Source of the DNA: Chloroflexota bacterium
Lineage (GTDB): Bacteria; Chloroflexota; Anaerolineae; Anaerolineales; Anaerolineaceae
Reading direction: 5' to 3'
Length of the DNA stretch: 64,000 nt
Assembly (NCBI GenBank): GCA_012798455.1
Contig: JAAZNC010000004.1
Coordinates: 1 to 64,000, forward strand
Part shown: piece by piece, positions 1-64,000 of the stretch
Numbering within the stretch: the first letter of the stretch is position 1
Layout: each line of letters begins with the position of its first letter
Notes under the pieces: model-generated
Database searches by the model: none
What the model was told of the DNA's origin: nothing
What the model saw: only the letters and a program-made list of their open reading frames with translations
Program-made: the position numbers and the translations under genes

Positions 1-2
1 AA

Positions 3-28
3 GACCCTTCACTACGTTCAGGGTGACG
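3..28. repeat. Dispersed palindromic repeat, family 1 copy 1
   Basis: The sequence has the form 'CCCTTCACTACGTTCAGGG' followed by 'TGACG', with complementary outer arms. It matches the layout of the copies at 81-108, 52200-52232 and 52284-52309: an arm, a CGCT/ACGTT-like centre, the complementary arm, then 'TGAC'. It is found only between genes here. Assignment to a family rests on visual alignment. Confidence 0.45.
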
Positions 29-80
29 TTTTTTCAGGATCATTGCTTTGCAACTTATGGGTTGATTGAGAAAGATATGA

Positions 81-108
81 TGAGATCTCTCGCTGCGCTC
101 GAGATGAC
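81..108. repeat. Dispersed palindromic repeat, family 1 copy 2
   Basis: The core 'GAGATCTCTCGCTGCGCTCG' followed by 'AGATGAC' is a strong imperfect palindrome. It shares the terminal TGAC and the CGCT-type centre with copies 1, 3 and 4. It lies in the non-coding left edge beyond the clpB terminator. Confidence 0.5.
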
Positions 109-150
109 TTAATGAGGAGGGTAGCGGCTATAGAAAGGATGAATTTTTGC

Positions 151-170
151 GGCGCATATGGAAATGCGCC
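151..170. repeat. Small perfect inverted repeat (hairpin)
   Basis: The arms GGCGCAT and ATGCGCC pair over 7 bp around a 6-nt loop. There is no T-tract on either side, so a terminator role is not supported. It lies between the family 1 repeats and the clpB terminator. Confidence 0.4.
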
Positions 171-225
171 CTACGTGAAGTAAGGTTTTAGATAGCGGCT
201 ATGGGAAGCCATCCCACATAAATGT

Positions 226-256
226 AAAGAGGATGTGTTGGTCACACATCCTCTGA
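226..256 (-). terminator. Terminator hairpin of clpB
   Basis: The arms AGAGGATGTGT and ACACATCCTCT form an 11-bp perfect stem with a 5-nt loop, immediately downstream of the clpB stop codon. Read on the minus strand the stem is followed by TTTACATTTAT, a modest T-rich tail. Confidence 0.65.
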
Positions 257-260
257 TAGT

Positions 261-2849
261 TTAGTTTTCCGCATTTTTTACACGGCTGAGCGTTTTGAAC
301 TGCAACCCTGCGGCAGAAGGTTCCACACGGATAGTATCGCCCTCATGGAAATCGCCCGCCAGGATCTTGAGCGCCAGCGGGTCTTGCAGTTCACGCTGGA
401 TGGTGCGTTTGAGCGGGCGGGCACCAAAATTGACATCGTAACCCTTCTCCGCCAGGTAAGTGCGCGCCGCAGCGCTCACATCCAGATGGAGCCCTTTTTC
501 TTCCAGCAGATGAGCCACGCGTTTCAATTGAATATCGGCGATCTCCGCCATGTGTTCCTGCAGCAGCGGGTGGAAGACCACGATCTCATCGATACGGTTG
601 AGGAACTCGGGCTTGAAGTGTTCCCTGAGCACGGCGGTGATGTCAGCGCGGGTAGCGGCTTTGCCATTCTCCCACAGCTGATTTCCCAGATTGGAGGTCA
701 TGATGACCACGGTATTGCGGAAATCGACCGTGCGCCCCTGCCCGTCGGTCAGACGCCCATCATCCAGAAGCTGCAACAGCACATTGAAAACCTCCGGATG
801 CGCTTTTTCGATCTCATCGAACAGGATGACGCTGTAGGGACGGCGTCTCACAGCTTCGGTCAGTTGACCGCCCTCGTCATAACCGACATAACCGGGAGGC
901 GCCCCGATGAGGCGGCTGACGGTATGCTTTTCCTGATATTCTGACATGTCTATGCGCACCATAGCGTGTTCATCATCGAACAGGAAATACGCCAGGGAAC
1001 GCGCCAGTTCGGTCTTGCCAACGCCGGTCGGTCCTAAAAAGATGAAAGAACCCATGGGACGGTCAGGATCCTGCAGACCGGTACGGGCGCGGCGCACCGC
1101 GTTGGAAACCACGCGCACCGCATCTTCCTGCCCGATAACACGTTCATGCAGGCGCTCTTCCATGTGGATGAGTTTTTCGGTTTCACCCTCCATGAGACGC
1201 GAGACAGGAATTCCGGTCCAACGCGCCACGATCTGTGCGATCTCTTCGGCATCCACCTCTTCCTTCAACAAAGCCTGCGTGCCCTGCACCTTGCGGATGG
1301 CTTGTTCCTGCTCCGCCAGGTCGTTCTCCAGGTCACGCAGGGTGCCATAGCGCAAGCGCGCCACCTTCTCCAGGTCACTGACGCGCTCCGCCTGTTCAAT
1401 CTCATGTTTGGTCTGCTCGATATGCTCCTTGATAGCCTGCAGGCTGACGATGGCGCTCTTTTCGGTTTCCCAACGCGCATGCAACTCGGTGGATTTCTCG
1501 CGCAGATCGGTCAGTTCTTTTTCAAGATGGGCAAGGCGTTCCTTGGAAGCCTTGTCCTTTTCCTTTTTCAGAGCCTCCCGTTCGATCTCAAGCTGCATGA
1601 TATCGCGGTCGACCTCATCCAGCGCCTGGGGTTTGGAGTCGATCTCGGTGCGCAGGCGCGCGGCAGCCTCATCGATCAGATCGATGGCTTTATCCGGCAG
1701 GTGACGGTCGGTGATGTAGCGATGCGACAGCGTGGCAGCGGCGATGACCGCTGCGTCGGTAATACGCACGCCATGGTGCACCTCATAGCGTTCCTTCAAG
1801 CCACGCAGGATGCTGATGGTATCCTCCACGGAGGGTTCCTCCACCAGCAGCGGTTGGAAACGACGCTCCAGCGCGGGATCTTTTTCGATATATTTGCGAT
1901 ATTCATCGGTAGTGGTCGCACCGATCATGTGCAATTCACCACGCGCCAGCATGGGTTTGAGCATATTGCCGGCGTCCATGGCGCCATCGGCTTTACCGGC
2001 GCCGACCACGGTATGCATCTCATCCACGAACAGCAGCACTTCCCCGGCTGATTCGGTGATCTCTTTCAATACGGCTTTGAGACGCTCTTCGAACTCACCA
2101 CGATACTTGGCACCCGCAATGAGAGAGCCCATATCCAACTGCACCAGACGCCTCTTCTTCAACCCTTCGGGTACATCACCATTGACAATACGCTGCGCCA
2201 AGCCTTCCACGATAGCGGTCTTGCCAACACCCGGTTCACCGATGAGCGCAGGATTGTTCTTGGTGCGGCGCGAAAGGATCTGGACGGTACGGCGAATCTC
2301 TTCGTCACGCCCGATGACAGGGTCCAGTTTGCCCTGGCGTGCCAGGGCGGTCAGGTTGCGCCCGTATTTTTCGAGGGACCGGTAGGTGCCCTCGGGATTC
2401 TCGGAACTGACACGCTGCGAGCCGCGCACGGTTTTAAGCGCTGCCAGAATGGCGTCCTTGTTGATGCCGTTCTGCTGCAATAATTTGCCTTCAGCAGAAT
2501 CAGTGAGCGCCAACAGGATATGCTCGGTGGAGACATAATCATCCTGCATGCCTTTGGCATAGCGCTCAGCGCCCTGTAATACCTCTGCAGCAGGGCGAGA
2601 GAGACCCACCTCCATGGTGGCACCGCTCACCCGCGGGCGCTTTCCCAGTTCGGAGTTCACTTCCGACAGCAATGCCCCGGTAGAACCGGCAATATTGGTA
2701 ACCAATGCCGGCACGACGCCTTGATCCTGCTGTAAGAGTGCCAGCAGCAGGTGCGCCGGTTCGATGGACTGGTGTTGAAAATCCTGTGCCAGATGCTGCG
2801 CAGCAAGAATAGCTTCCTGTGATTTTTGTGTGAATTTATCCAAATTCAT
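261..2849 (-). CDS. clpB: ATP-dependent chaperone ClpB
   Basis: This is the Hsp100 disaggregase that threads aggregated proteins through a hexameric ring together with DnaK/DnaJ/GrpE in the cytoplasm. The 862-residue length is normal for the family. A Clp N-terminal repeat domain (about 1-150) is followed by the first AAA+ module with Walker A 'GEPGVGKT' near 204 and Walker B 'LLFVDEMHT'. A middle coiled-coil rich in E/K/R spans about 410-530. The second AAA+ module has 'GPTGVGKTE' near 605 and a C-terminal D2-small domain. The middle domain distinguishes it from ClpA and ClpC. The ATG is preceded by AGGAGGAAGG. A promoter-like TTGACG/TATAGG pair lies upstream and no CIRCE element was seen. 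It appears to be a single-gene unit. Confidence 0.97.
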
Positions 2850-2895
2850 GCCTTCCTCCTGTACTGCTAATCAATCATTCTAATTGTAGGAGGTA

Positions 2896-2925
2896 CCTAT
2901 ATGAACTGAATAAACAAAACGTCAA
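2896..2925 (-). promoter_or_regulatory. Probable clpB promoter
   Basis: On the minus strand TTGACG (-35) is followed after 18 bp by TATAGG, or after 16 bp by CATATA, about 45-50 nt upstream of the clpB ATG. The -35 matches the sigma-70 consensus in 5 of 6 bases. No HrcA (CIRCE) inverted repeat is visible, so heat-shock control cannot be inferred. Confidence 0.45.
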
Positions 2926-2955
2926 AAAAAGATCAACAAAATACTATAAGAAAAA

Positions 2956-4164
2956 CTATCGTTCGTGATGATGGCTGGCATGGGCATCGCCCATATTGAT
3001 CAGGGGACCAAAGACATGCACCAGTCTGGATAAGCGAGTTTCATCATCCACCACCCAACAGGCAAGTAAGGTGGTGAAAGGCACCGCCAGGAAGAGCCCG
3101 ATGGTGCCCACCAGCGAGCGCACGATCTCTTCGGCGATGTAATTGATGTTCACCAGCACCCCCAGATCCACATTGTTGAGGGTGTAGAGCACGATCATGC
3201 TAAGAGTAGCTCCCAGATAAGCCAGGATGAGGGTATTGACGGTCGCCCCGACATGATCTTGCCCGATCTGCATAGCACTCCTGAAACGACGGGCAAAGCT
3301 CATCTGCGGATTGCCACGGTAGAGCTCGATGACCGCGGAAGTCTGCCCGATCACCAGGTCATCCATCACGCCCAGGGTACCGATGAAGATGCCGGCAATG
3401 AGCAGTTTCTTGATATCCAACCCATTGCCCATCTGGACCAGGTACATGGCACTTTCATCCCCGGCACCGTTGAGGTGCGCCCAATTGACGAACAACACAG
3501 ATATCAGACCAGTGATAAGCACCGCAAAGGTGATGCCACCCAGAGCAATGTGAGTCTTCAAGGTCCAGCCAAATACCAGATACTGGGTCAGCGCCAAAAA
3601 GACAAAAGAACCGATCAGACTGACGGTGATGGGATCTTGGCCAGCAATGATGTGCGGAATGATATACGCCAGCATGATCAGGATGCTCAATGCCATACTG
3701 ATCATGCTGCTCACGCCTTTCCAGCCACTCATGGCAATACCGGTAATGATAAAAACCAGCAACAGGATCAACAAGGCACTGGTACGTACATGGTCGATGA
3801 AATAGACAGCGTATGAGCCATCGCCCATATCTTCCAAATTGACCAGGATCTTATCGCCCACTCGCAACTGATAATCATCAGAGAGCAACTGATATTTCCC
3901 ATACTGCAGCTCATAGAGCTGCCCTGCTTGCTGCCCCTCCAGCAGTTCCACCGAAAGCACCTGGTAGGTCTGGGTCTTTTCGCCCAGGGTGACGGTACCC
4001 TGTTCCAGGATGGCGGAGACGCGTGCTTTGAGGGTGGTGGAAGAATAGCCCACCACCACAGTGCTGCCGGAGTTCTTTTGCCACAGCAGGATCAGTCCAA
4101 TCACCACCAGTACTCCAACCATGATCGTTATCCATTTGTGATGTTTATTGAACCATTGCCACAT
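2956..4164 (-). CDS. YibE/F family polytopic membrane protein
   Basis: The 402-residue protein starts with one membrane helix ('WITIMVGVLVVIGLILLW'). A soluble extracytoplasmic domain of about 100 residues follows, then at least seven more hydrophobic segments. The sequence from 'SALLILLLVFIITGIAMSGWKG' to the C-terminus resembles the YibE/YibF family, whose transport function is not established. The ORF could extend upstream, but the ATG at 4164 has GGAGGA at the right distance while the upstream ATG is too close to it, so the shorter start is used. The C-terminus ends in 'HASHHHER'. It follows the Feo operon in the same direction, but the feoC-like gene has its own terminator at 4225-4258, so separate transcription is likely. 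Confidence 0.8.
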   Translation of the reverse strand: MWQWFNKHHKWITIMVGVLVVIGLILLWQKNSGSTVVVGYSSTTLKARVSAILEQGTVTLGEKTQTYQVLSVELLEGQQAGQLYELQYGKYQLLSDDYQLRVGDKILVNLEDMGDGSYAVYFIDHVRTSALLILLLVFIITGIAMSGWKGVSSMISMALSILIMLAYIIPHIIAGQDPITVSLIGSFVFLALTQYLVFGWTLKTHIALGGITFAVLITGLISVLFVNWAHLNGAGDESAMYLVQMGNGLDIKKLLIAGIFIGTLGVMDDLVIGQTSAVIELYRGNPQMSFARRFRSAMQIGQDHVGATVNTLILAYLGATLSMIVLYTLNNVDLGVLVNINYIAEEIVRSLVGTIGLFLAVPFTTLLACWVVDDETRLSRLVHVFGPLINMGDAHASHHHER

Positions 4165-4224
4165 GCACATTCCTCCAGTACAACTATTTCTTTTCAAGTA
4201 AAGAGAATCATACCATTTGAGCAA

Positions 4225-4258
4225 AAATAACTCCCAACCGGATCGGTTGGGAGTTTAG
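4225..4258 (-). terminator. Rho-independent terminator after the feo operon
   Basis: AACTCCCAACCG and CGGTTGGGAGTT form a 12-bp perfect stem with a 3-nt loop. On the minus strand the stem is followed by TTATTTTTGC. It lies between the FeoC-like stop and the YibE/F start, so it probably ends the feo transcript. Confidence 0.8.
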
Positions 4259-4279
4259 GCAGCCCGACTGTAATAAGGT

Positions 4280-4537
4280 CTATTTTCTCAACGAAAGTCG
4301 GGCAACGGTGCGATAACCGCACACCCCGTTGGAATGGCTGTTCAGCAACGAGCAACCGGCGCAGGATCCACGCGAACAAAGGGGAAGGGCATTTTTTCCT
4401 CCAGAGCCCTGTAAACGAGTGATGGTTTGCAGAATCCCAGCCAGCGCTTGCGGTTCCATGTCCAATCTGGCTGCCAGATCATTCAGAACGACCACGCCAT
4501 GATCTCTGCGGATCTCTTCCATAATTTTCTTTATCAT
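4280..4537 (-). CDS. FeoC-like small Fe-S/winged-helix protein
   Basis: The 85-residue protein has an N-terminal helix-turn-helix-like half ('IMEEIRRDHGVVVLNDLAARLDM') and a cysteine cluster spaced C-x4-C-x2-C-x10-C ('CSRGSCAGC...C'). FeoC proteins have this layout: a winged-helix domain with a cysteine-bearing loop that can hold an oxygen-sensitive cluster, and a proposed role in FeoB stability or regulation. It follows feoB by 64 bp, and that gap contains a 12-bp perfect hairpin. Assignment rests on size, the cysteine pattern and gene order, since FeoC sequences diverge widely. No other function is suggested by the context. Confidence 0.72.
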   Translation of the reverse strand: MIKKIMEEIRRDHGVVVLNDLAARLDMEPQALAGILQTITRLQGSGGKNALPLCSRGSCAGCSLLNSHSNGVCGYRTVARLSLRK

Positions 4538-4558
4538 TGATCACCTATTTCCAGGTTG

Positions 4559-4592
4559 GACCAGGCAGGTTCTTGTTCTGACCTGCCTGGTC
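4559..4592 (-). ncRNA. Intercistronic hairpin between feoB and feoC
   Basis: GACCAGGCAGGT and ACCTGCCTGGTC pair perfectly over 12 bp around a 10-nt loop. There is no T-tract on the minus strand (GTCCAACC follows), so it does not look like an intrinsic terminator. It more likely stabilises the 3' end of the feoB message or sets feoB:feoC stoichiometry. The structure is seen; the role is inferred. Confidence 0.5.
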
Positions 4593-4601
4593 GTCACGAG
4601 G

Positions 4602-6812
4602 TTAGAAAAGGGAGCCGATCTGGAAGACCAGTACTGCTACGATCCAAGCCAAAACGAACTGCCCGATAACACTCACCCACATCCATTTGGCACCAAATTC
4701 ATGCCGTTCGGCTGCCACCGCCACCATACAGGGGGTATACAGCAACACGAAGAGCATGAAAGCAAAGGAAGCCAAAGCACCCTTGCCAGCACTGGAGGCA
4801 TCAAAACCGGTGTGCACGGCTGACATCAAGGCGGTCGGCTGCGGCTCTTCTTCTTCAGCGAACAAATTTACACCGACGATTAGTGGGATGGATTTGATGG
4901 TATCCCAAGCAGCAGTGAAGAAAGAAGAGACAAGCGACCAGATATCTTGCAGAAAAGTGGTCGATTCGCCTACTTCAGCCGTTTCTTCCACATCATAGAT
5001 CTGCGACATGGTGCTGACCACCACTTCTTTCGCCACAAAACCGGTCAACAGCGCACCCGAAGCTTCCCAGGTGCCAAAACCGGCAGGCTGGAAGATGGGC
5101 GCTACCACGGAAGAAACACCAGCAAAAGCGCTATCCGCGACCGGGGCATCTGCAAAGGTGCCCTCGCCTCTAACCGGCAGGGCAAGCAAGACCCAGATGC
5201 AAATACTGGTGACCAGGATCAAACTCCAGGCTTTTTTGACAAAAGCATTGGTACGCTCCGACATCTGCGCCCAGATGCTCTTGAACGTTGGGCGGCGATA
5301 GGGCGGCAATTCCATCACAAAGGGGGAAGTAGTGCCGGATTTGAAGATGGTATTTTTCAACAGCAGCCCTACCAGGATCGCCATCACGATACCGATCACG
5401 TACAAGGAAAAGATCACCAGACCGGTATTTTCAGGGAAGAAGACCGAGGCAAACAGCACATACACCGGCAGGCGTGCCCCGCAACTCATGAAAGGCACCA
5501 GCAGACTGGTGAGGATGCGATCTTTTTCATTCTCCAGCGTGCGGGTAGCATAGATGGCAGGAACAGTGCAACCAAAGCCGACGATCATGGGCAGGAAACT
5601 CTTGCCATGCAGACCCAGCCCGTTCATCAAGCGATCCATCACAAAGGCGGCACGCGCCATATAGCCCGAATCTTCCAGCACCGCCAGCGCCAGGTAGAGC
5701 ATCATCAGAACCGGCACAAACACCAGCACACTACCAACACCGGCAATGACACCATTTACCAACAGCGATTCGAACCAGCTACCGTTCAATCCCAGCAGGG
5801 AGAGGATAGAGACCAGCCAATTAGTGATAGGTCCTCCGATCGCCCCATCCACCCAATCCAGGAAGGGGGCAGAAACATCGCTGGTCAATTTGAAGACCAC
5901 CCACATCAGCGCCAGGAAGATGGGAATCCCGAAAATACGGTGGGTGACAATGCGGTCGACCTTATCCGAAAAATTTTCTTTTCGCCCGGATGGTTTCTTC
6001 ACCGCCGAACAGGTGATCTCATGGATGGCGGTGTAATAGGCATCGGCGATCTGCGTATCGATATCCATCTCGGCTTTTTCAGCATAGAAGCTGGTGAAAA
6101 CGCGAACCTCCTCCAGCAAGGGAGCATACACCGGGTTTTGCTCGAAATCATGCAGCACACCCTTATCGCCTTCCAGTAATTTGATGGCAAGCCAACGGGA
6201 ATCAAAAGCACCCTGCAAGGCAGGTAACTGCGCAATCTTGCCCTGCAGCTTCTTGATCTGCATCTCCAGCTCTGTATTGAACTGAGCGGGAACCTTCTTT
6301 TGATAGGGAGCGCTGTTCCGGGCGAGCTTCAAGATGGTTTCGCGCAGTTCATCCACCCCTTTTCCATCACGTGCTACCATCTGAACGACCGGTACCTCCA
6401 AAGAAGAAGCAATCTTCTGCATATCGATTTGGATCTCGCGTTCATCGACCACATCCATCATGTTGAGCGCCAGCAACACCGGCACACCCAACTCGATCAA
6501 TTGCATGGTCAAATACAGATTGCGTTCGATATTGGCAGCATCAACGATGGATACCACCAGATCGGGTTTTTCTTTGACAATATAATCCCTGGCGATCATC
6601 TCTTCCAGAGAATAAGCGGTCAAACTGTAGGTACCAGGCAGATCAACCACCCTGATCTTCTGTTCTTTGTTTTGAAATGTCCCTTCTTTTTTTTCCACCG
6701 TCTTGCCGGGCCAGTTACCCACATGCTGTCTGGTACCGGTAAGCTGATTGAACACGGTTGACTTTCCGCAGTTCGGATTGCCAGCCAGTGCGATCGTATA
6801 ATCCCTTTCCAT
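4602..6812 (-). CDS. feoB: Ferrous iron transporter FeoB
   Basis: FeoB is the inner-membrane Fe(II) permease. Its N-terminal G-protein-like domain carries G1 'GNPNCGKST' near residue 10, G3 'DLPGTYSL' and G4 'LNMMD'. A helical linker follows, then a polytopic core of about eight segments with the two Gate motifs; 'GFGCTVPAIYATRTL' and 'PFMSCGARLPVY' carry the conserved cysteines. The ATG at 6812 has GGAG at 6-nt spacing; the upstream TTG in the ORF track lies inside that ribosome-binding site and is rejected. An acidic 'EEEEPQP' loop precedes the final helices. It lies between feoA and the feoC-like gene in a FeoA-FeoA-FeoB-FeoC order, consistent with Fe(II) uptake under reducing conditions. 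Confidence 0.97.
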   Translation of the reverse strand: MERDYTIALAGNPNCGKSTVFNQLTGTRQHVGNWPGKTVEKKEGTFQNKEQKIRVVDLPGTYSLTAYSLEEMIARDYIVKEKPDLVVSIVDAANIERNLYLTMQLIELGVPVLLALNMMDVVDEREIQIDMQKIASSLEVPVVQMVARDGKGVDELRETILKLARNSAPYQKKVPAQFNTELEMQIKKLQGKIAQLPALQGAFDSRWLAIKLLEGDKGVLHDFEQNPVYAPLLEEVRVFTSFYAEKAEMDIDTQIADAYYTAIHEITCSAVKKPSGRKENFSDKVDRIVTHRIFGIPIFLALMWVVFKLTSDVSAPFLDWVDGAIGGPITNWLVSILSLLGLNGSWFESLLVNGVIAGVGSVLVFVPVLMMLYLALAVLEDSGYMARAAFVMDRLMNGLGLHGKSFLPMIVGFGCTVPAIYATRTLENEKDRILTSLLVPFMSCGARLPVYVLFASVFFPENTGLVIFSLYVIGIVMAILVGLLLKNTIFKSGTTSPFVMELPPYRRPTFKSIWAQMSERTNAFVKKAWSLILVTSICIWVLLALPVRGEGTFADAPVADSAFAGVSSVVAPIFQPAGFGTWEASGALLTGFVAKEVVVSTMSQIYDVEETAEVGESTTFLQDIWSLVSSFFTAAWDTIKSIPLIVGVNLFAEEEEPQPTALMSAVHTGFDASSAGKGALASFAFMLFVLLYTPCMVAVAAERHEFGAKWMWVSVIGQFVLAWIVAVLVFQIGSLF

Positions 6813-6860
6813 TATTCTCTCCAATGTTCTATGTTATTTATTATTTACGAATGTCATTTT

Positions 6861-7178
6861 TCAGCGATGATGCCCGTAGCGCCCGTGCATACGACGGCGA
6901 GCACGGTGACGGATATTCCCTTCACCATTCGCAATGCCGACCCTACCAGCCGACCCATCCTGTGGTTCCACCTGAATGTGATGGAGCAGCCCTCTGCCGA
7001 GCGCCAGACGGGAATCTTTAACCGCCAAAATGATAGGGCCATCGCAACTTTGCGAAACGACCATCACTTCGGTACCGGGTGTGAGCCCCAGTGCGGTCAG
7101 GCGTTTTTGCACCCCCAAGCCACCCTGAATGGAAACCAGCTTAAGGAGCTGCCCGGCAGGGGCAAGGCTAAGCGGCAT
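6861..7178 (-). CDS. feoA: FeoA family protein with basic His-rich tail
   Basis: The first ~75 of 105 residues are an SH3-like FeoA domain ('VQKRLTALGLTPGTEVMVVSQ', 'GPIILAVKDSRLALGRGLLHHIQV'), the cytosolic partner that binds FeoB. The remaining 25-30 residues form an unusual tail rich in His and Arg ('RHRARRRMHGRYGHHR'), which could bind metal or nucleic acid. FeoA proteins are usually about 75-80 residues, so the tail is an extension. The ATG overlaps the end of the upstream feoA by 11 bp and feoB starts 48 bp downstream, so the three genes should be co-translated. Confidence 0.88.
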   Translation of the reverse strand: MPLSLAPAGQLLKLVSIQGGLGVQKRLTALGLTPGTEVMVVSQSCDGPIILAVKDSRLALGRGLLHHIQVEPQDGSAGRVGIANGEGNIRHRARRRMHGRYGHHR

Positions 7179-7407
7179 CAGTGAGCACCTCGACCTTGAC
7201 CAGGCGCGCTTCTTTTTTGCGCAAGGAAAGGTTATAGCCCTTCACCTCAAATTCGATCGGATCTCCCAGGGGAGCCAGGCGCACCACTTTGATCTCGGTT
7301 CCCTTCAATAATCCCATATCCATCATGCGGGTGCGCAAAGCGCCTTCCCCATCAATGGATCGAATGATACAGGTAGAGCCAGGAGTCACGTTGTCCAAAC
7401 TGATCAT
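7168..7407 (-). CDS. feoA: FeoA family protein (first gene of feo operon)
   Basis: This is a 79-residue stand-alone FeoA SH3-like domain. Motifs include 'MISLDNVTPGSTCIIRSIDGEG', 'RTRMMDMGLLKGTEIKVVRLAPLGDPIEFEVKGYNLSLRKKEA' and the closing 'LVKVEVL' strand. It is the first gene of the operon, with AGGAGG seven bases before its ATG. It is clearly divergent from the second FeoA, so the two are unlikely to be a recent duplication. Its promoter is TTGACA-17 bp-TATGCT on the minus strand, overlapped by palindromic elements that could bind an iron-responsive repressor. Confidence 0.92.
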   Translation of the reverse strand: MISLDNVTPGSTCIIRSIDGEGALRTRMMDMGLLKGTEIKVVRLAPLGDPIEFEVKGYNLSLRKKEARLVKVEVLTDAA

Positions 7408-7426
7408 GCAAACCTCCTATCAATGT

Positions 7427-7441
7427 TAATAATTTTCATTA
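7427..7441. promoter_or_regulatory. Fur-box-like inverted repeat in feo leader
   Basis: TAATAATTTTCATTA (minus strand TAATGAAAATTATTA) matches the 7-1-7 Fur consensus TGATAATNATTATCA at about 10 of 14 informative positions. It lies directly downstream of the feo -10 hexamer, where a bound repressor would block transcription. The site is AT-rich, so chance similarity is possible and no regulator gene is in the window. Confidence 0.4.
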
Positions 7442-7452
7442 GCATATACTAA
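7439..7452. promoter_or_regulatory. Palindrome overlapping feo -10 hexamer
   Basis: TTAGCATATACTAA has perfect outer arms TTAG/CTAA with a near-palindromic centre. It covers the minus-strand -10 hexamer TATGCT. DtxR/MntR-type operators also have TTAG...CTAA arms, so a metalloregulator site is plausible. Confidence 0.4.
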
Positions 7453-7469
7453 TTTCAAAATTGTGTCAA
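7441..7469 (-). promoter_or_regulatory. feo operon promoter
   Basis: On the minus strand a perfect TTGACA (-35) is separated by 17 bp from TATGCT (-10), about 35 nt before the first feoA ATG. This is one of the best sigma-70-type promoters in the window. Two AT-rich inverted repeats overlap or adjoin the -10. Confidence 0.7.
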
Positions 7470-7510
7470 GAGAATTATTAACGTTTTATAAGAAATTGCA
7501 CAGTTGTGGT

Positions 7511-7516
7511 TATAAT
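7511..7516 (+). promoter_or_regulatory. -10 element before the radical SAM gene
   Basis: A perfect TATAAT lies 33 nt upstream of the ATG at 7550, preceded by TGGT that resembles an extended -10. A good -35 is not evident. It supports the ATG at 7550 over the GTG at 7463 used in the ORF track, because the -10 falls inside that longer reading. Confidence 0.45.
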
Positions 7517-7549
7517 AACGAAAAACCGATTCACTACAGGAAAAGGATC

Positions 7550-8593
7550 ATGACCATCAACACGAGCATCCAAGCTATCCTCGAGCAGGCGCAGGCGGGC
7601 AAAATTCCTTCACGTGAAGAATGCGTTCAGTTACTGCAATTACCGGAACAATCATATGAAAGCGCCCTGCTGCGCGCCACGGCTGACCAGCTCAGTCGCG
7701 TAAAGTTCGGTCAGGCAGGCATGCTGCTGGCACAAATCGGGATCGAAATTGCCCCATGCCCTGCCAACTGCACATTCTGCAGTTTCGCACGGGGTTACAC
7801 TGACCTGCCTGCCAGCAAGATGAGCCTGGACGATATCTTTTTGCACGGCAAGCATCTTACTGCCCACGAGAACCTGCACTCGCTCTTTCTAATGACCATG
7901 CACGATTTTGATTTCGACAACCTGCTGCAGGCGGTCAGTGAATTAAGAAAGCACCTGCCGGCAGATGTGGACATCGTGGTCAATATCGGGGATTTTGAGC
8001 GCCAACAAGCCAACGAGCTACATGTGGCAGGGGTCAAGGGTGCCTATCACGTGCGGCGCCTGCGGGAAGGCATAGATAACACACTGGATGTGGAGGAGCG
8101 CTGGCGAACCATCGAAAACATCCGCCATGCCGGCATGGACTGGTACACCTGCTGTGAACCGATCGGTCCGGAACACACCCCGCAGGAGATCATCGACCAG
8201 ATTTTCGAGGCGTACGCTATGGGCTGTTTTCAAAATGCAGCCATGCGGCGAGTCGCCCTACCCAAAAGTCCATTATTCAGCCGCGGACAGATCAGCGAAC
8301 TGCGCCTGGCACAGATCGTGAGCGTGGTATTTCTAGCAGGGCTGGAGTGCAAGGAATTGAAAAGCCTGGCGGTGCATGAACCCAACGAATTGGGGTTGTT
8401 ATCAGGGGCAAACTGCATCTATGCCGAGGCTGGTGCCAATCCGCGCGACACGGAAGCGCAGACCGAACGCTCACGTGGTTTCGGGCTGGCAGACTGCGAA
8501 AGGCTTTTCATGGAATGCGGGTACGCACAGGTGGTGTTACCTTCCGGAAAGCACGCCGATCTACAAAGCAACAGGATCAAACTGTTCACTTGA
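7550..8593 (+). CDS. Radical SAM protein, BioB/HydE/ThiH-like
   Basis: A 347-residue enzyme with the radical SAM cluster motif C-x3-C-x2-C at Cys70, Cys74 and Cys77 ('CPANCTFC'), which binds a [4Fe-4S] cluster and S-adenosylmethionine. The spacing, the 'AFxMGCF'-type later motifs and the C-terminal 'GANCIYAEAGANPRD' region resemble the biotin synthase/HydE/ThiH branch rather than a true BioB: no other biotin genes are present. The start is set by AGGAAAAGGA before the ATG at 7550 and by a TATAAT upstream. It is followed after 45 bp by an AOR-family oxidoreductase in the same direction, suggesting a shared pathway or a maturation/cofactor role. The substrate is unknown. Confidence 0.85.
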   Translation: MTINTSIQAILEQAQAGKIPSREECVQLLQLPEQSYESALLRATADQLSRVKFGQAGMLLAQIGIEIAPCPANCTFCSFARGYTDLPASKMSLDDIFLHGKHLTAHENLHSLFLMTMHDFDFDNLLQAVSELRKHLPADVDIVVNIGDFERQQANELHVAGVKGAYHVRRLREGIDNTLDVEERWRTIENIRHAGMDWYTCCEPIGPEHTPQEIIDQIFEAYAMGCFQNAAMRRVALPKSPLFSRGQISELRLAQIVSVVFLAGLECKELKSLAVHEPNELGLLSGANCIYAEAGANPRDTEAQTERSRGFGLADCERLFMECGYAQVVLPSGKHADLQSNRIKLFT

Positions 8594-8596
8594 GAT

Positions 8597-8602
8597 TATA
8601 AT
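8597..8602 (+). promoter_or_regulatory. -10-like TATAAT before AOR gene
   Basis: A perfect TATAAT hexamer lies 3 bp past the radical SAM stop codon and 36 nt before the AOR ATG. It could give the oxidoreductase its own promoter in addition to readthrough. No clear -35 is visible. Confidence 0.35.
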
Positions 8603-8638
8603 TCGGGTACTAATTCCACAATATGTCAAGGAAATTGC

Positions 8639-10618
8639 ATGAACGCCTATATGGGGAAAATTCTGAACATCGATCTGAGCAGCGGGCAAGCGCACAACGA
8701 GAGCATCCCAGACACTGTATATGAGCAATTCTTATCCGGATTGGGATTGGGTGTGCATTATCTGTATAAACACCTGCCAGCCGGCTGTGACCCGCTCGGA
8801 GCAGACAATATATTGGGTTTCGTGAGCGGGCTGCTGACCGGTACCGGCAGTCTGATGACCGGGCGCTGGCTGGTGGTGTGCAAATCACCTTTGACGGGTG
8901 GTTGGGGGGATGCCAACTGCGGCGGTACTTTTTCCCCTGCCATTAAACGCTGCGGTTTCGATGCCATCTTCATCCACGGAAAGGCAGATCACCCGGTGTA
9001 TGTGCTGGTGGAGAACGAGAAAGTATCCATCCGTGACGCATGCCATCTATGGGGAAAGGACGCCATCGAAAGCGAAGAAATACTGCTGGCGGAGCACAAT
9101 CAAAAAGGCAAGAAGGTTGCTGTGGCGGTGATCGGGCAGGCAGGGGAAACCCTGTCACTGATATCCGGCATCTGCAATGCCGGCGGGCGCATTGCAGCCC
9201 GTTCAGGGGTAGGCGCCGTGATGGGTTCCAAACAGCTTAAAGCCGTGGTGCTGTGCGGCAGCCAACCCATCAAAGCTGCCAACCCGGAACGCATGAAAGA
9301 ACTCAGCAAACACTACACGATGAGCATACGTAAACAGCAACTACAGAAGCTGGTCTCAGGTGAGATGTTCCCGCTGCTGGGTAAGGTGCTGATGGGGGGC
9401 AGGCTCACCAAACGCATCGACGGCATGCTATATGCCTCTCTACTGAAGAAGTGGGGTACTAATGTCAGCAACACATTGGGGATATTGTGTGGAGATGATC
9501 CCATCATGAACTGGAAGGGATCAGTGAAGGACTATGGCGCACGCGCTTACCGGCGGATGAACCCCGACCTGATCAGGCGTAAAGAAGTGCGCAAATTCAG
9601 CTGTTATGCATGCGCTATCGGCTGCGGTGGCATCTGCCAGTTCAAAGACGCCGCCAGCGGAGAGATCAAAGAAGCACACAAACCCGAATACGAGTCGATC
9701 AACGCACTGGGAGCGCTGTTGTTGAACAGCGACTTGGATGCCATCTTCCAGATCAATGATATGCTCAACCGCGCCGGCATGGACAGCATTTCTGCCGGCG
9801 GTACAATCGCTTTTGCACTGGAATGCTATGAACACGGCATCTTGAACGATGAAGATACGGGCGGGCTGGTACTGCACTGGGGAAACGCCAAGGTGATCAT
9901 GCAACTGATCAGACAGATGATCGTGCGCGAGGGTTTTGGGGCAGTGCTGGCGGATGGAGTCAAAATAGCAGCACAACGGATCGGCAAAAGTTCAGAACAA
10001 TTCGCGGTGCACGCAGGCGGGCAGGAACCCGGTATGCACGACGGACGGCTGGACCCGCAGTTAGGGTTGCACTACAGCGTTGATCCCACCCCCGGCAGGC
10101 ATACCATCGGGTCAGGCTTATATTACAACATGGCACAGTTATGGAAGGTTACCGATTCCGCTCCCCGCCAAGCGCTGGTGTATCCACGCAAGCGAGAATT
10201 CGAAGCCAGCGAGGAGAACGCGCACATTTCCATGTTGAGCAGTTGTCTGAAAATGGTGCTGGATGGAGCGGGAGGCTGCCTGTTCGCCCTGATCAGCGGG
10301 CTGCCGAACTGGCAATTGTTCGAATATCTGAATGCCGCCACCGGCTGGCAGAAAAGCGTGGATGATTACCTGCTGATCGGCAAGCGCATCCAGACCCTGC
10401 GGCAGATGTTCAACCTGCGTGAAGGCATCAACCCACTGGAGAGCGCATTGCATCCACGTGCGCTGGGCAACCCCGCCCTTTCTGAAGGAGCGTTGAAGAA
10501 GCGCAGCGTACCAATGGAAGCGATGCGCAAACAGCACTGGCAGGCTTTCGGTTGGGATGGCACTTCGGGAGCGCCTCTGCAACAAACCCTGCATGAAATC
10601 GGGTTGGCAGATATCTAA
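8639..10618 (+). CDS. Aldehyde:ferredoxin oxidoreductase family protein
   Basis: AOR-family enzymes are tungsten-bis-pyranopterin, [4Fe-4S] proteins that oxidise aldehydes, or reduce acids, with ferredoxin. The 659-residue protein has the N-terminal AOR domain ('GKILNIDLSSG', 'TGRWLVVCKSPLTGGWGDANCGG') binding the pterin. The cluster ligands are visible as C-x2-C-x3-C at about Cys322/325/329 and a fourth Cys near 547 in 'DGAGGC'. Starting at ATG 8639 with AAGGAA upstream gives the expected N-terminus. No adjacent MoaD-like or ferredoxin subunit is present. The neighbour is a radical SAM enzyme, so it may be a specialised AOR paralogue rather than a general aldehyde scavenger. The substrate cannot be read from sequence. 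Confidence 0.9.
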   Translation: MNAYMGKILNIDLSSGQAHNESIPDTVYEQFLSGLGLGVHYLYKHLPAGCDPLGADNILGFVSGLLTGTGSLMTGRWLVVCKSPLTGGWGDANCGGTFSPAIKRCGFDAIFIHGKADHPVYVLVENEKVSIRDACHLWGKDAIESEEILLAEHNQKGKKVAVAVIGQAGETLSLISGICNAGGRIAARSGVGAVMGSKQLKAVVLCGSQPIKAANPERMKELSKHYTMSIRKQQLQKLVSGEMFPLLGKVLMGGRLTKRIDGMLYASLLKKWGTNVSNTLGILCGDDPIMNWKGSVKDYGARAYRRMNPDLIRRKEVRKFSCYACAIGCGGICQFKDAASGEIKEAHKPEYESINALGALLLNSDLDAIFQINDMLNRAGMDSISAGGTIAFALECYEHGILNDEDTGGLVLHWGNAKVIMQLIRQMIVREGFGAVLADGVKIAAQRIGKSSEQFAVHAGGQEPGMHDGRLDPQLGLHYSVDPTPGRHTIGSGLYYNMAQLWKVTDSAPRQALVYPRKREFEASEENAHISMLSSCLKMVLDGAGGCLFALISGLPNWQLFEYLNAATGWQKSVDDYLLIGKRIQTLRQMFNLREGINPLESALHPRALGNPALSEGALKKRSVPMEAMRKQHWQAFGWDGTSGAPLQQTLHEIGLADI

Positions 10619-10667
10619 TCTGAGCTGATCGATCCCCATAAAAAAAGAACAAACGAATACCTCCGCA

Positions 10668-10699
10668 GGATGAAACCATTTCCGCCTCGCGGTGGATAC
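10668..10699. repeat. Dispersed hairpin repeat, family 2 copy A
   Basis: GGATGAAACCATTTCCGCC followed by TCGC and GGTGG forms a small stem-loop (CCGCC/GGTGG). A second copy at 17384-17415 keeps the stem and changes the tetraloop; the two agree at about 24 of 29 positions. Both are intergenic. Confidence 0.5.
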
Positions 10700-10718
10700 T
10701 TTTCTCGCTTTTCCCTTT

Positions 10719-10724
10719 TATGAT
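10719..10724 (+). promoter_or_regulatory. -10 element upstream of VTC gene
   Basis: TATGAT is followed by six bases and then an in-frame ATG (10731), so transcription would begin on or next to that ATG. An ATG 18 bp later (10749) carries a GGAGG ribosome-binding site. Either may be used. Confidence 0.4.
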
Positions 10725-10748
10725 AGGGGCATGAATGGAGGTTCCATC

Positions 10749-11597
10749 ATGTTAACCGAGCAAGAAAACATCACACCTATCTTTACACCAGCCATCCAGG
10801 CGAAACCATATGCGGAAATAAGACGCATCCTACCCGATTTCCAGACAGTTGCGCTGGATGAAATGCAAACTTACGCCCTGCAAGACCGTATAGACACCAA
10901 GTATCTTATCAGACTGGTCGATCTGCCCGCACTTCTCGAAGAATTGGCTTCCACCAGCCGGGTGTTGGAAGTGGCAGCACAACGCATCAACGCCTACCGC
11001 ACGCTGTATTTTGACACACCAGAATTTTCCTTCTATCGCGACCACCACAACGGTAAACGACCGCGCCTGAAAGTGCGCATGCGCAGCTACCTCAGCAATG
11101 GTCAAACTTTTTTAGAGGTCAAAAAGAAAGAGAATCTACTGCGCACCAGCAAACAACGCATGGAGATCGCGGCGGTCAACCCGGTGATTTCTGCGGTGAT
11201 GTTCGACTTTCTTAAAGATTGCGGCGTTAAGAACAGCCAGTGGCTGGAGGCGACATTGTGGAACAGCTTCCAGCGCATCACCCTGATCAGCAACGATGCC
11301 TGCCAGCGCATGACCATCGACCTCGGCATTGCTTTCCATGATTCCACGACCATGCTGCAGTTGCCGCATCTGGCGGTGGTGGAACTGAAACAAGCCAGTT
11401 TTTCAAGAGATTCAATCATCGTGCGAAGCATGAAAGAAAAAGGCTACCAGCCGGTGGCTTTCAGTAAATACTGCACCGGCATTGCCACTTTGAATCCGAC
11501 CGTAAAAAGAAACCGTTTCAAGCAAACTTTTCTGCAATTCAGAGCCATTACCAAAAGGACCTTTGCCAATGTCTACCTTGACCCAGTACGTGCTTAA
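10749..11597 (+). CDS. VTC-domain protein, putative polyphosphate polymerase
   Basis: A 282-residue protein with the VTC (TTM-fold tunnel) domain that in the eukaryotic Vtc4 catalyses polyphosphate synthesis from ATP. Expected basic and acidic tunnel residues are visible: 'DTKYLI', 'RTLYFDTPEFSFYRDHHNGKRPRLKVRMR', 'FLEVKKKE' and 'AVVELKQ'. There is no membrane segment. The start uses ATG 10749 with TGGAGG seven bases upstream; an in-frame ATG at 10731 that could be leaderless is the alternative. The last 29 bp overlap the DUF4956 membrane gene, a pairing often seen for bacterial VTC proteins, suggesting a membrane-anchored complex. Activity is inferred from the fold. Confidence 0.82.
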   Translation: MLTEQENITPIFTPAIQAKPYAEIRRILPDFQTVALDEMQTYALQDRIDTKYLIRLVDLPALLEELASTSRVLEVAAQRINAYRTLYFDTPEFSFYRDHHNGKRPRLKVRMRSYLSNGQTFLEVKKKENLLRTSKQRMEIAAVNPVISAVMFDFLKDCGVKNSQWLEATLWNSFQRITLISNDACQRMTIDLGIAFHDSTTMLQLPHLAVVELKQASFSRDSIIVRSMKEKGYQPVAFSKYCTGIATLNPTVKRNRFKQTFLQFRAITKRTFANVYLDPVRA

Positions 11598-12159
11598 TTT
11601 CAGCATCAATTTTCTGACAGCCTTCGTGATCGTACGCTGCATCTACTATCCCCAGCGGCGTTCGCAAAAATTCGTATTGACCTTTCTGGGCTTCAATACC
11701 ATCATCTTCATCCTGCTCAACTTTCTGGCAAGCATCGAACTGAGCATGGGGGTAGGATTCGGGCTATTTGCCATCTTCTCCATCCTGCGCTACCGCACCG
11801 ACCCCATGCCCTCGCGCGAGATGACCTACCTGTTCATCCTGATCGCGCTGCCAATGATCAATTTTGTGATGCTCAGTCAAAGTGCCTATCTCGAAGTGGG
11901 ATTGACCACCCTGCTAGTCTCATTGGTATTGATCTTTCTGGAAAAAGGTTGGGGTTTCCACTTTATGGCGTCCAAGTCGATCACCTATGAAAAGATCGAC
12001 CTGATCAACGCCAGCAAATACCGGGAGCTGGTGGCAGACCTGGAAGAGCGCACCGGGTTGTTTATCCATTATGTGGATATCAACAAGATCAATTTTCTGA
12101 ACGATACCGCAGAATTGAAAATATACTATGAGGAGAACAGGAGCAGTCCTGAACCCTAA
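11569..12159 (+). CDS. DUF4956 membrane protein
   Basis: A 196-residue protein with about four hydrophobic segments in its first 130 residues ('FLTAFVIVRCIYY', 'IIFILLNFLASIEL', 'LFILIALPMINFVML', 'LLVSLVLIFLEKGW') and a cytosolic tail of about 65 residues. The signature 'GFGLFAIFSILRYRTDPMPSREMTYLF' is typical of DUF4956, which is commonly encoded next to VTC-domain proteins. The start is the ATG at 11569 with AAAGGA upstream, not the TTG at 11563 in the ORF track. It overlaps the VTC gene by 29 bp, so translation is coupled. It probably anchors or serves as the channel for the VTC partner; this is inference. Confidence 0.82.
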   Translation: MSTLTQYVLNFSINFLTAFVIVRCIYYPQRRSQKFVLTFLGFNTIIFILLNFLASIELSMGVGFGLFAIFSILRYRTDPMPSREMTYLFILIALPMINFVMLSQSAYLEVGLTTLLVSLVLIFLEKGWGFHFMASKSITYEKIDLINASKYRELVADLEERTGLFIHYVDINKINFLNDTAELKIYYEENRSSPEP

Positions 12160-12230
12160 GACCAAAGGTTGGCAGGAACTCGAGCGTTCTATCGCCGCCC
12201 GATTGATCTTGGGACGTTCGGGATTCTTGT

Positions 12231-12270
12231 AAAGGCAGTCATTCCGCAGGATGGCTGCCTTTCTTTTTTT
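12231..12270 (+). terminator. Terminator after VTC/DUF4956 operon
   Basis: AAAGGCAG and CTGCCTTT pair over 8 bp, with a further CAT/ATG pairing inside the loop, followed by TTCTTTTTTT. It sits between the convergent DUF4956 and response-regulator genes and fits termination of the plus-strand operon best. Confidence 0.75.
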
Positions 12271-12275
12271 GATGG

Positions 12276-12953
12276 TTATTTCTTACGTTCCAGGTGGTGC
12301 TGCACTGCATAAATGGCAGCCTGCACACGATCACGCAGGTGCAGGGTATTGAGAATCTTGGAGACATAGTTCTTGACCGTACCTTCGGTGAAGAATAATT
12401 CCTCGGCGATCTCACGATTGGAATATCCTTCGGCAATCATGCACAGGATCTCGTATTCCTTTTCATTCAGCAGGTCGAGTTCTTCATCCGGTTCAGAGGA
12501 ACCATTATTATCACGTAATAAATTGCGTTCCACCAGCATCCCGATGGTATCAGAGGAAAACTGTGATACACCGCGAAATGCCAAGCGGATGGCTTCAGCC
12601 AGATCATCTTTGGGAATATCCTTGAGCAGGTAGCCATTGGCACCGGCTTTGATGGCTTTCACGATATAGTCATCGTTATTGAAAGTGGTGAGCATGATGA
12701 TGCGGATATCCTTGTTGGACTGACGAATCTGGCGAGTAGCATCAATGCCACCCAAACCGGGCATGCGAATATCCATCAGAACCACATCGGCAGGTGTTTT
12801 TTGCAACTGTTCCAGCGCCTGCTGCCCATCGGCAGCGGTGCCCACAATGGAAAAATCGTCCTTGATCTCCAGCAGAGCCTTAATGCCATCGCGCACCAAC
12901 TGCTGGTCATCCACAATCAATACTTTGATCTGATCGCTCATATTTTTTCTCAC
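12276..12953 (-). CDS. NarL/LuxR-family response regulator
   Basis: A 225-residue two-domain regulator. The receiver domain has the acidic pair 'VDDQQ', the phospho-acceptor Asp in 'VLMDIRMPG' near 58 and Lys in 'GYLLKD'. The C-terminal LuxR-type helix-turn-helix (about 160-225) reads 'LNEKEYEILCMIAEGYSNREIAEELFFTEGTVKNYVSKIL'. It follows its histidine kinase with a GTGA overlap (GTG start, kinase TGA). An ATG four codons in (12941) is an alternative start. The partner kinase is upstream, so the two form a two-component system. The signal and target genes are not apparent. Confidence 0.92.
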   Translation of the reverse strand: MRKNMSDQIKVLIVDDQQLVRDGIKALLEIKDDFSIVGTAADGQQALEQLQKTPADVVLMDIRMPGLGGIDATRQIRQSNKDIRIIMLTTFNNDDYIVKAIKAGANGYLLKDIPKDDLAEAIRLAFRGVSQFSSDTIGMLVERNLLRDNNGSSEPDEELDLLNEKEYEILCMIAEGYSNREIAEELFFTEGTVKNYVSKILNTLHLRDRVQAAIYAVQHHLERKK

Positions 12954-14149
12954 AGTTCATCTTGTTTTTTGGGAATGCGAATATCGATGCTGGTGCCCTT
13001 TTTGCGGTTGCTTTGAATATTTACGGTTCCGCTCAACAATTCCACGCGCTGGCGGATACTTTCCAAGCCATAATGTCCGGCTTGATCTGACGTTTTGGGA
13101 AGTTTAAAACCGACCCCATCATCCTTCACCAAAAGGGTCACTTCGCGCGCCTTGAAATTCAGATCAATGTGTACATTCTCCGCATGGGCATGTTTTTGAA
13201 CATTGGTCAGGGATTCCTGCAGGATATAGAAAAGATTGCGGCGGATAATGCGGGCATAGCCGAACTCATTGCCCTGGTAATTGAAATCGACCTGTTTGAA
13301 ATCGCTCTTGAAATTCTTGATCAATTCCTCGGCTTTTTCTTTGATGCTGTAGACATCTTCCTTATCGTGCAGTCCGTCCACAAAGCGACGCACTTCACGC
13401 AATGCCTGTTCGACCGAATATTTGGCATTCAGGATGGCTTCATCCATCGTTTCGGTGGAGATAGAGCGGTACGCCATGGCTTTTTCAAGCTGGATGTTGA
13501 TTGCTACCAGGTAATGCCCGATGGAATCATGCAGGTCATTAGAGAGCTGCACACGCTCTTCCATGATGGAGAGACGCGAGAGATCTTCTATATAAGTGCG
13601 CAGTTCGATATTGGAACGGGAGAGCTCTTCGATGATCTCCTGATTTTGGAAAGTGGCTTTCTTATCCCGTTCGGCGAAAATAGCAGCCAGTTGGAAAAAC
13701 AGTACGCTTGCCAGCGACGGTAACGTGGTAGGAGTAGGGATAAAGGCAGCATAGGTATAAAAATAATACAACACCACCACACTGGATAACAGGCTGACCA
13801 CCAATCCAAAGATCAGATAGGCATGATAAGGCACCAACCCGAAGAGAATACGCGAGAAATTGGTCACATCCAGATTCTGCATGAAGCCGATCAATATCAC
13901 ACGTAGAATAAAAAACAGGGTTGACATGAATTGGCGTTTTCTGGACATGAAGATCATATCAAACAGGTCAAACAGCGCCAGGATGAAATAGCCTGAGAAC
14001 AGCACCCATTTTTTCCAATGCGGTTCGGCTGCGGTCAGATTCCCATTAAATAAAAAATAATCCAGTGCATGGACAGCACCAATGGTAACCACTGCGAACA
14101 ACGATAGTCCGTAGGGGAAACGACTGGTGAGCATTCTTTTGTTCTTCAT
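12950..14149 (-). CDS. Membrane histidine kinase, HisKA_3 type
   Basis: A 399-residue sensor with about five membrane segments in the first 175 residues and little extracellular domain. It is followed by a coiled linker, a HisKA_3 dimerisation domain with the phospho-accepting His in 'NDLHDSIGHYL', and a HATPase_c domain ('QESLTNVQKHAHA' N-box, 'DDGVGFKLPK' G-box). NarX/DegS-like kinases of this class partner LuxR-type regulators, as here. The 5-TM sensor resembles kinases that sense membrane or lipid-associated cues; the signal cannot be deduced. It is coupled to the regulator by a 4-bp overlap. Confidence 0.9.
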   Translation of the reverse strand: MKNKRMLTSRFPYGLSLFAVVTIGAVHALDYFLFNGNLTAAEPHWKKWVLFSGYFILALFDLFDMIFMSRKRQFMSTLFFILRVILIGFMQNLDVTNFSRILFGLVPYHAYLIFGLVVSLLSSVVVLYYFYTYAAFIPTPTTLPSLASVLFFQLAAIFAERDKKATFQNQEIIEELSRSNIELRTYIEDLSRLSIMEERVQLSNDLHDSIGHYLVAINIQLEKAMAYRSISTETMDEAILNAKYSVEQALREVRRFVDGLHDKEDVYSIKEKAEELIKNFKSDFKQVDFNYQGNEFGYARIIRRNLFYILQESLTNVQKHAHAENVHIDLNFKAREVTLLVKDDGVGFKLPKTSDQAGHYGLESIRQRVELLSGTVNIQSNRKKGTSIDIRIPKKQDEL

Positions 14150-14325
14150 CGCTATTGATTATATGCTGAAATCGGTTCATAAATGATTGCTTTGGTCATA
14201 TCAGATAAATCAAAGGTCATGTATCATGGGTATATTTGCTGACCATTATTCTGACCTGCCGGACTATATAACCTCTTTACTTTTCCATAGAATACGGTGG
14301 ATTATCTGCTTTGAAGAGGATCACG

Positions 14326-15051
14326 ATGCATAAAATCAATCGATTTCTACTGGGTTTCGAGAGAATGGTCATGATGGCTTTTGCCAGGACATTTTTGGAG
14401 TTTAACGTTCGTTTTGAACAGCCGCTGCCAGGAGGCGCCAAGATCTTTGCCCCCAATCACCCTACCACTACCGATCCATTCTTGATGAGTCTGGTGACAC
14501 AAGAACCGCTGATCATCCTAGTGAACAAGCGCATCTTCAAACTGCCGTTGGTGGGCAAACTGATCGAAAAAGCCGGCACCATTCCCGTTGATAAAGATGG
14601 AGGTGAAGGCGAGGTCATCATCACCCAAACTGCCAATCTGCTCAGCACCGGCATCCCGGTGGCAATCTTCCCTGAAGGGCGGTTGAGCCCGGATGTGACC
14701 TCACTGGCAAGACTGCACACGGGTGTAACGCGCATCGCGTTAAAAGCAGACTGTCCAGTCATTCCGGTGGGTATTTATTTACACAAGCACAGCATCAAGA
14801 GCCATTATTTTCACAAACAATACCGGTTAGATGAATCGCGCTGGATCTTACACGGAAAGTACTACATCACAGTGGGAGAACCCCTGTATTTCAAGGGGGA
14901 TGTGAACGATCACATCTTGGTACAACAATTCACACAACAGCTTTCAGAGGAGATGCAGCGTTTGATGCTGATCAGTGAAGCACGCGCGAACCAGAAGAGC
15001 ATTGCCTGGAACCCCATCATCCCATTGTTTGCCAGGAGCATGAATCGCTAA
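14326..15051 (+). CDS. plsC: 1-acyl-sn-glycerol-3-phosphate acyltransferase (PlsC-like)
   Basis: A 241-residue lysophosphatidic acid acyltransferase-family protein, acylating lysophosphatidate to phosphatidic acid at the membrane. The catalytic HX4D motif is 'NHPTTTD', and the glycerol-phosphate binding motif 'FPEGRLS' follows. The start uses ATG 14326 after GAAGAGGA at 5-nt spacing; the TTG in the ORF track is rejected. It lies alone between two two-component systems transcribed in the opposite direction. Other acyl acceptors are possible, as this superfamily is broad. Confidence 0.85.
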   Translation: MHKINRFLLGFERMVMMAFARTFLEFNVRFEQPLPGGAKIFAPNHPTTTDPFLMSLVTQEPLIILVNKRIFKLPLVGKLIEKAGTIPVDKDGGEGEVIITQTANLLSTGIPVAIFPEGRLSPDVTSLARLHTGVTRIALKADCPVIPVGIYLHKHSIKSHYFHKQYRLDESRWILHGKYYITVGEPLYFKGDVNDHILVQQFTQQLSEEMQRLMLISEARANQKSIAWNPIIPLFARSMNR

Positions 15052-15052
15052 A

Positions 15053-15075
15053 ACAGGGGGATTCGCCTCCTTTAA
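15053..15075. terminator. Possible weak terminator between plsC and response regulator
   Basis: GGGGG and CCTCC pair with one G-T wobble around the loop ATTCG, followed by TTTAAC on the plus strand and TTTTAGC on the minus. The stem is only 5 bp, so support is weak. Confidence 0.3.
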
Positions 15076-15080
15076 CTAAC

Positions 15081-15746
15081 CTATTCCTTTTCGTTCTTGA
15101 TAATGCCCTCACGCCAAGCGAAGACCGCCGCCTGGGTACGGTCAGCCAGATGAAGTTTGCTGAGGATGTTGCTGACGTGGCTTTTCACGGTCTTTTCGCT
15201 TATCACCAATTTTCCAGCGATTTCAGCATTCGATAATCCTTCTGCGATCAACGCCAGCACCTCCTGTTCGCGATCGGTCAGCAGCAGATAATCTTGCATG
15301 CCCTCACTGCGATCATCGCGCCACTCCCCGATCAAACGCGAAGCAACTTTGGGAGAAAGGGTGGCTTCACCTATGGCAGCTGAACGGATGGCACTGGCAA
15401 GTTCTTCCGGTCCGATATTCTTCAAGATATACGAAAGAGCACCAGCCTTGATGGCAGGGAAGATATGAGAATCCGCATGATAAGAGGTCAGAATGATGAT
15501 CTGCGAGCGCGGGCTGACCTGTCTGACACGCCAGGTGGCCTCCACCCCATCCATTTCAGGCATCTTGAGATCCATCAACACCACATCCGGTGCAATTTGT
15601 TCCGCCAGACGCACCGCTTCAGCACCCGATTGTGCTTCTGCGGTGATCTGGATATCGGGCAGCACTTCAAGATAGGCACGGATACCACTGCGCACGATGG
15701 CATGGTCATCCACTAACATCACACTAATCTTTTCATTAGTCGCCAT
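15081..15746 (-). CDS. NarL/LuxR-family response regulator
   Basis: A 221-residue regulator with receiver motifs 'LVDDHAIVRSG', phosphorylation Asp in 'VLMDLKMPEMDG' and Lys in 'SYILKN', then a LuxR-type HTH ('LTDREQEVLALIAEGLSNAEIAGKLVISEKTVKSHVSNIL'). The ATG at 15746 has GGAGAAG at good spacing. The ORF track extends to a GTG inside the kinase gene and is rejected. It overlaps the upstream kinase by 11 bp, forming a two-component system. It is a paralogue of the regulator at 12276-12953, and the pair share the same arrangement. Confidence 0.92.
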   Translation of the reverse strand: MATNEKISVMLVDDHAIVRSGIRAYLEVLPDIQITAEAQSGAEAVRLAEQIAPDVVLMDLKMPEMDGVEATWRVRQVSPRSQIIILTSYHADSHIFPAIKAGALSYILKNIGPEELASAIRSAAIGEATLSPKVASRLIGEWRDDRSEGMQDYLLLTDREQEVLALIAEGLSNAEIAGKLVISEKTVKSHVSNILSKLHLADRTQAAVFAWREGIIKNEKE

Positions 15747-17334
15747 TCTTCTTCTCCCATCCCGCCTGCGGGACCATAATGGTAATGGTGGTTCCACTTG
15801 CGGTCGAATTCATTTTCAAGGTGCCCCCTAACTCCTTCACTCGTTCTTCCATGGACTGCAATCCAAGCCCATGTTTGATGGTCTTCTTATCAAACCCGAC
15901 GCCATTGTCACTGATCTGCAGGGTCAGGTGGTCTTCGTAAAAAGTCAGAAAGATGCTGGCAGCGGTGGCGCGGCTGTGGCGACTGATATTTGAAAGTGCT
16001 TCCTGGATCACACGGAAGAGCGATTGTTCGGCTTCTTGGGCGATAACTGTTTTTCCACTGTCGATACGAAATACCACTGACACCCCGCTTTGTTTCTGCC
16101 AGATCATCAAATATTCTTTCAAGGCATCCTGCAGCGACTGGTCGCCCAACTGCACCGGGCGCAGGGTATTGATGAGGGTAGTCAATTCATCCAAGGCTTG
16201 CTGTGCCAACTTGGAGGATACATCCACCTGCAAGATGGCTTTTTGCAGATCTGAATTTAGCAATGATTTGACTGCCCCCAGGTTCATTGAAATGGCAAAA
16301 ATCTGCTGCTTGACACTGTCATGCAGATCGCGCGCCAGACGATTGCGCTCTTCTATGGTAGCGAGCATCTGTTCTTTCTCGATCAATTTCTGGAACTGTT
16401 CAGACATGCGGTTCAGGCTGAATGCCAGGGTGCTGAGTTCGTCATTGCCTTTGACCTCCGCTTTCTTCGAGAAATCACCTTCCCCCCACTGCAAGGTAGT
16501 AGCTTCCATCTGGTCAATGCGCCTGGTAAAACTACTGGCGATCAGGAACCCAAACATGATGCCGATGCCAGAGGAGATCAGGATAAAGACGGGCAGTTCC
16601 GGCAAAAAACCAACTACGGCAACTTGCACCTGCTCGAAAAAGGTAGGGGCATAATATTGTGCGACCACCGCCCCATAATATTTATCTCCATTGCGAATGG
16701 GCAGAACAAGGGTGGTGATCTCTTCTTCCATGACCGAAAACTGGGGAGCGGGGATGGTTGCGGCCATGGTAGCAGTCAGCATGGCAGATTCATCTTCATT
16801 GAGAGCATAGAAAATGGGTGAACCAACCGGAAAGGTTTGCGGGTGGTTAGTGGCTGCCACAATGCCATCCGCATTCACGACCGTGAGGGTACTCTTAGAA
16901 GCACTGAAAGCAACCGTTTTTGGGATAAGATCAATAAGGGTGTTCGAATCCTGTTCTGGTGATAGCATATTGTCGGAATTATCCGATGGATTGTCGGGCG
17001 GATTACCGGAGAGTGCATCTTTGGGTGCTTTTTGTCGATCAGAAACCAAGAGGAAAGCAGTTTCCTTCTCCTGTATCCAGGCATCCAGATAATCTTGATC
17101 CATGGGATCCACCAAGGCAGCCGCCAAGGCGTATTTCGAATCACTCAGCGATTGTGCCGAACTGTAAATGAAATTGATGGAAGTATAGGCATAACGATTG
17201 GCACTGACCGCAATCAGCACTTCAACCAAAAACAACACCAACAGCGTTGCCAGTGTATAAGTGACGGTCAACTTCCACCTGATGCCTGAGAAGATATTCT
17301 TAATAAATTTCATGCATGAGACCCTTAACATCAT
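15736..17334 (-). CDS. Sensor histidine kinase with HAMP, HisKA_3 type
   Basis: A 532-residue sensor. An N-terminal membrane helix is followed by an extracytoplasmic domain of about 220 residues, then a second helix and a HAMP linker. HisKA_3 ('RDLHDSVKQQIFAIS') and HATPase_c ('EALSNISRHSRA', 'DNGVGFD') domains complete it. The sensor domain contains a low-complexity 'NPPDNPSDNSDN' stretch, and no known ligand domain was recognised. Three start codons are possible (ATG 17334, 17331 and 17313), each with AAGG-type sequence nearby; the longest is given. Its regulator overlaps it by 11 bp. The extracellular sensor suggests detection of an external signal, unlike the mostly membrane-embedded kinase at 12950. 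Confidence 0.9.
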   Translation of the reverse strand: MMLRVSCMKFIKNIFSGIRWKLTVTYTLATLLVLFLVEVLIAVSANRYAYTSINFIYSSAQSLSDSKYALAAALVDPMDQDYLDAWIQEKETAFLLVSDRQKAPKDALSGNPPDNPSDNSDNMLSPEQDSNTLIDLIPKTVAFSASKSTLTVVNADGIVAATNHPQTFPVGSPIFYALNEDESAMLTATMAATIPAPQFSVMEEEITTLVLPIRNGDKYYGAVVAQYYAPTFFEQVQVAVVGFLPELPVFILISSGIGIMFGFLIASSFTRRIDQMEATTLQWGEGDFSKKAEVKGNDELSTLAFSLNRMSEQFQKLIEKEQMLATIEERNRLARDLHDSVKQQIFAISMNLGAVKSLLNSDLQKAILQVDVSSKLAQQALDELTTLINTLRPVQLGDQSLQDALKEYLMIWQKQSGVSVVFRIDSGKTVIAQEAEQSLFRVIQEALSNISRHSRATAASIFLTFYEDHLTLQISDNGVGFDKKTIKHGLGLQSMEERVKELGGTLKMNSTASGTTITIMVPQAGWEKKNGD

Positions 17335-17625
17335 TTTACCTTCATACTATAGCTCAATTGCACACCAACGTAATTCATCTCAAGGATGAAATCATCTCCG
17401 CCTGGAGGTGGGGAATTCAAAGGACAAACTTTACCCAAACAACGGTGCCACAAGAATAAAACACACCCGCAACGCCCTGTTTAAATCACCTTATTTTTTC
17501 ACAAAATCTATGATAGGATTAGATGCGTGTAAGTTATTGTAAGGTTCTAAATAGAAAGATCTTCTTTTGATTTGGAAATCCAGCATAACCCAAGCAATAA
17601 ATATTAAAGAAAGGAGTTCCAAATC
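17335..17625. other. Intergenic leader of cold-shock gene
   Basis: No ORF is supported here. The stretch contains a family 2 repeat (17384-17415), an AT-rich region and a TATGAT hexamer near 17510, giving a possible csp mRNA leader of about 100 nt. Long structured 5' leaders are typical of cold-shock genes, but I see no classical cold box. Confidence 0.4.
17384..17415. repeat. Dispersed hairpin repeat, family 2 copy B
   Basis: GGATGAAATCATCTCCGCC followed by TGGA and GGTGG parallels copy A at 10668-10699. The CCGCC/GGTGG stem is conserved while the tetraloop differs (TGGA versus TCGC), which favours selection on structure. Confidence 0.5.
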
Positions 17626-17835
17626 ATGTCCGAAAAAGAACAGGGCACCGTCAAGTGGTTCAATGGATCTAAGGGTTACGGATTCATCGAGCGTGAATCA
17701 GGCGAAGATGTATTTGTCCATTACAGTGCCATCATAGGAAATGGTTTTCGCAATCTTGAAGAAGGCCAGCGTGTACAATTTGTTGTCACCCAAGGTCAAA
17801 AAGGTGCGCAAGCCGAAGAAGTTGAAATTCTGTAA
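17626..17835 (+). CDS. csp: Cold-shock protein (CspA family)
   Basis: A 69-residue single cold-shock domain that binds single-stranded RNA/DNA. Both RNP motifs are present: RNP1 'KGYGFIE' and RNP2 'DVFVHYSAI'. The N-terminus '[14 protein letters not shown]' is standard. AAGGAG precedes the ATG by 9-10 nt and a strong terminator follows. It is a monocistronic gene with a long upstream leader. Confidence 0.95.
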
Positions 17836-17855
17836 TCATTCAAACACAGAAAATC

Positions 17856-17891
17856 AAAGAGGTAACGAGAAAAACTCGTTACCTCTTTTTT
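17856..17891 (+). terminator. Rho-independent terminator after csp
   Basis: AGAGGTAACGAG and CTCGTTACCTCT pair perfectly over 12 bp around an AAAAA loop, followed by TTTTTC. The stem can extend by two A-T pairs. It lies between csp and the convergent cdd gene and could act on both strands. Confidence 0.85.
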
Positions 17892-17893
17892 CA

Positions 17894-18280
17894 TTAGCGG
17901 GTGTACTTGTTGGGCAGCAGCTCTGCAATCAACACTTTTTCTGCGCCGTGCGCACCCGGCACGATAACCCAGGCTTGCGGACCATAATCTGTGATCAACT
18001 CGCGACATATGCCGCAGGGTGACACCACCTCGCCATCCACTCCCACTGCCACGATGGTATCGATGGGCAGATCACCAGCGCTGGCTGCCATGCCGATCGC
18101 CACCGCTTCAGCACACAGGGTAATGCGTCCAATATACGCCTCAACATGCACCGCCTGATAGATAGTGCCGGTCTTTGAGAGCAGGGCAGCCCCAATATGG
18201 TAATGATCCTCGCAGTAACGCATGTGGATGATGTGTGCGGCATACGAGATCAATAACTGATCTTTTTCATTCAGTTCCAT
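17894..18280 (-). CDS. cdd: Cytidine deaminase
   Basis: A 128-residue homotetrameric-type deaminase converting cytidine or deoxycytidine to uridine or deoxyuridine in pyrimidine salvage. The zinc and catalytic signature is split as 'CAEAVAI' (Cys and proton-shuttling Glu) and 'PCGICREL' (two further Cys). Its ATG abuts the stop codon of the adenosine deaminase gene, so both are probably translated from one message. Together with the divergent nucleoside hydrolase it forms a nucleoside salvage cluster. Confidence 0.94.
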   Translation of the reverse strand: MELNEKDQLLISYAAHIIHMRYCEDHYHIGAALLSKTGTIYQAVHVEAYIGRITLCAEAVAIGMAASAGDLPIDTIVAVGVDGEVVSPCGICRELITDYGPQAWVIVPGAHGAEKVLIAELLPNKYTR

Positions 18281-19300
18281 CTAATTCTCCCTGGCTGCCA
18301 GTATATCGATTTCCTGTACCAAGGATGATTTCCTTTCCTGCGAGAGGAAACTGGCATGTACACCATTGACCATCAATTTTTGCAGGTCGCTGATACTGTA
18401 ATCAAATGTCTGCTGGATGCGGGTATATTCCTGGATAAGACTGGTGGAAAACAAGGCTGGATCATCCGAATTTATAGTGACGAACAAATTCTCCTGCAAC
18501 AAACGCGGAAGGGGATGGTGGAACATATCTGGCACCAATCCAAGACAGACATTGCTGGTAGGGCATACCTCCAGCGGGATTTGCCGTTCGCGCAATCCTG
18601 CCACCAGATCGGCATCCTCCAAACAGCGCACGCCATGTCCTATGCGCAACGGGTCGCCCACCTCCAGTGCTTGGCGGATACTAGATGCTCCAGCGGTCTC
18701 TCCAGCATGCAAGATACGCGGCAACCCGGCTTCTCTGGCAAGCTCAAAGGCTTCCACAAATCTTCCAGGGGGGTAGCCAACCTCGTAACCACCCAGCCCC
18801 AGTGCCACCACGCCCTGCGCCATCCCTGCCACCGCAGCTTTTGCCACCAGTGTGCCTTCATGGGGAGCGGTTTCACGCGCGATATCGATGATAAGACGCA
18901 TACTCACCCCAAGATACTGTTCCGCCCAGCGACTGGCTTCCATCAGGGCACTGATCTGCTCCAGCATAGGAATACGCCACTGCTTGGTGTGGGTATAAGC
19001 GGTATAGGTCACCTCGCTGTGTACAATGTGCTGGGCAGCCTGCCCTTCCAGGAATTCCTTGCCGATCAGGTAGATATCATCACTGTTCTGGATACAGTTG
19101 GAGATCAAGATGTATTTTTCGTTGAAATCCGGAAAATCGCGGAATTGGTACCAATCTTTCACCTCTTCCAAAGTGCGGACCGGCAATGCAATGTTATTCT
19201 TCTGCGCCAACTTCAACAAGGTGCGCGCAGGGATAGCCCCTTCGAGGTGGACATGCAACTCCACCTTGGGTGCGTTTGCGATAAAGGTCTCAATCTGCAT
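18281..19300 (-). CDS. add: Adenosine deaminase
   Basis: A 339-residue enzyme deaminating adenosine or 2'-deoxyadenosine to inosine. The metal and catalytic residues are in place: 'HVHLEG' near residue 15, 'HAGE', 'HGVRCLED' and 'NSDDPALF'. The TIM-barrel length is typical. It is the first gene of a two-gene unit with cdd, which starts directly after its TAG. A minority of the family deaminate other adenine derivatives, but all key motifs fit the canonical enzyme. Confidence 0.95.
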   Translation of the reverse strand: MQIETFIANAPKVELHVHLEGAIPARTLLKLAQKNNIALPVRTLEEVKDWYQFRDFPDFNEKYILISNCIQNSDDIYLIGKEFLEGQAAQHIVHSEVTYTAYTHTKQWRIPMLEQISALMEASRWAEQYLGVSMRLIIDIARETAPHEGTLVAKAAVAGMAQGVVALGLGGYEVGYPPGRFVEAFELAREAGLPRILHAGETAGASSIRQALEVGDPLRIGHGVRCLEDADLVAGLRERQIPLEVCPTSNVCLGLVPDMFHHPLPRLLQENLFVTINSDDPALFSTSLIQEYTRIQQTFDYSISDLQKLMVNGVHASFLSQERKSSLVQEIDILAAREN

Positions 19301-19456
19301 GGTAAAAATGATCTCCTGATCTGTTCAGCACCAACATGCCCTCAATTGTATAGGAAATTCAAGGAATTTATCTACCATTTCAATCTCGACCGCAGTATTT
19401 CTGGCATTTTTCAGATTAATGCTGGATAATAGAAGCAATCTTTTTTTGGAGGAATC

Positions 19457-20383
19457 ATGCGCAAGTTCATCATTGATACCGATACCGCTTCAGACGATGC
19501 AGTGGCTCTGATGATGGCTTTCATGCAAAAAGATTTGGATATTCTGGCGGTGACGGTGGTCGCGGGCAATGTACCGCTGGAGATGGCAGTGCAAAACGCG
19601 CTATACACACGTGAACTATGCCAGGCGGAATCTGTTCCGGTGTATGCCGGGCTTGCCAAACCTCTGCTGCGCAAGCTGGAGACAGCGCAAGATGTGCACG
19701 GAAAAGATGGGCTGGGAGATATCGGTCTTCCACTGGCAGGAAGAAAACCAGCTGACGGGCACGCCGTGGATGTGCTGATCGAGCTCATCCACCGCCATGC
19801 GGGGAAGATCGAACTGGTCACGCTGGGTCCGCTCAGCAACATCGCCGTGGCGCTGCTGCGTGATCCTTCTATTGCCCATACAATCAAACAATGTTACATG
19901 ATGGGGGGTTCCGGCAACCATGTCGGGAATGTCAGCCCGATCGCCGAATTCAACATCTGGGCTGATCCGGAGGCTGCCCGTATCGTGTTCGACTCTGGCA
20001 TGCCCATCACCATGGTCGGCATTGATGCCAACGTGCGCTACGCCTTTTTCAACCAGGATGACATCCAGGAGATATTGGCGATTGGCACAAAACGTGCCAA
20101 ATTCGCGGTGAACATCCAAGGCACGCTCAATAAATATATCCAGGGCTTGTATGATTTCGATGGTTTCGACCTGCCCGACCCGCTTACCATGGCAGTCGCC
20201 ATCGATCCCGGCTGCTGTCGCACCGAAGCGCATGCAGTGGAGGTCATCACCGGGGATGGACTGGGGCGCGGGATGACCATCATCGACAAGAAGCAGTATT
20301 ATGGAAGAGAGCACAAGGTCAATGTTGCCATGGAGGTCAGCCGGGCGCGCTTCATTGAGATATTGCATAAAGCACTGCACTGA
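19457..20383 (+). CDS. Inosine-uridine preferring nucleoside hydrolase family protein
   Basis: A 308-residue IUNH-family enzyme cleaving the N-glycosidic bond of ribonucleosides to free base and ribose. The calcium-binding 'DTDTASDD' motif at the N-terminus and 'VGIDAN' are typical, as are 'LGPLSNIA' and 'DPEAARIVF'. The ribosome-binding site is TTGGAGGAA before ATG 19457. It is divergent from add-cdd, so inosine or uridine made by those deaminases could be its substrate. Exact base preference is not readable. Confidence 0.9.
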   Translation: MRKFIIDTDTASDDAVALMMAFMQKDLDILAVTVVAGNVPLEMAVQNALYTRELCQAESVPVYAGLAKPLLRKLETAQDVHGKDGLGDIGLPLAGRKPADGHAVDVLIELIHRHAGKIELVTLGPLSNIAVALLRDPSIAHTIKQCYMMGGSGNHVGNVSPIAEFNIWADPEAARIVFDSGMPITMVGIDANVRYAFFNQDDIQEILAIGTKRAKFAVNIQGTLNKYIQGLYDFDGFDLPDPLTMAVAIDPGCCRTEAHAVEVITGDGLGRGMTIIDKKQYYGREHKVNVAMEVSRARFIEILHKALH

Positions 20384-20386
20384 TAA

Positions 20387-20419
20387 GAAAAACAGGCTGG
20401 TCACAGACGATCAACCTGT
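20387..20419 (-). terminator. Terminator of uvrA
   Basis: ACAGGCTGGTC and GATCAACCTGT pair over 11 positions with one mismatch and one wobble around ACAGAC. On the minus strand the hairpin is followed by TTTTTCTT. It sits just past the uvrA stop. Confidence 0.65.
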
Positions 20420-20437
20420 CTTCAACGATCAATGCTC

Positions 20438-23338
20438 TTACTTAGCTTTGTCTTTATAGAAATCCTGGATATATTCCTTAAGTACCTGCCCGGTATAAGA
20501 ATATTGATTTTCGCACACCTGTTCAGGAGTGCCCTGGGCGATCACTTTTCCACCGCGGTCACCGCCTTCCGGTCCGAGATCGATGATGTAATCTGCCACT
20601 TTGATGATATCCAGGTTATGTTCAATGATCAGCACTGAGTTACCGGCATCCACCAGGGCTTGCAGCACCTCGATCAACTTATGCACATCGGCGGCATGCA
20701 AACCCACTGAGGGTTCATCCAGCACATAGAGGGTCTTGCCGGTGGCGCGACGTGACAACTCACGTGAGAGTTTGACGCGCTGTGCCTCACCACCCGAAAG
20801 GGTGGTGGCGGGTTGCCCCACGCGGATGTAACCCAGCCCCACTTCCTGCAGGGTCTTCAATTTGGTGACGATGCGCGGGATGTTGCTGAAGAATTCCAGT
20901 GCCGAATCGACCGTCAGATCTAACACTTCGGCGATATTCTTGCCCTTATATTTCACTTGCAGGGTTTCGCGGTTGAAGCGGCTACCGTGACAAACCTCAC
21001 AGGGCACAAACACATCCGGCAGGAACTGCATCTCGATACGGATCTGCCCATTGCCGCGGCATGCTTCGCAACGTCCTCCTTTGACATTGAAGGAAAAACG
21101 CCCTGATTTATATCCACGCATCTTGCTCTCGGGCAATTCTGCAAACAGGTTGCGAATCTCATCGAAAACCCCGGTGTAAGTGCCCGGATTAGAACGCGGA
21201 GTGCGCCCGATGGGGGATTGATCGATATTGATGATCTTATCCAAGTTTTCAAGACCCTCGATGTGGTCATACGCACCCGGATTGGTCTGGGCACGATTGA
21301 GCTTGCGTGCCAGGGCATTATAAAGAATGTCGATCATGAGGGTGGATTTGCCGGAACCCGACACACCGGTGATGCACACCAACCTGCCCAACGGGATGGT
21401 AACATCAATATTCTTGAGATTATTCTGATTGGCACCCACTACGGTCAGGGAATTGCCGTTGCCATTACGACGCTGCTTGGGAAGCGGTACCACCTTGCGC
21501 CGCGAAAGATATGCACCAGTTAACGATCTGGCATGCTGCAAGATATCCTGCACGGTGCCTTCTGCTACCAACTCGCCACCCTTCTCGCCAGCTCCCGGAC
21601 CCAGGTCGATGATCCAATCCGCCGAGCGGATGGTCTCTTCGTCATGCTCGACGATCAGTACGGTGTTGCCGATATCACGTAATTCCATGAGGGTCTTCAG
21701 CAGACGGGCGTTATCGCGCGGGTGCAGCCCGATGGAAGGTTCATCCAGCACATACAACACCCCCATCAAGCGCGAACCAATCTGGGTTGCCAAGCGAATA
21801 CGCTGGGCTTCACCACCTGAAAGAGTGGCGGCAGAGCGCTGCAGGGTCAAATAATCGAGCCCGACATTGACCAGAAAACCCAAGCGGTCATGGATCTCTT
21901 TCAAGATACGATCAGAAATGAGCTGTTCCTTCTTTGATAAAGGAGAATGTTCCGAAGTGAGACGCTCTACCCACTGTAGTGAATTGACCACGGGCCATTC
22001 GGTCACCTCCAGGATGTTCACGCCGTCCACTGTCACCGCCAATGATTCTTTGCGCAATCTGGCACCGCCGCACTCAGTGCAAGGTTTATCACTCATAAAT
22101 GTAGCGATCTTGTTGCGCACATAATCGGATTGGGTTTCTTTAAAGCGCCGCATCATATTGGGGATGACGCCCTCATAGGCTGAATCCACTTCATAAACAC
22201 GGTTTTCACGGCTGAAGTTCATGCGCACTTCTTTACCCTGGGTGCCATAGAGGATGATGTTCAACTTTTCTTCAGGTAAGTCTTTGAGCGGTTTATCCAG
22301 ATCGATGTGGTAAGCTTTGGCAGCTGCTTCCAGCATCTGCCAGTAGTAACCACCATCTTCGCGCGGTCCATTCCATTCACTGGGAGAAAGAGCACCATCC
22401 TGCAGACTGAGATCCCAATCGGGAATGAGCAGGTTCACATCGATCTCCTGCTGGACACCCAAGCCCTGGCAGACCGGGCAGGCACCATGGGGAGTGTTGA
22501 AGGAAAAGCTGCGCGGTTCGGTCTCTGGCAGTGAGATATTGTGTTCCGAGCAGGATAAATGTTCCGAGAAGAACAGATCATGCCCTTTCTCTTCATCCAG
22601 TACCTGCACCACCATGTAACCCTCCCCCACTTTGATGGCAGTCTCGACCGAATCAGACAAACGGGAAAGGAAAGCGTTGTGTTCCTCTTCCGAGCCAGAT
22701 TGTTTGATGATCAAGCGATCAACCACCGCTTCAATGTTATGGAGCTTGTAGCGATCCAAACTGATATCCTGCTCCAGGTTGAGCACTTGCCCATCCACGC
22801 GCGCACGGATAAAACCAGCTTTACGAATCTCCTCAAAAACTGCCTGGTAGGTACCCTTGCGCCCACGCACAACAGGTGCCAATACCAGGAATTTGGTGCC
22901 AACTGGCAGGGCAGCAATGAGATCCACGATCTCCTGGGCTGATTGCTTAACCACTTCCCTGCCGCAGATAGGACAATGCGGGATGCCAATGCGCGCATAC
23001 AGCAAACGCAGATAATCGTAGATCTCGGTCACAGTGCCTACAGTGGAACGCGGGTTATGGGAGGTAGCTTTCTGGTCAATGGAAACAGCGGGAGACAACC
23101 CTTCGATATAATCCACATCCGGTTTGCTCATCTGTCCCAAGAATTGGCGGGCATAGGAGGAAAGTGATTCCACATAACGGCGCTGTCCTTCGGCAAAGAT
23201 GGTATCGAACGCCAGCGAACTCTTGCCAGAACCGGACAAGCCGGTGATGACCACCAATTTATCGCGCGGGATATCGAGTGAAATATTTTTCAGGTTGTGT
23301 TCCCGTGCTCCGGCAACACGGATTACATTTTTTGTCAT
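20438..23338 (-). CDS. uvrA: Excinuclease ABC subunit A
   Basis: UvrA is the damage-recognition ATPase of nucleotide excision repair, working as a dimer with UvrB. The 966-residue protein carries two ABC ATPase modules: Walker A '[12 protein letters not shown]' near residue 35 and '[11 protein letters not shown]' near 640, and two 'LSGGEAQR' signatures. It contains UvrA zinc fingers, including 'CEACRGNG...CEVC'; the first finger has a CSEH ligand pair in place of CxxC. The start is ATG 23338 with an AGGA upstream. A strong terminator follows. It appears monocistronic and constitutively useful. Confidence 0.97.
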
Positions 23339-23400
23339 AGAGATCCTATATTTTGAGGTTAAAAAATTATTATATCATTTGTTCTATTAATTAAAGAACA

Positions 23401-23426
23401 GGCAGCTCAAGCATTGTAAAGCTGCC
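23401..23426 (-). terminator. Possible terminator of patatin-like gene
   Basis: GGCAGCT and AGCTGCC pair perfectly over 7 bp with a 12-nt loop, followed on the minus strand by TGTTCTTT. The tail is weak, so this is tentative. It lies between uvrA and the patatin gene. Confidence 0.4.
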
Positions 23427-23475
23427 CACGTGACTTCGCAAAGTTTTAATAAAAAATCAGCAATTCAAGAGCGGG

Positions 23476-24348
23476 TCATAACTGGATCGGCTTGGCTGGT
23501 TTGATGACTGCCTGTTTGAAGAAAAAGCGTTCTTTCAATTGCTTACGCAATTCCGGCATGACATCCCAGGTGGCTTTGGCGCCAGCCGCGATCACCTCAG
23601 CAATCTGGTTGAAACCACCCAAGGTCGCTACATCTTCCCCTATATCAGGATGCAGCACAAAATCTGCATCGGCATGGCGCAGTTTGGCAGCCGTGATGGC
23701 GGCGCCCATCATGGCATTGGCACGCCAGTATCCGGTGGCAATGCCGGGCATCTTCTGGTTCTTCCAGTAATCCATGTTGGTGATCTGTGGACTGACATCC
23801 ACCGCCAACAGCACCTCGGCACCCATGGTGCGCACATAGTCTGCCGGTACATTATTCAACGAGCCGCCATCTGCTAAAGTGCGTCCATCGATCTGCACGC
23901 CTTCCACAATGCCGGGTAAACCCATGGTGGCATTGATGGCAGCGATCAGGTCACCGTGCTGCAGCACCACCTCTTCAGCCTGATGAAAATCCACCGCGCA
24001 CAATGCCAGTGGTATATTCAGATCAGAAAACTGCTTCTTTTCACCCACTGCTTCCAAAAAGAACTCCTGGATATTTCTAGAACTGAAAATGTGATCCAGC
24101 TTGGAAATACTGGCATCGAACAGTTTTGCCAATTCGCTTAATTTTGAAACACGTTTGGCAGTATCTTCGATCTCACCCACATCCAACCCGCAAGCATATA
24201 ACGCCGCAATAATGCCCCCCATGCTGGTACCGCTGAGGCAGTCAATGTGGATCCCTTCTGACTGTAGCACCTTCAACACTCCGATATGGGCAAAACCCCG
24301 CACTCCCCCACCCCCCAGGGCAAGCCCAAACGCTGGTTTTCTGATCAT
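23476..24348 (-). CDS. Patatin-like phospholipase family protein
   Basis: A 290-residue RssA-like serine hydrolase with a Ser-Asp catalytic dyad. The oxyanion-hole 'GLALGGGGVRGFAHIGVL', nucleophile elbow 'GTSMGG' (near residue 43) and catalytic 'DGGSLNNVP' are visible. The likely substrate is membrane phospholipid or an acyl ester; no signal peptide is present. The length matches bacterial patatins. A TATAAT upstream on the minus strand suits its own promoter. The Gly-Thr-Ser-Met-Gly elbow and Asp-Gly-Gly strongly support the family; physiological substrate is unknown. Confidence 0.88.
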   Translation of the reverse strand: MIRKPAFGLALGGGGVRGFAHIGVLKVLQSEGIHIDCLSGTSMGGIIAALYACGLDVGEIEDTAKRVSKLSELAKLFDASISKLDHIFSSRNIQEFFLEAVGEKKQFSDLNIPLALCAVDFHQAEEVVLQHGDLIAAINATMGLPGIVEGVQIDGRTLADGGSLNNVPADYVRTMGAEVLLAVDVSPQITNMDYWKNQKMPGIATGYWRANAMMGAAITAAKLRHADADFVLHPDIGEDVATLGGFNQIAEVIAAGAKATWDVMPELRKQLKERFFFKQAVIKPAKPIQL

Positions 24349-24527
24349 GTAATTATTCCTGTTTTTCTTTATGAATTCACCTCAATTATAATGACGATTG
24401 CCTCGCATGACCATGACAAAAGTAAAGGCGTTGTGACTGATTCAAGAATCGATATAGAAATGGAAAGATTCCCCGGTCATTGCATTCCCTAATGACATTC
24501 CCTTACTCTGTCTTTTAAAATATTTAG

Positions 24528-24560
24528 AAAAAAGCTGTCAAATGGATTAACAGCTTTTTC
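24528..24560 (-). terminator. Terminator of gyrB
   Basis: AAAAAGCTGT and ACAGCTTTTT pair over 10 bp, and the minus-strand reading continues into TTTCTAAATATTTT. It lies 43 bp past the gyrB stop codon. Confidence 0.8.
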
Positions 24561-24602
24561 AAATTCCTTATGCAAATTTATGGGTATTATTCAGAACGCG
24601 GA

Positions 24603-26543
<1,941 letters not shown>

Positions 26544-26558
26544 TTAATTATGGAAACC

Positions 26559-27563
26559 TTATAGGTTCGTCCCGTTGATATTTTGTGGTCCGAGTTTCAT
26601 GATCTCTTCCATCCAGCGGGTACCATCTCGAAAATAAATAAAGGTGGCTGCCAAGATACCGGACGAAACGAATGCATGACCCACAATGCCCAGCCCCAAC
26701 AACCAGCTATCTGATGCAGGGGTGATCCACAACAGATCCAATCCATAGCTTAATGATACAGCGATTGTAAGAAAGAAAGTGGTTGCCAGAGAGGAAATTC
26801 GTACGAATTTGGAACTGAGGGATATGGCTTTAACAGCACTCAATTGTTTAACAAAGATACCCTGGGGAGTGAACACCAGCGGTAGCAGGATCCACATCAA
26901 AACCAAACCCAGAATGAGCAATGGGAGCGTGCCCATGGTTGGGATAAACACCGAAATGGACGAGAGAAAACACAAAACGGGAATGCTCAAGATGATCAAG
27001 ACCACCAGCAGCAGACAGAAGAACACAAAGGTCTGGGAGATCGAACGGAAAATGGTTAAGCGAGGATCGCCTGGTTGGTCTTTAACAACCAGACTGGAAA
27101 TAAGAGCGTAGTAGATGCCGCCCAGCAACAAACCTAAAGAAACACACACGATCACCGTGTTGAAAGCAGCCGAAGATGAACCGATCTCAAAAACCATAGG
27201 GGCACCAAGCGGATTATTCGTGAATCCCTTGCCTGCCAGCAGACTGGGAATGCCAATCGGATAAGTTCGCAGGGTAGAAAGTAAATTGAAATGGGTCAGC
27301 AACTGATCCCAGGAAGCTTTGATCACATCCACTGCTGGCAGGGTTTCAGAATTGACCAATGTGGTCGAGAGGGACTGCATCATCTCATCCACCATGGGGG
27401 AAAGTAGATCCTTGATGCGGTAAAAGGGGCCGAACCAGAAAAGGGCATCCAGCGCAAGCGGAAAAAGCATCAAATAGGGATGTGATGCGATCAGATTGAA
27501 TCCTTCAACTAACGTCTGGATAATCTTCGGAGGTCTTAATCGATTTTCATTTTCCTGTAACAT
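26559..27563 (-). CDS. Polytopic membrane protein of unknown function
   Basis: A 334-residue integral membrane protein that I do not recognise. The N-terminal 30 residues are polar; about six hydrophobic segments follow ('YLMLFPLALDALFWF', 'VIVCVSLGLLLGGIYYALI', 'TFVFFCLLLVVLIILSIPVLCFL', 'LPLLILGLVLMWILLPLVF', 'SLATTFFLTIAVSLSYGL', 'VSSGILAATFIYF'). A loop of about 80 residues after the first helix probably faces outside. The ATG at 27563 has AAGGA upstream; earlier starts in the ORF track lack one. It is followed by gyrB after 33 bp. It resembles short proteins with a 'glycerophosphoryl diester/DUF975-like' topology, but no motif supports a function. Confidence 0.6.
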   Translation of the reverse strand: MLQENENRLRPPKIIQTLVEGFNLIASHPYLMLFPLALDALFWFGPFYRIKDLLSPMVDEMMQSLSTTLVNSETLPAVDVIKASWDQLLTHFNLLSTLRTYPIGIPSLLAGKGFTNNPLGAPMVFEIGSSSAAFNTVIVCVSLGLLLGGIYYALISSLVVKDQPGDPRLTIFRSISQTFVFFCLLLVVLIILSIPVLCFLSSISVFIPTMGTLPLLILGLVLMWILLPLVFTPQGIFVKQLSAVKAISLSSKFVRISSLATTFFLTIAVSLSYGLDLLWITPASDSWLLGLGIVGHAFVSSGILAATFIYFRDGTRWMEEIMKLGPQNINGTNL

Positions 27564-27640
27564 ACAATCCTTCATTTTACCATAACGGGCAACTTCCACT
27601 CTCGCCAATCAAGCCAGGCGCAACATTATCATTAACGGGG

Positions 27641-27646
27641 TAAAAT
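27641..27646 (+). promoter_or_regulatory. -10 element at leaderless distance from GTG start
   Basis: TAAAAT is followed by six bases and then the GTG start of the next gene, so the transcript would begin at or next to that codon. No ribosome-binding site precedes the GTG. This matches a leaderless gene. Confidence 0.5.
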
Positions 27647-27652
27647 CGAAAC

Positions 27653-28462
27653 GTGAACAACCAACATGCGACCATTCCATCTGACCGCTTGAGCATCGTT
27701 TCAGCCCTGATCATCTTAAACTACGCACTGATGCCCTTCATTTACACTTCTCCAACCCCGCTACATTTCTCCTTGTTCGGACTTGTATTTGATTGGCGCA
27801 TCAAATATGCCGATCTTTTGGTGCTATCGGCTGCCCTGTTCGCCGCAATCGGAACTTACTGGCTTTTATATGATCATCCCAACCTGAACAAGCAGGCAAC
27901 GTTCATCCATCTGGTCCTGCCCACCCTGACCGCCGGAGCAATGAGCATTCCATTAAACGTGATCTCCATTGGGATTGCCTGGTGGGTGATGTTTGCCTTC
28001 GGTTCGATTCTGATCATCTTGACCCTGATCGCGGAATATTACAGCATCAATCCGCACAGTTCACTTTTCGCCATGGCAAGAATCATCCTTATCCCACTGG
28101 CTATAGCGCTGTTTCTCCTCTTATCTATTTCCTCACGCAGTGCCGGTTATCGTTTATACCTGCAGGTATTGTTGTTGGGAACACTCTTTACCGGCATCTT
28201 CACCCGCCTGCTGGCGTTGAGCGATATATACGAAAAGAAAAAGGCGATCTTGGCTTCAGCATTATTGTTCATGCAAGCACTGGTCGCCTGCCACTACCTA
28301 CCACTGCGTTCAGTTCCATTTGGGATGGTGTTGAGCGGTTGTGTGGCATTTCTGACCAGCCTGCCATTCACGCAGGAACCTTCAAAAAACATCCCGCATA
28401 CGGTACGTGACGCAGCCTGGTATGCCTTGCCGTTCTTTGTAGGGGCGCTCTTCTTTCTATAG
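27653..28462 (+). CDS. Polytopic membrane protein of unknown function
   Basis: A 269-residue protein with about eight hydrophobic segments and short loops. I do not recognise it with certainty; it recalls DUF5656-like proteins described in this phylum. The start is a GTG with no Shine-Dalgarno sequence, 6 bp after a TAAAAT hexamer, so a leaderless mRNA is likely. It is divergent from the 26559-27563 gene and converges on the metallo-beta-lactamase-fold gene. No transport or enzymatic motif is visible. Confidence 0.55.
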   Translation: MNNQHATIPSDRLSIVSALIILNYALMPFIYTSPTPLHFSLFGLVFDWRIKYADLLVLSAALFAAIGTYWLLYDHPNLNKQATFIHLVLPTLTAGAMSIPLNVISIGIAWWVMFAFGSILIILTLIAEYYSINPHSSLFAMARIILIPLAIALFLLLSISSRSAGYRLYLQVLLLGTLFTGIFTRLLALSDIYEKKKAILASALLFMQALVACHYLPLRSVPFGMVLSGCVAFLTSLPFTQEPSKNIPHTVRDAAWYALPFFVGALFFL

Positions 28463-28477
28463 AATTCTTCTCGTTAA

Positions 28478-28505
28478 AAAAGAATCGAAAAAAGATTCTA
28501 TTCTT
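28478..28505. terminator. Weak terminator between convergent genes
   Basis: AGAATC and GATTCT pair over 6 bp around an A-rich loop, followed by ATTCTTTTA on the plus strand and, reading the other way, TTTTTTAAC. It overlaps the stop codon of the MBL-fold gene. It is short and only moderately convincing. Confidence 0.4.
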
Positions 28506-29352
28506 TTACCCTATCGACCGCGAGTTTGGCAGCTTCCTGCTGATACAGGTATGCCAGATTGCGGCGGTGCAGATCTTCCACCAATCCACCCAATAGAACA
28601 CGACTTTTGCCACAACTCTCCACGGTGATCTCCTCCAGCCATTTTTGCGGATCTTTGCGTTTCAAAGCGGCAGCCACCACTTTTTTCAATTCTTCCAGAT
28701 ACTTGAGATTGGAACCAATAGCTCCTTCAATCTCACCACGCAAGATGACATCGCCATGCCCCTGGACAATGTTTTCCAAGCCAAGGTCTTCAAAGGAAGC
28801 AATGGTTTGGGAAAGCTGGTCGATATCGCCCTCCAGAAAGACAGGGAGAGGCAAGAAAGCATCACCGGTAAACAAGATGCGATCTTCACGCACAAATACT
28901 GAAATACCGTCAGGTGAATTCCCGGGGGTACAGAAAATCTTGAGGCTCTTTTTGCCAACTCGCAGGTTCAAAGAACCGCTTTCAAAAGTGATCTGTGGCA
29001 GGACGATTTTGGTCTTAAGGTAATCCGACCCCTGTCTCTGGGCATTTTCAAGCGCCTGGATGTTCTTTTCCTTCACGAATTGGCGATTCAGTGAATGAGC
29101 GATAACACCAGCGCCAGGGAAAAAACAGTTGCCCCAGGTATGATCTGCATGGTAAATGGTGTTGATCACGAAACGCACAGGCACCTTCAGTGTACCTTCA
29201 ATGAATTCGCGCACTTCCAGCGTTTCTTCCGGCACCGGCAAGGTGTCGATCACCACTGCCCAGTCCGTCCCAATCACCGCTCCGGCAGCAACCTGAGCAT
29301 ATACTTCACTCTGGAACCAGTATACATTTTCAGAAATTCGTTCACGTATCAT
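28498..29352 (-). CDS. Metallo-beta-lactamase-fold protein with altered metal ligands
   Basis: A 284-residue MBL-fold protein ('GTDWAVVIDTLPVPEET'; 'LFTGDAF'; 'VQGHGD'). In the usual HxHxDH motif the first His is Ile ('TIYHADH') and the later 'GHTP' His is Asn ('TPGNSPDG'), so two of the three Zn1 ligands are missing. Asp and His of the second site, the bridging Asp ('TGDAF') and the final His ('GHGD') remain. The ATG at 29352 is chosen over the GTG at 29358. The natural substrate is unknown; a mono-metal hydrolase or a non-hydrolytic role are both possible. It is divergent from the methionine operon but has no obvious tie to it. Confidence 0.78.
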   Translation of the reverse strand: MIRERISENVYWFQSEVYAQVAAGAVIGTDWAVVIDTLPVPEETLEVREFIEGTLKVPVRFVINTIYHADHTWGNCFFPGAGVIAHSLNRQFVKEKNIQALENAQRQGSDYLKTKIVLPQITFESGSLNLRVGKKSLKIFCTPGNSPDGISVFVREDRILFTGDAFLPLPVFLEGDIDQLSQTIASFEDLGLENIVQGHGDVILRGEIEGAIGSNLKYLEELKKVVAAALKRKDPQKWLEEITVESCGKSRVLLGGLVEDLHRRNLAYLYQQEAAKLAVDRVKE

Positions 29353-29358
29353 GCGCAC

Positions 29359-29496
29359 ATCTCGGTCTAAATGAAATCATCCTAAAACTGAAGAATAGCA
29401 TAATTTTTTTAAAAAGTCAAAATTTTAGAACTTTTGTTCCCATATTGCAATAGTTTGACCACCTTCCCTTCCTATGGTAAGATAGCCTTCAATTCA
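29359..29496. other. AT-rich region upstream of SAM riboswitch
   Basis: The stretch is AT-rich and contains no supported ORF. It separates the MBL-fold gene from the methionine operon and holds the promoter 29455-29483. No further regulator site was recognised. Confidence 0.5.
29455..29483 (+). promoter_or_regulatory. Methionine operon promoter
   Basis: TTGACC (-35) and TAAGAT (-10) are separated by exactly 17 bp. A transcript would start near 29490, a few bases before the P1 helix of the SAM-I aptamer. Confidence 0.75.
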
Positions 29497-29605
29497 GCTC
29501 ATCCAGAGAGGTGGAGGGACCGGCCCTGCGAAACCTCGGCAACCAAAATACATGGTGCCAATTCCGGCAGAATCCGTTCGGCGGATATTCTGGAAGATGA
29601 GAGAG
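29497..29605 (+). ncRNA. SAM-I (S-box) riboswitch aptamer
   Basis: The sequence has the S-box hallmarks in order: P1 arm CTCATC, 'CCAGAGAGGTGGAGGGA', 'CGGCCCTGCGAAACCTCGGCAACC', 'TGGTGCCAATTCCGGCAGAA' and the returning P1 arm GATGAGAG. The K-turn, the pseudoknot segment and the P2/P3 conserved bases can be placed by eye. The returning P1 strand GATGAGAG can alternatively pair with TCTCATT at 29620-29626, the 5' arm of the terminator, which is the expected SAM-dependent switch. Binding SAM should favour termination. It precedes a methionine synthase operon, a typical S-box target. Confidence 0.95.
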
Positions 29606-29616
29606 AATACCAGCAG

Positions 29617-29645
29617 ACCTCTCATTCCAGGGAGGTTTTTTCTTT
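29617..29645 (+). terminator. Riboswitch expression-platform terminator
   Basis: ACCTCTC and GGGAGGT form a 7-bp stem with one G-T wobble around ATTCCA, followed by TTTTTTCTTTC. Its 5' arm can also pair with the aptamer P1 strand, giving mutually exclusive terminator/antiterminator forms. The start codon of the first operon gene lies 21 nt further on. Confidence 0.85.
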
Positions 29646-29665
29646 CTGGAAGAAAGTGAGTTTTT

Positions 29666-32272
29666 TTGAAGAAATTCGATTATCTTGAAGCACTCGCGCA
29701 ATCCGTGCTCGTTTTTGACGGAGCCATGGGTACCAATCTACAGCAATTGAATCTGCAAGCCACCGATTTTGGTGGTGAACGCCAGTTCGGCTGCAACGAC
29801 GTGTTATGCCTCACCAAACCCACAGCAGTGGAACAGGTGCATCGTTCATTTCTGGAGGTGGGGGTGGACGTGATCGAAACCAACACCTTCCGCTCCAATC
29901 GCCTGACATTACAAGAGTTCGGCCTTCAAGACAAGGTATACGAGATCAATAAAGCTGCTGCAATCCTTGCCAAACGGCTGGCACAAACTTACAGCACTAC
30001 AAATCATCAACGCTTTGTAGCTGGCTCCATCGGTCCGAGCGGGAAGATCCTCTCCATCGATGATGCACAATCGCAACAGGTCAGTTTTCAAAAAATCATG
30101 GCTGTGATCAAGGAACAGGCATTGGCATTACTGGAAGGCGGGGTTGATCTGCTGCTATTGGAAACACAGCAGGATCTACTGGAGGTAAAAGCCGCCGTGC
30201 TGGGCATCCAGCAGGCTTTTCATGAATCTGGCATCCAGGTGCCGTTGCAGACACAGGTTACCATGGATGTGCACAATCGCACACTTTTCGGCAGCGACAT
30301 CGAAGCGGTGTCTGCCATTTTGGAACCGCTCGCCATCCATGTGCTGGGATTGAACTGTTCCACCGGACCGGATGAAATGGAAGCCCCACTGCATTTTCTG
30401 GGCGAAAACAGCGGATTGCCGGTTTCCTGCCTGCCCAACGCGGGCATGCCGGAGATGCAGGGGCAGAATGTCATCTACCCACTGCTACCCGAGCATTTTG
30501 CAGAACGTTTAACTGAATATGTAGAAAAATACCGATTGGCGGCGGTGGGCGGCTGCTGCGGCACTACCCCGCGGCACCTTGAATTGCTGGTAAACAGTGT
30601 CCATGGACACCCGGCACCCCAGCCAACTGCTTCACGGGCAAATTTCCTCAGTTCTCCCATCCATGCTCGTGAAATGAACCAGACACCTCCGCCTTTTATC
30701 ATCGGGGAACGCCTGAACACCCAGGGCAGCCGCAATTTCAAACAGTTGATGCTCACGCAAGATTTCGGGCAGGCAGAAGCGCTGGCACGCCGGCAGATAG
30801 CCGATGGCGCGCACGGGCTGGACCTGTGCACCGCGCTAACCGAGAATGAGCTCGAAAAAGAGAACCTGGTGACCCTCATCCGCCGCATCAGCCATAGTGT
30901 GGATGCACCGCTGATCATCGATTCTACCGACCTGCACGTGATGGAAGCCGCACTGCAAGCCACCCCGGGACGTTGCCTGATCAACTCTACCAATTTCGAG
31001 AGTGGTGAAGAAAAAGCGCGGAGCGTATTCAAACTGGCAAAACAATACGGAGCAGCCGTGATGGTACTGACCATCGACGAAAACGGCATGGCAAAAAGCA
31101 GTGCTCACAAGAACCGGATCGTGGAACGCGCCTACCATCTGGCAGTAGACCAGATCGGTCTGGCACCTCCATCGCTGGTGTTCGACCCGCTAACCTTCTC
31201 CCTTGCCAGCGGTGATCCCGACACGCTCGATTCTGCCATGCAAACACTCGACAGCCTGCGCTGGATCCAACGGCACTACCCAGATTGCCATACTTCACTG
31301 GGCATCAGCAATATTTCTTTCGGATTTTCCAAAGCAGCGCGCAAGATATTGAACAGTGTGTTCCTTTATCACGCCCTGCAAGCCGGGCTGGATATGGCGA
31401 TCTTGAACGCTGCCGAGGTGCTGCCCTATCAGGCTATCGCCAAGCAGGAAAAGCAAGCTGCCGAAGCACTGCTCTTCAACCAATCAGAGCATGCTCTGAC
31501 AGATTTTATCCGGACATTCGAAAACCAAACACGAGAAGAAGCCAGCGAAGCGTATGCCAGCGCGCAACTGGCTGGGATGGCACCCGGGAAACGCATCCAA
31601 TGGCGCATTCTGAACCGGGAGCGCGATGAGATCGAAAAAGATATCGAAGACTTCATCCGGCAAGCAGCGCCTGTTTTCAACCCTCACCAGGCAGCACTCG
31701 CATTACTAAATGAATTCCTACTGCCCGCCATGAAGGAAGTGGGAGAACAGTTCAGCCAAGGGGAGATCATCCTGCCCTTCGTGCTGCAATCCTCCGAGAT
31801 CATGCGTGCTGCTACTGTCAAATTAGAGGAATTTATCCAAAAAAACGACCGCACCAGGCGCGGCACCATCCTGCTCGCCACCGTATATGGTGATGTGCAC
31901 GATATCGGTAAGAACCTGGTGAAAACCATCCTGGAAAATAACGGATTTGAAGTGATCGACCTCGGCAAGCAAGTGCCTGCCGATCAGATCGTGGAACAGG
32001 CAACCCAACTACAAGTATCCGCTATCGGGTTGAGCGCACTGTTGGTGAACACCAGCCAGCAAATGCCACAGGTGGTACAGAAACTGCGCCAGCAGCACAG
32101 CACCATCCCGGTCATGATCGGCGGTGCAGCGGTCAATCAGGCATTTGCCGAGCGCATCGTCAAATTGGGAGAACAGGAAGCTTATGCAGGGGGAGTATTC
32201 TACTGCCGTGATGCGTTCGACGCGCTGGCAGTGCTGGACAAGTTCGCGCATGAAAATGGAGACAGAGTATGA
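29666..32272 (+). CDS. metH: Cobalamin-dependent methionine synthase, catalytic part
   Basis: MetH transfers the methyl group of 5-methyl-THF to homocysteine via cobalamin. The 868-residue protein has an Hcy-binding domain (about 1-300; 'DGAMGTN', 'LNCSTGP', 'GGCCGTTP' with the zinc cysteines), a pterin-binding domain (about 330-600; 'IGERLNTQGSR', 'DSTDLHVMEAAL', 'GISNISFG'), then the B12 cap and Rossmann domain, with 'DVHDIGKNLV' near 743 for the cobalt-ligating His. The AdoMet-binding reactivation domain that ends full-length MetH (about 1,220 residues) is absent and is encoded by the next gene. The start is a TTG; an in-frame stop at 29657 excludes anything upstream. It is controlled by a SAM-I riboswitch. 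Confidence 0.93.
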   Translation: MKKFDYLEALAQSVLVFDGAMGTNLQQLNLQATDFGGERQFGCNDVLCLTKPTAVEQVHRSFLEVGVDVIETNTFRSNRLTLQEFGLQDKVYEINKAAAILAKRLAQTYSTTNHQRFVAGSIGPSGKILSIDDAQSQQVSFQKIMAVIKEQALALLEGGVDLLLLETQQDLLEVKAAVLGIQQAFHESGIQVPLQTQVTMDVHNRTLFGSDIEAVSAILEPLAIHVLGLNCSTGPDEMEAPLHFLGENSGLPVSCLPNAGMPEMQGQNVIYPLLPEHFAERLTEYVEKYRLAAVGGCCGTTPRHLELLVNSVHGHPAPQPTASRANFLSSPIHAREMNQTPPPFIIGERLNTQGSRNFKQLMLTQDFGQAEALARRQIADGAHGLDLCTALTENELEKENLVTLIRRISHSVDAPLIIDSTDLHVMEAALQATPGRCLINSTNFESGEEKARSVFKLAKQYGAAVMVLTIDENGMAKSSAHKNRIVERAYHLAVDQIGLAPPSLVFDPLTFSLASGDPDTLDSAMQTLDSLRWIQRHYPDCHTSLGISNISFGFSKAARKILNSVFLYHALQAGLDMAILNAAEVLPYQAIAKQEKQAAEALLFNQSEHALTDFIRTFENQTREEASEAYASAQLAGMAPGKRIQWRILNRERDEIEKDIEDFIRQAAPVFNPHQAALALLNEFLLPAMKEVGEQFSQGEIILPFVLQSSEIMRAATVKLEEFIQKNDRTRRGTILLATVYGDVHDIGKNLVKTILENNGFEVIDLGKQVPADQIVEQATQLQVSAIGLSALLVNTSQQMPQVVQKLRQQHSTIPVMIGGAAVNQAFAERIVKLGEQEAYAGGVFYCRDAFDALAVLDKFAHENGDRV

Positions 32273-33048
32273 GCGCTAATCCTTACAGCCCAACATTGGG
32301 AGCCCAAATCATCCCCTCCATTGCACTGGATGACCTGTTACCGTATCTCAATCATAAGGCGCTCTTCCGTATTTCGTGGGGAGCTACCAAAGCCAGCGGT
32401 GCACGCTGGGAAGAGATCCAACGCAGTTACGAAAAAAGGCTGGAGGAGATGTTGCAAAAGCTGCGCAGCGATGCATGGTTGCAACCGCGCGCCGGATACG
32501 GGCACTGGTATGCCGCTTCCGAAGGCAACAGCCTCCTGGTCTTTCAGCCCGAGCACCCTGGCGAGATCGCAGCGCGTTTCGATCTGCCGCGCCAGATGCA
32601 GGGAGAGAAGCTGTGCCTAGCAGATTATCTGCCCTCCCATTCCTCCGGTAACCCTGCCCTGCTGTCATTTCAGATCGTCACGGTGGGCAAACAAGCCAGC
32701 GAGCGCACCAATGCCCTTTTTACAAAAGGGGATTACGCGGAAGGCTATTTCGTACACGGACTGGCGGTACAGTTCGCCGAAGCGACAGCCGATTTCGTTC
32801 ACCAGCGCATCCGTGGCGAGTTGGGACTGAAGAAGAACCAGGGCAGACGCTATTCGTGGGGTTACGAACCCATTCCCCATCTTGCCCAACATGCTACCCT
32901 CTTCGAACTCATCCCGGCACGCGAAGAATTGGGGATGGACCTGACCTCCGCTTATCAATTGATCCCAGAGCAATCCACAGCTGCGATCGTGATCCATCAC
33001 GAAGATGCACGCTATTTTCGTATTGACGAGAAAAGGACTGACCAATGA
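32269..33048 (+). CDS. Separate MetH reactivation (AdoMet-binding) domain protein
   Basis: A 259-residue protein matching the C-terminal reactivation domain of MetH, which binds AdoMet to reductively methylate oxidised Cob(II)alamin. Recognisable elements are 'ALFRISWGATKASGARW', 'GYFVHGLAVQFAEATADFVHQRIRGELGL', 'GRRYSWGYEPIPHLAQHATLFELI' and 'LIPEQSTAAIVIHHEDARYF'. The usual C-terminal 'RYSPGYP'-like motif appears as 'RYSWGYE'. Its ATG overlaps the MetH stop by 4 bp (ATGA), so translation is coupled and a two-part complex is likely. Stand-alone versions are known in some bacteria. Confidence 0.88.
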   Translation: MSANPYSPTLGAQIIPSIALDDLLPYLNHKALFRISWGATKASGARWEEIQRSYEKRLEEMLQKLRSDAWLQPRAGYGHWYAASEGNSLLVFQPEHPGEIAARFDLPRQMQGEKLCLADYLPSHSSGNPALLSFQIVTVGKQASERTNALFTKGDYAEGYFVHGLAVQFAEATADFVHQRIRGELGLKKNQGRRYSWGYEPIPHLAQHATLFELIPAREELGMDLTSAYQLIPEQSTAAIVIHHEDARYFRIDEKRTDQ

Positions 33049-34913
33049 AAAGAGAAGTTTTCATAAAAAAATTATGCAGTGGCAAACCACTGGTAGCCGA
33101 TGGCGCCATGGGCACGCTGTTGCACGAACGCGGAGTAAGCTTCGAAAACTGCTTCGACGAACTGAATCTGACCAACCCCGCCCTGGTCGGTTCCGTGCAT
33201 CAGGAATACATCCGTGCCGGAGCCGAGATCATCCTCACCAACACCTTCGGTGCCAATCGTTATAAACTGGAACGCTGCGGGCTGGAAGAACTGCTGGATG
33301 AGATCAACCAGACCGGAGTGGATCTGGCACGCCGTACCATCAGCGCTGCCTTCAAAGAGAATGTGATGATCGCCGGAGATGTCGGACCGCTGGGAGTGCG
33401 CCTTGCACCCTTCGGGCGGGTACAAGTGGAACAGGCACGCGAGGTTTTCAGAGAACAGATCCAATCATTACACAGCGCCAACTGCGACCTGATCGTGATC
33501 GAAACCATGACCGATCTATATGAGATCCGCGAAGCCATTCTGGCTGCCCGCGAAGTAGATGAAGATATCCCGCTGGTAGCATCGATGACCTTCACGCGCG
33601 ATGATCGCACACTTTTAGGGGACGACCCGCAAAAGGTGGCATCCAAGCTGTTCGCTTACGGGGCAGATGTGATCGGCATCAACTGCTCCGGCGGGCCCAA
33701 CCAGTTACTACGCATCTTGAAGAAAATGAAAAAAGAGATCCCGGATAGTGTGTTCTGGGTCAAACCAAACGCAGGGTGGCCGGAACAAGTATCTGGCAGG
33801 ATCTTCTATCCCGCTTCGGCAGAATACTTCGGAGAATATGCGCTGGCATTCTGGCAGGCGGGAGCGCGCGTGATCGGCGGCTGCTGCGGTACCACTCCAG
33901 CCCACATCCAATCCATCCGCCAAGCGATCGACAGCCATTCCGTGCAGAATATCACCAACGGTATCACGCTGGAGATCAGTGAAGAAGAAATCATCGAAGA
34001 AGAGATCAGTGAACCGACCCGTTTTGCCAAGAAACTGGCTGCCGGAGATTTTGTCTTTTCAGTGGAAATGCAACCCCCACGCGGATTGGCGACCAAAAAG
34101 ATCATCGCCGGCGCAAGCCTGCTGGTTGATTCTGGTGCAGATGCCATCAACGTTGCCGACAGCCCCATGGCACGCATGCGTATGAGCCCATGGGCGGTAT
34201 GCAATCTGATTCAAGACAAAGTGAATGTCGAGACAATCTTGCACTTTCCCACGCGCGGGCGCAATCTGCTGCGCGTACAGGGTGACCTGCTGGCAGCGCA
34301 TGCCCTGGGGGTGCGCAATGTGTTCGTGATCATGGGTGACCCCACTGCCATCGGGGATTACCCTGAAGCCATGGATAATTTCGACCTGGCTCCCTCCGGA
34401 CTGGTGAAGCTGATCAAGCAGCGCTTCAACCTCGGCATCGACCAAGCCGGTTCGGATATCGGGCAACCCACCAGCTTCTTCGTGGGTTGTGCGTTGAACT
34501 TGCAGCCCAACGTGCCGCAACGCGAATGGGAGATATTGAAACGCAAGATCAACAACGGGGCTGATTTCGTCATCACTCAACCGGTATTTGAAGCCAAAAA
34601 CATCCCGCGCTTCCGACAGGCTTTCAAGGATTTCTACGAAGAATTGAAAATCCCGCTCATCGCAGGCATCTTGCCGCTAGTGAGCGCGCGCCATGCTGCC
34701 TTTCTGCATCAGGAAGTACCGGGTATTTCCATCCCCGACCCCATCCAGCAACGCATGCGCATTGCCGAAGATAATGGCAGTGGTCCGCAGGAAGGTATGC
34801 GCATCGCCAGTGAATTGATCCGCCAGGTAAAAAACCTGGCTCAGGGAGCCTACCTGACACCTTCTTTCGGGCACTACGATTATGTGGCGGAGATCATCGA
34901 CAATACCCGATGA
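33045..34913 (+). CDS. Bifunctional homocysteine S-methyltransferase/methylene-THF reductase
   Basis: A 622-residue fusion of an N-terminal Hcy methyltransferase (about 1-300; 'DGAMGTLLHERG', 'GINCSGGPN', 'GGCCGTTP') and a C-terminal MetF-like methylenetetrahydrofolate reductase (about 320-622; 'FSVEMQPPRG', 'ADSPMARMRM', 'VFVIMGDPTAIGDYP', 'FVITQPVFE'). This is the YitJ-type architecture, also often S-box controlled. It would make 5-methyl-THF and may transfer methyl groups to homocysteine from another donor. The two C-terminal linker Glu-rich stretches ('EEIIEEEISE') separate the domains. It starts with an ATGA overlap on the upstream gene's stop, completing a three-gene unit. Confidence 0.93.
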   Translation: MKREVFIKKLCSGKPLVADGAMGTLLHERGVSFENCFDELNLTNPALVGSVHQEYIRAGAEIILTNTFGANRYKLERCGLEELLDEINQTGVDLARRTISAAFKENVMIAGDVGPLGVRLAPFGRVQVEQAREVFREQIQSLHSANCDLIVIETMTDLYEIREAILAAREVDEDIPLVASMTFTRDDRTLLGDDPQKVASKLFAYGADVIGINCSGGPNQLLRILKKMKKEIPDSVFWVKPNAGWPEQVSGRIFYPASAEYFGEYALAFWQAGARVIGGCCGTTPAHIQSIRQAIDSHSVQNITNGITLEISEEEIIEEEISEPTRFAKKLAAGDFVFSVEMQPPRGLATKKIIAGASLLVDSGADAINVADSPMARMRMSPWAVCNLIQDKVNVETILHFPTRGRNLLRVQGDLLAAHALGVRNVFVIMGDPTAIGDYPEAMDNFDLAPSGLVKLIKQRFNLGIDQAGSDIGQPTSFFVGCALNLQPNVPQREWEILKRKINNGADFVITQPVFEAKNIPRFRQAFKDFYEELKIPLIAGILPLVSARHAAFLHQEVPGISIPDPIQQRMRIAEDNGSGPQEGMRIASELIRQVKNLAQGAYLTPSFGHYDYVAEIIDNTR

Positions 34914-34956
34914 GATCGCCTTAACACATAATTAATATAATTATCAGAAAAAAGCA

Positions 34957-34987
34957 CAAAATCCAGCCTCCGGGCTGGATTTCTTAC
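34957..34987 (+). terminator. Terminator after methionine operon
   Basis: AAATCCAGCC and GGCTGGATTT pair perfectly over 10 bp around TCCG, followed by CTTACGTT. It lies 45 bp past the fusion gene stop and before coaX. Confidence 0.8.
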
Positions 34988-35023
34988 GTTAGAATATAGA
35001 TAAAGATGAATTGAGGGTATGTT

Positions 35024-35794
35024 ATGCTCCTGATCATAGACCTTGGAAACACCAATCTTGTATTGGGATTGTATGAAGGCAGCAACCTGACCCATCATTG
35101 GCGCCTTTCCAGCGATTACGCGCGCATGCCGGACGAATACGGCATTCAATTTCGCGACCTGTTGGATCACCAAAAAATAAAGATCGACCAGATCGAGGGC
35201 ATCTGCCTTTCTTCGGTGGTGCCGCCCCTGACTGAGCGCGTGCTGGATGCCTGCCAGCGCTACCTGGAGCAAAGCCCACTGCTGGTCACTTCTGACCTGA
35301 ATTTGAACATCCAGATCCAATACGAAGATCCAAGGACGGTCGGAGCTGACCGCCTGGCAGATGCAGTAGAAGTGCAACGCACCTACGGAGGACCAGCCTG
35401 CATCATCGATTTTGGCACCGCCACCACCTTCAATGCCCTATCGATTAAAGGGGAATACTTGGGTGGCTCTATCATGCCCGGGGTACAGGTAGCCGCTGAT
35501 GCACTGGTGCAGCGCACTGCCAAGCTGCCTGCCGTTTCGCTAGAAACACCTCCTTCGGTGATCGGCAGCAACACCAGCGACGCCATCCGTGCCGGGTTGA
35601 TCTACGGTTATGTCAGCCTGGTGGAAGGCATGATCGAACGCTACCGGCAGATCTTGGGAAAGTCCATGAAAGTGATCGGCACCGGTGGTTTGGTGAGCCT
35701 GATCAGCCAGCACACCACTGCCATCAGCATTGTAGAGCCCTGGCTCACGCTGAACGGACTGCAGTATATCTGGGAGATGAACAAGCATGACTGA
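35024..35794 (+). CDS. coaX: Type III pantothenate kinase
   Basis: A 256-residue CoaX-family enzyme phosphorylating pantothenate, the first step of coenzyme A synthesis. It has the ASKHA-fold phosphate-1 motif 'DLGNTNLVLG', 'GADRLADAVE', 'IDFGTATTF' and 'GLIYGYVSLVEG'. The ATG has GAGGG six bases upstream. The stop overlaps the coaBC start by 8 bp, giving a two-step CoA operon. CoaX enzymes differ from CoaA/CoaW in K+ dependence and resistance to feedback by CoA. Confidence 0.95.
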   Translation: MLLIIDLGNTNLVLGLYEGSNLTHHWRLSSDYARMPDEYGIQFRDLLDHQKIKIDQIEGICLSSVVPPLTERVLDACQRYLEQSPLLVTSDLNLNIQIQYEDPRTVGADRLADAVEVQRTYGGPACIIDFGTATTFNALSIKGEYLGGSIMPGVQVAADALVQRTAKLPAVSLETPPSVIGSNTSDAIRAGLIYGYVSLVEGMIERYRQILGKSMKVIGTGGLVSLISQHTTAISIVEPWLTLNGLQYIWEMNKHD

Positions 35795-37007
35795 AAATCC
35801 GCTCAAGCACAAACACATCCTGCTGGCAGTCAGCGGCTCGATCGCGGCTTATAAAGCAGTTGAACTGGCATCCCAGCTCACCAAGACGGGTGCGTTGGTG
35901 GACGTCATCTTGACACAGGCTGCTGAAAAGTTGGTATCAGCGCTCACTTTTCGTTCGGTGACCGGGCGCAAAGCTTTTACAGACAGCGATTTGTGGGAAA
36001 ATGAAGAACACGTGGTGCATATCACGCTGGCGCGGTGGGCTAATATCATGCTGATCGCGCCCGCCAGCGCCAATAGTCTGGCGAAGTTAGCACACGGCAT
36101 CGGCGATAATCTCTTGAGCGTCACGGCACTGGCAGCCGCCTGCCCGCTGGTGGTGGCACCGGCTATGGACGCCGGTATGTTCAGCCACCCCGCCACGCAA
36201 GCTAATCTGAAGATCCTGCAGGAGCACGGTGCCATCATTCTGGGTCCTGCGGAGGGACACCTGGCGTCCGGACTCAAGGGCAAAGGGCGCATGCTAGAAG
36301 CTGCCGAGCTTTATGCTCACTTGCGCTACCTGCTAAGCCGCTCCAACAAACTGGCAGGGAAGAAATTTTTGATCACTGCCGGCGGCACCCAAGAAGCACT
36401 GGACCCGGTGCGATTTCTCGGTAACCATTCTTCCGGGAAACAAGGGTATGCACTGGCACAGGCAGCTCTGGATGCGGGTGCGGAGGTAACGCTCATCAGC
36501 GCCCCCTCTGCCCTCACTCCCCCGGTTGGCACCAGTTTCATCCCGGTGGTCTCTGCTGAAGATATGCGTATCAAAGTGATGGATCATATAGAGCAAGCAG
36601 ATGTGGTTATCATGGCAGCCGCGGTGGCAGATTTCCGTCCGGCTGTGAGCAGGACACAGAAGATCAAGAAGGAATCCAAATTGCAGGAACTCAAACTGGA
36701 AACTACTACTGACATTCTTAAAGCATTGGGAGATTATAAAAAATCTAAAAAACCTGCTGTATTGCTGGTAGGTTTTGCAGCCGAGAGTGAACACTTGCTG
36801 GAAAATGCCAGCAGGAAATTGGAGAGCAAAAACCTCGATCTGATCGTTGCCAATGATATCTCCCGTTCCGATGCCGGTTTTGCCGTGGATACCAACGAGG
36901 CAACCATGCTCTTCAGGGACGGAAAACAACTCAAGATCCCCAAACAAGATAAAGAAGGGGTCTCACAAAAAATAATTGACACTATAATCAATTTATTGCA
37001 GGAATAA
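35787..37007 (+). CDS. coaBC: Bifunctional PPC decarboxylase/phosphopantothenate-cysteine ligase
   Basis: A 406-residue CoaBC. The N-terminal flavoprotein CoaC domain (about 1-185) decarboxylates phosphopantothenoylcysteine: 'LAVSGSIAAYKA', 'IAPASANSLAKLAHGIGDNLL'. The C-terminal CoaB domain (about 190-406) ligates cysteine: 'FLITAGGTQEALDPVRFLGNHSSGKQG', 'VIMAAAVADFRP', 'DLIVANDI'. The PXMNXXMW motif reads 'PAMDAGMF' (Asn to Asp), and the usual decarboxylase Cys is Ser in 'LASGLKGKGRM'. It follows coaX with an 8-bp overlap. Confidence 0.92.
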   Translation: MTENPLKHKHILLAVSGSIAAYKAVELASQLTKTGALVDVILTQAAEKLVSALTFRSVTGRKAFTDSDLWENEEHVVHITLARWANIMLIAPASANSLAKLAHGIGDNLLSVTALAAACPLVVAPAMDAGMFSHPATQANLKILQEHGAIILGPAEGHLASGLKGKGRMLEAAELYAHLRYLLSRSNKLAGKKFLITAGGTQEALDPVRFLGNHSSGKQGYALAQAALDAGAEVTLISAPSALTPPVGTSFIPVVSAEDMRIKVMDHIEQADVVIMAAAVADFRPAVSRTQKIKKESKLQELKLETTTDILKALGDYKKSKKPAVLLVGFAAESEHLLENASRKLESKNLDLIVANDISRSDAGFAVDTNEATMLFRDGKQLKIPKQDKEGVSQKIIDTIINLLQE

Positions 37008-37034
37008 TTACAAACAATTTTTAAGGAAAATACT

Positions 37035-37757
37035 ATGCGTGTACTGGTAATCTCCGATATCCATTCGAACCTGACTGCCCTTGAGAAAGTACTCTCCGTT
37101 GCCGGCAGTTATGATGCAGTGTGGTGCCTGGGAGATCTCGTTGGATACGGTCCGGACCCCAATGAATGCATCGAAGTGGTGCGCGGATTGCCCAACCTGG
37201 TGTGCGTGCGCGGCAACCACGATGCCGCCATTCTGGGAGATGTGGACCAGCATACCTTCAACCACGAAGCCAGCCTGGCAATCACCTGGACAAAGCGCGA
37301 GATCACCGCCGACAGTCAGGATTTTTTATTACGCCTGCCCGAGACGATCATTCAAAAAGAGGTCACATTGGTACACGGCAGCCCGCGCAATCCGGTGTGG
37401 GATTACGTGATGGATTATCTGACTGCCCTGCGCATGTTCCAATTTTTTGACACACAAATCTGCATGCTGGGGCATACCCATGTGCCAGCATACTGGGTAG
37501 AAAAAGAAAGTGACAGCAAAAACAACCTAGTGCTCGATTTTCAGAAGCGCACCATTCAGGGGCGCGTTATTCTCAACCCTGGTTCGATCGGTCAGCCGCG
37601 CGATCATGACCCGCGCGCTTCTTTTGCACTATTTGACACAGAAAATCTTACCTGGGAACTGCGTCGGGTGGAATATGATATTGCCAGCGTGCAAGAACGC
37701 ATCAAAAAGGCAGGGCTGCCATGGCGGCATGCCATGCGCCTGCATGAAGGCTGGTAA
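37035..37757 (+). CDS. Calcineurin-like metallophosphoesterase
   Basis: A 240-residue phosphoesterase with all five core motifs: 'DIHSN' near 8, 'GDLVGYG' near 36, 'GNHD' near 65, 'HGSP' near 116 and 'GHTH' near 152. It resembles the YfcE/MJ0936 group, cytosolic phosphodiesterases of uncertain substrate. SD AAGGAA precedes ATG 37035. It follows coaBC by 27 bp, so co-transcription is possible, without any clear functional link. Confidence 0.88.
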   Translation: MRVLVISDIHSNLTALEKVLSVAGSYDAVWCLGDLVGYGPDPNECIEVVRGLPNLVCVRGNHDAAILGDVDQHTFNHEASLAITWTKREITADSQDFLLRLPETIIQKEVTLVHGSPRNPVWDYVMDYLTALRMFQFFDTQICMLGHTHVPAYWVEKESDSKNNLVLDFQKRTIQGRVILNPGSIGQPRDHDPRASFALFDTENLTWELRRVEYDIASVQERIKKAGLPWRHAMRLHEGW

Positions 37758-37820
37758 CCGGGAACTTTTTCACTGCTCATTTCGTTATTCATACAGAAAA
37801 TGAACCTTGAAGGAGGAATC

Positions 37821-38729
37821 ATGAAAAGAAAGAATTTACTGATCACCCTTTTACTGTTTTCGTTGGCGGCTGCGTCGTGCAGCTCAAAAGCCGCCAGCCC
37901 CGCCATGGCCGTCAGCAGCCGGGGCGTTGCCGATGAAATGATGGCTGCCGAAGCACCCGCAATGGAGGAGAAAGCAAGTGGTGCAAACGACTCGGTCACT
38001 TCAACCGATACCAGTCGCATTGTCATCAAGAATGCTGATATCAGCCTAGTGGTGGAAGACCCCTTATCAGCAGTGGATGCCATCAACCAGATGGCAGTGG
38101 ACAAGGGAGGCTTTGTGGTCAATTCCTATACTTACAAAGTGACCTCATCTTACGAAACACAACTACCCGCTGCCAATATCACCATCCGTGTGCCGGCAGA
38201 ACTGTTGGATGAAACACTGGCACAATTGAAAGCCATGGTAGGAGATCCCGAACTGGATATCCTGAGCGAATCAGTTTCAGGGCAAGATGTGACCGGTGAA
38301 GTTACCGATCTGGAATCACGTTTGCGCAATCTGCAGCAAGCCGAAACCCAATTACTTGAGATCATGGATAATGCCACCACCACCGAAGATGTCATGTCGG
38401 TCTTCCAGCAACTCACCAGCATCCGCGGCGACATTGAAGTGCTGCAGGGTCAGATCAAATACTATCGTGAATCAGCCCAACTCTCCGCCATCAGCATCAA
38501 CCTGCAATCCAAAGAAGCAGTAGCACCCATCACCGTAGCAGGATGGCGACCTTCGCTGGTGCTCCAGCGCGCCATTCAGGCACTGGTAGACGGGCTAAAG
38601 TTCCTGGTCAATGCCCTGATCTGGCTGGTTATCTTCGTGGCGCCCATCGTGCTCATCATCGGGCTGCCCATCTATCTGATCATCAGAGCTTCCAAGAAAC
38701 GCAGCATGAAGAAGAAAGCTGAAAAATAA
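37821..38729 (+). CDS. DUF4349-containing lipoprotein
   Basis: A 302-residue protein with a lipoprotein signal: positively charged start, hydrophobic stretch and lipobox 'LAAASC' (Cys near residue 20). The mature part holds the DUF4349 domain, with a coiled-coil-prone centre ('DVTGEVTDLESRLRNLQQAETQLLEIMDNA'). The C-terminus has a membrane helix ('LVIFVAPIVLIIGLPIYLII') followed by a basic tail, so the protein is membrane-bound at both ends. The ATG at 37821 has AAGGAGG at good spacing; the earlier in-frame ATG does not. No function is known for DUF4349. Confidence 0.85.
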   Translation: MKRKNLLITLLLFSLAAASCSSKAASPAMAVSSRGVADEMMAAEAPAMEEKASGANDSVTSTDTSRIVIKNADISLVVEDPLSAVDAINQMAVDKGGFVVNSYTYKVTSSYETQLPAANITIRVPAELLDETLAQLKAMVGDPELDILSESVSGQDVTGEVTDLESRLRNLQQAETQLLEIMDNATTTEDVMSVFQQLTSIRGDIEVLQGQIKYYRESAQLSAISINLQSKEAVAPITVAGWRPSLVLQRAIQALVDGLKFLVNALIWLVIFVAPIVLIIGLPIYLIIRASKKRSMKKKAEK

Positions 38730-38739
38730 TCGCAAAAAT

Positions 38740-38769
38740 AAAAAAGAGTGAGTTTCCTCACTCTTTTTT
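38740..38769. terminator. Bidirectional terminator between convergent genes
   Basis: AAAAAAGAGTGAG and CTCACTCTTTTTT pair over 13 bp around TTTC, with T-runs on the plus strand (TTTTTTATTTTTTA) and A-rich sequence that reads as T-rich on the minus. It overlaps the GH36 stop codon. It probably serves both convergent genes. Confidence 0.85.
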
Positions 38770-41115
38770 ATTTTTTATAAGCACATTGACCACGGTATCC
38801 AGATCAATTTGCAGGGCATAGATGCCCTCTTGGATCTTTTCGAAATTCACAATATCCCGTGATACTTCCAGATCGACCGATCTATCAGGGATCGCCAGGT
38901 AAATATTACTGCTGGTGCGACGCCCGGCATCCAGCGTGAAACGCGTTTCGGAGCGGCGCGCGTTCCATTTCTTGACCTCCCAGCCCTGGGAGAAATGCAC
39001 ATCCGACCCAAGGTACTGCACCTCACCTTCCTTAACAGGTCTCACCGCCAACAGTTTGCAACCGTGGGGGGCTATCTCAAACTCACCCAGACTGGTCAAA
39101 TGAGTGGAGCGAGTGATGTGCTGCTGCCAAAAACTGCTGATCCAGTATTCCCCTGCCGCAATTCCAAAGGAACGGCAGGTCAGGTCTTGCTTGACGGGGT
39201 GATCTTTCCAGTTCAAAATTGCCAGTAAATGCCAAGCACCGCAGACGCCCTGCAAATCCACCCGCAGCAGGTAAGGAATCTGATGCTCCAGCCAATCCAA
39301 TACCACCAAACGGGAAGAAATGGGTGGTAGCAAACGTGCAGCCATTTCGAAACGTTCTCTGGACAAGGCAGTCAGGTCATCCGAAAAGATCAACGAGCCA
39401 CCGCTCATGGCGATGACGGTCGCCAGGCTCTCAACCTCATCCAAACTCAATTCGGATTGGTCGCGCACCAGCAGACAATCCGGATCGTTGACCCACCAGC
39501 GCTCATGCAAAGCGGCTCTGGTGAGAATATTGCGCATGGAGGTACTGGCGCTGGGCATGCTGGGTTCTTTCTTAAATAGGAAACCAACATTAAAAATTTT
39601 GGGGTTCCAGCTGCCGCTCATATCCGGTCCGATGCGCATGGTGTCTACTAATCCAATGCCCGAGCCCAGCGGCAGCCCGCAGCCCACCAGGGTGGTCTGC
39701 CTGCCAGCGGTGTCACGGATGAGTTGCAGTCCCTCCCGCAGTACCTGGGCACGCGTTTTGGTGCTATCGAGGTATCGTCCCTGCAGCGCCGCCGCATACA
39801 GAAAATCCAATTTCAGGTAAGGGAACTTCCATTCATTCACAGCAGTGTGAATGAGCTGCTGCACATATTGGCTAGCTTGAGGTTGGGTGAGATCGAGGGC
39901 GGTACCCAGAGAGTTCCACACAAAGCCAGCGTTGACAGGGCTGCCATTGCGTTTGCGCAGTATCCAATCGGGATGTTCCTTGAAGAGATCCGAACCACGA
40001 TGAACGATGAAAGGCGCCAACCATACGCCCGGCGTAAAACCGGCGTCTTTGATTTGCCGACAGATGGGTTGCATTCCTCCGGCAAAACCGGGTCGGAATG
40101 CCAGCCAATCCCCAACCTGTTTCTGATAGCCGTCATCGATCTGCACCAGTTCGACGGGGAATTCATCGTGATATTCTTTCAGCATGATCAAGTTATCACG
40201 AATGATAGCCTCATTGATCTTCTGGTAGTACTGGTACCATGAACACCAACCCGCCGGTGTCTGGGCAACATAATGCACCTTATTTTCTTTTGCCACCAGA
40301 TCAAGATACGGAGCAATACTCTCGCTATGTTGTCCCTCGACCGGCATGGCAACCGCCCAATCGGTTTGGAGAGCACTGTCTGGCTGCAAGCTGACATTAT
40401 CTGTATTTGCCCACAACAAGAGGGAAGGACTGCGCCAATCAGGCAATGCCACATGCCCAAACTGCTCCTTCTGGGAAAGAAAACCCAGCAAACAGCCTTT
40501 TTGTTGTTGCGCATCATACAGCACACCAAACATATCCGCCACCGCCCCATGCCGGAAGGTATTCTTCAATCCGGCATCCACCACCATGGGATTCTGTAGC
40601 AGTCCCAGGCGAGAACGCATGGCAGGCTCTTGACGACTGCTGCTGCCCGCGAATGACCAGGACTGCCAACCATTGACAAAGAACCTGACCTTTTCAACAG
40701 GGCAGGTCATCTCAATATTAGAATTGTGCGATTGAGAACAGGGCTGCAGCAGAACGATCTGTTCGACCTGAACGGGACAGAAGCGCTGGTTGCTGACGAC
40801 CACCTTCCACAACAACGCCGGCTGCTCCTTCTCCATTGCGAAAATCACCTCGGCTGCCAGACCTTCAATTCCAGTATCGATCTGACAGTGCAGCTCCTGG
40901 CGCGTGCGAGAAAATAAAAGGTTTCCACCCTGGTGTTGGAGGGTATGTTCGTCCAGTTTCAGTGGGATCCGGAAACGCTCCCCCGCGATCCAGACCGCCA
41001 GCATTAATTGGGCTTCCCGGATATGAGGGAACCGATCTGTGCAGGGATGAATCGAAAAACAACCTGTCTCACCATTGATGGAAAGGGTTAATTGAGAATT
41101 TGTCAGGTGATCCAT
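38758..41115 (-). CDS. GH36-family alpha-galactosidase-like glycoside hydrolase
   Basis: A 785-residue protein with the GH36 beta-sandwich N-terminal domain and a TIM-barrel carrying 'GWCSWYQYY' near 290. The nucleophile Asp is in 'LKLDFLYA' (about 437) and the acid/base Asp in 'DTMRIGPD' (about 498). Family members hydrolyse alpha-galactosides or related linkages in melibiose, raffinose or glycan side chains. There is no signal peptide, so it should be cytosolic. It starts 12 bp downstream of a GT-C-like membrane protein, implying co-transcription, though the link between the two is not obvious. The specificity cannot be set from sequence. Confidence 0.85.
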   Translation of the reverse strand: MDHLTNSQLTLSINGETGCFSIHPCTDRFPHIREAQLMLAVWIAGERFRIPLKLDEHTLQHQGGNLLFSRTRQELHCQIDTGIEGLAAEVIFAMEKEQPALLWKVVVSNQRFCPVQVEQIVLLQPCSQSHNSNIEMTCPVEKVRFFVNGWQSWSFAGSSSRQEPAMRSRLGLLQNPMVVDAGLKNTFRHGAVADMFGVLYDAQQQKGCLLGFLSQKEQFGHVALPDWRSPSLLLWANTDNVSLQPDSALQTDWAVAMPVEGQHSESIAPYLDLVAKENKVHYVAQTPAGWCSWYQYYQKINEAIIRDNLIMLKEYHDEFPVELVQIDDGYQKQVGDWLAFRPGFAGGMQPICRQIKDAGFTPGVWLAPFIVHRGSDLFKEHPDWILRKRNGSPVNAGFVWNSLGTALDLTQPQASQYVQQLIHTAVNEWKFPYLKLDFLYAAALQGRYLDSTKTRAQVLREGLQLIRDTAGRQTTLVGCGLPLGSGIGLVDTMRIGPDMSGSWNPKIFNVGFLFKKEPSMPSASTSMRNILTRAALHERWWVNDPDCLLVRDQSELSLDEVESLATVIAMSGGSLIFSDDLTALSRERFEMAARLLPPISSRLVVLDWLEHQIPYLLRVDLQGVCGAWHLLAILNWKDHPVKQDLTCRSFGIAAGEYWISSFWQQHITRSTHLTSLGEFEIAPHGCKLLAVRPVKEGEVQYLGSDVHFSQGWEVKKWNARRSETRFTLDAGRRTSSNIYLAIPDRSVDLEVSRDIVNFEKIQEGIYALQIDLDTVVNVLIKNKKE

Positions 41116-41127
41116 CTTGCCCCCTTT

Positions 41128-43233
41128 TTATGAATTTGAATCGAGCGATACCTGTTCTACCCCGCGGAGGTAGCGATAAAGATTGAAATCGCCATGTTTT
41201 TCAAGCAACACCAGCCGCCTGCCAAAGATCCAACCATATGGGTCGCTTTCCAGGATCATCGCCTGGGGAGCATATACATAATCAAGGTTAATATCATCCA
41301 GATAATGAAAAGCCTGGGCGATCTTCAACTGCTCAAAATACTCACTACCGTTGATCAAGCCATCAAGATTGACAATGGTGCGATCTTGAATGAAATAAGC
41401 GATCACTCCACCACCGGTCATACCAATCACATTGCCCGGATGAGTATGCTCCTCCAGATATTTCGGTTCAGAGAGATAGGGATGCCTTTCAGGATCCAGA
41501 TCCATGTAGGAGTATTGCTTGATGATGGGGATTGCCAGATTGAGAACCAGGATGAAAGAAAAGACTCCTACCAATACCTGTGAAGCAGTACTGCCATATA
41601 AATAACGTTTATAACGGCGCAACACACTCTCCAACAAAATGCCAAAAGCAAGCAAGGTGCAGAGAATCTCCGGAATCCAATACCAGTATTTGGCATGCAG
41701 GTAACCGGTGGTCTTGTAATTAAAGAGATGGAAAACACATCCTACGAACAAGGGAAAGAAAGCCGTCTCCCGCATCGCTTTCTGGATAAAGCCTTTCTTG
41801 CGGTAGATGATCCATGCCAACAGCAAGACGACCAGCACCCAGATCAGTGCGCCAAAATCGCGTTTGAAATTGAGATAAGATATACTCTCTTCGGGGATTC
41901 CAGTCGACTGCGCCACCACTTCGATGATGAAACTCACCGGAGCAGTTATCAACCACCACGGACCGTCTTTCACGGAAGGATCGAACCAACTGCCCACCAC
42001 TTCACTCAGGGTTTTCAATGGTTGCCCATACACGGTCAGTGGCAGTGTACCCCACCAACGTTTGATAGTACCACTGATAGGTAGGTAGGACCCGGCATAA
42101 GAATTATTAAAGAGCATGTACGCCACCAACAAGATCAGGATGGGTGCAAAATAACACAGGGCGGAACCGATCCATTTTTTCCAATTTGTCTTGATAGAAA
42201 TATCTTCCTGGAATGCACGTTTTCTGGCTTTCATGTACAAAATATAGACCAGGCGCCAGCCTACCAGCAGGACACCCGATAGGATCATATCAATAACGAT
42301 CACCGCTCGTGGAAAACCCAAGAAAACATGCAGAATATCATGCAGGGTAAAGATGATCCCCAAAGTCAGGATTGATGAGCCACCAATCGCCAACGCACTG
42401 GCGAACAATTGTTTTTGCATAGAGTGTGAGGAATCCACCACATATCCCTTGAGCCCATACTGCAACACCACTTTTGAAACCAGCGAAAGCACGATGAAGA
42501 TATAAAAGAATGGCAGGAAATTGAAGATATTATCCGTATTTTGCACCCGTACATAATATGAAATGATGGCTGAAAGAAAAGCCAGCAAGGCATCCATCAG
42601 CACCTGCCAGCGCAGAGTGGAGCGACGGAAAACCAGCCAGATTCCCATAATGACAACGATGAATATACTATCCAGACGACTGAAGAGCAGGAGTGCGCCC
42701 AGTAAACTCATCACCAACACATTTCGGGGTTTGAGTTCTCTTTCATCGAAGGACGCCAGATAACTCAAGGCTGCTACCAGTGCAAATGCAGTGACGCCTG
42801 ATTCCAACCCTAATTGCGAAGTCAATTCATGGATGGCGGGTGTGAATGTCCAAAAAATCGCCACGAACCAACCGCTCTCTTTGGAAAAACGGCTGGCAAA
42901 GAAACGGTAAAGCAGTATCCCGGTTCCGGCATTGAACAATGCCAGTAGCATAATCGTGATGCGCAGAGGTAAATACAGGTTTACTTTGGCAAGGCTGAAG
43001 ACCGGTACGCAGATCGCCATCCATAAGGGATGAAAACCATTGGTAGCACTAAGACCATCAAAAGTAATGCCTTTGCCTGCGGCAATGTTACGGGCAGTGA
43101 CAAAATAATAGAAAGCATCATCGGTCTTGAACCAGTTCAATAACCTCGCCGGTGGCGAGAAAGCCACATAGGCGTGCAATGCCAAGACGATGACCAGCAG
43201 CAAGATTTCAAATGGGATTCTTTTTTTCTTCAT
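41128..43233 (-). CDS. GT-C-like polytopic membrane protein
   Basis: A 701-residue membrane protein with about 11-12 hydrophobic segments. The first extracytoplasmic loop contains 'KTDDAFYYFVTARNIAAGKGITF' and 'GLSATNGFHPLW', resembling the acidic motif of GT-C lipid-linked sugar glycosyltransferases of the ArnT/PMT type. A C-terminal soluble region of about 130 residues follows the last helix. The sugar and acceptor are unknown. It lies first in a two-gene unit with the GH36 gene. Best described as a putative glycosyltransferase; direct catalytic evidence is lacking. Confidence 0.65.
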   Translation of the reverse strand: MKKKRIPFEILLLVIVLALHAYVAFSPPARLLNWFKTDDAFYYFVTARNIAAGKGITFDGLSATNGFHPLWMAICVPVFSLAKVNLYLPLRITIMLLALFNAGTGILLYRFFASRFSKESGWFVAIFWTFTPAIHELTSQLGLESGVTAFALVAALSYLASFDERELKPRNVLVMSLLGALLLFSRLDSIFIVVIMGIWLVFRRSTLRWQVLMDALLAFLSAIISYYVRVQNTDNIFNFLPFFYIFIVLSLVSKVVLQYGLKGYVVDSSHSMQKQLFASALAIGGSSILTLGIIFTLHDILHVFLGFPRAVIVIDMILSGVLLVGWRLVYILYMKARKRAFQEDISIKTNWKKWIGSALCYFAPILILLVAYMLFNNSYAGSYLPISGTIKRWWGTLPLTVYGQPLKTLSEVVGSWFDPSVKDGPWWLITAPVSFIIEVVAQSTGIPEESISYLNFKRDFGALIWVLVVLLLAWIIYRKKGFIQKAMRETAFFPLFVGCVFHLFNYKTTGYLHAKYWYWIPEILCTLLAFGILLESVLRRYKRYLYGSTASQVLVGVFSFILVLNLAIPIIKQYSYMDLDPERHPYLSEPKYLEEHTHPGNVIGMTGGGVIAYFIQDRTIVNLDGLINGSEYFEQLKIAQAFHYLDDINLDYVYAPQAMILESDPYGWIFGRRLVLLEKHGDFNLYRYLRGVEQVSLDSNS

Positions 43234-43279
43234 ATTTATGTCCGATCATGGATGTGGAATTATTATAGCGCATGCAAAG

Positions 43280-43316
43280 AAAGAGAAGGTTCTTTTTCAT
43301 CATGCACCTTCTCTTT
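43280..43316 (-). terminator. Terminator of fhs
   Basis: AAAGAGAAGGT and ACCTTCTCTTT pair perfectly over 11 bp around a 15-nt loop, followed on the minus strand by CTTTGC. It sits just past the fhs stop codon. Confidence 0.7.
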
Positions 43317-43333
43317 CATATCGGTTTATTAAT

Positions 43334-45247
43334 CTAGGACAAACCAGTGATCTTTCCACTTTGCAGATCAATATCGATATCCATGAATGCCGGTCTGGTG
43401 GGCAATCCCGGCATGGTGCTGATCTCACCTGCCAGCGGATACAAGAAACCCGCACCAGCGGAAAGGCGAATATCCCGGATCGGAAAACGAAAGCCACGCG
43501 GAACACCTTTCAAGGCAGCATCATGGCTCAAGCTCAAATGGGTCTTTGCCATACAGATCGGTAAACCAGCATAACCCAATTTGGTAAATTCCGCGATCTT
43601 TTGTTCGGCTTCGGGAGAATAATCGACCTCCTCTGCTCCATAGACCTCCCTGGCAATGGTCTCTATTTTCTGTTTGATAGGTTGATCCAGTGGATAGAGA
43701 AATTGAAAATCAGCAGGACTCTCGGCAGCCTTGACCACGGCTTGTGCCAGCGCTACCGCACCGGCGCCACCTTCTTCCCAGTGATTGGTGATGACACAAT
43801 CTTCCGCCTTACCCGAAGCGCGCACGGCATTCTGAATCAATGCCAATTCGGCATCCGTATCGGTGATAAAACGATTGATGGCGACCACGGTGGGAATGCC
43901 AAAATGGCTGGCGATGCCAATATGGTGAAAAAGATGTTCTGTTCCTTTCTGCAACAGATCCAGATTCTCTTCGGTATAAGCTCTATCAAGAGGTTGCCCG
44001 GCTGTGACCTTGGCTCCGCCGCCATGCATCTTCAGGGCACGGACAGTTGCCACCAACACCACCACATCCGGTTTCAACCCGGAATAGCGGCACTTGATAT
44101 CAAAGAACTTCTCCATTCCAATATCCGAACCGAAACCCGATTCGGTGATCACATAATCTGCCAGTTTCAGCCCGATCTGATCTGCCAGAATAGAACTATT
44201 ACCATGGGCGATATTGGCAAACGGACCGGCATGCACAAAGACCGGAGTACCTTCCAATGTTTGCATCAGATTGGGTTTGATGGCATCTGACATGAGCACG
44301 GTCAACGCTCCGGCAATCCCCAGGTCTTCGGCGGTAATCGGTTCGCCCTTGCGGTTCAACGCCACCACCATTTCACCCAGGCGTTTGCGCATATCTTCCA
44401 GACCGGTAGCGAGCGCCAGCACTGCCATGATCTCGCTGGCTACGGTAATATAAAATCCGGTCCTTCGTTCTGCGCCGCTCTCCTGCGGACCCTGTCCGAT
44501 AGTGATACCGCGCAGGAAGCGGTCATTGGTATCGATCCCGCGCATCCAGAAGACATGATCCGGGTCGATATCCAGCCGCACCAGACGGCTTTTTTCTTCC
44601 GCCGAGAGCGCATCCAGATGCTGTGGATCAATACCCAATTTCTGCAGTCTGCCAAACTGTCCTCTACCCACCTGATATTTTCCGTCCTTCCCCAGCGGAT
44701 ACAACCGCCGGAACAGGGCGTCATCGCTCTGACGATTTTCATGATACAAACGGGTATCGATGGCAGCTGCCAGCAAGTTATTGGCAGCGGTCACAGCATG
44801 GATATCACCGGTCAGGTGCAGGTTCAACTCTTCCATGGGAATGACCTGGCTGTATCCACCTCCAGCGGCGCCACCCTTGATGCCAAAGGTGGGTCCCTGG
44901 CTGGGTTGGCGGATACAGGTGACCACACGTTTTTTCAGATGCGCACCCAGTGCCTGGCTCAACCCAACCGTGGTAGTGGTTTTTCCTTCACCCAATGGGG
45001 TGGGATTGATGGCAGTCACATCGATATACTTGCCATTGGGCAGGTCTTTAAAACGTTCCAGCACTTCCAGTTTGACCTTGGCTTTATACGGGCCATATAG
45101 TTCCAATTCTTCCGGTCGGATACCCAGATCTTCTGCCACATCCCTGACCGGTCGCAAGCTGGCTGCCTGAGCGATCTCGATATCATTCGGAACCGGCTTT
45201 TTCAGCTCCAACTTGGTAGTGCGAAACGGTTTATGTTCTTTCTCCAT
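43334..45247 (-). CDS. fhs: Formate-tetrahydrofolate ligase
   Basis: A 637-residue ATP-dependent formyl-THF synthetase of the folate C1 pathway, producing 10-formyl-THF. The P-loop '[13 protein letters not shown]' lies near 85, with '[20 protein letters not shown]', '[23 protein letters not shown]' and 'ETGFG'-like '[11 protein letters not shown]' present. It is longer than the 555-residue clostridial enzyme, as seen in other deep lineages. The start is ATG 45247, six bases after GAGGG; the ATG in the ORF track abuts that site and is rejected. It could serve acetogenic-style, serine/glycine or purine routes; no other Wood-Ljungdahl genes are present. Confidence 0.95.
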
Positions 45248-45266
45248 ACTCATCCCTCATTTCTGC

Positions 45267-46505
45267 TCAGGGCTCACTTTCCACAGGTTCAGCGAGCTTC
45301 TTATGCGCGGCTGGCTGCATTGCAAGATAACCCATAGCAGAGATAGTGCAAATGATGCCACCCGCATACCAAACCCAATTGGGATTGTAATTATCCATAA
45401 TGATACCAGCAGCCAGTGGACCGATTGCCTGTGCAGTTCCAAAACTCAGGTTGAAAACTGCCATATATCTGCCGCGCATGGTTTCTGGTGCGATCTGGGC
45501 AACCATGGACTGGAGAATGGGGGAACTGACCATTTCGCCGATCGTGATGATCGCCATCGCCAGCAAGAAAAGCGCATAGCTACTCACAAAACCATACATA
45601 GCAAACCCGACCGCATAAAGCATATTCCCCAGAAACATCATACTCATCGGTTTGTACCGGGTAATACGGCTGGTGATCCAGAACTGCATTAACACCACCA
45701 TGATGGCATTCAAGGAAAGGATATACCCATATTTTTGCGATGAAATACCGTGCAAATCACGCAAGAAAACGGACAGACTGGAATTCATCTGCATGTAAAC
45801 CAGATTGGTCAGCAGGGTCAACAGCAAAAAACCCAGGAAGACGGTATCTCTCAGAATATGGCGGTAACCGGTCAAGGTTCCCCACAGGCTTTGTTCTGCT
45901 TCGGGGTGGTTTTCATCCGCCTGGGGTTTGGTTTCAGGTATCTTGAGATAGACAATCAAACCAGTGATCATGCTGATCACAAAATCAGCCACAAAGAGAT
46001 AGAAGAAATTGTAGCCAGCCAACAAGCCACCGATCATCGGTCCGAAGGAAACGGACAGGTTCACCACCACGCGCAGAATACTGAAACCCTGGGCACGTTG
46101 CTTTTCGGGCAAGATATCTGCCATCATGGCATTCACTGCTGGTCCGCCAATGTTACCCACCAGACCGGTGATGATGGTGAAGATCATGAAAGTTTGATAG
46201 GTTGGGATAAATCCCATCAAGAGGCTGCTGGTCCCGCTCAGTAGAATACCAGCCAGCAACATATTTTTTCGCCCAAATTTATCTGTCAGGGCACCGCTGA
46301 GCATATTACCGAAGAACATGGCAGAGGTATGCAGGGTAAAGATAAACCCCACCTCGGTCATACCCACTCCGAATTTTTCAGTGATATATAGGGAGAAGAA
46401 AGGATAGAGCAATGAACCGCCCAGACGGTCGATAAACATAGCTCCGATCAGGGTCCAGAATGTGGTCGTGAATTCGTGATAGGTTTGTTTGATGCTTTTG
46501 AACAA
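45267..46505 (-). CDS. MFS transporter, second of tandem pair
   Basis: A 412-residue major facilitator with 12 predicted helices and the 'DKFGRKNMLLAG' loop 2-3 signature (canonical G-x3-D-x2-G-R-R/K). It resembles drug-efflux MFS proteins such as YfkF/SetA-like. It starts with TTG at 46505, preceded by GGAG overlapping the stop codon of the upstream MFS gene, suggesting coupling. It is paralogous to the 46509-47735 protein. Substrate unknown. Confidence 0.88.
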   Translation of the reverse strand: MFKSIKQTYHEFTTTFWTLIGAMFIDRLGGSLLYPFFSLYITEKFGVGMTEVGFIFTLHTSAMFFGNMLSGALTDKFGRKNMLLAGILLSGTSSLLMGFIPTYQTFMIFTIITGLVGNIGGPAVNAMMADILPEKQRAQGFSILRVVVNLSVSFGPMIGGLLAGYNFFYLFVADFVISMITGLIVYLKIPETKPQADENHPEAEQSLWGTLTGYRHILRDTVFLGFLLLTLLTNLVYMQMNSSLSVFLRDLHGISSQKYGYILSLNAIMVVLMQFWITSRITRYKPMSMMFLGNMLYAVGFAMYGFVSSYALFLLAMAIITIGEMVSSPILQSMVAQIAPETMRGRYMAVFNLSFGTAQAIGPLAAGIIMDNYNPNWVWYAGGIICTISAMGYLAMQPAAHKKLAEPVESEP

Positions 46506-46508
46506 TGA

Positions 46509-47735
46509 CTACTCCGTTGCAACAGCCTCCAAGCGTTTTTGTGCGTTGGGATTCAGAATGATATACCCAAACATGGTAATCGTGCAAATACAACCCGCCA
46601 TGACCCAGACCAGGTTAGGATTGAGATTATCCATGATCAACCCAGCAAAGAACGTGCTGAAAATATTGGGGATACCCCAGCTCAACCCGGCGAAGGCATT
46701 GTAACGCCCGCGTTTATCTTCGGGTGCCAGATTCGCCACCAACCCACTGGAGGTAGGAATATGCACCATTTCACCAAAGGTGATGATCGCCATCGCCAGC
46801 ATGAACTGCCAGTATTTTTGCACAAAGCCAAACATTGTAAAACCGACCCCATAGAGAACGGTGGTCAATGCCATCATCTGCATGGGTGGTTTTTTTCTGG
46901 TAAGGCGCGTAATGCTGAACTGGAACAGCACCACCAGAGCAGCATTCATGCTCATCAGCCAACCATAGCCCTTGGCGGGGATGGCATGCTGTGAGTTGAG
47001 GTAAACAGATAAGGTACTGTACATCTGGCTGTACACAAACACCAGCAGCATGGAGATGAGCACAAAACCCAGGAAGAGCCGGTCTTTCGCTACCAAACCA
47101 TAACCCTTTATAGTGGTCATCAGTGAATCTTTTTCGCTCTCCACATTTCCGCTCGGCATGGTTTCCGGTATCTTTGCCATCACAATGATGGCGGTAATGA
47201 TACTGGCAACCGCATCCAAGATGAAGACCAACATGTAGGACCTGCTGGCAACCAACCCTCCGAGCGCCGGTCCGATGATCCATGCCAGGTTACCTACCAC
47301 CCGGATAATGCCAAAACCCTCAGCGCGTTTTTCCGGTGGAAGCATATCGGTGGTCATGGCACCGCGTGCCGGGCCTGCGATATCCGATAACATACCCACC
47401 ACGGTGGAAACCAGAGCAAAGGCCCACAGATCATTGACGATACCCATCAAAATGGCAGTGGTGGCCGATAAGATCAGCCCTGCCACCAGCATGGTCTTGC
47501 GCCCGATCTTGTCGGTCAGCGCTCCTCCCAGCATATTCCCGATCACTCCCGAGATCGACCAAACACCAAATAACAGCCCAATGGTGGTCATATTGACGCC
47601 GAATTTTTGCGCAATATACAACGAATAGAAAGGTTGGATCATGGTGCCACCGACCCGGTCAATAAAAGTGGCACCCGCCAAGATTTGGAAATGTTTCGGA
47701 TATTCGTTAAAGGTTGATATAACTTTCTTCAGCAC
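46509..47735 (-). CDS. MFS transporter, first of tandem pair
   Basis: A 408-residue, 12-helix major facilitator carrying 'DKIGRKTMLVAGLIL'. It shares the framework of the downstream paralogue ('FIDRVGGTMIQPFYSLYIAQKFG' versus 'FIDRLGGSLLYPFFSLYITEKFG'), so the two arose by tandem duplication. The start is GTG 47735 with GGGAGG five bases before it. The pair are followed by fhs, and the three could form one operon. They may work as a heteromer, which is speculative. Confidence 0.88.
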   Translation of the reverse strand: MLKKVISTFNEYPKHFQILAGATFIDRVGGTMIQPFYSLYIAQKFGVNMTTIGLLFGVWSISGVIGNMLGGALTDKIGRKTMLVAGLILSATTAILMGIVNDLWAFALVSTVVGMLSDIAGPARGAMTTDMLPPEKRAEGFGIIRVVGNLAWIIGPALGGLVASRSYMLVFILDAVASIITAIIVMAKIPETMPSGNVESEKDSLMTTIKGYGLVAKDRLFLGFVLISMLLVFVYSQMYSTLSVYLNSQHAIPAKGYGWLMSMNAALVVLFQFSITRLTRKKPPMQMMALTTVLYGVGFTMFGFVQKYWQFMLAMAIITFGEMVHIPTSSGLVANLAPEDKRGRYNAFAGLSWGIPNIFSTFFAGLIMDNLNPNLVWVMAGCICTITMFGYIILNPNAQKRLEAVATE

Positions 47736-47806
47736 AGGACCCTCCCAGATTTTAACAGACTTAAAAGTATACTCCCCAAATAATGTGCCAGTAAATTAGC
47801 TTACGA

Positions 47807-47812
47807 TATAAT
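47807..47812 (+). promoter_or_regulatory. -10 element of leaderless transcript
   Basis: A perfect TATAAT is followed by eight bases and the ATG at 47821, without a ribosome-binding site. A transcript beginning 7-9 bases after the hexamer would be leaderless. Confidence 0.55.
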
Positions 47813-47820
47813 CTTTAAAT

Positions 47821-48228
47821 ATGACAAAAAAGACTGGCATCACGCTTGCTACTGTTCTTCCGGCAGCGCTCATCCTCGATCTGGCTGGCAGCGGAGGACT
47901 GGCGTTCGTATTTCTCAACACCCAGCCATTTTTGGGCCCACGTTGGCTATTGTTCTTTTTCACTTCGCTGCTTGCCTGTGGGATAAGCCTCCCATTCTTC
48001 ACCATTCTACAGAAGCGTTTTTCAAAAAAAACTTTTTTGGAAGGAGTGCTGGTGCGAGAAGTGCTGCTGTTTGCCATTTATATCGATGTGCTGCTGTGGT
48101 TACAGTTTGGTAGAGCATTGAACGATCTGATAATGATCCTGTTGGGAATGGGATTCGTCTTGCTGGAGATCTTCCTGCGCATCAATGAAAAAGCAGCGTT
48201 CAATCCGGATGAAGACAACCATGATTAA
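47821..48228 (+). CDS. Small membrane protein of unknown function
   Basis: A 135-residue protein with four hydrophobic segments ('ATVLPAALILDLAGSGGLAFVFL', 'WLLFFFTSLLACGISLPFF', 'VREVLLFAIYIDVLLWLQF', 'LIMILLGMGFVLLEIFL') and an acidic C-terminus ('NPDEDNHD'). I do not recognise it. It starts eight bases after a TATAAT hexamer and has no Shine-Dalgarno site. Its stop overlaps the selA ATG by 8 bp. Its position at the head of the selA-M24-tsaD unit suggests only co-transcription. Confidence 0.6.
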   Translation: MTKKTGITLATVLPAALILDLAGSGGLAFVFLNTQPFLGPRWLLFFFTSLLACGISLPFFTILQKRFSKKTFLEGVLVREVLLFAIYIDVLLWLQFGRALNDLIMILLGMGFVLLEIFLRINEKAAFNPDEDNHD

Positions 48229-49567
48229 CCGTCCCCACCTCCCTTCGATCGATCAACTCCTTCAAAACGAACAGGTGCAGCCCATGCTGGAAAAATTCGG
48301 GCACGATCTGGTCGTGAGTGCGCTACGCCAGGTGGTCAAAGGATTGCGCCAGAGCCAGCGCATCGCATCCGACCAAGTGATCATCGAAGGAACCGACGTA
48401 TTACTCAACCAGTGGAGCGCCCCCACCCTGCTACCGGTCATCAACGCCAGCGGCATCTTGCTACATACTAATCTGGGACGCGCGCCCCTTTCTGAAAAAG
48501 CGTTCAGTGCCATGCAGGATATGGCTGTTTCCTATAACAATCTGGAATTCGATTTGGATAGCGGCAGGCGCGGTAGCCGAGCACTGCATGCCGAGCAGAT
48601 CATCACCCGTCTTACCGGCGCAGAAAGTGCATATGTGGTCAATAACAATGCCGCCGCGGTGCTACTGGTGCTTTCAGCCCTGGCAAATCGTAAACGCGTG
48701 CTGGTCTCACGCTCACAAATGGTGGAGATCGGAGGCGGTTTCCGCGTGCCGGATGTGATGCGCCAATCAGGGGCGAAGCTGGTGGAGATCGGCACCACCA
48801 ACCGCCTGCATCTTTATGATTACGAGAACGCGCTGCAGGAAGCGGCTGGCATGGTTTTGTGCGCCCATCACTCCAATTTCAAGATCGTGGGGTTCACCAA
48901 GGAACCAGCGCTCCGCGACATCTGCACGGTTGCCCATGCCAAAGACATTCCAGTCTTCCATGACCTAGGATCCGGCGCTCTGCTGGATACGGCAACTTTT
49001 GGGCTGGCTCACGAACCGACCGTGCAGGAATCCTTGCAGGCGGGGGTAGATGTGCTCAGTTTTTCGGGGGATAAACTAATGGGAGGACCGCAAGCCGGTA
49101 TCATTGTTGGGCGCAAAGCATTACTGGACAAGATCAAAAAACATCCCCTGGCACGCGCTCTGCGCCCGGATAAACTATGCTTGGCGGGTGTCACCGCCAC
49201 GCTCTTGAGCTACCTCACTGGAAAAGCCACCCACGAGATCCCGATATGGCAAATGATATCCCTCCCGCTGGACGAAATCCACCAGACAGCATTGAAATGG
49301 AAGCAAACACTTGGCCAGGGAGAGATCATCCCCGGCAAATCCATGGTGGGTGGCGGCAGCCTGCCAGAGGAAAGCATGCCTACTACTCTATTTGCCCTGC
49401 ATGTATCAAAACCGGACCGCTTTATGCAAAGCCTGCGGCAGCAACGCATTCCCATCATCGCCCGCATTGAAGCAGACCAGGTACTGTTTGATCCCCGTAC
49501 GGTATTGCCGCACCAGGAATCTTATCTGTTAGAAACACTGCAGAAACTATTGCAGTCAAATGCATAA
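48221..49567 (+). CDS. selA: L-seryl-tRNA(Sec) selenium transferase
   Basis: SelA is the PLP-dependent decameric enzyme converting Ser-tRNA(Sec) to Sec-tRNA(Sec) with selenophosphate. The 448-residue protein has the N-terminal domain ('LPSIDQLLQNEQ'), followed by 'INASGILLHTNLGRAPL', the PLP region 'AVLLVLSALANRKRVLVSR', the Lys-bearing 'LSFSGDKLMGGPQAGIIVG' and the C-terminal domain. The start ATG 48221 overlaps the upstream gene's stop by 8 bp; two earlier in-frame ATGs lack ribosome-binding sites. No selB, selD or tRNA(Sec) was seen nearby, and no in-window gene shows an internal UGA extension. Confidence 0.9.
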   Translation: MINRPHLPSIDQLLQNEQVQPMLEKFGHDLVVSALRQVVKGLRQSQRIASDQVIIEGTDVLLNQWSAPTLLPVINASGILLHTNLGRAPLSEKAFSAMQDMAVSYNNLEFDLDSGRRGSRALHAEQIITRLTGAESAYVVNNNAAAVLLVLSALANRKRVLVSRSQMVEIGGGFRVPDVMRQSGAKLVEIGTTNRLHLYDYENALQEAAGMVLCAHHSNFKIVGFTKEPALRDICTVAHAKDIPVFHDLGSGALLDTATFGLAHEPTVQESLQAGVDVLSFSGDKLMGGPQAGIIVGRKALLDKIKKHPLARALRPDKLCLAGVTATLLSYLTGKATHEIPIWQMISLPLDEIHQTALKWKQTLGQGEIIPGKSMVGGGSLPEESMPTTLFALHVSKPDRFMQSLRQQRIPIIARIEADQVLFDPRTVLPHQESYLLETLQKLLQSNA

Positions 49568-49579
49568 GAGGAGAGCATA

Positions 49580-50821
49580 ATGAAAAAAGAGATCGAAGTC
49601 TTCATGGAAGAACAAAATCTGGACGCTATCTGGATCAGCGGTGCGTCGCAGAACAATCCCGCCATGGTCTATTTCACCGGCATCCACCACATCAGTGCGG
49701 CAGACCTATTCATCCGCCGTGGTCAGGAACCCATCCTTTTCTATCATAATATGGAGCGGGAAGAAGCAGCCAAAACCGGATTGCAAACTGCCAGCATTGA
49801 TGAAAGATACGCATTTAGAAAATATATGCAATCCGCTCAAGGAGACATGCTTAAAGCATCTGCCCTGTTATACCAAGAGATGCTCACCGACCTTGATATT
49901 CACGAAAAAACCATTGCCATTGCAGGGCGCAGAGAAGTCAGTGTTGTTTATGCGATTCTCAATGCGTTGCAGGAATTATTGCCCAAGGTCCGATTCGTGG
50001 GGCAGTTTTCCGGCAGTGTGATCAACCGGGCACGCCTGACCAAGACCCCTGACGAGGTGGAACATATCCGTAGAATGGGGCAAATCACCACCAGCGTGGT
50101 TGGCAGAGTGGCAGAAATGCTAAGCAACAGTCCGGTCAGACACAATATCTTGATGGCAGCCGATGAGAAGCCACTCACTATTGGGACGGTAAAAAGCCAT
50201 ATCCGTAAATGGCTGGCAGAAGCAGGTGCTGATAGCCCGGAAGAGACCATTTTTGCCATTGGCAGAGATGCCGGTGTGCCGCACAGTGCCGGTACCGAAA
50301 CGGATGTGTTGGAGCTGGGAAAAACCATCGTTTTTGATATCTTTCCTTGCGAAGCAGGAGGAGGGTATTTTTACGACTTCACACGCACCTGGTGCCTGGG
50401 ATATGCACCCGACGAAGTACAGCGTATTTATCAAGAAGTCTTTGCCGTCCACCAGGAGGTCATTGATTCTGTGAAACTGAACACGCCTTTCTATGCATCC
50501 CAGGCACTCACCTGTCGCATGTTCCGGGAAATGGGGCATGCCACCATCGAAGATGACCAGAACCTGCTGGAAGGTTATGTGCACAGTGTGGGGCACGGTT
50601 TGGGATTAGACGTGCATGAGAGCCCTTTCAGCGGGATCGGCAGTGCTGCTATGGATATCTTACGGGCAGGTGTGGTTTTCACCGTCGAACCCGGTCTCTA
50701 TTATCCGTCCAAGGGCTTTGGCGTGCGCATTGAAGATACGGTATATTTAAATGAACAGGGCAAGACCGAAATATTAGCCGAGTATCCCTATGAACTGGTA
50801 TTGCCTATGAAAGCTGGATAA
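49580..50821 (+). CDS. M24 family metallopeptidase (Xaa-Pro aminopeptidase-like)
   Basis: A 413-residue pita-bread-fold peptidase with an N-terminal creatinase-like domain (about 1-150). Metal ligands fit the M24B set: two Asp in 'VFDIFPCEAGGGYFYDFTRTW', His in 'GHGLGLDVHE', Glu in 'FTVEPGLY' and Glu in 'GVRIEDTV'. Xaa-Pro dipeptidase or aminopeptidase activity is likely. AAGAGGAGAG precedes ATG 49580. It lies 12 bp after selA and 3 bp before tsaD. Confidence 0.9.
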   Translation: MKKEIEVFMEEQNLDAIWISGASQNNPAMVYFTGIHHISAADLFIRRGQEPILFYHNMEREEAAKTGLQTASIDERYAFRKYMQSAQGDMLKASALLYQEMLTDLDIHEKTIAIAGRREVSVVYAILNALQELLPKVRFVGQFSGSVINRARLTKTPDEVEHIRRMGQITTSVVGRVAEMLSNSPVRHNILMAADEKPLTIGTVKSHIRKWLAEAGADSPEETIFAIGRDAGVPHSAGTETDVLELGKTIVFDIFPCEAGGGYFYDFTRTWCLGYAPDEVQRIYQEVFAVHQEVIDSVKLNTPFYASQALTCRMFREMGHATIEDDQNLLEGYVHSVGHGLGLDVHESPFSGIGSAAMDILRAGVVFTVEPGLYYPSKGFGVRIEDTVYLNEQGKTEILAEYPYELVLPMKAG

Positions 50822-50824
50822 TCA

Positions 50825-51871
50825 ATGGAAGAAGTTCAAAATCAGGAAGAACAGCTGGTCCGCATTCTGGGGATCGAAACCTCCTGTGATGAGACCGCCG
50901 CAGCGGTGATCGAGAACGGCAGACTGGTTCTCAGCAACGTGGTGGCATCCCAGGCTGATCTGCACGCCCACTTTGGCGGGGTCTTCCCCGAAGTTGCCTC
51001 GCGCGAACACATCAAAATCATCTCAGCCGTGGTGGATCAGGCACTCAAGGATGCTCATGTCGGACTGGATGAACTGGACGCCATCGCCGTCACGCGTGGT
51101 CCGGGTCTGGCTGGTTCGCTGGTGGTGGGCATGAACATGGCGAAGGGACTGGCACTCGCCAGCGGTATCCCGCTGATCGGCATCAACCATCTGGAGGGGC
51201 ATCTCTACTCCGCCTGGGTTCCGCAGGAAAACACTGATTATCAGGAACCGCACTTCCCCGTCATCGCTCTGATCGTTTCAGGCGGGCATTCTTCCTTGAT
51301 CCTGATGCACGCCCACCTTGCCTATACGCAACTTGGGCGCACGTTGGACGATGCAGCGGGCGAAGCCTTTGATAAGGTCGCGCGCCTGCTCGAACTACCG
51401 TACCCCGGTGGTCCATCCATCCAGAAAGCCGCTGAGAACGGCAATGTGCACGCATTCCAATTTCCACGCGCCTGGCTGGAAGGCACCTGGAATTTCTCTT
51501 TCAGCGGTCTGAAAACCGCCGTACTACGCTCTCTGCAGGAGCAACATGCCGATGGGCGCTCCATCAGGGTGGAGAATTTCGCCGCCAGTTTTCAGGATGC
51601 GGTGGTGGATGTGCTATTCAAGAAGACCACCGATGCCGCGCGGCAGTTCCAGGCGCAGGATATCGTGGTAGCGGGTGGCGTTTCCGCCAACCGCGCCTTA
51701 CGGAATGCATTTCTGGGGCAGACCGAATTCCATGTTCATATTCCACCTCTGAAGTTGTGCACTGATAATGCGGTGATGATCGCCGAAGCCGGATATTACC
51801 GCTTCTTGCATGGTTTCCGCGATGAACTGGATATAGATGTGCTACCTAACTGGGCACTCATTAATGCTTGA
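50825..51871 (+). CDS. tsaD: tRNA threonylcarbamoyl transferase TsaD
   Basis: A 348-residue ASKHA-fold enzyme transferring the threonylcarbamoyl group to A37 of ANN-decoding tRNAs with TsaB and TsaE. 'ILGIETSCDETAAAV' marks the N-terminal phosphate motif; the HxxxH iron site is 'HLEGH' and 'GPGLAGSLVVG', 'GGVSANRALR' are in place. It follows the M24 gene by 3 bp and its TGA overlaps the zinc-ribbon gene start by one base. Confidence 0.96.
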   Translation: MEEVQNQEEQLVRILGIETSCDETAAAVIENGRLVLSNVVASQADLHAHFGGVFPEVASREHIKIISAVVDQALKDAHVGLDELDAIAVTRGPGLAGSLVVGMNMAKGLALASGIPLIGINHLEGHLYSAWVPQENTDYQEPHFPVIALIVSGGHSSLILMHAHLAYTQLGRTLDDAAGEAFDKVARLLELPYPGGPSIQKAAENGNVHAFQFPRAWLEGTWNFSFSGLKTAVLRSLQEQHADGRSIRVENFAASFQDAVVDVLFKKTTDAARQFQAQDIVVAGGVSANRALRNAFLGQTEFHVHIPPLKLCTDNAVMIAEAGYYRFLHGFRDELDIDVLPNWALINA

Positions 51872-52065
51872 TGAATTTGAATAAGAATATTGAGAATATA
51901 GAAGAAGACGGGGGACATCCCGCAATCGAGGAACAGCAGCTCGCTTGCGGATTTTTCTACGGTGCCCTGTGCCCGCGCTGCAAGCAGGGTATTCTTGATT
52001 ACAACGGGTTACTGAATCTGCAATGCCCAGTGTGCGGGCTGGATAACGGCTATGGGTTTACCTGA
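51871..52065 (+). CDS. Small zinc-ribbon protein
   Basis: A 64-residue protein with an acidic N-terminal half ('NIENIEEDGG') and two CxxC knuckles ('CPRC' and 'CPVC'), enough for one structural zinc. I do not recognise a family. The ATG shares a base with the tsaD stop (TGATG), implying re-initiation coupling, and a terminator follows. Conservation of this pairing elsewhere would argue for a role near the tRNA-modification complex; here it is only adjacency. Confidence 0.55.
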   Translation: MNLNKNIENIEEDGGHPAIEEQQLACGFFYGALCPRCKQGILDYNGLLNLQCPVCGLDNGYGFT

Positions 52066-52069
52066 TAAG

Positions 52070-52101
52070 AACTGATTGACCCCGGCGGGGTTTCGGTTTT
52101 G
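52070..52101 (+). terminator. Terminator after tsaD/zinc-ribbon unit
   Basis: A two-part stem, AACTGA/TCGGTT and ACCCC/GGGGT, folds around GGC and ends in TTG after T-rich sequence. It begins 4 bp beyond the stop codon. Confidence 0.55.
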
Positions 52102-52199
52102 TAAGTATAAAGATAACTCATTAATAAAAAACGTTATGAAAATCTTTTAGGTTTATTCAGGTAGAGGAACTGCAGCCGGCTCTGGAATTGACATTGTCA

Positions 52200-52232
52200 T
52201 GGTGAGATGTTTCGCTAACGCTCAACATGACG
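52200..52232. repeat. Dispersed palindromic repeat, family 1 copy 3
   Basis: 'GGTGAGATGTTTCGCTAACG' followed by 'CTCAACATGACG' shares the GAGAT...CGCT...TGAC plan with copies 1, 2 and 4. Confidence 0.45.
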
Positions 52233-52283
52233 TATTTAACTTGAAATAATTTCTCCATTGTAGGCTGGTTTGATTTGAGAATA

Positions 52284-52309
52284 GTGAGATCCCGTAGCAG
52301 GGATGACGG
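52284..52309. repeat. Dispersed palindromic repeat, family 1 copy 4
   Basis: GTGAGATCCCGTAGCAGGGA followed by TGACGG forms a compact palindrome (GATCCC...GGGAT-like arms). It lies 52 bp from copy 3. Confidence 0.45.
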
Positions 52310-52334
52310 GGTAAAAGGGGAGATGATAGATAGA

Positions 52335-52378
52335 AAAGGAGCTGACCAAAAAACAGCAGAGGTCAGCTCCTTTCTTAT
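52335..52378. terminator. Terminator of ppdK (likely bidirectional)
   Basis: AAAGGAGCTGACC and GGTCAGCTCCTTT pair over 13 bp around AAAAAACAGCAGA. On the minus strand the hairpin runs into TTCTATC after TTT; on the plus strand into CTTATTC. The long stem lies directly past the ppdK stop. Confidence 0.8.
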
Positions 52379-52392
52379 TCAATAATCAAATC

Positions 52393-55149
52393 CTACTTGG
52401 ATTTCTTGGGCGAGTATTTCAATGCCACATGTGCGGCTGCCAGTCTGGCAACGGGCACGCGGAAAGGCGAGCAACTAACATAGTTCTGTCCAATGGTATG
52501 GCAAAACTCAATGGAAGCCGGATCGCCACCATGTTCACCACAGATACCTACTTCCAGGTTGACACGGGTTTCACGCCCTGCTTTCACTGCACTGCGCATC
52601 AAAGCGCCTACCCCATCCTGATCAATGGTCTGGAAGGGATTCTTGGGCAGAATCCCTTTTTCAATGTAAGTGACAAGGAAGTTGCGTTCTGCATCATCAC
52701 GGCTGTATCCGAACGTCATCTGGGTCAGGTCATTGGTACCGAAGGAGAAAAATTCAGCCACTTCTGCAATTTCCTTGGCGGTAACAGCAGCACGCGGAAT
52801 TTCGATCATGGTACCGAATTTATAAGTGAAATCAACGCTTTTTTCCTTCATGACGGTTTTGGCAATCTCAACCAAACGTGGTTGGATAACCTTGAGTTCG
52901 TTCACATGTCCTGTCAGAGGAATCATGACTTCGGGGTGCACCACCACCCCTTTGAGGGTCATATTAGCAGCTGCTTCGAAAATAGCACGTACCTGCATTT
53001 CAACGATCTCAGGCATGACAATACTGAGCCTGACACCACGCAGCCCCATCATGGGGTTGGATTCATGCATACCACGAACACTAGCCAGTAAAGTTTCTTT
53101 TTCTTCCAGCCCCTTGGTTTCCCCCGTGACACGCATGGTAATCACCTCTTCCAGCAGGGTTTCTTCGGAAGGCAGGAATTCATGCAACGGCGGGTCAATC
53201 AGGCGAATGATGACGGGATAACCATCCATCGCTTCAAACAGCCCTTCGAAATCTGAGCGCTGGTAAGGTAGTAATTCATCCAGAGCTTTGGTTCGTTCTT
53301 CGGATGTCTTGGCAAGGATCATGCGCTGCACAATGGGAAGACGGACCTGTTCAAAGAACATGTGCTCAGTGCGGCACAAGCCAATCCCCTTGGCACCGTA
53401 TGAACGTGCACGACGAGCATCCTGGGGATAATCGGCGTTAGCCCACACCTGCAGCCCACGGGTTGGCCAGCCCTGCGGAGCGGTGCGAATGGCATCTTGT
53501 GCGCAAATTTCATCTGCCCATGAAAGCAATGTCATCAAATCAGTTTGCTCTTCCAGAGATGGAGCGGTTGTTTCAAGCTTGCCCACAAAAGCATCACCTG
53601 AACCACCATCAATGGAGATCCATTCGCCTTCTTTGACAAGCTTACCGTCGGCTTCCATCTCGCGCTTGTCCAAATCAATTTTGACAGAAGAAGCTCCCAC
53701 CACACAAGGTACACCAAACTGGCGAGCGACCACCGCTGCGTGCGAGGTAGCGCCACCTTCACTGGTGAGGATACCCTTGGCAGCCAGCATACCATGTACA
53801 TCATCGGGTTTGGTGAAGGGGCGGACCATGATAACATCCTGTCCTTTTTCCTTCGCCATTTTTTCAGCAGTGTCGGCATCAAAATAGATCTGCCCGACTG
53901 CCGCACCCGGGGAGGCATCCACGCCTTTGGCAAAGAATCTACCATCAGCATGCGCCTGTTTCATAGTATCACCCAAGAACTGGGGATGAAGCAGGGTATC
54001 GACTTGTCCGGGAGTTACACGCAGAACTGCTTCCTCTTTAGAGATCAATTCCTCATTCACCATATCGACAGCGATCTTCACTGCTGCACTGGCGGTGCGT
54101 TTTCCATCACGAGTCTGCAACATCCACAGCTTGCCATTTTCAACGGTGAACTCGACATCCTGCATATTGCGATAATGTTTTTCCAAATTGGCAACAATTT
54201 CAAGGAATTGTTTATTCGCCTCCGGAAGTTTTTCACCCATATTTTGGATCTTTTCAGTATTGCGAATTCCGGCTACCACATCTTCACCCTGTGCATTCAG
54301 CAGGTACTCGCCATACAATACTTTTTCACCAGTAGAAGGATTGCGAGTGAAAGCCACACCCGTACCGGAATTCCACCCCATATTCCCAAATACCATGGTC
54401 ACAACATTGACAGCAGTACCCAGATCATCTGGGATATCAGTAGCTTTGCGGTAATCAATAGCACGTTTGCTGTTCCATGATTTGAACACAGCTTCGGTTG
54501 CTAATTTGATCTGTTCCAGCGGATCTTGAGGAAAATCGAAACCCTTGGCATCTTTGGTAACTTTTTTAAATTTTTCAACCAACTCCTTTAATCCTGCTGC
54601 ATCCAGGTCAGTGTCAGAATTGGCTTTCTTTTCTTTTTTAAGATCTATGAGAACATCTTCAAAGGCATCATCTGAGATCCCTAAAACTACTGAACCGAAC
54701 ATGGAGATCAAGCGTCGATAAGCATCATAGACAAAACGCTCATTCTCGGTCAACGCAACCATGCCCTTGGCAGTTTCATCATTCAGCCCGATGTTCAAGA
54801 CGGTATCCATCATACCCGGCATGGACATCTTGGCGCCAGAACGGCAAGAAACCAACAAAGGATTGATTGGATTTCCAAATTCCTTGCCGGATGCTTTCTC
54901 AACGACCTTAAGCGCATCGACCATTTGCTCCCACATATCTTCGGGAAATTTACCCCCATTGGCAAGATAGGCATTGCACCCTTCAGTTGTTACTGTAAAA
55001 AACGGTGGAACAGGGACTCCAATACGGGTCATTTCTGCCATATTGGCACCTTTTCCACCCAGCAAAGCACGTACGCCATCCCAATCACCAGCGTATTTTT
55101 CGGCTTCGGCTACTTCATTGAAAAGGTACACCCACTTTTTATCTGACAT
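52393..55149 (-). CDS. ppdK: Pyruvate, phosphate dikinase
   Basis: PPDK interconverts pyruvate, ATP and Pi with PEP, AMP and PPi, and can drive gluconeogenesis or PPi-linked glycolysis. The 918-residue protein has the ATP-grasp domain ('GGKGANMAEM', 'LVSCRSGAKMSMPGMMDTVLN'), the phospho-His domain 'GGATSHAAVVARQFGVPCVVG' and the C-terminal TIM barrel with the catalytic Cys in 'CGEHGGDP'. The length is slightly above the usual ~880. The start ATG has GGAGGT nine bases upstream. PEP formation from pyruvate suits an anaerobe oxidising lactate, as a lactate permease is nearby. Confidence 0.97.
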   Translation of the reverse strand: MSDKKWVYLFNEVAEAEKYAGDWDGVRALLGGKGANMAEMTRIGVPVPPFFTVTTEGCNAYLANGGKFPEDMWEQMVDALKVVEKASGKEFGNPINPLLVSCRSGAKMSMPGMMDTVLNIGLNDETAKGMVALTENERFVYDAYRRLISMFGSVVLGISDDAFEDVLIDLKKEKKANSDTDLDAAGLKELVEKFKKVTKDAKGFDFPQDPLEQIKLATEAVFKSWNSKRAIDYRKATDIPDDLGTAVNVVTMVFGNMGWNSGTGVAFTRNPSTGEKVLYGEYLLNAQGEDVVAGIRNTEKIQNMGEKLPEANKQFLEIVANLEKHYRNMQDVEFTVENGKLWMLQTRDGKRTASAAVKIAVDMVNEELISKEEAVLRVTPGQVDTLLHPQFLGDTMKQAHADGRFFAKGVDASPGAAVGQIYFDADTAEKMAKEKGQDVIMVRPFTKPDDVHGMLAAKGILTSEGGATSHAAVVARQFGVPCVVGASSVKIDLDKREMEADGKLVKEGEWISIDGGSGDAFVGKLETTAPSLEEQTDLMTLLSWADEICAQDAIRTAPQGWPTRGLQVWANADYPQDARRARSYGAKGIGLCRTEHMFFEQVRLPIVQRMILAKTSEERTKALDELLPYQRSDFEGLFEAMDGYPVIIRLIDPPLHEFLPSEETLLEEVITMRVTGETKGLEEKETLLASVRGMHESNPMMGLRGVRLSIVMPEIVEMQVRAIFEAAANMTLKGVVVHPEVMIPLTGHVNELKVIQPRLVEIAKTVMKEKSVDFTYKFGTMIEIPRAAVTAKEIAEVAEFFSFGTNDLTQMTFGYSRDDAERNFLVTYIEKGILPKNPFQTIDQDGVGALMRSAVKAGRETRVNLEVGICGEHGGDPASIEFCHTIGQNYVSCSPFRVPVARLAAAHVALKYSPKKSK

Positions 55150-55337
55150 TGTTACCTCCAGAGATAATAATTACTATATTTTGAATAAAACGCATTAAGC
55201 TTCAATTTTACCATAGGCGTGATTTTCAATTTTGTGAATACACAAGATAACCATTTATTAATGATTCTCTTATAGAAATTGAATTCGATGAGAAACAACC
55301 AAAACATTTAAATCCAACTCCAATGGACATACTTTGT

Positions 55338-55343
55338 TATAAT
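55338..55343 (+). promoter_or_regulatory. -10 element of leaderless nagA
   Basis: A perfect TATAAT is followed by six bases and the ATG at 55350. This lies inside the longer ORF reading (ATG 55323), which it argues against. Confidence 0.55.
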
Positions 55344-55349
55344 TCAGAC

Positions 55350-56507
55350 ATGTCCACAACCATCACACATGCCAATATATTCACCCCGGACGAGATATTG
55401 ACCGATCATAGTATTGAGGTCGAAAATGGGGTCATCACGGAAGTTCATCCCACCGGTAATTCGGAAATAGAATCAAAAAAGGATGTCATCAACGCACGAG
55501 GAATGCTGGTAACACCCGGTTTAATTGATATTCACATCCATGGTGAGATGGGGGCTGACAGCATGGATGCTACTTTAGATGCTTATAACACCATCAGTAC
55601 ATATTTGTGTGAACATGGTGTCACCTCATTCCTGGCAACCACTGTCACTTCTGATGAAACGAACATCTCATCTGCGTTAAAGATGATAAGACAGACAATG
55701 GATAAAGTGACGGGAGCTCAGATGTTGGGAGCGCATGTAGAAGGTCCTTACATTAACATTGCTTACAAAGGCGCTCAGAATCCAGCTTATTTCCGCTCGC
55801 CACAAAAAGCAGAATACAAGGCATGGGCTGAAACCGGGGTAGTCAAGCTGATCACTATTGCGCCCGAATTGGATGGCATGGATGAATTCATTCGTTTTTG
55901 TGTAGATCACAATATTGAACTAGCCATCGGGCACAGCCAAGCGACTTACGAGCAGGTCTTGCATGCCGCCGATCTTGGAGCCAAGCAAGCCACCCACCTT
56001 TTCAATGGTATGCTAGGATTACATCACCGCGAACCCGGCACCGTTGGAGGAGTGCTAGCAGACAAACGGATCTATGCGCAGATCATCGTAGATGGCGTGC
56101 ATCTTCACCCAGCCATCGTAAAATTGGTCACACAGGTCAAGGGCATTGACCATACTATTTTGATCTCAGATGCCATGCGGGCAACCGGACTTGACAATGG
56201 GAAATATGATCTCGGTGGACAGGAAGTGAGCGTAATGGATGGGGTTGCCAGGATTGCAAATGGAGCACTAGCAGGCAGCACACTAACGCTGGACAAAGCC
56301 ATTCAAAATACCATGTCATTCACCGGACTTGATTTTCAGCAAATCTTACCGATGGCGACGCGGGTCCCTGCCCAAGCGCTGCATTGGGATGATCACAAAG
56401 GTGCAATCAAAGCTGGTTTTGACGCTGATATCACTTTTTTCACCCCAGCGCATGAAGTTGTAGCCAGCATGGTCGCCGGAAAAATGGTTTTCAATAAACA
56501 TTTCTAA
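55350..56507 (+). CDS. nagA: N-acetylglucosamine-6-phosphate deacetylase
   Basis: A 385-residue amidohydrolase that deacetylates GlcNAc-6-P in amino-sugar and cell-wall recycling. Metal and catalytic residues: 'DIHIHG', Glu in 'LGAHVEGPYIN', His in 'IGHSQAT', His in 'ATHLFNGM' and Asp in 'LISDAM'. The start is ATG 55350, leaderless; upstream ATG 55323 would put a TATAAT within the gene. No nagB is adjacent, so the next step is encoded elsewhere. Confidence 0.92.
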   Translation: MSTTITHANIFTPDEILTDHSIEVENGVITEVHPTGNSEIESKKDVINARGMLVTPGLIDIHIHGEMGADSMDATLDAYNTISTYLCEHGVTSFLATTVTSDETNISSALKMIRQTMDKVTGAQMLGAHVEGPYINIAYKGAQNPAYFRSPQKAEYKAWAETGVVKLITIAPELDGMDEFIRFCVDHNIELAIGHSQATYEQVLHAADLGAKQATHLFNGMLGLHHREPGTVGGVLADKRIYAQIIVDGVHLHPAIVKLVTQVKGIDHTILISDAMRATGLDNGKYDLGGQEVSVMDGVARIANGALAGSTLTLDKAIQNTMSFTGLDFQQILPMATRVPAQALHWDDHKGAIKAGFDADITFFTPAHEVVASMVAGKMVFNKHF

Positions 56508-56586
56508 TTTTTCCGCTTTCCGGAAATAAATAATAGAAGCTATGATTGATTGTGATTCATTTTAAACATTTCCTCATAATTCCATT

Positions 56587-56592
56587 TATAAT
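56587..56592 (+). promoter_or_regulatory. -10 element before lactate permease gene
   Basis: A perfect TATAAT sits 30 nt before the lctP ATG, giving a 5' leader of about 23 nt that contains the AAGGA ribosome-binding site. The -35 is not clear. Confidence 0.4.
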
Positions 56593-56621
56593 CTCTTCCA
56601 ATTTACCCGTAAGGAAAAACC

Positions 56622-58190
56622 ATGCAATTAAACCTATTTACCTGGCTGCTATCGTTGTCTCCACTAGTTTTATTCCTGTTCTTAATGACCGGAAAGAAAT
56701 GGAGCGGTAGCAAAGCCGGCTTTTTTAGTTGGATATATACATTGCTTATTGCAATCATCTTTTTTGGCGCCAATCTGCCATTGATCGGGTACGCTCATTT
56801 CAAAGTTGTCTTTCTGGCAGGCGATGTACTTTTGATCATCTGGATGGCATTATTATTCTTCCATATTTCTAATTACGCAGGCGCCATCACAGTGATCGGA
56901 GATGCGCTTGCCAATCTGACCGGCAACACCATCATCCAAACCCTGTTACTCTCCTGGTTATTCTCCTCTTTTTTGCAGGGACTGGGCGGATTTGGGGTAC
57001 CAGTGGCAGTGACCGCCCCTTTATTAATTGGGTTGGGCATCAATCCCATTGATGCAGTGGTAATGGCAAGCATCGGTCATGGTTGGGCTGTTACTTTTGG
57101 TTCAATGGGATCTTCTTTCCAGACCATGATGGCATTAAGTGGTTTTTCCGGTTATGTTCTCGCCCCTGATACGACAGTTCTGTTGGGTGGGGCAGCCATT
57201 ATCAGCGGTTTATTGATCGCATATATCCAAGGCGGATACAAAGCCGTACTAAAGAATCTTCCATTTATTTTCATTATGGGTGCCATTTTAGGAACGGTGC
57301 AGTATTTGCTCGCCACGCAGGGTTTATGGTCAGTTGCAGCAACCGGAGCAGCCATGGTGGCACTCATTGCAGCATTTCTATTGATCAAATTCCGAATCAT
57401 AGGAAATAGAAAAGACAATCCGTCCAGCAATCTTGATAAAGAGAAAATTACCGATCCATCCAAGCCATCGCTGCTACTTTCTGCCAGCGTTTATCTTATC
57501 CTGGTCTTATTATCCTTTGCGATCAAGTTGATCACTCCTTTAGGTGATTTCTTAGAGCAGGTCAAACTCACCTATCCATTTCCCGAGATCATCTCCAATT
57601 TGGGCTGGACCACCGTTGCAGAAGCCGGACGTGTCATTACCATATTCACCCACCCCAGCATGATCCTTTTGTTAGCTTCGATCGTTGCTTACATACTCTT
57701 CTCACAGAAGCATTTTTTAAGCAAGGATAATAGTACAAAGATCATTTCCAGTGTCATCAAAAGCGGGACAAAAACCAGCACTGCTATTCTTTTCACCGTC
57801 AGCATTGCCGTGATCATGAGCCACACCGGAATGATCCACATTTTGGCAGAGGGGCTCAGTCACCTGGTAAGTGCTAATTTGTATCCTGCGCTCACTCCTT
57901 TCATCGGTGCATTGGGAGCATTCATCTCCGGCAGCAATAACAATTCGAACATTCTTTTCACCAATTTGCACATGCAAACCGCACAATTGATGGGATTGGA
58001 CGTAACCCTGATCCTGGCTGCCCAATCAGCCGGTGGGGCAGTGGGCAGTATCTTTGCACCCGCCAAGGTCATTGTAGGATGTTCGACAGTGGGTCTGGCA
58101 GGAAAAGAAGGACAAGTAATCGGAAAAGTAATAAAATATGGAATGATTCTGGTTGCAGCAAGCGCTGTTCTAACTATGATGATGATCTAA
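56622..58190 (+). CDS. L-lactate permease family transporter
   Basis: A 522-residue LctP-type proton-coupled carboxylate importer with about 13 membrane segments. Marks include 'FLQGLGGFGVPVAVTAPLLIGLG', 'IGHGWAVTFGSMG' and 'GALGAFISGSNNNSNILF'. It likely brings in L-lactate or glycolate. AAGGAAA precedes ATG 56622. No lactate dehydrogenase is adjacent; the nearby ppdK could take up pyruvate derived from lactate. Confidence 0.9.
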   Translation: MQLNLFTWLLSLSPLVLFLFLMTGKKWSGSKAGFFSWIYTLLIAIIFFGANLPLIGYAHFKVVFLAGDVLLIIWMALLFFHISNYAGAITVIGDALANLTGNTIIQTLLLSWLFSSFLQGLGGFGVPVAVTAPLLIGLGINPIDAVVMASIGHGWAVTFGSMGSSFQTMMALSGFSGYVLAPDTTVLLGGAAIISGLLIAYIQGGYKAVLKNLPFIFIMGAILGTVQYLLATQGLWSVAATGAAMVALIAAFLLIKFRIIGNRKDNPSSNLDKEKITDPSKPSLLLSASVYLILVLLSFAIKLITPLGDFLEQVKLTYPFPEIISNLGWTTVAEAGRVITIFTHPSMILLLASIVAYILFSQKHFLSKDNSTKIISSVIKSGTKTSTAILFTVSIAVIMSHTGMIHILAEGLSHLVSANLYPALTPFIGALGAFISGSNNNSNILFTNLHMQTAQLMGLDVTLILAAQSAGGAVGSIFAPAKVIVGCSTVGLAGKEGQVIGKVIKYGMILVAASAVLTMMMI

Positions 58191-58208
58191 TTTATCTGTT
58201 GGTGAAAA

Positions 58209-58616
58209 ATGAAAAAATCTACCCTTATACTGCTTCCCATCCTTGTCATGGTGGCGTGCAGTCCAAAACCAGTTGAGATTCCTGAAAACTTTCAGGAGAT
58301 AAGCGTGCCGATGGCACAAAATATATTCATCAGTTTGGAAAATGGCGATTATCAGACTTTCCGAAAAGACTTTGATGAAAAGATGGCTGCTTCGATAGAT
58401 GAAAGCACTTTTACCAGTATGCAATCCATGACGGTAGAACGCATGGGCACCTTCCAAAATATCACATACCAGCAGACCACTTATGAAGAGGGCTACCTTA
58501 TCACTTATTACGAGGTAGATTTCAGTGACGGCAACTTCACCTTACGTCTGGTTCATGAACCCCAGTCGCCCTATATGATTGCAGGTTTCTGGTTCCCCGA
58601 TTTTCCCACTGAATAA
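58209..58616 (+). CDS. DUF3887-type lipoprotein
   Basis: A 135-residue lipoprotein with signal peptide and lipobox 'VMVAC' (Cys near residue 18). The mature part resembles the NTF2-like DUF3887 fold ('MAQNIFISLENGDYQTFRKDFDEKM...MTVERMGTFQNI'). It follows the lactate permease by 18 bp and may be co-transcribed. No binding partner is apparent. Confidence 0.72.
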   Translation: MKKSTLILLPILVMVACSPKPVEIPENFQEISVPMAQNIFISLENGDYQTFRKDFDEKMAASIDESTFTSMQSMTVERMGTFQNITYQQTTYEEGYLITYYEVDFSDGNFTLRLVHEPQSPYMIAGFWFPDFPTE

Positions 58617-58621
58617 AAAAT

Positions 58622-58643
58622 AGAGGAGAACCCTCCGTTTTTA
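58622..58643 (+). terminator. Possible terminator of lipoprotein gene
   Basis: GGAG and CTCC pair over 4 bp around AACC, with GTTTTTATA behind. The stem is short, so the call is tentative. It lies between convergent genes. Confidence 0.4.
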
Positions 58644-59816
58644 TATCAAGCCGGTTAAATCGGGCTTATTCACCCATTTTTGTTCTTTTATAATTGCCCT
58701 TGCAACGTCGAGTTTATTCCATATGTTCCAGAGCAAAATACCTTTAATGATATTTTCCTGGCTGTAATAAAGGACCCCTTTTTTATACGGCTCATACCAG
58801 ATCGTATGGGTGTCTAAATGCGCATCGATCAAACCGACTGCCTCATAACCGATATCAAAGAGATCTGAATAAAACATGGGAAGATAATCGTACTCAAGAT
58901 TAGCCCCTGCCATATTCTCTCCGGCAATTTGACCCATATGTTCAGCATTATCAATATGTTCAAGGCGAATGGTTTTATCCAAAGCCGGTGAATGAAAAGC
59001 AGCAACATCCCCTGCAGCGAATATATCTGGCTGGGAAGTTTCGAGGTAGGAATTCACATGAATTCCATTCGAGATTGTAATACCAGCTTTTTCCGCTAAC
59101 TGCGATTGAGGGCTGACACCTACACCGGCAATGACTCCATCTACCACAATATCCTGCCCGGAAGCCGGGATAATTCGATGGGATCCATCATCTTGTTTTT
59201 CAATCTCTTTTACCGGTTGATTTGTGTACAGCTGTACACCTTTAGCCTGGTAATATCCATTCAGGTATTGAACGATATCAGGTGGAAAGACCGTCCAACC
59301 TATCCCCGCTCCAGCCTCGATCTGTACCACCTGTTTCTTGTTCATTGCCAGGGCTGCCGTAATTTCCGATCCGATAAAACCTGCCCCGATCACGGCAAAG
59401 CGATCATGGGTTTCTGTCATTTCACGTAGTTTCAGATAATCAGAATATTGCCGATAGTACATAATGTCCGGATCAGAAAATGGGAGCCGGCGTGGCGCAA
59501 CACCGGTTGCAATGAGTAGTTTTTTATATTGAAAATCCTGTCCATCCGCTATCTTCACCAGTTTTCCCTGAGGATTCAGATCGACCACCCTATGATCAAC
59601 CAGAACCGTGACATTTTCATCTTCCAGTTTCAACCATATCTTATCCAGGGGAGTATCTTTCCACAAGCCTTTAGACAGAGGCGGACGTTTATATAGTGCA
59701 AATTTCTCATCACTCAGAACTGCAATCGAGCTCTGTTTGTCGTGTTGGCGAATTCCTTGTATGGCTGCATAAGCTGTGCTGCCACCGCCAATGATAAGAT
59801 ATGTAAATTTATTCAT
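58641..59816 (-). CDS. NAD(P)/FAD-dependent oxidoreductase
   Basis: A 391-residue pyridine-nucleotide disulfide oxidoreductase-fold flavoprotein. The FAD-binding Rossmann 'IIGGGSTAYAAIQG', the NAD motif 'FAVIGAGFIGSEITAAL' near 145 and 'DIFAAGDVAAF' near 275 are visible. It lacks a redox-active CxxC, so it resembles ferredoxin or rubredoxin reductases and the reductases of hydroxylating dioxygenases. The start is ATG 59816 with AGAAGGA upstream. The electron partner is unknown; no ferredoxin or rubredoxin gene is adjacent. Confidence 0.85.
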   Translation of the reverse strand: MNKFTYLIIGGGSTAYAAIQGIRQHDKQSSIAVLSDEKFALYKRPPLSKGLWKDTPLDKIWLKLEDENVTVLVDHRVVDLNPQGKLVKIADGQDFQYKKLLIATGVAPRRLPFSDPDIMYYRQYSDYLKLREMTETHDRFAVIGAGFIGSEITAALAMNKKQVVQIEAGAGIGWTVFPPDIVQYLNGYYQAKGVQLYTNQPVKEIEKQDDGSHRIIPASGQDIVVDGVIAGVGVSPQSQLAEKAGITISNGIHVNSYLETSQPDIFAAGDVAAFHSPALDKTIRLEHIDNAEHMGQIAGENMAGANLEYDYLPMFYSDLFDIGYEAVGLIDAHLDTHTIWYEPYKKGVLYYSQENIIKGILLWNIWNKLDVARAIIKEQKWVNKPDLTGLI

Positions 59817-59843
59817 GATCCTTCTCTCTTTGTTGGCTACCAT

Positions 59844-60022
59844 TGTAGAGCCAGTATGCCCATTTTTTTATAAATGAATTGTTAGACTGCTTTCAACCAA
59901 TGAGAAAGAGCATTTCATAAGATCATCAGACAGATCTTCACCCAAGAAATTAGACAGCTATACAAAGTATTTCATCCTGGCATGCGGTAAAATCACATCA
60001 TGAATGCTAGAAAGAGGTACAA
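59844..60022. other. Intergenic region before S49 peptidase
   Basis: No gene is supported. It contains a TAAAAT hexamer at 59988-59993, six bases before an out-of-frame ATG (60000) heading a 26-codon ORF; the S49 gene begins 23 nt further on with AGAGG upstream. Confidence 0.4.
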
Positions 60023-60889
60023 ATGGACGATTCAAACAGTGCCCCAAAAGAACATAAAAGCATTTGGTCGATCTTGTTAGTCTTCATTCTGCCACTACTC
60101 ATCGGATTAATCGTCGCAGCTTTCATTCCCAAACCGGTCATCGGAATCATTTCTATCAGGGATGAAATTGATACCAAGATGTCATTGAGAGTGATCAAAG
60201 AAATTGATTATGCTCGTACCCATCCGGAGATCAAAGCGGTTGTCCTTATCCTGGATAGTCCCGGTGGAACCATCAATGATACAGAATCGATCTACCTGGA
60301 ATTGATGAAATTACGAGAGACCAAACCTGTTGTAACCATGGTAGAAGGGCTTTCAGCCAGTGGATCATTCTATCTCTCAATGGGGAGCGATTACATCGTC
60401 TCGAACCCATCGGCACGAGTAGGAAACGTGGGGGTAATTGGCACACTGCCATCTCTCCCGCTAGTATTGGAAGAGACCATTTCCAGCGGTCCTTATAAGC
60501 TCTTCGGCAATCCGCGCGAAGAATATACCCGCTTCATCGAATTAATCAAGGAGAACTTTTACCAGGTGGTAGCCTTAGGAAGAGGAGAACGTTTAAAACT
60601 CAGTGAGGCACAAGTGCTGCGGGGAGAACTCTATCCTGCCAGTGAAGCGGTCAAACATGGGTTGATCGATGAAGTGGCAGCGCGCAGCCATGCCATCGAA
60701 AAAGCTGCTCAGCTTGCCCACATCGCTCATTATGAGCTGGTCGATATCACTGACGCATTAGCTGAGGAAAAGGTGAGAGAAGCCTCTACTTTCTTTCTAT
60801 TGGATGAAAATGGTGTATCCACCGGTTACCCCAGAGAAGCTGGGATTTATCTTCTATATATTCCCAACTTCGGGAGCGAAATCCCATGA
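60023..60889 (+). CDS. S49 family (SppA-like) peptidase
   Basis: A 288-residue single-domain SppA/S49 protein. One N-terminal membrane helix ('WSILLVFILPLLIGLIVAAF') is followed by the ClpP-crotonase-type domain, with the substrate loop 'LDSPGGT', Ser nucleophile in 'ASGSFYL' (near 114) and a candidate general base Lys in 'SGPYKLFGNP'. S49 enzymes degrade signal peptides and membrane-released fragments. The catalytic domain should lie outside the cytoplasm. It is coupled to the following DUF4350 gene by an ATGA overlap. Confidence 0.85.
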   Translation: MDDSNSAPKEHKSIWSILLVFILPLLIGLIVAAFIPKPVIGIISIRDEIDTKMSLRVIKEIDYARTHPEIKAVVLILDSPGGTINDTESIYLELMKLRETKPVVTMVEGLSASGSFYLSMGSDYIVSNPSARVGNVGVIGTLPSLPLVLEETISSGPYKLFGNPREEYTRFIELIKENFYQVVALGRGERLKLSEAQVLRGELYPASEAVKHGLIDEVAARSHAIEKAAQLAHIAHYELVDITDALAEEKVREASTFFLLDENGVSTGYPREAGIYLLYIPNFGSEIP

Positions 60890-62409
60890 AAAGGAAAACT
60901 ATTTTCATCATTATAGGAATATTCCTGTTACCGATAGTATTGCGCACGGTATGGTATTACCGCGGTATTTACCGCCCCAGCAAGGACCTGCAAGTACCTG
61001 ATTTTGTCGGGCTTTCCATACTTGAACCAGAGCTATCAACACCATTTGTATCCGAGCAAATACAAACCAACGGACATACCACTGTAGTTTTTGATCAGGC
61101 ACATAGCAACCAATACCTGATATCAGAGATCGAAGCAATGGTGAACGACCTGTTATGGCAAGATACTGAAGTTGTGACGTTAACTGAAGATAAAGATTTG
61201 AGCGAGGCTCTAAAAAGCGCCAGTGCATTTGTTTCCATTGCTCCCACAAAAAATTTCAGTGACCAGGAAGTACAAACAGTGCAGTCGTTTGTGGAACGAG
61301 GTGGCAGATTATTGGTGATTGCCGATCCCACACGTAGTACATCCGAATACATCAGTTCGCGTGCAGAAAGCGTGCAGGTTGCCAATAAATTACTGGAGCC
61401 ATATCATCTTGCCTTCCGTAACGATTATGCCTACAATATTGATCACCACGAGGGTAACTTCCGGAATGTCTTTCTTTCTCCAAAGGTCTCTGATGATCTG
61501 ACAAAGAAAATTGATGAAGTGGTATTCTATGCAGCCCGCACTATTTCTTCTTATGAAACCAGTTTGATTGGTGGGGATGAAAACACACTTTCTTCTTTAA
61601 CAGATACGGGAGGTAATCTCAGCCTGGCAGCCCTGGCGGGTGATAACGTACTGGCAATTGGAGATTTCACATTTCTCACTTCACCTTATTTTCAAGTAGC
61701 AGATAATTTCCAATTTATCACCAACATCAACCGGTTTTTGATCAGCGGAGAACGCCAACGCACCTTTGCAGATTTCCCATATTTCTTTTCCTCGCCGGTT
61801 GGGGTATATCTTACAAACGGTATCTCATTGGATAATGATCTGCTGCAAAGTCTAGACAGTCTGAAAGCAGTTTACACCGTAAAGGACCTGCCTTTGGACA
61901 TCGTTGAAAATGACAATGGTGACCAGAATTTGATCGTTCTAGGATTGATCCCCCCGAACACGGAGCTTGAGCCGTATCTGGTGGGTTTGAATATCCAATT
62001 TGGAATTCAAGTTCTCCCAACAGCTACCCTTCAGATAACACCTGCTCCAACTGATGAGGGTATTGAAGAAGTGGCGGCTGAAACCACTCCAACTGCCAGC
62101 CCTGCTCTTGTTCGTTCCAACGAGATCTATATCGCAGGTCTGGGTCAGATTCCACACGGAGAATACAGCTTTTTCTTGTTAAAAGAAGAAGAGAACAGGA
62201 CCATCCTCATCATCCTAGCTGATAATCAGAATGAGGTGATCGATATGCTGGATATGTTAGCATCGGGGGATATCAGCAACTGCTACACCGAAGGCAATAT
62301 TGCTTTATGCAAACAGAACAATCAAGGATGGAAACCAACTTCAATACCCGTTGTCACCTCACAAGAAGTCGATGACACTACCCCTACCGCAACCAGCGAG
62401 TCTCAATGA
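60886..62409 (+). CDS. Extracytoplasmic DUF4350-like protein
   Basis: A 507-residue protein. The N-terminal helix ('IFIIIGIFLLPIVL') anchors it; the outer part contains a DUF4350-like region ('GGRLLVIADPTRST...FRNDYAYNI') similar to glutamine amidotransferase-like folds. A Thr/Pro-rich linker ('TPAPTDEG...TTPTASPAL') and a short C-terminal domain follow. No catalytic triad is evident. Translation is coupled to the S49 peptidase by ATGA overlap, so the pair likely work together at the membrane. Confidence 0.68.
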   Translation: MKRKTIFIIIGIFLLPIVLRTVWYYRGIYRPSKDLQVPDFVGLSILEPELSTPFVSEQIQTNGHTTVVFDQAHSNQYLISEIEAMVNDLLWQDTEVVTLTEDKDLSEALKSASAFVSIAPTKNFSDQEVQTVQSFVERGGRLLVIADPTRSTSEYISSRAESVQVANKLLEPYHLAFRNDYAYNIDHHEGNFRNVFLSPKVSDDLTKKIDEVVFYAARTISSYETSLIGGDENTLSSLTDTGGNLSLAALAGDNVLAIGDFTFLTSPYFQVADNFQFITNINRFLISGERQRTFADFPYFFSSPVGVYLTNGISLDNDLLQSLDSLKAVYTVKDLPLDIVENDNGDQNLIVLGLIPPNTELEPYLVGLNIQFGIQVLPTATLQITPAPTDEGIEEVAAETTPTASPALVRSNEIYIAGLGQIPHGEYSFFLLKEEENRTILIILADNQNEVIDMLDMLASGDISNCYTEGNIALCKQNNQGWKPTSIPVVTSQEVDDTTPTATSESQ

Positions 62410-62411
62410 GA

Positions 62412-62445
62412 AAAAAGGCTGTCAAGAAAATTTGACAGCCTTTTT
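62412..62445 (+). terminator. Terminator after S49/DUF4350 operon
   Basis: AAAAAGGCTGTCAA and TTGACAGCCTTTTT pair over about 14 bp around GAAAAT. The T-run follows directly. It separates this operon from the convergent DUF362 gene. Confidence 0.85.
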
Positions 62446-62454
62446 GACTACCAC

Positions 62455-63567
62455 TCATTTCATCTTCACCAATTCGTAATCCTGTGAACCCAAACCGATT
62501 TCTTCGGCATGATCCAAGGTATCACGCCAGGACACATCAGGATGAATATGCTCAAATTTATCCTGCCCTACGACATAGGGTTCTTTGTCAAAGAGCATAC
62601 TACCCGGGATGGAAGGTGCCTGGTTGACCAGATCCACACAAACGCGATCCAAAGCCACCGGATCAAAGGAGGCCGCCATGCCCACATTGGGAGCGATCGC
62701 CAGATCATTAATACTCCAGCAATCACATTCAGGGCTGATGTCCATCACCATATTGATGTGGAAATTGGGTTTTCCCTTTAAAACGGCGAAAGCATATTCT
62801 GCCATTTTTTTGCCCACTGTAGCTGATTCTTGATCGTAGTTTGCCACGGCAGCACCATAATGGCAGGTCGCCACACATTGACCGCAACCAATACACTTGG
62901 CGTAATCTATACAAGCTTTGTGGTTATCATTGTATGAAATCGCTTTCTGTGGACAATGCTGAATACACTTTCCACAGGCAACACATTTTTCTTCCAGTAT
63001 TTTAGGTTTGGAAGCTGCATGCATCTCCATCTTACCCTGTCGAGACCCACTACCCATACCCACGTTCTTCAAGGCACCTCCGAAACCGGTGCCCTGATGT
63101 CCTTTGAAATGACTGACACTGACGATGATATCAGCAGCAGCGATTACGCTGCCGATTTTTGCATTTTTCACATAATCCATGTTGATAGGTATTTCAGTGC
63201 AATCCAACCCGGTCAAACCATCGGCAATCATGACATTGCAGCCCACTGCGATGCGGTTGAAACCGTTTAACATAGCTGTCTCCAAATGATCAACCGCATT
63301 GGCGCGCATGCCATAATATAGGGTATTGCAATCAACCAGGATCGGTTTTCCCCCCAGATCTTGGATCTTCTTTACCACTCGCGCAATATACCCAGGACGA
63401 ATATAAGCCATATTACCCCGTTCGCCAAAGGTAATCTTGATTGCCACCAGTTTATCCTTGAAATCAACATTATCCATTCCAGCACGTTTCATGAGCGCAT
63501 CCAGTTTTTCCAGTAATCCATAATCAGGCAGAACCCGCATATCCGTAAAAAACACTTTCGAAGCCAT
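62455..63567 (-). CDS. DUF362 protein with two [4Fe-4S] motifs
   Basis: A 370-residue protein with an N-terminal DUF362 domain ('ITFGERGNMAYIRP', 'VSHFKGHQGTGFGGALKNVGMG') and a central ferredoxin insertion carrying two CxxCxxCxxxC motifs ('CVACGKCIQHC' and 'CIGCGQCVATC'). Such proteins are common in anaerobes and are thought to take part in electron transfer; the reaction is unknown. A further pair of cysteines ('ECDCW') lies downstream. SD AGGAG precedes ATG 63567. It follows the hydrolase gene by 21 bp in the same direction. Confidence 0.85.
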   Translation of the reverse strand: MASKVFFTDMRVLPDYGLLEKLDALMKRAGMDNVDFKDKLVAIKITFGERGNMAYIRPGYIARVVKKIQDLGGKPILVDCNTLYYGMRANAVDHLETAMLNGFNRIAVGCNVMIADGLTGLDCTEIPINMDYVKNAKIGSVIAAADIIVSVSHFKGHQGTGFGGALKNVGMGSGSRQGKMEMHAASKPKILEEKCVACGKCIQHCPQKAISYNDNHKACIDYAKCIGCGQCVATCHYGAAVANYDQESATVGKKMAEYAFAVLKGKPNFHINMVMDISPECDCWSINDLAIAPNVGMAASFDPVALDRVCVDLVNQAPSIPGSMLFDKEPYVVGQDKFEHIHPDVSWRDTLDHAEEIGLGSQDYELVKMK

Positions 63568-63588
63568 TTTTCAGACACTCCTAATAAA

Positions 63589-64000
63589 TTAATATGGTAA
63601 TTCTACTAACGATTCGGATAATTCACACGGAAATTCCATCATCAGCATATGCGAAGCCCCACTTATGGCAGTGAACTTTGTATCAGTAAATTCGGTTTCA
63701 AGTTTATTCCGTATTTCATCAGAGATAAATTGATCATCTCTTCCCACTATGACGGCAGTCGGGAAATCTGTTTGGTGTAGAACAGCGCTGTTATCACGAC
63801 GTGTCGCCATCGCTTGCAAACTCCCGATCACCGTAACAGGATCAGTGTCATTGATGATCAGACGCGTGGCGTCTTGGATAATGGGAATATGGCTTAATTT
63901 TTGCGGGAAATCTACGAACGTTTTCGGCACTCCAATTTGCTGTACTGATTCAATAGTTTTCATACGCTGTGCTTTTTTAGAGGGTGAATCAGGGTAGGGA
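63589..64000 (-). CDS. Alpha/beta hydrolase, 5' end beyond window
   Basis: The C-terminal ~137 codons of an alpha/beta hydrolase fold protein. 'PTAVIVGRDDQFIS' carries the acid Asp and 'ISGASHMLMMEFP' the catalytic His. The reading frame stays open past the ATG at 63963 to the edge ('PYPDSPSKKAQR'), so the listed ATG is not the start and the nucleophile elbow lies outside the window. The substrate cannot be determined. It is transcribed toward the DUF362 gene. Confidence 0.78.
   Translation of the reverse strand, partial: PYPDSPSKKAQRMKTIESVQQIGVPKTFVDFPQKLSHIPIIQDATRLIINDTDPVTVIGSLQAMATRRDNSAVLHQTDFPTAVIVGRDDQFISDEIRNKLETEFTDTKFTAISGASHMLMMEFPCELSESLVELPY

Follow-up and report, generated by a model that had tools for sequence, protein, structure and literature searches.

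A family-wide SAM-I riboswitch unit before a methionine operon, with a two-piece methionine synthase, in Chloroflexota

The operon and its promoter region

The window, the whole stretch of 64,000 nucleotides analysed here, comes from a Chloroflexota metagenome bin of 2.68 Mb, probably from a bacterium of Anaerolineae type. This genome carries SAM-I twice, and the other copy (L033, G000:C84:19384-19504) lies upstream of metK. RF00162 was the only Rfam family above its gathering threshold within the window, and matched the plus strand at 29496-29603 over the full model (1-108) with 82.6 bits (gathering 44.4; E 5.7e-18), so that the S-box aptamer claimed in the initial annotation was borne out by the covariance search. 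The aptamer begins 12 nt beyond the 3′ end of a sigma-70-type promoter-like site, TTGACC-17-TAAGAT (29455-29483, plus strand), with an extended -10 (TGG before TAAGAT). This site had been called a canonical promoter; the sequence is present as described and is kept within the genus (in L035 and L036, with the version TTATGATAAGAT in L038), and extended -10 sites recur 5′ of the aptamer in relatives, but sites of this pattern, counted alone, occur at chance level (5 found against 4.4 expected).

Downstream lie three genes on the plus strand (29666-32272, 32269-33048 and 33045-34913), joined by ATGA overlaps as originally described. The first, with a TTG start that is kept in four genus members (the window and three relatives), encodes an 868-aa MetH catalytic core carrying the homocysteine (PF02574), pterin (PF00809) and B12 cap and B12-binding (PF02607, PF02310) modules, without an activation domain. 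The product of the second, 259 aa, matches PF02965 and carries the R-x-x-x-G-Y motif (RYSWGY); by its sequence it is the reactivation domain of MetH, which binds AdoMet, in the form of a separate protein; this identity was overlooked in the initial annotation. The third gene encodes a 622-aa YitJ-type bifunctional homocysteine S-methyltransferase / methylenetetrahydrofolate reductase (PF02574 + PF02219), which matches NF006396 at full length with 662.4 bits (cut-off 453) and shows no notable difference from that family. The description of a three-gene methionine operon therefore holds as to the pathway, but the first two genes together make up one methionine synthase rather than separate enzymes, and the predicted methylenetetrahydrofolate reductase proves to be fused with a second homocysteine methyltransferase. 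The catalytic motifs are kept throughout MetH, as read in alignments to Thermus MetH, Thermotoga MetH and E. coli 1MSK: the zinc cysteines (NCS, GGCCGT), the B12 histidine (GDVHDIGK) and the AdoMet RxxxGY.

Beyond the operon, coaX (type III pantothenate kinase; 35024-35794 in the window) starts 110 nt past the yitJ-type gene, with a hairpin at 34958-34983 between the two. In 31 of 70 loci a codirectional coaX comes next after yitJ, the gap often being 11-40 nt, and CoA synthesis may share the SAM-controlled transcript in some genera.

The predicted attenuation platform

An intrinsic terminator, ACCUCUC-AUUCCA-GGGAGGU followed by a U6 run, lies at 29617-29641 (plus strand); the window has a single copy of its 20-nt hairpin. 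The 3′ strand of P1, GAUGAGAG (29596-29603), can form 8 pairs with CUCUCAUU (29619-29626) in the 5′ arm of this terminator, giving a candidate antiterminator that spans 29596-29626 on the plus strand; the pairing between P1 and the terminator arm that the initial annotation proposed is thus available. Such pairing is the usual mutually exclusive arrangement. A terminator stands 3′ of the aptamer in 63 of the 64 family leaders, and across these 63 the duplex of the P1 3′ strand and the terminator arm averages -9.33 kcal/mol with its own partner and a weaker -8.75 kcal/mol (sd 0.18; 0 of 500 shuffles as good) with shuffled ones, a comparison uncorrected for the relatedness of the leaders. Furthermore, some leaders end P1 in GAGGC and carry GCCUC in the terminator arm, replacing GAGAG and CUCUC, as expected if this pairing matters.

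With SAM left out of the model, folds constrained to the antiterminator reach -52.4 kcal/mol against -46.7 kcal/mol for aptamer plus terminator, an advantage of 5.7 kcal/mol. Left unconstrained, 29490-29648 folds at -55.6 kcal/mol with the terminator and without the antiterminator, and the minimum fold of a longer leader differs from this one, so that thermodynamic folding leaves the switch undecided. The terminator scan also returned a second hairpin at about 29621-29660, followed by U7 and overlapping the terminator; this candidate was discarded, being absent from the L036 and L038 leaders.

The model that we propose for this leader is one of premature termination. Bound SAM would stabilize P1, leaving the terminator free to form and transcription to halt before metH; when SAM is absent, the P1 3′ strand would pair instead with the terminator's 5′ arm, letting the polymerase read through. 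A mainly translational switch, in which the SAM-bound structure hides the metH ribosome-binding site and the hairpin is incidental, has precedents among SAM-I switches, such as that of the Xanthomonas met operon (PMC7270179). We consider it improbable here, since the hairpin and U run sit between aptamer and start codon in all but one of the 64 leaders, and since the metH start of the window lies 25 nt beyond the U run, clear of both P1 and terminator; transcription attenuation, moreover, may be over-represented in Chloroflexi (Barrick and Breaker, PMC2258182).

Distribution and related systems

The aptamer is close to universal in the family of the window, with RF00162 found in 137 of 147 genomes, and is frequent in the phylum (202 of 300 genomes sampled phylum-wide). 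Eighty family regions around the activation domain were retrieved. Among 75 metH loci whose 5′ side is intact, counting the window, 64 have the aptamer directly 5′ of metH; a yitJ-type gene follows metH in most family loci. The unit is therefore real and ordinary, a standard SAM riboswitch before methionine genes that is common to nearly all relatives, and the suggestion that its occurrence outside the Firmicutes with such genes was worth recording in itself loses its force, the more so as SAM riboswitches are known from the Firmicutes and from species in eight further phyla, and SAM-regulated genes of Chloroflexi are mentioned too (PMC3766115). Our search of the literature for SAM riboswitch, Chloroflexi and metH together found nothing specific. 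What is gained is one further lineage for a well-known riboswitch regulon, with a leader, terminator and gene order stable enough across the family to be useful for annotation.

The closest likeness is to the Bacillus subtilis yitJ leader (SAM-I/S-box), which shares the aptamer class, the P1-based antiterminator, the terminator and the control of a YitJ-type gene, and from which the present unit differs in having metH as its first gene and a Chloroflexota host.

One genus of the family (g10, G037-G050) stands apart, in that most members have SAM-I without a match to the MetH activation protein of the window; the sole weak match is in G038, where PF02965 served as an additional query. These genomes may rely on a different reactivation route or on a different methionine synthase.

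A methionine synthase in two pieces

The unusual point of the locus is that the gene for B12-dependent methionine synthase is cut in two within the genus, as known from Thermotoga. All MetH modules (homocysteine, pterin, B12 cap/B12 and activation) are present and distributed over two ORFs with their order kept, the core covering TIGR02082 positions 2-861 and the second gene 912-1182. Neither passes as MetH in a single polypeptide, the core scoring 848.7 bits and the second gene 148 bits against a cut-off of 1010.85, and we accordingly describe the pair as a split MetH, which departs from the full-length TIGR02082 protein in comprising two polypeptides and in missing the linker between the B12 and activation modules. 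In nearly all family genomes the activation domain is part of a fused MetH, encoded in an open frame of some 1180 aa. All five genomes of the window's genus instead have it in a separate frame (262-287 aa), each with a 1-4 nt stop/start overlap (ATGA, GTGA or TAATG) at the junction with the core; the reactivation proteins of the other four genomes are 65-88% identical to that of the window.

As fused MetH is the rule among relatives and the two frames at the metH junction differ by a single base (-1), the break might be a frameshift introduced by sequencing or assembly in one bin, the true gene being fused and about 1180 aa long, or a programmed frameshift might make the fusion. Either is scarcely credible given that all five genus genomes are split, each with a well-placed start and a purine-rich site upstream, and that the split forms have lost the linker of roughly 45-50 aa that joins the B12 and activation modules in fused MetH. 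The recurrence in five genomes led us to reject an assembly error, and a programmed -1 frameshift was rejected because the metH/activation junctions of the five genomes share no slippery heptamer and each has its own start codon. Short activation ORFs in G475, G505, G661 and G691 were set aside as contig-edge cuts rather than splits.

A genuine fission is also what the phylogeny supports. In a tree of core and activation domain that included the four genus members having both MetH pieces, these form a clade with support 1.0, nested inside the fused MetHs and with the fused L039 as sister, which makes the fission derived and stable in this genus. The arrangement, with PF02965 on a separate protein adjoining the core gene, is that of a Thermotoga-type split, for which a free-standing PF02965 protein is biochemically established; in Thermotoga maritima, Huang et al. 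2007 reportedly described a methionine synthase, TM0268/TM0269, with a separate reactivation-domain protein, so that core and reactivation domain likewise occupy separate adjacent genes. To PDB 1J6R (214 aa) of this Thermotoga system, the second gene has only a weak match (E 2.6e-5), against about 50% identity to its own fused relatives, which indicates that the split arose separately from that in Thermotoga.

Taken together, the reading that SAM-I acts by premature termination on an operon for the final step in making methionine, and that this operon encodes a two-piece MetH and a YitJ-type protein, is one that we hold with high confidence, as it best explains the RF00162 score, the 64 of 75 loci, the 63 of 64 terminators, the pairing test, the antiterminator fold, the metK copy and the domains, with the genus-wide split and the nested clade counted in favour of the two-piece MetH. 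The synthase would be made as two polypeptides, probably by translational coupling of the overlapping genes, with the reactivation domain acting in trans; the YitJ-type protein would supply methyl-THF and may itself methylate homocysteine. New here are the family-wide conservation of the unit and the lineage-specific fission of MetH. The latter supplies several methionine synthases that are naturally in two pieces and have closely related fused counterparts, in which the docking of the reactivation domain in trans can be studied.

A second split was observed in another family of the order (G209; L116, G209:C8, 911-4546), where the core stops at an in-frame TAA at about 3659, past which a spacer leads to the activation ORF without a change of frame; it is independent of the split in the genus of the window. 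That the detached reactivation protein also serves other corrinoid methyltransferases in the cell is a highly doubtful proposal, which, if true, would explain why the domain has been freed at least twice, in the genus of the window and in G209. The split MetH of G209, too, is found 3′ of a SAM-I riboswitch.
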